From the NCBI GenBank assembly GCA_024280265.1, contig JAJRQL010000037.1, forward strand, positions 1 to 34,174: a stretch of DNA of 34,174 bases, given 5' to 3'. The translations under genes were made by a program, and so were the position numbers. This stretch comes from Deltaproteobacteria bacterium. Its GTDB lineage: Bacteria > Desulfobacterota > Desulfobulbia > Desulfobulbales > Desulfocapsaceae. Positions within the stretch are counted from its first letter, which is position 1, and the number at the start of each line of letters is the position of its first letter. The notes beneath the pieces were generated by a model, which was given only the letters and a program-made list of their open reading frames with translations, was not told the origin of the DNA and did no database searches. Below, in pieces: positions 1-34,174 of the stretch.

Positions 1-537
1 CGGGGCAGGGATATCAAAGGGATCACTGCGTTTAACACCGTGCAGGTGCTCCTTGTACTTCTCAGCTTGGCCGCCATGGGAGCGCTGTTCTTTGCTATCC
101 AACAAGGGCTTCTGGGACACCCGGATATGCAGATTGGCGGGCATGGCTCCTTCCAGCCTACCCTGCGATGGTATCAGGACCAATCCACCTCACTCCTCCC
201 CTCAGCATGGGTTATTTCAGTACCGCTCCTTGCCTATCGGATCAGCATGCTCCTCTGGGCACTCTGGCTTGCGATGTCACTCCTTCGCTGGTTGCGATGG
301 GGATGGGGGTGTTTTACAGACACTGCCGTATGGAAGAAGTCATCTCCCAAATCTACCCTGAAAAAGAGTGTCAGAAAACAGAGGAAAGCTACTACTTCCA
401 CTGCAGCAAGCCCGGGGAAGAAAGTGCGTCGCACCTCAACGGCCCAGCAAACAACAGTCTCCCGAAAGACTACGAGAAATACAGCTGCAAAAGCTGTCCC
501 TGCAAATACAAAAAAACCAGTTTCACAAGGGGAATAG
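1..537 (+). CDS. C-terminal part of an unidentified membrane protein with a basic tail
   Basis: The reading frame is open from the first base of the window, so this is the 3' end of a longer gene; the GTG at 40 is unlikely to be the start. Visible are a hydrophobic segment at about residues 14-33 of the partial product (VLLVLLSLAAMGALFFAI), a polar loop, and a second hydrophobic Trp-rich segment around residues 75-97 (WVISVPLLAYRISMLLWALW). After that comes a strongly basic low-complexity tail of about 65 residues, rich in Lys, Arg, Thr and Ala, resembling a histone H1-type tail and probably cytoplasmic. I do not recognise the family. The stop at 535-537 lies one base before the start of the downstream stress-protein gene, so the two are very likely co-transcribed. 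Certain: coding and membrane-spanning. Unknown: function and N-terminal half. Confidence 0.6.
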   Translation, partial: RGRDIKGITAFNTVQVLLVLLSLAAMGALFFAIQQGLLGHPDMQIGGHGSFQPTLRWYQDQSTSLLPSAWVISVPLLAYRISMLLWALWLAMSLLRWLRWGWGCFTDTAVWKKSSPKSTLKKSVRKQRKATTSTAASPGKKVRRTSTAQQTTVSRKTTRNTAAKAVPANTKKPVSQGE

Positions 538-538
538 T

Positions 539-1468
539 ATGAAAAAAGAAATTCTTATCGCCATTGACGGATCCACTTATTCCAATCAATCCCTGGACTA
601 CCTGAGCACCCTTTTCCGGGAGGAATTTGATGTCCACTTCCATCTTAGCACATGGATCACGGCTACTGCCTCCATAATGCCCTCAGCTGCTGATCCCAGA
701 GATTCCCTTATCCCTTCAGGCAGCGGCCAGGGGAAAAAAGAGGCAACAGCCAGGCGTACCCTGCAAAAAGGTACAGAAAGGCTTGAAAGAGACGGTATCC
801 CAAAGGACCGTATTCATACATCAATCAATGTTTCCGGCTATAACATCGCCGCGGCAATTCAGCGGGTCGCTGAAAAAAAGCTGTATGACTCCATAATCGT
901 TGGAAGGCGTGGACTCGGTGGAATCAGTGAGATGCTCATGGGCTCTATTTCTACTTCTCTCTTTCGAAACTGCCATGAAATTCCTCTGTGGATCATTGAT
1001 GGTGAAGTGACCTCAAAGAGGTTCCTCGTTCCAGTGGATGGCTCACCCAACGCTCTCCTGGCTACTGACCATCTCTGCCATATATTCGAACAGAGAACTG
1101 ACATCCACATCTGCCTCTTTCACTGCAGCACCCTCTTTGGAAAAGGCACCCGATACAAACCTGAACACTTTTATCACAACTGGGATAAAGACTGGTGTGA
1201 CACCCACCTTTCAGATGAGAAAGATCTGTTTAACGGTTCTATTCAGCTCCTGCTTGCGGCAGGTATTCCCAAAAAGCAGATCCAGATTTCACCGGAATCA
1301 TCTGGCCTTGAAGAGGCCCATGGTATTATTCGGGAAGCAAAAGAACAGGACTGCGGAACCATCGTGATGGGAAGAAGAGGGGTTGGTATAAAAAAGGGAT
1401 TGTGGGGAGGAGTTTCCGACAGAACAATCAAGCATGTTCAGAATCTGGCCCTGTGGGTAGTCAGCTGA
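539..1468 (+). CDS. universal stress protein with two tandem USP domains
   Basis: 309 aa. The start is set at ATG 539, which follows the upstream stop by one base, has AGGGG just upstream, and begins the typical USP N-terminus MKKEILIAIDGS; a longer upstream extension in this frame overlaps the preceding gene and is not credible. Two Usp domains of about 150 aa follow each other. Each ends with the nucleotide-binding glycine signature G-x2-G-x9-G: GRRGLGGISEMLMGS near residues 120-135 and GRRGVGIKKGLWGG near residues 280-295, followed by the last beta strand (LWIID, LWVVS). Both copies keep the ATP-binding form, so a nucleotide-binding soluble stress protein is expected. The specific stress cannot be read from the sequence. 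Followed by a strong bidirectional terminator. Confidence 0.9.
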   Translation: MKKEILIAIDGSTYSNQSLDYLSTLFREEFDVHFHLSTWITATASIMPSAADPRDSLIPSGSGQGKKEATARRTLQKGTERLERDGIPKDRIHTSINVSGYNIAAAIQRVAEKKLYDSIIVGRRGLGGISEMLMGSISTSLFRNCHEIPLWIIDGEVTSKRFLVPVDGSPNALLATDHLCHIFEQRTDIHICLFHCSTLFGKGTRYKPEHFYHNWDKDWCDTHLSDEKDLFNGSIQLLLAAGIPKKQIQISPESSGLEEAHGIIREAKEQDCGTIVMGRRGVGIKKGLWGGVSDRTIKHVQNLALWVVS

Positions 1469-1471
1469 GAG

Positions 1472-1512
1472 AAAAAAAAGGTGGAATCGCCTGCGGTGAT
1501 TCCACCTTTTTT
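1472..1512. terminator. bidirectional rho-independent terminator
   Basis: Arms GGTGGAATC (1480-1488) and GATTCCACC (1498-1506) pair perfectly around a 9-base loop. The stem is flanked by an A-run on the left and a T-run on the right, so it can terminate both the stress-protein gene (+) and the converging PEP-CTERM gene (-). Confidence 0.85.
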
Positions 1513-1534
1513 GTCAAATTCACGCTGAAAGAAA

Positions 1535-2095
1535 CTATTTTCTGCGGCCTCTTCTGACTCCTGCAACGATTCCGATCAGGCCTGTGCCAAGGAGAAGAAG
1601 GGTGGCAGGTTCCGGAACAGGAGCAGCATCCCCCTGCAGGGACCAGCTGACATAATCCTGACCACCTAGATAGCTTTGATTATATGCGTTTACGGCAGGA
1701 CCATTGACCCAACTCACCTGCAGCAGATTATCACTGCTCGCCCTGTTAAAAAAAGAGTCTCCAAGGCTAACAGTTCCACTCAGGCTATAATCGTAATATT
1801 TCCTGTTGGTCACGACAGTGATATCAGGGGTACTGAAGGTCCAGTCCGCCAAGAGGGTCCCATCGATATAGAACTTTACCCACTCCGTTGTGAATACACC
1901 ATAATCGCCCTTTGCGTAAAGGTTCAGAGTTACATTTGTATAGGTATCCGTAACATTGAAATCATTTGAATAGGTCTGTCCTGTTTGCTTAATAGCAGTT
2001 GTGTCAGAAACAATAAGCGCTGCCATGGCACTGGAAACAGCAACAAAAAGATATAAATTCACAGCCAGTAAAGTGGCAAAAGTCGTTTTTTTCAT
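1535..2095 (-). CDS. PEP-CTERM sorting-domain surface protein
   Basis: 186 aa. It begins with a Sec-type signal peptide (MKKTTFATLLAVNLYLFVAV, cleavage probably after SSAMA) and ends with a classic PEP-CTERM tripartite signal: VPEPATLLLLGTGLIGIVAG followed by a basic cluster VRRGRRK. Such proteins are exported and then processed by an exosortase, which must be encoded elsewhere. The middle 125 residues look like a beta-rich extracellular domain (repeated aromatic and Thr/Ser strands) that I cannot assign to a family. The RBS is GGGTGG about 4-5 bases before the ATG. It converges on the stress-protein gene. Exported PEP-CTERM protein: confident. Role in extracellular matrix or surface: family-based inference. 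Confidence 0.9.
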   Translation of the reverse strand: MKKTTFATLLAVNLYLFVAVSSAMAALIVSDTTAIKQTGQTYSNDFNVTDTYTNVTLNLYAKGDYGVFTTEWVKFYIDGTLLADWTFSTPDITVVTNRKYYDYSLSGTVSLGDSFFNRASSDNLLQVSWVNGPAVNAYNQSYLGGQDYVSWSLQGDAAPVPEPATLLLLGTGLIGIVAGVRRGRRK

Positions 2096-2235
2096 ATTTC
2101 CACCCGAAACATTATTATTTTAAGAATATTTCCTATTCCTTCAATAATAAATCCCGAGTGGTCATTTGCCAATAGGCCTAATGACTATTTTCACACATCA
2201 GGTTCATAAAAAAACAATCTTGCCAATTGCAGGAT

Positions 2236-2277
2236 TTAGGTAGCCATCTACAATTTCAGGTTTTTACGAGTTCATCA
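2236..2277 (-). repeat. repeat family B, partial copy B0
   Basis: About 42 bases whose reverse complement (TGAACTCGTAAAAACCTGAA followed by ATTGTAGATGGCTACCTAAA) matches the family B head seen at 9316, 13968-14016 (reverse) and 18014. It lies between the M16 gene and the PEP-CTERM gene. Only the head is present; the hairpin portion of the 9316 copy is missing. Confidence 0.7.
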
Positions 2278-2347
2278 TAATTACAGAATCAATATTTCGC
2301 AGAGTTCAATAGTGCCACAAGTTCAGGAACAGAACAGTGATTACCGA

Positions 2348-5171
2348 CTATTCGGGAACCACAGTTATCACAGCCTCTCTGCCGGGTTTCAGGTAATATT
2401 GAGCCAAAGCCTCTATCTCCTCGATGGAATAATTTTGAAACCCGCTCAGTATTGTCAGTGGCCATTGCAACTGCTGCGGATACCTGGATGATAAGGACAG
2501 AACAGACCCCAGCCAGTACCTGTTACTGCGAACCATATCCTTTAGTGAGGTGATCATCGGCCCCTTGGCACGTTCCAGTTCCTCCGGCGTAATCTCACCC
2601 TCCCCAATCTCACGGGCAAGGCCGAGGACCTCTTCCTTCAATACTTCAATCTGGGCAGGATCGACAGTGAGAATCGCCTGCATCACACCATAGCCTTTAT
2701 AAGTTCTGCTGGAGAGGTTGTACACCTGTGGAGAATAGGTGGCTCCCAGTTTTTCACGTATCAGACGCCTTAATTTGTCCGAGAAGATTTCCGCCAGAAG
2801 ATGTAACCCCCTGGTCCGGTGTATATCCCAGAAATCATCTGTCTGCCACGCCACCACCAGCATTGCCTTGTCAATAGATGATGGTACGGAGAGCGCCAGG
2901 GACTGCCCTGCGGGGAAGGAAACGTCTTTCATTTCAGTTGCCACAGCTTCCCTTGGCGAAAGAACTGAAAGGTATTTTTTGACCAACTGCAATACAGTTT
3001 TTTCATCAAAGTCTCCAACCAGGGAGACCTCAAGACCACTTTTTTCAGCTGTCGGCAGATACCATGACCTCACCTGGTCAAGCTGCAACTGCAGGAAAGC
3101 CGACTGCGGCGGCATCCCGAAAAAGGGGTCGCCTCCTGCCAGAAAGGATTCTCCATAAAGCTTCATGGCCCCCCGAACATCAGCGTTCATTCCATCGTAG
3201 GCCTGTTTGAAGCGATCCATGGTCACCTGATAGGCATCAGGATCTATCCCTGGATCGGCAAGAAGACTTTGGAGAACCTGAAACAAGAGCTCTCCATCTT
3301 TTGCCAATGCTTTTCCCTGCCAGGAAAATGACGCGGGATTGATACGAAATCCCACCTCAACACTGGATGCAGAGAGTATTCTGTCCAGGACATTTTTGGA
3401 TAAAAACCCTGTTCCCGAGTGCCCCACAATAGCCTCGGTCAGGAGTGCCAGGCCAGGTGTAGGTTCGGCAGCCTTCCCTGCCCCAAAATTAACCGAGACC
3501 TTGATTTCATTTTCCTCAAAGGTGGTTTTTTTAAGATTGAGAATAAGGCCGTTACCAAAGACAAAACGACTGGCATTTATTTCAGGAAACTCCTCCCGGC
3601 TCACCACATCATGCTCACCTTTCAGCTGCAGATACGGAAAATCCACACTCTCCTCTTCTTCATAAGCAGCTATTTGTGTTTTTTCTGCTTCCCTGTAGAC
3701 TGACTCAATAACGGTCAGAGGTTCGTCACCTGTAATAACGGCAGTGCCATTGACTTTCACCAGACGACTCTCATGGCTCCAGAGTTCCTGGAATTTATCA
3801 TTCACTTCAGTGATACTCATCTTCTCCAGAATGGGAGCAATGAGTTCCCTTTCCTGCTGAGGTGACCGGAGCACTCGGTTACTGTTTATGGCACGAATGA
3901 TTGTTGCTGCCAGTAACTTGGAATTCCTACTGCCTGCCGTAAGAACCGCCTTATCCAGTTCTGCCAGTAACTCTTTTTTTACCCGGTCAAGCTCAGCCTC
4001 GGTAACCCCAAACTCCAAGGCCTGCCGGAGGCTGTTTTCAACCAGCGCGAGGCTCTCCTGCCACTTGTCAGCATCACACTTTGCCCCTATCTCAGAATAT
4101 CTGATCCGGTTAAGAAAAATACCTGAATAGATATTTGCTGAAGTAAATGGCGTATCACTTTTTCTGGCGATCTCATCGAGCCGGTACTTGATTATCTTAT
4201 TGGCAACATATCCAGTCAGCTCCTGTATTTCAAAAGCCAGGGAATCATTCTGTGGTTCAACATTCCAGAGACTCTCGACACTCACCTCAGTGAGCCCCAT
4301 TTCAGCCTCATGGTGATAGAAAAATTCCGTTTTTCTATCCTGCAACTGCCCTATTTCCGGGCAGTCAGGATTTTCACCCGCAGCAGTGAGCAGCGCAAAA
4401 CGTTTTTTTATCAGGGGCTCTACCTGCTTCAGCTCAAAATCTCCCACCAGCACTAGAACCATATTTTCGGGACGGTACCAGGCATCATAAAAATCTTTCA
4501 TCAGCGAATGATCGGCAGCATTCAATGTCTCAACGGTGCCGATGGGCATACGCCTGGGGATCAGAGTCCCCTTCATGGAAAACTCGGTTTCTTTTACATG
4601 AGCACGATACCTTGCGGAATCACGACTCCTCTTTTCAGCAAGAATCACTCCCCGCTCCCGATCAATTTCAGATTGCAGCAGCAGGGCACCACGTGCGTAA
4701 TCGGAAAACACCAACAGCCCCTTTTCGATTTGTTCAACTGTCCCTTCAGGCAGAATAATATCATACACAGTTTCATCATATCCTGTATGAGCATTGGTAT
4801 CGCCACCAAAACTCATTCCAATGGACTGGAAATATTTCACAAGTTCGCCAGGTTTGAAGTGAGTTGAACCATTAAAGCATGTGCTCCAGAAAATGGGCAA
4901 CACCACGCTGTTCATCACGTTCATACAATGATCCAGCTTGAATGTTAAGCGACATGGCCACCCGATCCCTGGGCTCACTGTTTTTCTTCAAAACATAGCG
5001 AAATCCGTTATCAAGTCGGCCAAAAATAATACTCGGATCTGGTTTCAGATCGCTCTTCTCATGGGGCCATGCAGTTGTAAAACAATCATCTAAGGCTGCA
5101 TACAGTAGCACAGGCATCAATAAAACAACGGTGACAAAAACAGCTGCAACTATTTTTTTATACAGAACCAT
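2348..5171 (-). pseudogene. M16 family zinc metallopeptidase (PqqL/pitrilysin-like), frameshifted at the active site
   Basis: A two-repeat M16 peptidase of about 940 aa, predicted periplasmic. Start chosen at ATG 5171-5169, with AGGAGG four bases upstream and a signal peptide (MVLYKKIVAAVFVTVVLLMP). The first frame reads to the inverse-zinc motif HFLEH, then ML and a TAA at 4872-4874. The remaining 850 or so residues continue one frame over, beginning FNGSTHFKPGELVKYF, which is exactly what follows HFLEHM in this family. Relative to family members two bases are missing (or one is extra) in the short T-run at about 4874-4880. The downstream part keeps the second ligand region (ERGVILAEKR) and both M16 C-terminal domains. 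It may be a true frameshift, a sequencing error or, less likely, +1 recoding. It faces away from the methyltransferase gene. Confidence 0.85.
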
Positions 5172-5306
5172 TACTCCTCCTGTTCCGTTACAATGTTCAA
5201 TTAACACTCCCTCTCGTGAATATATGGAAGCGGAATTAAGAATATGCTACATTATTGCCGAATAGCAAGGAAGAAAAAGAGACCCATTCAAGGAAATTTT
5301 AACACA

Positions 5307-6020
5307 ATGCAGACCAGGGACGACTATCAGCGCACCGCCTCTTATTACGATTTCCTTCTCTCAAGGGGGTTACGGTCCATCCGTACCAATATCCGAACCT
5401 GCCTCAGACATTACGATGTAACAAATGTTATTGATATCTGCTGTGGCACAGGCGAGCAACTGCACATGCTCGGTAACGAAAATATGCTTCTCACCGGCAT
5501 TGACCTCTCAGAGGCCATGCTTGCAAAGGCAAGAAGCAAAAGTCCGGCAACCATTCACTATCTTGAAACAGATGCCTGCAACCTGCCCTTTCCCGACAGC
5601 GAGTATGACGGGGTGATTATCACTCTGGCGCTGCACGAAAAGACAGCCACGCAACAGCAACTTATTTTCAAGGAAGCCTGCAGAATAGTAAAGCATGATG
5701 GGCACATCATTGTTGCGGACTACGCTGCTGTACCAGAGGGATACAACTCCACCCTTATCGGAAAAGTCTTTATCCCCTTTATAGAACGTCTGGCAGGGCT
5801 TGATCACTATCATAACTACAAAGACTGGATGGCTCAGGGGGCACTTCAGGGATTCCTGGAAAACAACTGTACCGGTACAATCAGCCTCATTTCTCAGCAT
5901 GCAAAAGGATGCATTCATATTTATGCAATTTCAAAGAGTAAAGATGATCCACTCGGGGCTGATCTCAAAAAAATTGAAGCGCACTTTTCAGAGCAGAACA
6001 GTAAAGGAGTAACAACTTGA
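5307..6020 (+). CDS. class I SAM-dependent methyltransferase
   Basis: 237 aa from ATG 5307 (an extension to 5244 adds a basic, non-conserved stretch and is less likely; the RBS is weak in both cases). The Rossmann methyltransferase signature is clear: motif I VIDICCGTGEQL at about residue 43, the acidic end of strand 2 (LTGIDLSEAMLAKA), motif II-like DACNLPFPDSEYDGVI, and the post-II helix EACRIVKHDGHIIVADY. This is the Methyltransf_11/UbiE-like group; the substrate cannot be told. The stop overlaps the TTG start of the following dehydrogenase gene (TTGA), with AAAGGAG in its last codons, so the two are translationally coupled and probably acted in one small-molecule pathway. Confidence 0.85.
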   Translation: MQTRDDYQRTASYYDFLLSRGLRSIRTNIRTCLRHYDVTNVIDICCGTGEQLHMLGNENMLLTGIDLSEAMLAKARSKSPATIHYLETDACNLPFPDSEYDGVIITLALHEKTATQQQLIFKEACRIVKHDGHIIVADYAAVPEGYNSTLIGKVFIPFIERLAGLDHYHNYKDWMAQGALQGFLENNCTGTISLISQHAKGCIHIYAISKSKDDPLGADLKKIEAHFSEQNSKGVTT

Positions 6021-6850
6021 AACTCGATGGAAAAACAGCAATAGTCCCAGGTTCCTCACGGCCCATTGGCAGAGCTATTGCCAGAAAACTGGGTTCTTGC
6101 GGGGTAAACCTCATTCTTCCCACCTTTGACTGGCCCGAATCCATCGTGGAGATGGAAGAGGAGTTTGAAGCTGCAGGGTTTTCCTTCCTCTCACTTGCCG
6201 TTGACCTCAGAAAAGATAAAGGGATCCTGGAAATGCTGACCAGGGGTCTGAAAGAATATGGCGAACTGCATATTCTGGTGAATAATATTGAACGGGGCGG
6301 TATGCCAGTGGTACACGGAAGTTACGACCTGCCCCATAATCTTGAACAATGGGAGCTGGAACTCAGCACAACCCTGAAGGCCAAGTGGCTCCTCTTTCAC
6401 CACTGCCTGCCACTCATGCAAAAAAGCAGTGAAGGGACAGTGCTGAACATCTCCTCAGTAGCCGGACTCTCTGGCAGGAGCGGTGCCTGTGCCCCTTTTT
6501 TTAATGACGCCTACAGTGCTGCCAACCGGGCGGTGTCATCATTTACATAAACCTGGGCCCGGGGAGCTGCCCCGTCGATCCGGGTAAATGAACTTATGCT
6601 GGGCCTTATTCAAAACCGCCATGGAGAAGGAACCAGAGGTTGGAAGTTACTCAGCGAACGGGAAAAAAAGGCCATCAACAGTCAATGTCTGCTGGAACGT
6701 ACCGGAACCCCGGAAGAGGTAGCGGAGGCGAGCATTTTTCTTATCAGAGATGCTGACTATATGACAGGGAGTATAATTCGTATGGATGGAGGTATAATCC
6801 TTGGTAGCCAGAAAGTACCTCCTTTTCCTGAAGGCATATTGAACAGCTGA
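6017..6850 (+). pseudogene. short-chain dehydrogenase/reductase with an internal stop
   Basis: An SDR of about 277 codons, interrupted by an in-frame TAA at 6548-6550. The frame is identical on both sides: ...NRAVSSFT, stop, TWARGAAPSIRVNELMLGL..., where family members have Lys or Glu at the stop position. The 3' part still encodes the typical C-terminal SDR pattern (PEEVAEASIFLIRDADYMTG, then RMDGGI). Other key positions have also drifted: the N-terminal TGxxxGxG reads PGSSRPIG, and the catalytic YxxxK reads YSAAN, so Lys is Asn. NNIER replaces the usual NNAG, but the catalytic Ser (NISSVAG) is kept. Start is TTG 6017 with AAAGGAG seven bases upstream, overlapping the methyltransferase stop. 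Probably inactive; a truncated 177-aa product could still be made. Confidence 0.85.
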
Positions 6851-6874
6851 AAAACTCCGGCCGGACAGCGTGGC

Positions 6875-7126
6875 TCAGATTTCACGAGCCCAATCCGGAA
6901 TATGTTTTAAAATGTAATCTTCAATCATCTCTTTCTTTTGATCCTTGGGACACTCACCTACTGTTTTTTCCAGTTCCTCAAAATCAAACCAGCAGATCTC
7001 CTTGTCATCCTTATTGTACACAGTGAGAATTTGCCTATCCTGATTGTGAATATCCTCTTCTTCCTGAATAGCCCCAACAATTTGAACTGCCTCTTTCAAA
7101 GGGAGAAATTTGATATCTTCACTCAT
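6875..7126 (-). CDS. small acidic hypothetical protein
   Basis: 83 aa. ATG at 7126 is preferred over the GTG at 7135 because AAGGTG lies six bases before it. The product is soluble, rich in Glu, Asp and Lys (MSEDIKFLPLKEAVQ at the start, ILKHIPDWAREI at the end), with no Cys pair, no membrane segment and no recognised domain. It lies downstream of rpmB in the same orientation, but a terminator hairpin separates them, so it probably has its own promoter. Function unknown. Confidence 0.6.
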   Translation of the reverse strand: MSEDIKFLPLKEAVQIVGAIQEEEDIHNQDRQILTVYNKDDKEICWFDFEELEKTVGECPKDQKKEMIEDYILKHIPDWAREI

Positions 7127-7153
7127 CTCAATCACCTTGTAAACCTAAAAAAA

Positions 7154-7186
7154 TAGGGTGATCAGGACCAAGTCCTTATCACCCTA
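7154..7186 (-). terminator. rho-independent terminator of rpmB
   Basis: The inverted repeat TAGGGTGAT..ATCACCCTA has arms of 14-15 bases with one mismatch and a three-base loop. On the minus strand it is followed by a run of seven T. It sits 40 bases past the rpmB stop and just upstream of the small hypothetical gene. Confidence 0.8.
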
Positions 7187-7225
7187 ATAAACAAACAAAA
7201 AACAACATAACTCGCTGAACTCTAC

Positions 7226-7420
7226 TCAGGCAGGTTTAACCACAGCCCCAGAGCGAATGCAACGGGTACACACCCTTGCTCTTACAGCACTGCCACTTGA
7301 AGTTACCATACGAACCCTTTGCAGATTCGGCAACCAGCGACGACGTGTTTTATTGTGGGCATGGGATACATTATTTCCAGTGGCAGGCCCTTTACCACAA
7401 ATCTGACAGACTTTAGCCAT
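7226..7420 (-). CDS. rpmB: 50S ribosomal protein L28
   Basis: 64 aa, normal length. The N-terminus [20 protein letters not shown] and the segment [14 protein letters not shown] are diagnostic of bL28. It is the zinc-binding (C+) form, with Cys pairs at 5/8 and 51/54. RBS AGGAG lies eight bases upstream of the ATG. It is monocistronic by its terminator at 7154-7186. It is part of the large ribosomal subunit near the E site. Confidence 0.97.
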
Positions 7421-7865
7421 GACGATCTCCTATATGGTTTGACTCCGAAGCAATAACAATATCCGGAAATCATAAAAAAAACTTTCCAGTTCATCTTTGA
7501 CAAGTGAGAAACTGTTTTTTATAACTGTTTTCCACAAGAATGGCAAGAACTTTTCCATGAAAAACATGCCTGATGCATATTCTCAAGAATTGCACGTAAG
7601 CTGGCAAAACCCTTATTGACAGTAAAAGCGTGGCCTAGTATTGTTGATCGATCCAATCTTTTCGGCACATTTAAACGCTTTTTGACTTGTATCAATGCAG
7701 CCGGAGAGAAATACAAATAATCTTAAAGTAACTTGACCGACTGCAGTTCAGAAACAGATCACTGACGATCTATTCCGGCAATGCTCATCAGGAACCAGAC
7801 AACTACCTTGCTTTTCACCTGGCCCTGATAAGGAATATCAGCTAACAAATAATATTAAGGTTAAA
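7421..7865. other. intergenic region with one doubtful minus-strand frame
   Basis: 445 bases between divergent rpmB and resB. A minus-strand frame from about 7722 to 7519 (65 aa from a TTG, with YFSPAALIQVKKRLNVPK near its start and a CHSC close to its end) has no RBS, no ATG start and no family I recognise; it may be a gene remnant. None of repeat families A to D is present. The promoters of rpmB and resB should lie here, but I see no convincing -35/-10 pair. Confidence 0.4.
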
Positions 7866-9194
7866 ATGAATAAGAAAAATCCTGTTTTCAGTTTTTTTTC
7901 CTCTGTTAAGCTTGCTCTTTTCACTCTCTTTCTTTTAGCGGTTACCTCCATTATAGGTACTGTGATTCCACAGAAGGAAAGCATAGATTGGTATATCCAC
8001 AATTACAGTGAAACAACTGCGAGACTCTTCCAGGTTCTCTCCATCCCGGATATGTATAATTCCTGGTGGTTTCTTGGCCTGCTCACCCTCCTCTCCCTCA
8101 ACCTGATTGTCTGCTCCATAGATCGTTTTCCCGGTGTCTGGAGACAGATCAAAGCCGACAACCTTGCCACTGACATAAAACGTCTTCAAAAAATGCGTTT
8201 ATCAGCCAGCTGGAGCTCGGATAAATCTGAAGAAGTCCTGGCCACAGAGTTCACATCTAAACTGGCTGCACGTGGTTGGAAAGCAGCGCAGCGCAAACGT
8301 GATGATTCTCTTCTGCTCTTTGCCCAGAAAGGTGCAATGACGAGAACCGGGGTCTACATTGTCCATGCCTCAATCCTGGTCATTTTTATTGGAGCAATCA
8401 TTGGTGAGCTGTACGGATTCAAAGGATCCATAATGTTGCCGGAAACAAAAGCCACTAACTTTATTTATCAGTTCGGAAGTGGCGACCGCCTGGAACTTGG
8501 CTTTACTATTCAATGTGATCACTTTGACATTGAGTTCTATGATTCTGGAATGCCCAAGGCGTATCGCTCCAAACTCACTATTTTTGAAGATGGGAAAGAA
8601 ATACTCAAAAAGGCAATTGTGGTAAATGACCCGCTGACATACAAGGGTATTACCTTCTATCAGTCCAGTTACCAGGGATATGACGAGTTCCTGTTAACCA
8701 TAACCAATCAGCAGACCGGAGTCAGTGAAACAGTTATCCTGCCTTTCCAGCAACAGCAAACTCTAGGCAGTCTTAACAACAGCAGAATAGGGATCATCAA
8801 TGCTCAGGCCAAGGGCCAGACACTTAAAAGCATGAAGGTCTGGTTTAAAAATGAACTTGGGCCAGCCTCCACTTTCTGGCTCAATGCCGGGGAGCAGGCC
8901 ACAATTGAACGTCCTGATGGCAAATACACCATTGCCGGAAAACAGATGTATGCAACCGGTCTCCAGGTAGCAAAAGACCCCGGGGTATGGGTTGTTTATC
9001 TTGGCTGCGGCATGATGATACTCGGTCTTTATGTGGCTTTTTTCATGTCACACAGACGAATCTGGCTGCTACTCACCAGAAAAGAGGGAAAAACCAATGT
9101 TCTTGTAAGTGGCAGTACCAACAAGAACAAGGTAGGATTTGAAAATATATTCACCACCCTTGCGACAGAATTAGAAGCCGATACGAAATCATAG
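7866..9194 (+). CDS. resB: cytochrome c biogenesis protein ResB (Ccs1), System II
   Basis: 442 aa. ResB partners CcsA to deliver reduced apocytochrome and haem at the outer face of the inner membrane. Hydrophobic helices: about residues 13-36 (LALFTLFLLAVTSIIGTVIP), 64-84 (WWFLGLLTLLSLNLIVCSID), 165-185 (VYIVHASILVIFIGAIIGEL) and 375-395 (VVYLGCGMMILGLYVAFF). A large extracytoplasmic domain lies between the third and fourth, with the family pattern DPLTYKGITFYQSSYQGY. This is the canonical ResB arrangement with no lesions. The ccsA gene follows in the same direction, but 340 bases of nested repeat DNA separate them. The repeat begins only three bases after the resB stop. Confidence 0.93.
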   Translation: MNKKNPVFSFFSSVKLALFTLFLLAVTSIIGTVIPQKESIDWYIHNYSETTARLFQVLSIPDMYNSWWFLGLLTLLSLNLIVCSIDRFPGVWRQIKADNLATDIKRLQKMRLSASWSSDKSEEVLATEFTSKLAARGWKAAQRKRDDSLLLFAQKGAMTRTGVYIVHASILVIFIGAIIGELYGFKGSIMLPETKATNFIYQFGSGDRLELGFTIQCDHFDIEFYDSGMPKAYRSKLTIFEDGKEILKKAIVVNDPLTYKGITFYQSSYQGYDEFLLTITNQQTGVSETVILPFQQQQTLGSLNNSRIGIINAQAKGQTLKSMKVWFKNELGPASTFWLNAGEQATIERPDGKYTIAGKQMYATGLQVAKDPGVWVVYLGCGMMILGLYVAFFMSHRRIWLLLTRKEGKTNVLVSGSTNKNKVGFENIFTTLATELEADTKS

Positions 9195-9196
9195 AT

Positions 9197-9496
9197 AGTG
9201 TCCATCCAGTAATGAGCTTTTTCCTTCTAAATTGAGGCGCAAAAGAAATTTTACCCCAGGCATATACGTGATACTCCGAAGGCAAAGTACCCAGCCTATT
9301 TCAACGTTGTTGATACTGACAAGCCCGTAAAATCCTGAGATTGACGATGGCTACGTAAATAAGCGTAGACTTCGAAAAACATCACATCCGAGGTGCAAAC
9401 GTTTTCAATTGTTTCGGCGTACTGGAGTACGTCGTAATGATTGAAAATGTGAAGCAATGACGCGTCGATGAAAAAGGCCTTTTATGGACGGGCACT
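9197..9496. repeat. repeat family A, copy A1 (interrupted by a B element)
   Basis: The left end AGTGTCCATCCAGTAATGAG and right end TTTTATGGACGGGCACT are imperfect inverted repeats matching the ends of copies A2 and A3. The A/C core (GAAATTTTACC...GATACTCCGA) is at 9245-9280. After about 120 bases of A sequence a B element intervenes (9316-9470), followed by the A right end. It occupies nearly the whole resB-ccsA spacer. Confidence 0.85.
9316..9470 (+). repeat. repeat family B, longest copy B1, with a 22-bp hairpin
   Basis: The head TGACAAGCCCGTAAAATCCT and the block GTAAATAAGCGTAGACTTCG are shared almost identically with the copy at 18014-18090. Its right half folds into a hairpin: arms 9402-9423 and 9426-9447 match at 18 of 22 positions around GG, with apex GCGTACTGGAGTACGTC. 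It is nested within element A1. Confidence 0.8.
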
Positions 9497-9535
9497 GGAT
9501 AGACTGACAAAACAATTATTACATTGGAGTTCCAT

Positions 9536-10390
9536 ATGGACAGTTCTCAGCTCTTGGGGATCACAACATTTACATACATGTTTTCCACCATTCTTTATGG
9601 CGTAATCTTTATATTCAAGGCAAAAAAGCTTGCTCCTGCGGCAACAATATTCACGATCATAGCCTTTCTCGTCCAGACCGTCGGCCTCCTCCTCCGCTGG
9701 CAGGAGTCGTATCAACTTGGATATGGCCACGCTCCTCTGACCAATATTTACGAGTCTGTAGTCTTCTTTGCGTGGACCATTATCTTTCTCTATCTCCTTA
9801 TTGAGTGGAATTTTAAAACCCGTGTCATCGGAGCCTTTGCTGTACCATTCGCCTTCCTGGCCATGGCATACGCCTCTTTTGCATCAGGGATAAACAAAGA
9901 GATCAACCCCCTTGTACCTGCTCTGCAATCAAACTGGCTGCTTGCCCACGTTATCACCTGTTTTATCGGTTATGCTGCCTTTGCCGTTGCTGCCGGACTT
10001 GGTATCATGTATCTGATAAAAAAACACGAGCGACTCCAGACAGACCACCAACGACCAGACTCTTCTTGGCACCCTGCCACCATTAAAGGTTATTGACGAT
10101 ATCACCCACAAAACAATGGTTTTTGGTTTTCTCTGGCTCTCTGTGGGTATCATCACCGGAGCCATCTGGGCCAACTCTGCCTGGGGAACCTACTGGAGCT
10201 AGGATCCAAAAGAAACCTGGTCCCTCATCACCTGGTTCATCTATGCCATTACATTGCATGCCGTTACACTCGTGGCTGGGGTGGAACCCGGATTGCGTGG
10301 CTTGCGATATTTGGGTTTGTGTCTGTTATTTTCACCTATTACGGAGTTAACTTTCTCCTGTCAGGACTTCACAGCTACGGATCCAACTGA
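9536..10390 (+). pseudogene. ccsA: cytochrome c biogenesis protein CcsA/ResC, disrupted
   Basis: The haem-handling partner of ResB; full span 284 codons. Start ATG 9536 with TTGGAGT upstream. Residues 1 to about 170 are intact, with TM segments and the pattern GYGHAPLTNIYESVVFFAW. Then (1) a frame change of +1 near 10030-10062; the homologous sequence resumes as [19 protein letters not shown] in the next frame. (2) An in-frame TAG at 10200-10202 in the WWD haem motif, which reads WGTYWS[12 protein letters not shown] where family members have Trp. (3) A one-base loss at about 10259-10262, after which [13 protein letters not shown] and the C-terminus [16 protein letters not shown] return to the original frame. 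Three independent lesions make a functional product unlikely. The organism may have a second copy. A perfect terminator follows. Confidence 0.88.
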
Positions 10391-10425
10391 TGAACTGCTC
10401 TCCCTACTGACGTAAAGAAGCCAAA

Positions 10426-10476
10426 GCCCAAAAAAGGCCCGTCATAAGTAATGCTTATGACGGGCCTTTTTTGGGC
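10426..10476. terminator. bidirectional terminator, 23-bp perfect stem
   Basis: Arms 10426-10448 and 10454-10476 are perfectly complementary (core AAAAAAGGCCCGTCATAAG and its complement) around the loop TAATG. The A/T runs built into the stem allow termination in both directions, for ccsA (+) and glyS (-). Confidence 0.92.
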
Positions 10477-10525
10477 ACTTCCAATCTCAATAGAGAATTA
10501 AAATCCCTATCCTCTATTTTCCCTC

Positions 10526-12601
10526 TCAGTTGCTCTGCATCTTTGAGATATCTCCCACCTTCAGAAAAAGCGTTGAAACAGCGGTGAGGAGGTTGAGCCG
10601 GTTTGAACGTACGGCCTCATCTTCAGCCATAACCATTACCTCATTAAAGAATTGATCCACAGGCCCCTTCAAACTCAGCATTGCTGCAAGGGCATCATTG
10701 TAGTCATAGCGTTCAAGCATGGGTTCTACTTCAAAGGAAAGTTTCTCAAATACTGCAGCCAGTTTCTTCTCGGCATCCTCAGTAAGCAACTCTTCCCTTA
10801 CCACGGTTGCCTTGTTATCCTTAATTATATTACGAATACGTTTGAATGACGCCGCAAGGACTGAAAAATCTTCTTTTCCACGGATTGCAGTGAGTGCTGC
10901 TATCTTTTTCAGGGCATCGTTAACATCGTCAAAATCTACACTGGTCACAGCCTCAACAGCTTCCTGGTGAGCACCCCGTCCAACCTGATCATTAACAAAA
11001 CGTCCCCGAATATATGTAACAATCTGTTCCACTGTCTCCTTACTCCCATTGACCTTGTCACCATAGAGTGAAAGGACCTTATGCACCACATCCGCAAGGG
11101 AAAGATTCCAGCCAAAGTGTTCGATAATATGCAGAATAGCAATGGCAATCCGACGCAGCCCGAAAGGATCGGCGGTGCCAGTGGGTACCTGGCCGATACC
11201 AAAACACCCGGAGAGAGTATCCAAACGATCAGCAAGTCCCACAATAGCACCGAGATCTGATACAGGAAGTTCAGCTCCTGCACGCTTTGGATAATAGTGC
11301 TCTTGAATAGCCAGGGCAACATCAGGACTCTCACCATCATTAAGTGCATAGACACAGCCCATATTTCCCTGCAGCGAGGGAAATTCACCAACCATATCGG
11401 TGAGCAGATCTGTCTTACATAAACGGGCAGCACGACAAACCTCTTCAACAGCATCCGGAGCAAAGTGGTCAGCCAGCAGGGCTGAAAGCTTGACAATACG
11501 ATCAGTTTTTTCAAGCATTGTTCCGAGTTTAGACTGGAAAACAATTCCTGTCAGTGCGTCCAATCGTTCTTCCAGTTTCTGTTTTTTGTCACCGCTAAAG
11601 AAGAAAAAAGCATCTTCCAGTCGCGCTCTCAAAACACGTTCATGTCCAGTGCGAGTGAGAGCAATATCTTTTACGTCTGTGTTGTTCACAGCAACAAAAT
11701 TTGGCATAAGCCTGTTCTCTTTATCAACCACTGGAAAGTATTTCTGGTGTTCACGCATCGAGGTCACCAGTGCCTCATCGGGTAATTCGAGGAATTTTTC
11801 GTCAAAACTCCCACACACGCCGAAAGGTTTCTCCACCAGATTACATACAGTATCGACAAGAGTTTCATCAACTGCGACCTTTGCAATAGCAGAATCGAGG
11901 GTACTGGCGACAGCCTCTTCTATTTCTGTGAGCACGGCAGTCCGGCGTTTAGCAGGATTTACATCGACAAAGTACCGGGCAAGAATTTCTTCATAACTTG
12001 CCACACTCTTAAGTTCCACATCTTTATTGGCCATAAAACGATGACCGCGACTCATATTCGAAGCAGCCATTCCCTCATAACTGAAGGGGATAACAGAGCC
12101 GTTGTGGAGGGCAACAATCCATTGGACAGGTCTGGCAAAAGTTGCGGCGCTACTCCCCCAGCGCATCGATTTCGGAAAAGAAAACCCGTGAATAAGATCC
12201 TTTAGAAGATCGGGCAGCAGTTCCGCGAGAGCCACACCTCTGGTCTCTTGAACCAGCATCAGATATTCCCCTTTTTCCGTCTTCACCACTTGAAGATCGT
12301 CAACACCTGCCCCCCTGGATCGGGCAAAACCCATGGCAGCTTTGGTTGGATTACCATCTGCATCAAATCCCGCCTGCCTTGAAGGCCCCATAACTTCTTC
12401 TCTGAAGTCAGACTGGCATTCTGCAATATCATCAACGAGCAATGCCAGACGACGCGGTGTGCCAAGGGTCAGCACCGAGCCATGGCTCAGTTTCAATTCG
12501 CCGGCAAGACGAATAAAGTTTTCCTTCAACTGGGTCAGGGCAGGTTTCTGAAACCCGGCAGGCAGCTCTTCGGTACCAATTTCAAAAAGTAGTTCAGACA
12601 T
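10526..12601 (-). CDS. glyS: glycine--tRNA ligase beta subunit
   Basis: 691 aa, normal for GlyS. It supplies tRNA recognition in the alpha2beta2 enzyme that charges tRNA-Gly. The N-terminus MSELLFEIGTEELPAGF is diagnostic, as are GTPRRLALLVDD, MRWGSSAATFARPVQWIVAL, MREHQKYFPV and GLADRLDTLSGCFGIGQVPT with DPFGLRRIAIAI. The alpha-subunit gene glyQ, which usually sits directly upstream, is not present; a family C repeat lies upstream instead. RBS is weak. No lesions seen. Confidence 0.96.
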   Translation of the reverse strand: MSELLFEIGTEELPAGFQKPALTQLKENFIRLAGELKLSHGSVLTLGTPRRLALLVDDIAECQSDFREEVMGPSRQAGFDADGNPTKAAMGFARSRGAGVDDLQVVKTEKGEYLMLVQETRGVALAELLPDLLKDLIHGFSFPKSMRWGSSAATFARPVQWIVALHNGSVIPFSYEGMAASNMSRGHRFMANKDVELKSVASYEEILARYFVDVNPAKRRTAVLTEIEEAVASTLDSAIAKVAVDETLVDTVCNLVEKPFGVCGSFDEKFLELPDEALVTSMREHQKYFPVVDKENRLMPNFVAVNNTDVKDIALTRTGHERVLRARLEDAFFFFSGDKKQKLEERLDALTGIVFQSKLGTMLEKTDRIVKLSALLADHFAPDAVEEVCRAARLCKTDLLTDMVGEFPSLQGNMGCVYALNDGESPDVALAIQEHYYPKRAGAELPVSDLGAIVGLADRLDTLSGCFGIGQVPTGTADPFGLRRIAIAILHIIEHFGWNLSLADVVHKVLSLYGDKVNGSKETVEQIVTYIRGRFVNDQVGRGAHQEAVEAVTSVDFDDVNDALKKIAALTAIRGKEDFSVLAASFKRIRNIIKDNKATVVREELLTEDAEKKLAAVFEKLSFEVEPMLERYDYNDALAAMLSLKGPVDQFFNEVMVMAEDEAVRSNRLNLLTAVSTLFLKVGDISKMQSN

Positions 12602-12636
12602 AATTAATTATCAGCGAATAAGTAGGTTTAAAATAC

Positions 12637-12777
12637 AGGCAGCCTTGAAAAATCAGGCATCTCGTTCAATATCAAGGCTTGCGAAATTTTACCGCAGGCA
12701 TATGCGTGATATTCCTGGGATAAAATTCTAAGCATAACGCAGAGATCGGGAGAAAAGACAATTCTACAAGGTTGCCT
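12637..12777. repeat. repeat family C, copy C1
   Basis: 141 bases with ends AGGCAGCCTTG and CAAGGTTGCCT (10 of 11 complementary). The interior carries the core shared with family A (GAAATTTTACCGCAGGCATA through GATATTCC, 12683-12716). It lies 35 bases upstream of the glyS start, so it falls in the glyS promoter/leader region and downstream of the FolE2-like gene. The second copy is at 19801-19942. Confidence 0.8.
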
Positions 12778-12830
12778 ACGATATTTACACCGCAACACCC
12801 AGTTAACAGATAAAAACTTTCCATCTCGGT

Positions 12831-13562
12831 TCAGGAAACGGAATCCATGGTGGCAAAGGTGGAATACCCCTCAGCTAGATTCTCCACACGGAGTGAAAAC
12901 CATTTAATGGCATCCTCACCATCAAGACTCCTGGCTATTCTGCGAGTCAGTGATTCCACAGACATACTGTCCTCCCCCTGAATAGGAGCCATATCCTGTT
13001 CATCATCAATGGCAGTCTCAATCAGGGTAATCAGGTCTTCTATCCAGAAAAAGTTCCTGAACTTAACCCCTGTAACAGCACGTCCCCATTGACCAAGAGA
13101 TCTGGGCAGCCCCTGCCGACTCTTCTCAGCAAGGGGAAGGGATACGGGGATTTCCACACGAAATTCAAGATCATCTTCTGTTTCAAGAGATCCATGCACA
13201 CAACACTCATAGCGACGCGACTTGAGTATCCCGGGATCTTCACTGTCACCTGAAAGAAAATAGGCAAAGGACATCTCTATATGAGCCTCCTCTGCTTCAA
13301 GCTTATCCTTCATTTCTCCAAGGATATCATGAAATTTAGCAATATCTATTGCGCCATGATAGCGGTTAAGAATCTCAACAAATCGGCTCATGTGAGTTCC
13401 CTTGAAGTGATGGGGAAGGTTCACATACATATTCACCGTTGCAATGGTCTGCTGCCTGGAGTGCGCCTTATCAAGAACTGTAACGGGATATGAAATTGTT
13501 TTGACCCCAACCTTCTTGATATTTATGCAACGGTGGTCTTCTTGGTTCTGGATATCTTTCAT
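12831..13562 (-). CDS. FolE2-like (GTP cyclohydrolase IB fold) protein lacking catalytic motifs
   Basis: 243 aa. FolE2 is a GTP cyclohydrolase I that makes dihydroneopterin triphosphate for folate and queuosine. Homology is plain at the N-terminus (MKDIQNQEDHR, KKVGVKTISYPVTV), in LPHHFKGTHMSRFVEILNR, in EEAHIEMSFAYFL and in FFWIEDLI. However, the segment where the family has the catalytic LCPCSKEIS...GAHNQR reads SLPLAEKSRQGLPRSLGQWG at the same spacing to WIEDL, so the Cys and His ligands are absent. The later KPDExxVTEKAYENP and the terminal ESIHNH motifs are also replaced (QDMAPIQGEDSMS and ENLAEGYSTFA). No frameshift explains this. It is therefore either a pseudoenzyme with another role or a decaying gene with an open frame. 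It neighbours glyS in the same direction. Confidence 0.75.
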   Translation of the reverse strand: MKDIQNQEDHRCINIKKVGVKTISYPVTVLDKAHSRQQTIATVNMYVNLPHHFKGTHMSRFVEILNRYHGAIDIAKFHDILGEMKDKLEAEEAHIEMSFAYFLSGDSEDPGILKSRRYECCVHGSLETEDDLEFRVEIPVSLPLAEKSRQGLPRSLGQWGRAVTGVKFRNFFWIEDLITLIETAIDDEQDMAPIQGEDSMSVESLTRRIARSLDGEDAIKWFSLRVENLAEGYSTFATMDSVS

Positions 13563-13639
13563 AACAAGACAAAAAAAGGATGAAATCCTTTACTTCTATA
13601 GAGTAGAAGTTTTGGTCAAATGCTCAGGGATTCTTAGAT

Positions 13640-13822
13640 AGTACCTGTCCAGAAATGGTCTTTTTCTCCTAACTCTTCGTTACGATAAAAATTTTTCACC
13701 CAATATTAATAACGTTGAAATAAGCTGGGTTCTTTGTCTTCGGAATATCAGACACATACCTGCGGTAAAATATCTTCTGCGCCTCGATTTAGAAGAAAAG
13801 ATCTCTTTTCTGGACGGACACT
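13640..13822 (-). repeat. repeat family A, copy A2 (best preserved)
   Basis: 183 bases in reverse orientation relative to A1, A3 and A4. Ends AGTACCTGTCCAGAAATGG and TTTTCTGGACGGACACT are near-complementary inverted repeats. The core lies at 13739-13775, and the block AACGTTGAAATAAGCTGGGT (reverse) is shared with A1 and A4. It lies between the start of the FolE2-like gene and the end of the receiver gene. No coding potential; a 63-codon frame at 13829-14020 beside it is not a gene. Confidence 0.88.
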
Positions 13823-13967
13823 AAATGTATGAAAAATTTCCAGAGCGATCATGATGACGTGGTACAAACTCTATCTGCTTTGTTGCTGCAAAATCCTTAT
13901 CTTTACGACGTAGACGTATCCTGGTACGCAGAAATGGTAAAGATGTTACACGCCTCGCATATGGAGT

Positions 13968-14016
13968 TTTTTTACTTAGCCATCTGCAATTTTAGTTTTT
14001 TACAAACTTGTCAATC
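13968..14016 (-). repeat. repeat family B, copy B2 (head only)
   Basis: The reverse complement begins TGATTGACAAGTTTGTAAAA and continues ATTGCAGATGGCTAAGTAAA, matching the heads of B1 and B3. It sits 17 bases past the stop of the receiver gene. The hairpin half is missing. Confidence 0.75.
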
Positions 14017-14033
14017 ATAGTTGAGTTGCAATT

Positions 14034-14384
14034 TTACGACAAATGTTTACGGACGGCTTCTTTCAATTCACTGATATTGGATGATTTGACCACATATTCA
14101 TCCGACGCCCAAGCACCAAGATCCTGTTTGTATTCATTATAGGCAGAACTGGGAATAACAGGAAGTTTCGGATTGGCCATTTTCATTTGACGTAATGTCT
14201 CAATACCATTCATGCCCGGCATCTGAATATCCAGGATAACAAGATCTGGAGATTCATCTTGAAACTTTTGTATCCCCTCCTCCCCTGTATATGCTGATAT
14301 TACCTCATAGCCTTCATCTTGAAGCTCCTCACGATAGAGCATCTGGATACCTTCTTCGTCATCAACAAGCAGGATTTTTTTCAT
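14034..14384 (-). CDS. single-domain response regulator receiver (CheY-like)
   Basis: 116 aa, one receiver domain and no output domain. The acidic pair is D8-D9, the phospho-acceptor D52 is in LVILDIQMPGMNG, the switch Ser is in VIPSSAYNEY, and the conserved Lys is in EYVVKSS. It would accept phosphate from a histidine kinase not encoded here. It is the last gene of the dnaJ-moaC-DksA-like-galT run; its stop is 17 bases from a B repeat. Confidence 0.92.
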   Translation of the reverse strand: MKKILLVDDEEGIQMLYREELQDEGYEVISAYTGEEGIQKFQDESPDLVILDIQMPGMNGIETLRQMKMANPKLPVIPSSAYNEYKQDLGAWASDEYVVKSSNISELKEAVRKHLS

Positions 14385-14393
14385 GGGTTCCTC

Positions 14394-15401
14394 TTAAGAT
14401 AGTCTTTCCAATGACTCCCGTAAATAGGAGGCGGCCTCTTCAGGGGGCATGGGATTAATATACAACCCAGATCCCCATTCAAAACCTGCAATGGAAGTGA
14501 GTTTAGGCACAATCTCAAAATGCCAGTGAAAATGTTTCATATGCTGCGAACGCAGAGGTTGGGTATGGAGCACAAAATTATAGGGTACATTCGGGATACA
14601 GGCATCAAGACGACTGAGGCTTTCCGACAATATTTCAGCAAGATCTGTAAGTTGCTGTTCAGTCTGTTCATGATATGCAGACGAGTGTCTGAGTGGCAGT
14701 ATCCACATCTCAAAAGGCGTTCGTGGTGCAAAAGGGGTGATGGTTATAAAAGATTCATTTTTACAGACCACACGGACATCCTGCTTCAGCTCCTGACTGA
14801 TGATGTCACAGTAAACACATCGCTCCTTATAATTGTAATACGTCAGAGCACCAGTGAGCTCCGATTCGATTTTCCGTGGTAAAACCGGCAGGGCTACAAG
14901 CTGAGAATGGGAATGTTCGAGGGAAGCTCCGGCGGCTTTGCCAAAATTTTTAAAGATCAGGACATAACGGAAACGATCATCGTGTTCCAGGTCTTTGATG
15001 CGAACCTGAAATGCCCTCAAAACCATGACAATATGCTCGGAAGGCAGTTCTGAGAGGGTATCCTCGTGCCGGGGAGACTCCACAATAACCTCGTGAGCCC
15101 CAATCCCGTTCATCTTATCGTAGAGTCCCTCACCTTCGCGGTTAAGGTCCCCTTCAATCACCAGAGCAGGATATTTATTGGGTACAACACGCACCTTCCA
15201 GCCGGGAGAATCAGGAGCGGAGTTATCTCGGCCGTAAACAAGAACTTCGTGGGGGGTTGTATTTTCGTTACCTTGGCAGAGAGGACAAAACCCGCCTGTT
15301 GTCTGAGACTCAGCAATAACAAAATCGGAGGGTCGTTTGCCGCGCTCTGTGGCTATGATAATCCATCGACCAAGTACAGGATCTTTTCTCAATTCCGGCA
15401 T
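14394..15401 (-). CDS. galT: galactose-1-phosphate uridylyltransferase
   Basis: 335 aa. It transfers UMP between UDP-glucose and galactose-1-phosphate (Leloir pathway), or acts on a related nucleotidyl substrate. HIT-superfamily features: N-terminal PELRKDPVLGRWIIIATERG, zinc ligands in CPLCQGNE and later ERCVYCDI, the active-site EHSHSQLVALP (HxHxQ with the nucleophilic His), and the C-terminal MKHFHWHFEIVPKL. Full length with no lesions. It is nine bases upstream of the receiver gene and five bases downstream of the DksA-like gene, so it is in the operon. The rest of the Leloir pathway is not in the window, so the physiological substrate is not certain. Confidence 0.92.
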   Translation of the reverse strand: MPELRKDPVLGRWIIIATERGKRPSDFVIAESQTTGGFCPLCQGNENTTPHEVLVYGRDNSAPDSPGWKVRVVPNKYPALVIEGDLNREGEGLYDKMNGIGAHEVIVESPRHEDTLSELPSEHIVMVLRAFQVRIKDLEHDDRFRYVLIFKNFGKAAGASLEHSHSQLVALPVLPRKIESELTGALTYYNYKERCVYCDIISQELKQDVRVVCKNESFITITPFAPRTPFEMWILPLRHSSAYHEQTEQQLTDLAEILSESLSRLDACIPNVPYNFVLHTQPLRSQHMKHFHWHFEIVPKLTSIAGFEWGSGLYINPMPPEEAASYLRESLERLS

Positions 15402-15406
15402 CTAAA

Positions 15407-15769
15407 CTATTTCCCCTGGGATTTTTCCTTGGATTCCTGTGCTGTCTTGCAATCAATACAAAGAGTGGTAACTGGCCTGGCTTCAAGACGCTTTAACCCA
15501 ATGAGTTCACCACAACTTTCGCATTCACCGAACTCTCCATCTTCAATCCTCTGCAAGGCTTCTTCTATTTTTGAAAGAAGCTTCTGCTCTCTCTGTCTGA
15601 TTCGGAGCTCAAAATTTCGCAGCGACTCAGCACTGGCCCGATCATTGGGGTCAGGAATATTCCCAGACTGGTCAGTGAGTTCGGCCAATGTCCTTTCAGC
15701 TTCTCGCAGAATATCTTCCTTCTTTTCAATAAGTTGTCTCTGAAAGTCATCTATTACTTTTTGGTCCAT
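15407..15769 (-). CDS. DksA/TraR family C4 zinc-finger protein
   Basis: 120 aa from ATG 15769, supported by GAGGG about eight bases upstream; a longer extension to 15874 would overlap moaC and begins with a non-conserved hydrophobic stretch. The N-terminal 75 residues form a coiled coil (FQRQLIEKKEDILREAERTL and RQREQKLLSKIEEALQRIED), followed by the C4 zinc finger (GEFGECESCGELIGLKRL, then TTLCIDCKTAQE). DksA relatives enter the secondary channel of RNA polymerase. DksA proper has an acidic DxxDxA tip; here DPNDRAS is at the tip, so a DksA-like activity is plausible. It is in the dnaJ-moaC operon. Confidence 0.9.
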   Translation of the reverse strand: MDQKVIDDFQRQLIEKKEDILREAERTLAELTDQSGNIPDPNDRASAESLRNFELRIRQREQKLLSKIEEALQRIEDGEFGECESCGELIGLKRLEARPVTTLCIDCKTAQESKEKSQGK

Positions 15770-15819
15770 CAAAAAACCCTCATTTAAAACATTTAGAACA
15801 TTCAATATGATTAGAAACA

Positions 15820-16314
15820 CTATTCCGGTCGAATAAATGTCCCGCTCTTTCCGCCAGTTTTTTTCTTCAGACAAATATCACTGATAAGCATTGCTTTATC
15901 AACAGCCTTACACATATCATAAATGGTCAATGCTGTTATTGAAACAGCAGTCAAGGCCTCCATCTCCACCCCGGTCTTCCCGGTAATACCCACAACCGCT
16001 TCAATCTCTATCTGGCAAGACTCATCCAGACAGGTGAAATCAATTGTTATTTTTGTGACAGCAAGAGGATGACAAAGCGGAATCAAGTTGTCAACCTTTT
16101 TCGCTGCCATAATACCTGCTATCCGTGCCACCCCAAGAACATCTCCCTTGGCCATGGAACCACTTTTCACAAGGTCATACGCCTCCTGCGACATGCCGAT
16201 CCTACCTGTTGCAGTTGCAATACGCTCTGTCTCCATCTTCTTGCTCACGTCAACCATGATGGCATTACCATCGACATCAAAGTGACTGAATCCCTGTTCT
16301 CTGTTCTGGGCCAT
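15820..16314 (-). CDS. moaC: cyclic pyranopterin monophosphate synthase
   Basis: 164 aa. It converts the MoaA product into cyclic pyranopterin monophosphate in molybdenum cofactor synthesis. Family pattern is clear: [16 protein letters not shown] at the start, [30 protein letters not shown] and [20 protein letters not shown] followed by CKAVDK, all with their catalytic residues. The start at 16314 fits the family, although the RBS is weak. It sits 18 bases after dnaJ. The other moa genes are elsewhere. Confidence 0.96.
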
Positions 16315-16332
16315 AGTGGAATACTCTGGTTC

Positions 16333-17466
16333 TTATTGAGAGTCTTTGTCTTTCTTTCCAAGTACCTCATGGAAAAGTTTTGAGAAAAACCCTTCATGTT
16401 CTTCGTGTTGACCATGTTTCTGGCACAACTCATCAAAATTTTCAAGAACCTTTTTCTGTTCTTCACATAGATTCGTCGGTGTCTTCACCTGAATCTGCAC
16501 AATCATATCTCCACGACCAGAACCACGAAGACTGGCAACCCCCTCCCTGCGCAGGGTAAACCTTTCACCAGACTGGCTTCCAGCAGGAATCGATAATTTC
16601 TTCTTACCATGTATTGTAGGAACATCCACCTTACAGCCAAGTGCTGCCTGAACCATGGAAATGGGAAATTCACAATAAATAGTCTGACGGTCCCGTTTAA
16701 AAAAATCATGCTCCTGAACATGGATCACGACATAAAGATCTCCAGAGGGCCCTCCCCTGCGACCACCTTCACCTTCACCACGTAACCGCATCTGAGCACC
16801 GGTGTCAACTCCGGGCGGAATCTTCAAAGAGACTTTCTTTCTCTTCTCAAGCAAGCCGCTGCCACCACAGTCATTGCAAGGATCGGTTACGACCTCACCC
16901 TCACCATGACACTGGGGACAAGTTGATGAGACCTGAAAAAAACCCTGGGAACGAATCACCTGTCCCCGACCATTACAACTAGGGCAGGTTTGACGTTTAT
17001 GACCTGGCCGACAACCACTGCCCTCGCAAGTCCAGCAGGTATCACGTCTGTTTATTTCAACTTCCTTGGAGATACCGTGAACTGCCTCCATAAAGGAGAT
17101 CTCAATATCATAACGAAGATCATTTCCCGGCTGCGGCCCATTACGCCTGCTGCGTCCTCTGCCGCCACCAAACAGATCCCCAAAGAGATCGCCCAAGCCT
17201 GAGAACATATCTTCAAAATTCCCGGGTCCCTGGTATCCGCTGTTCTTCAGTCCTTCATGGCCATAGGTATCATAAATCTTCCTCTTCTGAAGATCGCTGA
17301 GTACCTCATAAGCCTCAGTACATTCCTTGAATCGTTCCTCAGCTTCCTTGTCATCTGGATTTTTATCTGGATGATACTTCATGGCAAGCTTCCGATACGC
17401 TTTTTTGATTACGGAACCATCCGCCGACTTACTGACAGAGAGTACCTCGTAATAACATTTTGGCAT
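16333..17466 (-). CDS. dnaJ: chaperone protein DnaJ
   Basis: 377 aa, a full type I Hsp40. The J domain is at residues 1-70 with HPD at 32-34. The Gly/Phe region follows at about 72-110 ([19 protein letters not shown]). Four zinc-finger repeats come next ([32 protein letters not shown]). Then come the two substrate-binding beta domains ([20 protein letters not shown] and [15 protein letters not shown]). It stimulates the DnaK ATPase. It is the first gene of the run and probably drives moaC, the DksA-like gene, galT and the receiver gene. No CIRCE element was recognised upstream. Confidence 0.97.
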
Positions 17467-17642
17467 TGTTTCTTCTTGTAGCTACTTGGGTTATACCTGA
17501 ACCAGCGGCCCTCCTGCACTCCCTCTAACACAACCTGCTGAATTACATAGACAAAACAATACACACTCAAACAGGAAAGGACAAGTACACAACTCAAATT
17601 CCACAGTTCCAGGTTAAGATATAAACTAACAGTCAAACCTTT

Positions 17643-17915
17643 TCAGGCTGCGACTTTCTCTTCTTTACCATTTTCAGTATCAGGTTATTCGACATTTTCA
17701 CCTTCTACATCAGGCAGGGTATGAATATTTTCAAAGTTTACCTTGTTAGCAGCAACTTCCCGAAGGGTCATTACAACTTCCTTATTCTTTCCTTCCACGA
17801 GATAGGGTTCGCCATGCCGATGCTGGCGAATCCGCTCAACTGCCAGATGCACAAGATCAAAACGTCTGTTTTCACCAATAGTCTCCAGACAATCTTCAAC
17901 GGTAATTCTTGCCAT
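17643..17915 (-). CDS. rpoZ: RNA polymerase omega subunit (possible premature stop)
   Basis: 76 aa as read to the TAA at 17685-17687. The N-terminus MARITVEDCLETIGENRRFD, followed by LVHLAVERIRQHRHGEP and VMTLREVAANKV, is diagnostic of omega, which stabilises RNA polymerase assembly. After the stop the same frame continues for 13 more codons (PDTENGKEEKVAA) to a TGA at 17643-17645, with the charged composition expected of an omega tail. So the TAA may be a recent nonsense change trimming a dispensable tail; the coordinates here include that tail. GAGG seven bases before the ATG is the RBS. The conserved core is intact, so function is probably kept. Confidence 0.9.
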
Positions 17916-18013
17916 TCATAAACCTCAATTCAGTATTTATTAACGATGACTCAGAAAGCAGTCATCTCACAATTATCGATTATTAATGCTTTTTTTTCAG
18001 CCTTAGTTATCTT

Positions 18014-18090
18014 TTGACAAGCTCGTAAAAACTTGAAATTGTAGATGCCTAAGTAAATAAGCGTAGACTTCGAAAAACTTCACATCCGGG
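18014..18090 (+). repeat. repeat family B, copy B3
   Basis: Begins TTGACAAGCTCGTAAAAACT and runs through GTAAATAAGCGTAGACTTCG to ACATCC, nearly identical to the first 75 bases of B1. The hairpin half is absent. It lies between the end of purA and the start of rpoZ. Confidence 0.8.
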
Positions 18091-18112
18091 ACGAAGAGTT
18101 GTTACGACACCA

Positions 18113-19495
<1,383 letters not shown>

Positions 19496-19593
19496 TCAAT
19501 GGACAACCGCGTCAATATAGTCAGACAACGGGCGAAAGTCAATCTTTTGCAGATCGATATTCTGAAACCAGCACTGAAAAATATAATTTAGCC

Positions 19594-19735
19594 AGTGTCC
19601 GTCCAGAAATGAGATTTTTCCTTACAAATCGAGCCGTAGAAGAAATTTTACCGCATGCATATACACGATAGTCCGAGATATATCCCCAAAATCAACGAAG
19701 AGCTAGGTGAAAAAGTTCATTTCCGGACAGGCACT
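19594..19735 (+). repeat. repeat family A, copy A3 (internally deleted)
   Basis: 142 bases; ends AGTGTCCGTCCAGAAATGAG and CATTTCCGGACAGGCACT. The palindrome extends into the flanks (GCC...GGC). The core at 19642-19677 is intact. About 40 bases containing the AACGTT block of A2 and A4 are missing, as expected for a non-autonomous element derivative. Confidence 0.88.
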
Positions 19736-19754
19736 GGCCAAAAAACTCTGGTTC

Positions 19755-19797
19755 TTGACCTGAATCAAGGTTATTCTTTTCTCTTCTCCGGTATACT
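19755..19797 (+). promoter_or_regulatory. FNR/CRP-family site and class II promoter
   Basis: TTGACCTGAATCAA (19755-19768) matches the FNR-type consensus TTGAT-N4-ATCAA at 9 of 10 half-site positions. A -10-like TATACT is at 19792-19797. If transcription starts near 19804, the site is centred at about -42, the class II activator position. It would drive the 4Fe-4S membrane protein gene at 20002. A family C repeat begins at 19801 and so forms the leader. The regulator is inferred, not seen. Confidence 0.6.
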
Positions 19798-19800
19798 TCC

Positions 19801-19942
19801 GACAGCCATGAAAAATTAGGCTTTTCGTTCGAGATCAAGGCATGCAAAAATTTTACCTTAGGCATATTCCTGATATTACGAGGATAAAATTTGGGGTATA
19901 ATGCAGAGATCGCGCGAAAAGACAATTTTGCAAAATTGCCTT
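19801..19942. repeat. repeat family C, copy C2
   Basis: 142 bases aligning end to end with C1. Shared blocks include the core AAATTTTACC...TGATATT (19845-19880), GGATAAAATT, and GCAGAGATCG with GAAAAGACAATT. Ends are more diverged (GACAGCCATG; CAAAATTGCC). It lies between the putative FNR promoter and the start codon at 20002. Confidence 0.78.
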
Positions 19943-20001
19943 CAAACTATTATCCTGTACCCACTTACTCTTACTTAAAATTGCCAGATCAGGACTACAA
20001 A

Positions 20002-21018
20002 ATGATACAACTCAGTGACGACAAAATCTTTGGCCTAAAAATCAGCCAGCTGCGTTTTCTATGTCAATCTCTTTTTGCAATCTTCATCACTTACGTGGGA
20101 TGGCAATTTTATTCCTTTTACCTCTGGGCCATCGCTCCTGCTGACAATGCATTTGTGCCGAGCCCCGCTGCAGTGGAGGCTTTCCTGCCCATTGGCGCCC
20201 TGGTCAGCCTTAAGCGACTCATACTTGGTGCAGAATTCGACACAATTCATCCGGCCGGGCTCACTATTTTCATTGCAGCTATCCTGATCAGTCTGTTTTT
20301 ACGCAAAGGGTTCTGCGGCTGGATCTGCCCCATAGGATTTTCCTCAAACCTTGCTGAACGATTTGGAAAAAAAACAGGAATCATGGTCTCCCTGCCCAAC
20401 TGGATAGACCTGCCCCTTCTCACAATCAAGTATCTGCTTCTCGGCTTTTTTTCCTATCTGATTCTCTGGCAGATGGACCTCAAAGAACTCACAGACTTTC
20501 ATCACTCTCCCTACAACCTGATAAGCGACGCCAAGATGTTGCATTTTTTCCTCCAGCCAAGTGTTCTTGCAGGTTCCATCATGCTGGGAATAATTCTCCT
20601 TTCTTTTGTCATTCGAAATTTCTGGTGCAGGCACCTCTGTCCCTATGGCGCTCTCCTTGGGATCGCTGCACTCCTCAGCCCATTACAGGTCAGACGTGAC
20701 CCTGAGTCCTGTACCAGCTGTAAGAAATGTGAAAAAATCTGTCCGGCGACCATTCATATCACAAGAAGAAAAACAGTGCGAACCTGTGAATGTATCGGCT
20801 GCCTCGAATGCATTCAGGCCTGCCCTGTAGACGACTGCCTGACCCTTGCCAGTCCCTGCAAGCCAAAGATCAAGCCATTACTGCTGCCTGCCATCGTCCT
20901 TGGCCTGTTTTTCCTCTGTTATCTTGTTGCAAGACTCACCGGCCACTGGAACAGTGAAATCCCGATAGAGGTCTTTCAGCGATATTACCAGATGATTGGA
21001 GATATCGGACACCCATAA
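20002..21018 (+). CDS. polytopic membrane protein with 4Fe-4S clusters (NapH/CcoG-like)
   Basis: 338 aa from ATG 20002 with AGGA eight bases upstream. About five TM segments, for example LCQSLFAIFITYVGWQFYSF at residue 15, PAGLTIFIAAILISLFL, LAGSIMLGIILLSFVI and LLLPAIVLGLFFLCYLV. Two CxxxCP motifs lie at membrane edges (FCGWICPIGF and WCRHLCPYGALLG), as in NapH and NosR. Then come two ferredoxin-type motifs, CTSCKKCEKICP and CECIGCLECIQACP, the cytoplasmic clusters. This suggests electron transfer between the quinone pool and a periplasmic or cytoplasmic partner. No catalytic subunit is adjacent; tatB and tatC follow. Regulation by an FNR-like factor is suggested by the site at 19755. Confidence 0.85.
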   Translation: MIQLSDDKIFGLKISQLRFLCQSLFAIFITYVGWQFYSFYLWAIAPADNAFVPSPAAVEAFLPIGALVSLKRLILGAEFDTIHPAGLTIFIAAILISLFLRKGFCGWICPIGFSSNLAERFGKKTGIMVSLPNWIDLPLLTIKYLLLGFFSYLILWQMDLKELTDFHHSPYNLISDAKMLHFFLQPSVLAGSIMLGIILLSFVIRNFWCRHLCPYGALLGIAALLSPLQVRRDPESCTSCKKCEKICPATIHITRRKTVRTCECIGCLECIQACPVDDCLTLASPCKPKIKPLLLPAIVLGLFFLCYLVARLTGHWNSEIPIEVFQRYYQMIGDIGHP

Positions 21019-21042
21019 CAAAGACAAAAAAAACCGATGCCG

Positions 21043-21071
21043 TTGACACCCCCTTGCAAATACCGTACATT
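21043..21071 (+). promoter_or_regulatory. sigma-70 type promoter of tatBC
   Basis: TTGACA (21043-21048), a 17-base spacer and TACATT (21066-21071). It lies 66 bases before the tatB start, downstream of the 4Fe-4S protein gene. Good match in boxes and spacing. Confidence 0.6.
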
Positions 21072-21137
21072 TGCCATTCAACGGCCGGTGTGTTTCAGTT
21101 GGGAAATAGTCTCCGGTAGTACAATGAGGTTAAAAGA

Positions 21138-21581
21138 ATGTTTGGCATTGGTTTACCTGAACTTATCCTGATACTGGCCCTGGCACTGATTGTTGTCGGC
21201 CCGGACAAATTACCCGATCTTGCACGCTCAGTTGCCAAGGGGATCCTTGAACTCAAAAAAACTGCCACCACTCTTAAGGAAAGTCTGACCGAAGATGGCA
21301 ATCCCCTTGATGAAATAAAACCTGAAATTGAAAAAGCGTCAAAAGCCCTGACCAATGAGGTCCTTGGAGTGACAAGAGATACCTGGACAGGTGGTGAGCC
21401 CACAAGGATGCCGGAACTCACAGAACTCAACAAGGACAAAGACCCCATAATCGAGGTCACTCCTGAGGAAGAGGCAACACCTCCGGAAACAGCAGTTGGA
21501 GAACCGGAAGCCAAAACAGCAGACGACTCCAAGGCTGTCGAGACTCAGGAGAAGATAAAAACAGAGGAGCCACAGAGCTAG
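21138..21581 (+). CDS. tatB: Sec-independent protein translocase protein TatB
   Basis: 147 aa. One N-terminal TM helix (MFGIGLPELILILALALIVV) with the conserved Glu in PE and the hinge GPDKLPDLARSVAKG, then an amphipathic helix and a long acidic, Pro/Glu-rich disordered tail (EVTPEEEATPPETAVGEPE). Length and the GPDKLP hinge favour TatB over TatA. With TatC it forms the receptor for twin-arginine precursors, here likely periplasmic Fe-S and molybdopterin enzymes. No tatA is seen in the window. Its stop overlaps the tatC start by one base. Confidence 0.92.
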   Translation: MFGIGLPELILILALALIVVGPDKLPDLARSVAKGILELKKTATTLKESLTEDGNPLDEIKPEIEKASKALTNEVLGVTRDTWTGGEPTRMPELTELNKDKDPIIEVTPEEEATPPETAVGEPEAKTADDSKAVETQEKIKTEEPQS

Positions 21582-22327
21582 TGTCCCTCCTTGTCAGAAG
21601 CCTTGAACAGTTTCGACCTCATCATGAGGAATTGCGCCAAAGGCTCATTAAAGTATTTGCGGCCCTGGCAATCAGTTCCGGCCTGGCCTATTTCTTCTCG
21701 GAAGAGATAGCCAGATTTTTTATGGAGCCGCTGTTTGCAGCGAGCCCCTACCTCGACCACCTGGTATATACCAATCTGCCAGAAGCCTTTCTTTCCTACC
21801 TCAAGTTATCCCTGCTGGTTGGGATTGTCTTCAGCTTTCCTTTTATCCTCTTTCAAATCTGGATGTTCATCTCTCCCGGACTGCGAAGCAACGAAAAAAG
21901 ATTTGCTGTCACTGTTGTTTTCTGGGCCACTCTCCTCTTTGGGACAGGTGCCGTCTTTGCCCTGTTCGGAGTACTTCCGCGAATGCTCCTCTATTTTATG
22001 AGCTACGCCGGAGAAAACCTGGAACCCCTCCCCAAATTTGGGAAATACCTCACCTTTGTGGCTCGTACCATACTGGCATTCGGACTTTCCTTCGAAATCC
22101 CCTTCCTCATGGTCATGGCAGGTAGAGCGGGATTCGTACAAGCCTCATATTTTCGTTCCAAACGTATGTATTTTTATGGTGCCATCGTTTTCATGGCATT
22201 TCTTCTCACTGCAGGGGATTTCATGGCCACAGGCCTCCTCGCAGTTCCCCTCTTTTTCCTCTATGAAGCAGGTATCTTTCTCACTGCAGTCTTTGGAAAA
22301 AAGAAGGAAACCATCATCAAAAAGTAA
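21581..22327 (+). CDS. tatC: Sec-independent protein translocase protein TatC
   Basis: 248 aa, six TM helices. GTG start at 21581 overlaps the tatB stop (TAGTG). Conserved TatC features: HHEELRQRLIKVF at the N-terminus, FLSYLKLSLLVGIVFSFPFI, FQIWMFISPGL, the NEKRF loop, YLTFVARTILAFGLSFEIPF and the last helices ending at KKKETIIKK. It is the twin-arginine signal receptor of the inner membrane. Convergent with the radical SAM gene; I see no clear terminator in the 100 bases between. Confidence 0.95.
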   Translation: MSLLVRSLEQFRPHHEELRQRLIKVFAALAISSGLAYFFSEEIARFFMEPLFAASPYLDHLVYTNLPEAFLSYLKLSLLVGIVFSFPFILFQIWMFISPGLRSNEKRFAVTVVFWATLLFGTGAVFALFGVLPRMLLYFMSYAGENLEPLPKFGKYLTFVARTILAFGLSFEIPFLMVMAGRAGFVQASYFRSKRMYFYGAIVFMAFLLTAGDFMATGLLAVPLFFLYEAGIFLTAVFGKKKETIIKK

Positions 22328-22430
22328 GTGCCCACGCCCAATTCCCGGCAGTTCCAACGTGATCACCAAAATCCAACCCTCCATCCATCAAGCGAAGAGA
22401 GGACAGGAACAGATACGATTTGCATCTGAC

Positions 22431-23444
22431 TCAAGGTGATGGTCTGATTTCCTGCTTCAGTAAACAGCAGGAGATGCGGTGTTCTGGCTTACCATCCACG
22501 TCATAATCTATGGTATCAGGCTGCAGCAGTTTATTCATGACACATCCCTCAGCAATATTCAGCTTGAATAAGTCATCTTCTGTAAGTCCGTGTTTCGTTA
22601 TCAGAATATCATTTTGTATTTCAAGAGAATGTATGGGATGATCTTCGCAGAGGGGACAGCGGTAAACCCGTCCATTGGGGAATACAAAGAAATTTTCAGT
22701 GACAAGACCTGCACACTCAAATTTTTCATCGGGATCAAGGAACACCCTGGGAAAAGTCACATGAATCCCCTCTCCAGCGGCCTGAGCAGCAACTTCGGGT
22801 ACCGTGGCCAGCCACTGCTCAGGACTCACTTGCCATCCCTGCCCCCCCGCACCTTCCTGAGCTGACCTGCCACGAAGCCCAATCACCTGAATGAAAAATC
22901 GTTTCACACCTATTTCTTTCAGCAGGGGCAGCATGCGATGCAGATGGTTGATATTGAGACTTGAAACGGTATACATAACAGAGACATTAAATCCTCCTGC
23001 CACGGCCTTACGCATATTCATGGTACACACCTCAAAGACCCCGTCGCCGCGAATAGGATCATTCACTGCCGCATCCGCTCCATCAAGACTGAATCTCAAA
23101 TAATCAAGCTGCTCAGGGCTGGTTTTTCGTAACAGATCATTAAAGAGAAAACCATTGGAATCCACTGTCACCGCCATCCCCAACTCTTTTGCTCTTGCTA
23201 TGCCAAGAGCCAGACCAGGGTGCATTGTGGGCTCCCCGCCAAGAAAAATCACATTAGTTTTCTTTTCCGGATCAGAAAAGAGTTCCAGCCATTTGAGCAT
23301 CCTGTCATTGGGAAGTGTTGTTGTGCCATGCTGTTCACTGTTAATATAGCAATGGCGACAGGAGAGGTTGCAGGCTGTCAGGATATGAAAGAAGAGATTA
23401 CGTTCTCCAGGCTTAAAAGCCACTGTCCGAGCTTGTGAGGTCAT
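22431..23444 (-). CDS. radical SAM protein with C-terminal Cys-rich (SPASM-like) region
   Basis: 337 aa. The radical SAM motif CNLSCRHC is at C25, C29 and C32, followed by VIFLGGEPTMHPG (the GGE motif) and VTVDSNGF. The C-terminus has further Cys: KFECAG, YRCPLCED, EGCVMN and ISCC, consistent with an auxiliary Fe-S cluster as in SPASM/twitch enzymes, which often modify peptides or proteins. The substrate is unknown, and no obvious precursor peptide gene lies nearby. It is the last gene of the minus-strand cluster 26526-22431 (80-base gap to the deaminase-like gene), so it may act with that cluster. Confidence 0.85.
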   Translation of the reverse strand: MTSQARTVAFKPGERNLFFHILTACNLSCRHCYINSEQHGTTTLPNDRMLKWLELFSDPEKKTNVIFLGGEPTMHPGLALGIARAKELGMAVTVDSNGFLFNDLLRKTSPEQLDYLRFSLDGADAAVNDPIRGDGVFEVCTMNMRKAVAGGFNVSVMYTVSSLNINHLHRMLPLLKEIGVKRFFIQVIGLRGRSAQEGAGGQGWQVSPEQWLATVPEVAAQAAGEGIHVTFPRVFLDPDEKFECAGLVTENFFVFPNGRVYRCPLCEDHPIHSLEIQNDILITKHGLTEDDLFKLNIAEGCVMNKLLQPDTIDYDVDGKPEHRISCCLLKQEIRPSP

Positions 23445-23524
23445 TGCTTTGAAGTTTGTAAGAGGATGCTGAAAAGGTATCCCTTACTGACAACGTCCGG
23501 GACACTGCAAAATCCACAGAGAAC

Positions 23525-24034
23525 TTACTGCTTCATGGTGTAGTTGGCAAGTAATGAGTCTTTCCAGTAGGGATTTTCAGGGTTGGAAAAAAAACGCTGG
23601 AACAGTTCGAGACTCTTGTCACGCAGAATACCTGATACAATGGTGATTTCCATCTCGGCATACAGAGGATGTAACTGATCCAAAGGAAGATCTGTACCTC
23701 CCCCCATCACATCCTCATAAGCGTATACAATATTCCGGATACCATTCAGTATCAGAGTGGAATAACACATCAGACAGGGTTCCATGGTGCTGTAAACCAC
23801 AATACTTTTGCTTTCTATCGCGGTATCTTCCGCCAGGAACCTTCGCAATGCCACGATTTCAGCATGATCAATCTCATTGACCAGCTCCTGTTTCTCGCTG
23901 CTGTGCTCACGTTGTCCGGAAACAACGACCCTGCCATCACTCACAAAAACTACCCCAACCGGGAACTGGCCCTGCAGCAACGCCTCTCTGGCCTGCTCCA
24001 GTGCCAGTCCCATGTATGTATCATGATCTCCCAT
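23525..24034 (-). CDS. cytidine-deaminase-fold nucleoside/base deaminase
   Basis: 169 aa. ATG 24034 is preferred to the GTG one codon upstream. The zinc site is complete: H57-A-E59 (DHAEIVALRRF) and P86-C87..C90 (MEPCLMCYSTLI). The substrate pocket region GQFPVGVVFVSDGR matches the TadA/guanine-deaminase/CDA branch. The first-shell sequence PCLMCYST differs from the TadA form (PCxMCxGA), and no tRNA-binding basic patch is obvious, so a free base or nucleoside substrate is more likely than tRNA. It lies between the zinc-ribbon gene (53 bases) and the radical SAM gene (80 bases). Confidence 0.85.
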   Translation of the reverse strand: MGDHDTYMGLALEQAREALLQGQFPVGVVFVSDGRVVVSGQREHSSEKQELVNEIDHAEIVALRRFLAEDTAIESKSIVVYSTMEPCLMCYSTLILNGIRNIVYAYEDVMGGGTDLPLDQLHPLYAEMEITIVSGILRDKSLELFQRFFSNPENPYWKDSLLANYTMKQ

Positions 24035-24090
24035 CACTCACCGCCAAAAGAATGTGTGCCCTCGTCCCCATTTCTCCATAAGAACGACCA

Positions 24091-25338
24091 CTATAACTTT
24101 CTACCAAAACGTAATACAGACTTTGCCACAGAAATCCCAGTCTGTTCCTGCACAAAATCATGGCCCTGATCTGCAAAAGGCAGGTAACTGAGGGTGGTGG
24201 CAACAGGATGAAAATACATTTCAGGGAGCAGTGGCAAGAGTTTTCTCTTATTTAAGGCAACAGCCGCAACAAAACTCTTTATGGCCTGAACAGCTTCTTT
24301 CCGCTGCAGGGTCACGGGATGCATCCTTCCGACCATAACAGAATCGCCTGGAGGAATTCTTTCCTGAGACAGGGTTACGGTCTTCCCGAGGCGCAGGAAG
24401 GTGGAAGGCCTCAGTGTAAATGCCGGTACCCATATCTCTAATTCCATCTCTGTGTGTTTTGCCATAACTACCCGTGGCTGATTAGTAACACGCAGTAAAT
24501 CCCCAAAACTCTCCAGACCGTTTTCAGGGGAGCGAACCTGAAGTTTCCAAAAGGGAAGATAATACACATTACTATCTATCGAACTCACCTTTTCCCAGTC
24601 TATTGAGCTGAAACTTCCACGCCTCTCCTCCCAGGAAGAGTGACAGTTGTGACACAAGAGCACAAGACTGTCATGCTCTCCAGACAAAGCATCACCACAA
24701 TGAGGACAAAGTGTTGCCAGAAAACGGGGCGTCCAGGTTTCACGATAGCGAACGCCCTGAGCCATCATCCTTTCTGACGACCCGCCACTGGCCATTACCT
24801 TGTTGGTAACCGCATCATAAAGAACACCATCTGCCACATAGAGAGGGAGATATATACAACTCAGTGTCTCACCTATATATGCACGGTGATAAAACGGAGC
24901 CTCAATGTTCTCAGAATCAATGACTGTAAGTAAAGCTGCACGCTCAAGCAGTACCTGTGCCTTTATCGTCTGACGCAGAAACACCCCTTTGATATCACTG
25001 CTTACCAGAGATATCGGCATGGCCTGTGGTCTGAGCCCGAGGGATGGCGGTAAAATCGCAGTATCCATACCCTGCTGAGTGGTATCAACAACCTTAAACT
25101 TCTGAAATTTCCCCTTACAGTAATAAACATTCCCCTTAAAGCGCAGATACGGAGCATAAAACATGCTGCGCCGGTCAATATGCGCGGGCGCTTTGTCGGG
25201 GAGAGTAAATCGAAATACCCCGCTGGTGATCATAAAGTTCTGCACTTCACAGTAGGGACAACGAATCAGCCTGTCTGCCTCATGCAGTTCGATCCCTGCA
25301 CCACAGGAGGGGCAGTTCTGGTGGATTGTCAGATCCAT
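24091..25338 (-). CDS. zinc-ribbon protein (TFIIB-type ribbon, YdjG-like)
   Basis: 415 aa, no signal peptide and no clear membrane helix. It starts with a zinc ribbon (CPSCGAGIELHEADRLIRC, then PYC). A second ribbon is in the middle (LCPHCGDALSGEHDSLVLLC, then HNCHSSWEE, about residues 215-245). The beta-rich remainder shows internal similarity: the phrase FYAPYLRFKGNVYYC in the first half is echoed by YYLPFWKLQV in the second. Proteins of this plan occur beside SPFH/zinc-ribbon proteins of the YdjI type, as in the Bacillus ydj operon that works with PspA at the membrane. Here it is 60 bases downstream of such a partner. No PspA gene is in the window. Family plan: fairly confident. Membrane-stress role: inference from relatives. 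Confidence 0.7.
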   Translation of the reverse strand: MDLTIHQNCPSCGAGIELHEADRLIRCPYCEVQNFMITSGVFRFTLPDKAPAHIDRRSMFYAPYLRFKGNVYYCKGKFQKFKVVDTTQQGMDTAILPPSLGLRPQAMPISLVSSDIKGVFLRQTIKAQVLLERAALLTVIDSENIEAPFYHRAYIGETLSCIYLPLYVADGVLYDAVTNKVMASGGSSERMMAQGVRYRETWTPRFLATLCPHCGDALSGEHDSLVLLCHNCHSSWEERRGSFSSIDWEKVSSIDSNVYYLPFWKLQVRSPENGLESFGDLLRVTNQPRVVMAKHTEMELEIWVPAFTLRPSTFLRLGKTVTLSQERIPPGDSVMVGRMHPVTLQRKEAVQAIKSFVAAVALNKRKLLPLLPEMYFHPVATTLSYLPFADQGHDFVQEQTGISVAKSVLRFGRKL

Positions 25339-25398
25339 GGTACGTCATCAGAAGAAAAGCGAGTATCACTGCATCGCGGATTCATCGTCAGGTACAAT

Positions 25399-26526
25399 TT
25401 ACAACTTCTGTCCACATTGATTACAGAACATGGCTCCGGGCATGTTCTCCTCATGACACAGCGGACAGATAACCATTGATGGCTTTTCACCTGTTGGCCG
25501 ACCACATTTAGAACAGAACCGGGCATTAGGAGCAAGGTTCTTACCACAATTGACACACTGGCTCAACACCAGCTGTTGATGACCACAGAGCGGACAAAAC
25601 CTGGCACCTCCCGGGATCTGATTCTGACAGTCAGGACAGGCAACCGTGTTTTCCCTGGAGGACGAACCATCCTGAGGAGTCGAACTTGCAGCAAACATGG
25701 CAGGCATCATCATCCCCAACCCCACGCCCATGCCAGCGCCTGCTTCTCCCTGGTTCTCTGCAGCCTTTTCCATGGCCATGGCCGCCTTCATCTTCACAAA
25801 TTTGTCAATGTCACTTATGACACGTAACCTGCCCTTGTCATCAATGGCCTTCTGCACCTCTTCAGGTGGAGTAATGGAAGTAATATAGAGATGACTGAGG
25901 TGAAGCCCAAAGTGAGAAAAATCACCGACAAGACGCTTCTGCAGTTCGACGGAGAGTTCATCAAACTGCCCGGCAAGATTCAATATGGTATCCAGGGTTT
26001 CACCTAGATAATCATTGAAACGGGAGACAATAACCTGCTTGAGGTACCCGGAAATATTGTCAGTGGTAAATTTTCCCATGGTGCCAACGAGCGAATTGAT
26101 AAAAAGCACCGGTTGAACAATCTGGATATTAAATACGCCATGGGCACGAAGCCGGATAAGACCGAGTTCACTGTCCTTAAACGCTACCGGGCTCCTGGTT
26201 CCCCATTTGAGATTGGTAAAATATTTCAGATTAACCATGTACACTTCAGCTCGAAGCGGACTGCTGCCACGCCATGGAATAGAGAGTATTTTGGTCAGAA
26301 TAGGGAGGTTGCCGGTCTTTAAGGTATGACGTCCAGGACCAAACGCATCACAGGCCTTTCCTTTATAAAACAGTACAGCAGCCTGGCTCTCACGAACCGT
26401 GAGCTGGGCACCCCACTTTATTTCACCCGAACCTGTTTCCGGAAGACGGTGGACAAGCTCTTCACCAGTTTCGTCAAACCATTCAATATTTTCAAGAAAG
26501 ACTGCACTGTCAAACCGGTTTACCAT
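25399..26526 (-). CDS. SPFH-domain protein with C-terminal zinc ribbons (YdjI/virion-core type)
   Basis: 375 aa from ATG 26526 with GGGAG seven bases upstream; an extension to 26574 enters a repeat. The N-terminal 220 residues are an SPFH (stomatin/flotillin-like) domain of the type starting with LTVRESQAAVLFYKGKACDAF and FGPGRHTLKTGNLP, continuing to LHLSHLYITSITPPEEVQKA. A short Met/Gly-rich linker (GMGVGLGMMMPAM) follows. The end has several zinc ribbons: CPDCQNQIPGGARFCPLC, CVNCGKNLAPNARFCSKC and CPLCHEENMPGAMFCNQC. Relatives act as membrane-associated scaffolds recruiting PspA-like proteins. It is the first gene of the four-gene minus-strand cluster. Confidence 0.85.
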   Translation of the reverse strand: MVNRFDSAVFLENIEWFDETGEELVHRLPETGSGEIKWGAQLTVRESQAAVLFYKGKACDAFGPGRHTLKTGNLPILTKILSIPWRGSSPLRAEVYMVNLKYFTNLKWGTRSPVAFKDSELGLIRLRAHGVFNIQIVQPVLFINSLVGTMGKFTTDNISGYLKQVIVSRFNDYLGETLDTILNLAGQFDELSVELQKRLVGDFSHFGLHLSHLYITSITPPEEVQKAIDDKGRLRVISDIDKFVKMKAAMAMEKAAENQGEAGAGMGVGLGMMMPAMFAASSTPQDGSSSRENTVACPDCQNQIPGGARFCPLCGHQQLVLSQCVNCGKNLAPNARFCSKCGRPTGEKPSMVICPLCHEENMPGAMFCNQCGQKL

Positions 26527-26548
26527 TCCAACTCTCCCATTAGCATTT

Positions 26549-26696
26549 AGTGTCTTACTCCATAATTCCTGCAATAAAAAAACAGCTCCGCGAGATACGA
26601 GACCCCGAGAAACCGTAGGATTTTTTTAAATCTGCAGTTTAGAGTTACCACCAAGGCATTTAAGCCAGCGACTCTAAAACGTTTCCCGACTTGTCG
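26549..26696 (+). repeat. repeat family D, copy D1
   Basis: Shares with 28302-28489 the left end AGTGTCYTACTCCATAA, a GCGAGRTACGAG block with CCCCGA, and a right end GTTACCRCCAAGGC...CGACTTGTCG. It abuts element A4 directly (the last G of D1 is followed by AGTGTCCGTCC). It occupies the promoter side of the SPFH gene. Confidence 0.65.
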
Positions 26697-26855
26697 AGTG
26701 TCCGTCCAGAAATGAGATTTTTTCTTCTAAATCAAGGGACAGAAGAAATTTTACCGCAGGCATGTATCTGATATTTCGAGCGGCAAAGTACCCAGCTTAT
26801 TTTAACGTTATAAATATTGGGTGAAAAATTTCAAAAGCAACAAAGAGTTAGGGAT
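26697..26855 (+). repeat. repeat family A, copy A4 (right end lost)
   Basis: Begins AGTGTCCGTCCAGAAATGAG and follows the reverse complement of A2 for about 155 bases, through the core (26744-26780), the block CCCAGCTTATTTTAACGTTA and GGGTGAAAAATT, to AAAGAGTTAGG. The right inverted repeat is missing, so this copy is decayed. Confidence 0.85.
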
Positions 26856-26981
26856 GTGACCCGGTAACTCATAAAAAATTTTAACGGGCCAGGGATAACA
26901 GACCTTATTGCATCTTCACCTGATCGGAATTATAATACAAACGAGTAAAAGACAAAAGAATTTTTATGGGAAAATAGAGAC

Positions 26982-27329
26982 ATGGAACTTAAAGACAGTT
27001 GGGATGTTCAATCAGCAGTGCAGGTACTCAAACATCAGACCGTGGATACCAGACTCTGGGCAGAAGCAGTGGAGTGGCTCATGCTTTACGGCCCTGACAG
27101 TATAAGAGAACTACTCCTGAACTCATCAGGGGTGGCCACACACGAATGCTTCCCGGATCTCCGGGCAAAAGGCTACGCACCAGATGGACAGGCGTGTTAT
27201 TCAGTGGATGATCTTGCAAAAAGTCTGAATATCAGCGCAGAGGAAGCACGAGAGATGATCAAAGAAAAGGAAAAGGCACACAAAATCCATCACTTTATCG
27301 ACGAAGAAGATACCATAAAGGTGCAGTAA
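26982..27329 (+). CDS. small hypothetical protein with a helix-turn-helix-like C-terminus
   Basis: 115 aa. Start ATG 26982 with a weak purine-rich stretch upstream. The C-terminal third reads CYSVDDLAKSLNISAEEARE, a typical helix-turn-helix arrangement (DLAKSLNIS as the first helix and turn), followed by a charged MIKEKEKAHKIHHFIDEEDT. The N-terminal part (DVQSAVQVLKHQTVDTRLWA) is helical and of unknown family. No membrane segment. It may be a small DNA-binding regulator, but the HTH call is by eye. Flanked by repeats and gene remnants on both sides. Confidence 0.6.
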   Translation: MELKDSWDVQSAVQVLKHQTVDTRLWAEAVEWLMLYGPDSIRELLLNSSGVATHECFPDLRAKGYAPDGQACYSVDDLAKSLNISAEEAREMIKEKEKAHKIHHFIDEEDTIKVQ

Positions 27330-27440
27330 TCACTCCCTGCAATCAGTTGATGTGCAAACAGAGGGTGCCGGAGCCCCCGCGGGGCGAAAACAGTACACCG
27401 CTCTTCGCCATCACCAACTATAGATCAAGCGATGGCAGAC

Positions 27441-27496
27441 AAAAATGTCAAGGCTGCGAGGTACGAGCACCCGAAGGGCTTGGCCTTGACGTTTTT
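27441..27496. repeat. hairpin with a family D motif in its loop
   Basis: Arms AAAAATGTCAAGGC (27441-27454) and GCCTTGACGTTTTT (27483-27496) are complementary except for one T/G position. The loop contains GCGAGGTACGAGCACCCGA, resembling the D block. No gene ends close enough to make it an obvious terminator. Confidence 0.55.
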
Positions 27497-27596
27497 GGCT
27501 GACAGCGCTACTCGTTACAGGAAAAAGGCCGAAAGGAAAACGAATTTACAGAAAAGATGTTGTTTTATCAGACAAGATTCCTCACTTCCAGTCAGA

Positions 27597-27790
27597 TTAC
27601 TGTTTGTAACGTGACTTTTCCTGCTCTTTAATGCTCTTCATGACAGCTTCACCAAAACCCTTCTGGTACCATTGATGCTCCGGACGGGCAAGGATGTCAC
27701 CAACAACTTTCCTGTACTTCTTCTCGGTCATCCCCTTCTCTTCAGCTACACGCATAAGCTCTGGTCTGAATTTAAAATAGAAGTTGCGCG
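27597..27790 (-). pseudogene. 3' fragment of an unidentified gene
   Basis: A 63-residue open frame ends at TAA 27597-27599, with composition like a real protein end: [35 protein letters not shown] and WYQKGFGEAVMKSIKEQEK. Upstream in frame it meets a stop at 27792-27794, exactly where the sigma-54 activator remnant on the other strand begins. It is therefore the truncated end of a gene cut by a rearrangement. Family not recognised. Confidence 0.5.
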
Positions 27791-28284
27791 GCTATCCCTG
27801 AAGGTCTGATGGAATCAGAGATGTTTGGTCATGAACGTGGAGCCTATACTGGAGCACATAAGAAACGTAAGGGGAAATTTGAACTGGCTGATAATGGCAC
27901 CCTGCTCCTTGATGAGCTGGGTGACCTTCCTGGTCCGCTTCAGGCAAAGTTATTACGAGTTCTACAAGAGGGCGAATTTGAAAGAGTTGGCGGCAACAGA
28001 ACCTTCAATGTAAATGTGCGCATCCTTGCCTGCACATCAAAGGACCTTCAGGAAGAGGTAAATACCGGAAGATTTCGTCAGGATCTCTTTTCAGACTCAA
28101 GGTAATACCGATAACACTGCCACCATTGCAAGAGCATAAAGAAGATATCCCAGAACTCTGCAATCACTTTCTAAAAGAATTCAGTTCTCCCCACTGCAAC
28201 GGAAACAAAACAAAAACAGCAGAGTTCCTTGGTATAAGCAGAAAAAATCTGTGGGAAAAACTAAAGAATTACCAAATCGTATGA
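27785..28284 (+). pseudogene. remnant of a sigma-54-dependent transcriptional activator
   Basis: Begins abruptly within the AAA+ domain at [20 protein letters not shown] (the GAYTGA loop follows: [20 protein letters not shown]), Walker [11 protein letters not shown], and [18 protein letters not shown] one-base loss at about 28087-28094 (RQDLFSDSR then stop) shifts the frame. The other frame continues [21 protein letters not shown] to NHFLKEFSSPHC, then jumps directly to a Fis-type HTH (KTAEFLGISRKNLWEKLKNY) ending at TGA 28282-28284. So the N-terminal half (receiver or sensor plus Walker A) is missing, one frameshift has occurred and roughly the last third of the AAA+ domain is deleted. Not functional. 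Confidence 0.85.
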
Positions 28285-28301
28285 GACCGTGCACGACATT
28301 G

Positions 28302-28489
28302 AGTGTCCTACTCCATAAAAACTGCATTAAAAACAGGCAAGCGAGGTACGAGCCCCCGATAACAAATGATAGTAAGATAATATCAAGAGGTTACAAATAA
28401 CTACAAGGCACTTACTTGCAGTTTCTCTGCGTTAAAGTTACCGCCAAGGCTCTTACCCTACACCTCTAAAAACTTTCCGACTTGTCGGG
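28302..28489 (+). repeat. repeat family D, copy D2
   Basis: About 188 bases. The left end AGTGTCCTACTCCATAAA, the GCGAGGTACGAGCCCCCGA block and the right end GTTACCGCCAAGGC...CCGACTTGTCGGG align with D1. It fills the gap between the sigma-54 activator remnant and the fmdB-like stop. Confidence 0.65.
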
Positions 28490-28984
28490 TTAAAGCTCAT
28501 ACAACTTTTCATCATGATCAGGAGCCTTTCTGTTACAGGAGTTCCGCCCGCCTGAAACACCTTTAATGGTAAACAGGTCATCTGCATCACCGAGCCCAGC
28601 CATTTCCTTTTCTATGACATCCGGGTCCTCACCTTTTTCCATCCTGGAGATGGCTTCCGCCATTGTACTGTTCAGAATCAGGCCGCTTTTTTCAGTGAAG
28701 CCGCGCATGATGGTGGCCATTGCAGCAGAATCCCCCTCATCAACTCCCCTGGCTTCCACCATCAGAGCGTTAAAGGCTTTTTCAAGCCTTGACTCATCAA
28801 TCCCCTCCCCCATTTGACCGGTTCCTTCACGATTACCAGCAGGACAGGTAAAGGTGGACATCTGGCGAGGCATCTCTTTGCGTCCGCAACGTGGACAATC
28901 CGGCCTGCAGCTGGTTTTGCTGCCGCGGGCGAGAAAATCAAACAACACGTTGCAGGAATCACAATAAAATTCGTAAATAGGCAT
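28490..28984 (-). CDS. FmdB-family zinc-ribbon protein
   Basis: 164 aa. The N-terminal 50 residues are an FmdB/CxxC zinc ribbon (MPIYEFYCDSCNVLFDFLAR and CPRCGRKEMPRQMSTF). The rest is an acidic helical region (DESRLEKAFNALMVEARGVD, AISRMEKGEDPDVIEKEMAG), with a Cys near the end (RNSCNRK). This longer architecture occurs in Desulfobacterota; the molecular role is unknown, although FmdB was named for a regulator-like protein beside formamidase genes. It begins 11 bases after aroB and is very likely in its operon. Confidence 0.85.
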   Translation of the reverse strand: MPIYEFYCDSCNVLFDFLARGSKTSCRPDCPRCGRKEMPRQMSTFTCPAGNREGTGQMGEGIDESRLEKAFNALMVEARGVDEGDSAAMATIMRGFTEKSGLILNSTMAEAISRMEKGEDPDVIEKEMAGLGDADDLFTIKGVSGGRNSCNRKAPDHDEKLYEL

Positions 28985-28995
28985 ACGCTTGGGAT

Positions 28996-30078
28996 CTATC
29001 TCTGCAAAACAGAATTTATCTCTGTTTCAGTCACTTCGTTACTGATAATAACCTTGCCAATGGTTGTTGGCAGCACATAAAAAACTGATCCAGCAACGGC
29101 TTTCTTATCACTTTTAATATAAGATTTAATCACATTCCTGTCCATATCAGCGGGGATCTCAGTGGGCAGGCCAAAGGAATGAATAAGGGTTGCTACCCGT
29201 CCCGCCTCTTTTCTCTTGCAAAGACCAAGCAACACCGCAAGCCTGAGCGCTGCCACCATTCCAATTGCCACTGCATGTCCATGAATGAGACTGAAATCAG
29301 AAGCGGCCTCAACAGCATGCCCTATGGTATGACCAAAATTCAATATACGCCTCAGGTCGGCTTCCCGTTCATCAGCCGCCACAACTTCAGCCTTAATACG
29401 GCAACAGATGTGAATCATCTCCTGAATAACAGACGGCTGCAGTGCGAGGATAGCATCGAGATTGCTTTCAAGAAAGCAGTAAAATTCAAAATCATAAATG
29501 ACACCGTATTTAATCACCTCGGCTATTCCACCAAGAAGCTCCTCAACGGGAAGCGTGGTAAGTACAGCCGTATCAATATAGACAGCTTTTGGCTGGTAAA
29601 AAGCCCCAACGAGATTCTTGCCTTCAGGGATATCCACGCCGGTCTTGCCCCCAACGGAACTGTCCACCTGGGAGAGCAGAGTGGTGGGTACCTGTACAAA
29701 AGGAATGCCCCGCATGTAGGTGGCTGCAAGAAACCCGGTGAGATCGCCAGTAACCCCTCCGCCCAAAGCAATAAGACCAGACTTACGATCAAGTCCCAGC
29801 TGTGCCAGACGGCTTGAAAGTTGTGCAAAAACCTGAAGATTCTTAGAAGCTTCACCATGTGGAAAAGTAAGCAATTCAGCGGCTATCCCGGCTTTTTCAA
29901 GAATTGCCATCAGGGTTGGCCCGTAGAGGCTTGCAACATGGTCATCGGATATAACCACATAATGTGAAGCTATCTCTCGTTTGGCAAGATCAATACCGAT
30001 ATTTTCCATCAGTCCATCTTCAATGAAAATCGGATAACTGCGATCACCGAGCCCTACCATTAAATTATATTCAGACAT
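28996..30078 (-). CDS. aroB: 3-dehydroquinate synthase
   Basis: 360 aa. Second step of the shikimate pathway, converting DAHP to 3-dehydroquinate with NAD and a divalent metal. Signatures: FPHGEASKNLQVF, ALGGGVTGDLTGFLAATYMRG (NAD-binding Gly-rich), VPTTLLSQVDSSVGGKTGVD, GGIAEVIKYGVI (metal-ligand Glu), LNFGHTIGHAVE and IHGHAVAIGM (metal-ligand His). No lesions. The RBS is weak. It follows sat in the same direction, separated by a terminator. Confidence 0.97.
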   Translation of the reverse strand: MSEYNLMVGLGDRSYPIFIEDGLMENIGIDLAKREIASHYVVISDDHVASLYGPTLMAILEKAGIAAELLTFPHGEASKNLQVFAQLSSRLAQLGLDRKSGLIALGGGVTGDLTGFLAATYMRGIPFVQVPTTLLSQVDSSVGGKTGVDIPEGKNLVGAFYQPKAVYIDTAVLTTLPVEELLGGIAEVIKYGVIYDFEFYCFLESNLDAILALQPSVIQEMIHICCRIKAEVVAADEREADLRRILNFGHTIGHAVEAASDFSLIHGHAVAIGMVAALRLAVLLGLCKRKEAGRVATLIHSFGLPTEIPADMDRNVIKSYIKSDKKAVAGSVFYVLPTTIGKVIISNEVTETEINSVLQR

Positions 30079-30148
30079 AAGATCAATCAGGGGTTAAAAG
30101 TTATGAGTTGGAAAACAGAAGTCACAAAAAAACAATCCTCATAAAAAA

Positions 30149-30180
30149 AGGGGAGATACCACCAAAGTGATACCTCCCCT
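30149..30180 (-). terminator. rho-independent terminator of sat
   Basis: AGGGGAGATACCAC and GTGATACCTCCCCT form a 14-bp stem with two mismatches and a four-base loop. On the minus strand it is followed by a run of seven T. It lies about 30 bases past the sat stop. Confidence 0.85.
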
Positions 30181-30210
30181 CACAAGACTTATACAAGCCT
30201 GTCAGACAGT

Positions 30211-31485
30211 TTACATGTCATCGCCTGAAGCAGCACCCTGCATCTTGACCTCAACTTTATCGGTCAATCCTGCATAGTATTCTTTCAAATGATCAAGTAC
30301 TTCGTCACGACCAAAATGATCTACAATCTCAGCACCTTCGGAAAGGGCCTTACGAAGTTTTGTCCCGGACAGAATTACACGGGACTCTTTGTCATGAGGG
30401 CAGGTACGAAGTGAAGCCATACCATCACACTCTTTACAATAGAATGTCCAGTCAATTTTCATTGGCTTGCAAAGGAGATCTTTTGCATCATCACCGGTTT
30501 GAGGAATACGCTCAAAAATCTCCTGAGCCTCAAACAGACCGTAGAAATCACCAACACCAGCATGGTCACGACCAATCAACATGTTGTTAACACCGTAGTT
30601 CTGACGGAAGGTGGCATGAAGAAGACCTTCACGAGGACCGGCGTAACGCATATCAAGGGGATATCCAGCATTGATCACATAATCATTTACGAAGTATTTA
30701 TCAATCAGAATATCGATGGCTTTAACACGAACATCTGCAGGGATATCGCCTGGCTTGAGGTTACCGATAAGGGAATGAATAAGAACACCGTCACAAACTT
30801 CAACAGCAATCTTTGCAAGGTACTCATGGGAACGATGCATTGGGTTACGAAGCTGAAGTGCTGCAACATTGGCCCATCCACGCTCGTCAAACATTGCACG
30901 GGTCTGTGCAGGAGTAAGATAAACCCCAGGATACTCTTTTGGATACTCACCTTCGGAAAGCACTTTTACAGGACCTGCAATATTCATGTCCTTCTGAGCC
31001 ATAACCATGATAACACCTGGATGATCTTCAGGAGCAATTTTCCAGAAGTTGCCATCTACAGACTCCTCACCTTCACCCATGAAAACCTTCTCGCATTCCC
31101 ATTTCTTATCATCTTCGGTCATATCATAAGCTTCAGTCACATTCATGGTGGCAAAAACTTCACCGTCCAGAACGAGGGCAATATCGTCACCTACACTGAT
31201 GCCTTCAGACTTGTCAACATCAAGAGTGATGGGTACAGGCCAGAAGGTTCCATCTGCCATCTGGAAGTTTTCACAAACGCCTTTCCAGTCAGCCTTGGTC
31301 ATAAAACCGGTAAGAGGAGAAAAACCACCAATTCCCAGCATGATCAGATCACCTTTGGCACGATCGGAGATTTCAACCTGCTTCATGCCTTTTGCTCTCT
31401 CAAGCTCAGCATCACGCTCAGCACCGGAAAGCAGCGCACAAACAAGACCTTTTCCACCATGAGGTGCAACTAATTTTGAAGCCAT
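30211..31485 (-). CDS. sat: dissimilatory sulfate adenylyltransferase (ATP sulfurylase)
   Basis: 424 aa from ATG 31485 with GAGGG eight bases upstream; a longer frame to 31614 covers the promoter and is rejected. It activates sulfate with ATP to APS, the first step of sulfate respiration, or runs in reverse to make ATP during sulfur disproportionation. Signatures: [25 protein letters not shown] (the QxRNPxHxxHE ATP/sulfate motif), [12 protein letters not shown] and SGTKLRKAL. Near the C-terminus [15 protein letters not shown] supplies the zinc/cobalt-binding Cys-His cluster of the prokaryotic homo-oligomeric type. No fused APS kinase domain. apr and qmo genes are not in the window. Confidence 0.97.
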
Positions 31486-31576
31486 AATAATTCCCTCTAA
31501 GTTAATTTTCAAAATGTGCTGGTTCAGATTATTGAAACAGCAATGAAATGAACAACCATTCAGTTTAGCGTCTATA

Positions 31577-31604
31577 TATATAAATATGTCAGAAAAAAAG
31601 TCAA
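31577..31604 (-). promoter_or_regulatory. sigma-70 type promoter of sat
   Basis: On the minus strand TTGACT (31604-31599), a spacer of 16 bases and TATATA (31582-31577). The leader would be about 85 bases to the ATG at 31485. The promoter sits in the 150-base gap between copA and sat, so sat need not be transcribed from copA. Confidence 0.65.
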
Positions 31605-31635
31605 GCGAAAACATTGCACCAGCAATGCCCCCTGA

Positions 31636-33891
31636 TCAAACCCTGAAAAACCGAAGACGCAGGGCATTAGAGACTACAGAGACCGAGCTGAGCGCCATTG
31701 CCGCTCCCGCTATCATCGGATTTAAGGATGGCCCGCCAAATAAGGTCAAAAAACCTGCAGCAACCGGGATACCAACTACATTATAGGCAAATGCCCAGAA
31801 GAGGTTTTGACGTATATTTACCATCACGGCCCGTGATAACCTGAGAGCTGTGATAACCCCGTCAAGGTTCCCTTTCATTATGACAATATCACCAGACTCT
31901 ATGGCAATATCAATACCTGTTCCCATGGCAATGCCGACATCCGCACGGGCCAGTGCCGGAGCATCATTAATACCATCCCCAACCATCGCTACCCTCAAAC
32001 CGTCTTTTTGTATTTCCTTAACAACATCAGCCTTCTTATCAGGCATCACTTCAGCTATGACCTCATCGATCCCTGCCTGGGCAGCAATAGCGCGTGCTGT
32101 TGTCTTCTGATCACCAGTGAGCATGATAAGTCGCAGTCCCATCTCTTTTAGACGGACCACCGCCTGCGGTACTTCTTTTTTCAGGGTATCAGCAACGGCA
32201 AAAATAGCCGAGAAGCTGTTGTTCACAGCGAGGAACAGTACCGTCTTTCCCTGCTCCGAAAAAGCCGCCACCTCTTCCGCCAGAGCGGCCACGGAGATAC
32301 CTCTCTCTTCGAGTAGCTGCTGATTTCCCAGCAAAACCACCTTTCCAGCGACCTCCCCCTCTATCCCCTTTCCCTGGATTGCCTCAAAAGAACCGGGCTG
32401 AACGAGATTGATATGTTTCTCTGTCGCACTCATAACCAGTGCTTCAGCAAGAGGATGCTCGGAATTCTGCTCGCAGGATGCAACCAGGAAGAGAAGTTCA
32501 TCTTCGTCCGTATTCTTTCCAGTGATGACAGTATCAGTCAACTTTGGCTTTCCATGGGTCAGGGTGCCCGTTTTATCAAAGATCACAGCCTCCGTTTTTT
32601 CAGCCATCTCCAGTGCTTCGCCGCTTTTTATAAGCACTCCCAGCTGTGCCCCACGTCCCGTCCCAACCATAATGGATGTCGGTGTAGCCAGGCCCATGGC
32701 ACAGGGACAGGCAATAACCAGTACAGCGATAAAAAACCGCAGCGACGTCGAAAAATCTGCATTCCCTATAAAATACCAGGCAAGCCCGGTGAGCACCGCA
32801 AAGCACATGACAACCGGCACAAAATAAAGACTTATACGATCAGCCATACCGGCAATGGGAGCCTTGGATCCCTGCGCCTCCTGCACCAGACGCACAATGC
32901 GGGCAAGCATGGTGTCCTGCCCCACCTGCTGCGCCTGAACATGGAGTATGCCGCTATTATTGCAGGTACCTCCAATCACAGTCTCACCCACAGTTTTAGA
33001 TACCGGGATGCTCTCTCCGGTAAGCATTGACTCATCAACAACACTGTGACCGTAACGAATCTGGCCGTCAACCGCTATCCTGTCTCCAGGCCGAATCAGC
33101 AGGATATCCCCCTCCTGAATGTCTTCTACCGGGATCTCCTGCTGCTCCTGTTCCTTTCCAAGCAATAACGTTGCCGTATCAGGCGTCAGCTCCATAAGCT
33201 TTGATATGGCATCGGACGTGTGGGATTTTGAACGAAGCTCCATATACTTACCAAGTAAAACCAGAGCAAGCAGGACCCCTGCAGACTCAAAGTAGAGATC
33301 CATAACCCGTAACTGCACCTCAACCCCGAGCATAATTTCAATGAGGTTCCAGATTGAATAGGTAAATGCCGCACCCGTCCCTACTGCCACCAGGGAGTCC
33401 ATATTGGGAACACGCTGCAGAAGAGCCGGGATACCATTAAGATAAAAACTACGTCCAAGGTAGATAATACCGCACACAAGGACAAACTGGATAAGGGCAA
33501 AATTCAGAGGTTGAAGTTTCGGGTCTATACTTGCAGGGAGGCGCAGTCCAAGCATTTCCCCCATGGAGATGGTGAGCAAAGGAACTGCCAGCACCATTGA
33601 CAAAATAACATTTTGTTTCATGGCAGCCAGACGCAACGCTGTATCTGCTTCCCGGGTCTTAAACAGATCCTGTTGCGCGGTAATGGTTTCCAGTTCGAAA
33701 CCAAGTCCACCTACCCGTTCAGCAATCTCCTCAAAGCTGTGACTATCTTCATCCCACTGTAACTCCATGGTTTCAGATGCCAGATTAACCGCTGCCTTTT
33801 CAACACCATCCATTCCGCCCACAACTTTCTCTATTCGACTGGAACAGGAAGCGCAGTGCATGCCCTTCACTGCTAATTTCAGTTCTTTCAT
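31636..33891 (-). CDS. copA: copper-translocating P-type ATPase (CopA family)
   Basis: 751 aa, P1B-type ATPase. One N-terminal HMA domain with GMHCASC (C13, C16). TM helices include NVILSMVLAVPLLTISMGEM and GVLLALVLLGKYMEL. The actuator motif TGES is in MLTGESIPVSK. The metal-binding CPC is in VLVIACPCAMGLATPTS, the phosphorylation site in FDKTGTLTHGKPK, the HP motif in SEHPLAEAL, and the hinge in MVGDGINDAPALA. The CPC and single HMA indicate export of Cu(I) (or Ag(I)) across the inner membrane. No lesions. No copper regulator or chaperone gene is adjacent in the window. Divergent from the partial gene at 34122. Confidence 0.96.
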   Translation of the reverse strand: MKELKLAVKGMHCASCSSRIEKVVGGMDGVEKAAVNLASETMELQWDEDSHSFEEIAERVGGLGFELETITAQQDLFKTREADTALRLAAMKQNVILSMVLAVPLLTISMGEMLGLRLPASIDPKLQPLNFALIQFVLVCGIIYLGRSFYLNGIPALLQRVPNMDSLVAVGTGAAFTYSIWNLIEIMLGVEVQLRVMDLYFESAGVLLALVLLGKYMELRSKSHTSDAISKLMELTPDTATLLLGKEQEQQEIPVEDIQEGDILLIRPGDRIAVDGQIRYGHSVVDESMLTGESIPVSKTVGETVIGGTCNNSGILHVQAQQVGQDTMLARIVRLVQEAQGSKAPIAGMADRISLYFVPVVMCFAVLTGLAWYFIGNADFSTSLRFFIAVLVIACPCAMGLATPTSIMVGTGRGAQLGVLIKSGEALEMAEKTEAVIFDKTGTLTHGKPKLTDTVITGKNTDEDELLFLVASCEQNSEHPLAEALVMSATEKHINLVQPGSFEAIQGKGIEGEVAGKVVLLGNQQLLEERGISVAALAEEVAAFSEQGKTVLFLAVNNSFSAIFAVADTLKKEVPQAVVRLKEMGLRLIMLTGDQKTTARAIAAQAGIDEVIAEVMPDKKADVVKEIQKDGLRVAMVGDGINDAPALARADVGIAMGTGIDIAIESGDIVIMKGNLDGVITALRLSRAVMVNIRQNLFWAFAYNVVGIPVAAGFLTLFGGPSLNPMIAGAAMALSSVSVVSNALRLRFFRV

Positions 33892-34121
33892 GATTTACTC
33901 CAGATTATTGAGTTCGCCACGCCATATAACAACTATTCTCACATATCACTTCAAATCAAGGTTCCCTTGACAAAAGCCTGGTAGAATCAATGTTATTGGT
34001 ATAGGAAAGCGGGTAAAGCGAAGATCACAGAATTGTAAGCGCCACAACAACCCCATCTTTTTTCTCCGATAGCATTGTGTCATGATGGGTTCCATCACAA
34101 CTACAACCGAGGAGAATCCAG

Positions 34122-34174
34122 ATGGTAACACACAAAATAGACGGAGATCGAACAAAATCCAGGCGCAATTGGCA
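34122..34174 (+). CDS. start of a new gene, cut by the window end
   Basis: ATG 34122 with an excellent RBS (GAGGAG seven bases upstream) opens a frame MVTHKIDGDRTKSRRNW that runs off the window. Too short to identify. It is transcribed away from copA. Confidence 0.55.
   Translation, partial: MVTHKIDGDRTKSRRNW

Follow-up and report, generated by a model that had tools for sequence, protein, structure and literature searches.

A FolE2 paralogue without catalytic residues as the probable second subunit of a two-gene GTP cyclohydrolase IB in Desulfobulbales

A few heteromeric enzymes are known to be put together from half-dead paralogues that complement each other. By analogy, the closest working parallel to the pair of genes described here is the deoxyhypusine synthase of trypanosomatids, a 2:2 assembly of impaired and dead paralogues. 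As we propose for our pair, it goes back to a duplicated homotetrameric enzyme with inter-subunit sites, and in the resulting DHSc/DHSp heterotetramer both the catalytic and the dead copy are needed, the dead copy raising the activity 3000-fold (PMC3663545). The trypanosomatids were called in 2013 the sole known species using such a strategy (PMC3663545). The trypanosomatid enzyme is eukaryotic, unrelated to ours and experimentally proven, whereas the pair that we name alpha and beta is bacterial, order-wide and known from sequence only.

Two described systems are closer in fold. The active sites of type IB GTP cyclohydrolases are located at the interfaces of three subunits (PMC6718149). The homotetrameric GTP cyclohydrolase IB (FolE2) of N. 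gonorrhoeae (NGO0387, PDB 3d2o and 5k95) shares with beta its Pfam family, the T-fold and the N-terminal DxQ..DxR and KGTHMSRF blocks; it carries these blocks and the Cys/His/Glu centre on one chain, whereas here they are found on two. Bimodular (type II) QueF, a T-fold relative, also divides its helix motif and its Cys/Glu centre between two modules, which come together to form a single site (PMC5372742); these modules are fused in one chain, while alpha and beta are split between two genes.

The window, by which we mean the whole stretch of 34,174 nucleotides that was analysed, contains a Cys-less FolE2-family gene, beta, at 12831..13562 on the minus strand, an uninterrupted ORF of 243 aa with an ATG start. 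Beta matches Pfam PF02649 (GCHY-1) with 151 bits for a cut-off of 25 and misses the cut-off of the NCBIfam FolE2 equivalog NF010200 (133.3 versus 215 bits). Archaeal MptA belongs to the same superfamily, but beta lacks the catalytic residues and scores far under the cut-off of the MptA equivalog (TIGR00294, 42.3 versus 220 bits), which rules out that identification. Over its first 100 residues beta is an ordinary FolE2, with DIQNQEDHR at the N-terminus and PHHFKGTHMSRFVEILN. These residues include the block D3..Q5..D9.R11 (13530..13556, minus strand), whose four named residues are invariant in a 28-member alignment of beta and which, according to column retention, beta shares with complete FolE2 but alpha no longer has, and the KGTHMSRF block (residues 54-61; 13380..13403, minus strand).

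The alignment shows a different picture for the remainder of the protein, where the CPCS, GAHNQR, KRxDE/Glu201 and SIHxH blocks are all missing from beta. The positions of NGO0387 Cys147, Cys149, His159, Glu201, Glu243, His246 and His248 are without exception replaced or deleted; the first six of these we take to be catalytic or metal residues. At the site of CPCSKEIS..GAHNQR (residues 144-159; 13086..13133, minus strand) the replacing sequence has a clade consensus of its own, P..LGxWG, with W159-G160 invariant. The LKRxDEKxxTE/Glu201 block is a deletion site (12963..13007, minus strand) that leaves beta about 10 residues shorter than FolE2, and the terminal ESIHNHSAYA block, here NLAEGYSTFA (residues 228-237; 12852..12881, minus strand), has 2 residues deleted at ESIHNH. 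Given the missing Cys and metal ligands, beta alone is predicted to have no GTP cyclohydrolase I activity. The original prediction had described an uninterrupted FolE2-like protein without the catalytic Cys and His, a description that the alignment and the 84 orthologues bear out. It had also placed strong conservation at both ends and replaced blocks at constant spacing, neither of which holds: measured against the nearest complete FolE2, identity across the clade is 68% in the N-half but drops to 31% in the C-half, and the two deletions break the spacing.

An AlphaFold2 model of beta (pLDDT 78) has a bimodular T-fold. In agreement with the assignment to the family, its top structure matches are the FolE2 structures 2r5r (Z 22.8) and 5k95 (Z 21.5, 222 residues aligned), followed by urate oxidase, and the N-half finds matches in FolE and dihydroneopterin aldolase. 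Helix 58-66, the first T-fold helix, has KGTHMSRF at its start. From this topology we infer that the block is equivalent to the helix motif of the T-fold relative QueF, and it probably binds the GTP phosphates.

The window's genome has a second FolE2, alpha (G000:C256:4872-5591), the kind of copy that the original prediction had suggested looking for. Alpha carries CPCS, GAHNQR, TERAYHNP and ESIHKHSAYA, keeps all catalytic and metal residues and passes the NCBIfam FolE2 equivalog cut-off (243.6 versus 215). It is without the N-terminal DxQ..DxR and KGTHMSRF blocks and has PGEYRESCVHTFTSVLN at the KGTHMSRF site. Among distinct sequences, KGTHMSRF is found in 84/84 beta, in 74/74 complete FolE2 and in 0/66 alpha; the 74 complete FolE2, whose sources are other lineages and one atypical genus of the order, all have both N-terminal blocks. 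CPCS, GAHxQR, KRxDE and SIHxH are each present in 0/84 beta.

For a comparison across the whole protein we scored the columns in which complete FolE2 sequences are invariant to 95% or more. This gave 83 columns, of which 24 are retained by beta only, 40 by alpha only, 18 by both and a single one by neither; with larger sets (84 beta, 66 alpha, 75 complete) the corresponding counts are 21, 37, 20 and 1. All but 1 of the 79-83 invariant positions are thus kept by at least one copy, where about 10.6-12 double losses are expected, although the columns are not independent and the retention vectors are blocky, so that the low double loss is matched in 3-5 of 78 circular shifts. The beta-only positions fall within residues 6-68 in NGO0387 numbering, apart from one or two further along, and the alpha-only positions run from 107 to the end. 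Glu216 is kept in both copies and is not needed by the simplest split, against which it counts.

The rate asymmetry of the two halves is stronger evidence than these column counts. Mean protein difference in the N-half and the C-half is 0.238 and 0.547 for beta, 0.448 and 0.273 for alpha, and 0.356 in either half for complete FolE2. Furthermore, nonsynonymous sites within the genus show the same mirror image of the halves, with synonymous divergence nearly equal. Because the N-terminal residues missing from alpha are exactly those kept in beta, the simplest reading is that the two proteins are halves of a shared catalytic site. This also bears on the possible pseudoenzyme and on the separate non-catalytic role (pterin binding or scaffolding) put forward in the original prediction: beta does lack the catalytic residues, but a free-standing role is unlikely next to a complementary alpha.

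We consider it very probable that GTP cyclohydrolase IB is here a hetero-oligomer encoded by two genes, with beta as its non-catalytic subunit. In the mechanism that we propose, an ancestral homomeric FolE2 would have been duplicated on the Desulfobulbales stem, and the mixed oligomer would have had two kinds of site, since FolE2 active sites lie between subunits. One of them, complete, would combine the N-terminal blocks of beta with the Cys/His/Glu centre of alpha and would have been kept whole by selection. The other, in which the N-half would come from alpha and the C-half from beta, would have been free to degenerate, and this would have happened in both genes. Beta would then supply the N-terminal wall including KGTHMSRF, the probable GTP phosphate-binding side, and alpha the metal, Cys149 and His159. 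An alpha2beta2 arrangement seems likely, in which two sites would be live and two dead; the physical complex, its stoichiometry and its activity are what we infer from the genes. If one site is kept whole by selection on one half of each gene and the other decays in both, we would expect what is in fact seen: invariant residues fully covered between the two genes, very few double losses and rates that mirror each other.

A different kind of partnership would be a prozyme-type allosteric one, in which beta would attach to alpha and make it more active or more stable without lending any active-site residue, as in the trypanosomatid AdoMetDC (PMC5201418) and DHS (PMC3663545). The co-occurrence of beta with alpha and the selection on beta would fit this as well, but the idea, which we regard as improbable, leaves two things unaccounted for: the invariant residues retained by beta are precisely the ones missing from alpha, and constraint on alpha's N-half is relaxed.

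The shared-site reading is consistent with the distribution of the two copies. The GCHY-1 family is present in 242/243 genomes of the order. Both copies were found in 139 of the 149 genomes that are at least 90% complete, including three in which a copy is cut by a contig end, and in 16/16 genomes with no more than 10 contigs. The remaining 10 of the 149 comprise 6 without alpha, 1 without beta and 3 of genus g57. A FolK control was missed in 3/50 such genomes; the absence of alpha (6/149) and beta (1/149) is near that rate, which does not prove assembly loss as its cause. Each of the 30 genomes behind the beta loci has a second PF02649 match: an intact alpha in 27, an alpha fragment in 1 and an MptA-like copy in 2. 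Such an MptA-like third member of the family, with HMSR, ACPCT, THSQRS and SIHIHD, occurs in many genomes of the order (for instance L140 and L141, in G266 and G263). Since the split arose once, these genomes are not independent tests.

FolK is present in the order, which indicates that folate synthesis is retained. A hidden canonical FolE (PF01227) as the actual enzyme was looked for in 96 genomes of the order and found in none, so that the alpha/beta pair is the one candidate that these genomes yielded for GTP cyclohydrolase I. In other orders of the phylum one complete FolE2 is the rule where the family is present, although a few genomes carry an additional copy or a fragment as well.

Genus g57 has a single complete FolE2 and neither alpha nor beta (L083-L086, L222, L243-L246), and its glyS locus has no FolE2 neighbour. 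In the tree the g57 protein groups with the Neisseria enzyme and not with the split copies, which suggests that it was acquired horizontally. For the order as a whole, we think it likely that Desulfobulbales build their GTP cyclohydrolase I out of two FolE2 paralogues that are half-dead and obligately paired, each contributing one wall of a composite active site, and that the lineage which gained a complete FolE2, probably horizontally, lost both.

The gene neighbourhood bears on another possibility, that beta is an independent pseudoenzyme, for instance a pterin sensor or a scaffold, and that alpha is active as a homomer whose GTP-binding wall is altered. The order dnaJ-moaC-dksA-galT-response regulator-beta-glyS is kept across Desulfobulbales, with moaC undetected in some members; in the window, the conserved downstream neighbour is glyS (glycyl-tRNA synthetase beta; 10526..12601, minus strand) and the conserved upstream neighbours are the response-regulator gene and galT (14034..15401, minus strand), as assigned by Pfam and synteny. 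No clustering of beta with folate genes was seen, and only alpha adjoins one, metF, which among the loci examined is beside it only within the window's genus. The conserved context without a link to folate genes would suit an independent function for beta, and so would the fact that alpha clears the FolE2 cut-off. However, the complementary losses, the joint absence of both copies in g57 and their near-universal pairing would then all be coincidences, and we judge this account very unlikely.

In the window's genome the alpha gene and the end of metF, the gene for methylenetetrahydrofolate reductase, have 23 bp in common (L001, 1474-2238 and 2216-3109, minus strand). In one genome (G104; locus L203, contig G104:C102) the alpha and beta genes are about 2.2 kb apart and flank glyS, while in the other genomes examined a long distance separates them or each is on its own contig; this usual lack of linkage counts against the two-gene reading. 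Elsewhere in the window, a CcsA/ResC-like gene (9524-10350, plus strand) looks broken, its ORF stopping at 10096 and continuing in another frame, through either a frameshift and an in-frame stop or an assembly error.

A scan across genomes for loci of the beta type recovered 39 Cys-less loci, all apparently from Desulfobulbales, and then the canonical FolE2 of other deltaproteobacteria. Between beta and its nearest orthologue dN is 0.040 and dS 0.732, which gives a dN/dS of 0.054; the closest alpha pair has 0.018, and in most other codon comparisons the synonymous sites are saturated. Partial conservation is also seen within the replaced blocks (P..LGxWG, GYSTFA), in a clade that spans the order. 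These results support the earlier view that selection, and not simple decay, has shaped the gene. Although beta has lost all three catalytic blocks, a decaying gene or pseudogene has a negligible probability, and decay or a frameshift is ruled out by the low dN/dS, the intact ORFs, an N-terminal block invariant in 84 orthologues and a locus conserved across the order.

We found no description of a two-gene FolE2 in the literature, as far as open papers go. For annotation, alpha passes as an ordinary FolE2 although it is without half of the invariant wall, and beta may be dismissed as dead. The pattern of losses predicts, residue by residue, which chain gives each side of the FolE2 active site, a prediction that is checkable in the crystal structures. 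The cultured hosts Desulfopila aestuarii and Desulfofustis glycolicus have both copies, which makes the two-gene reading testable now. If true, it would provide an order-wide bacterial case of a heteromeric enzyme from complementary half-dead paralogues, at the first step of folate synthesis, and a clear natural example of complementary degeneration.
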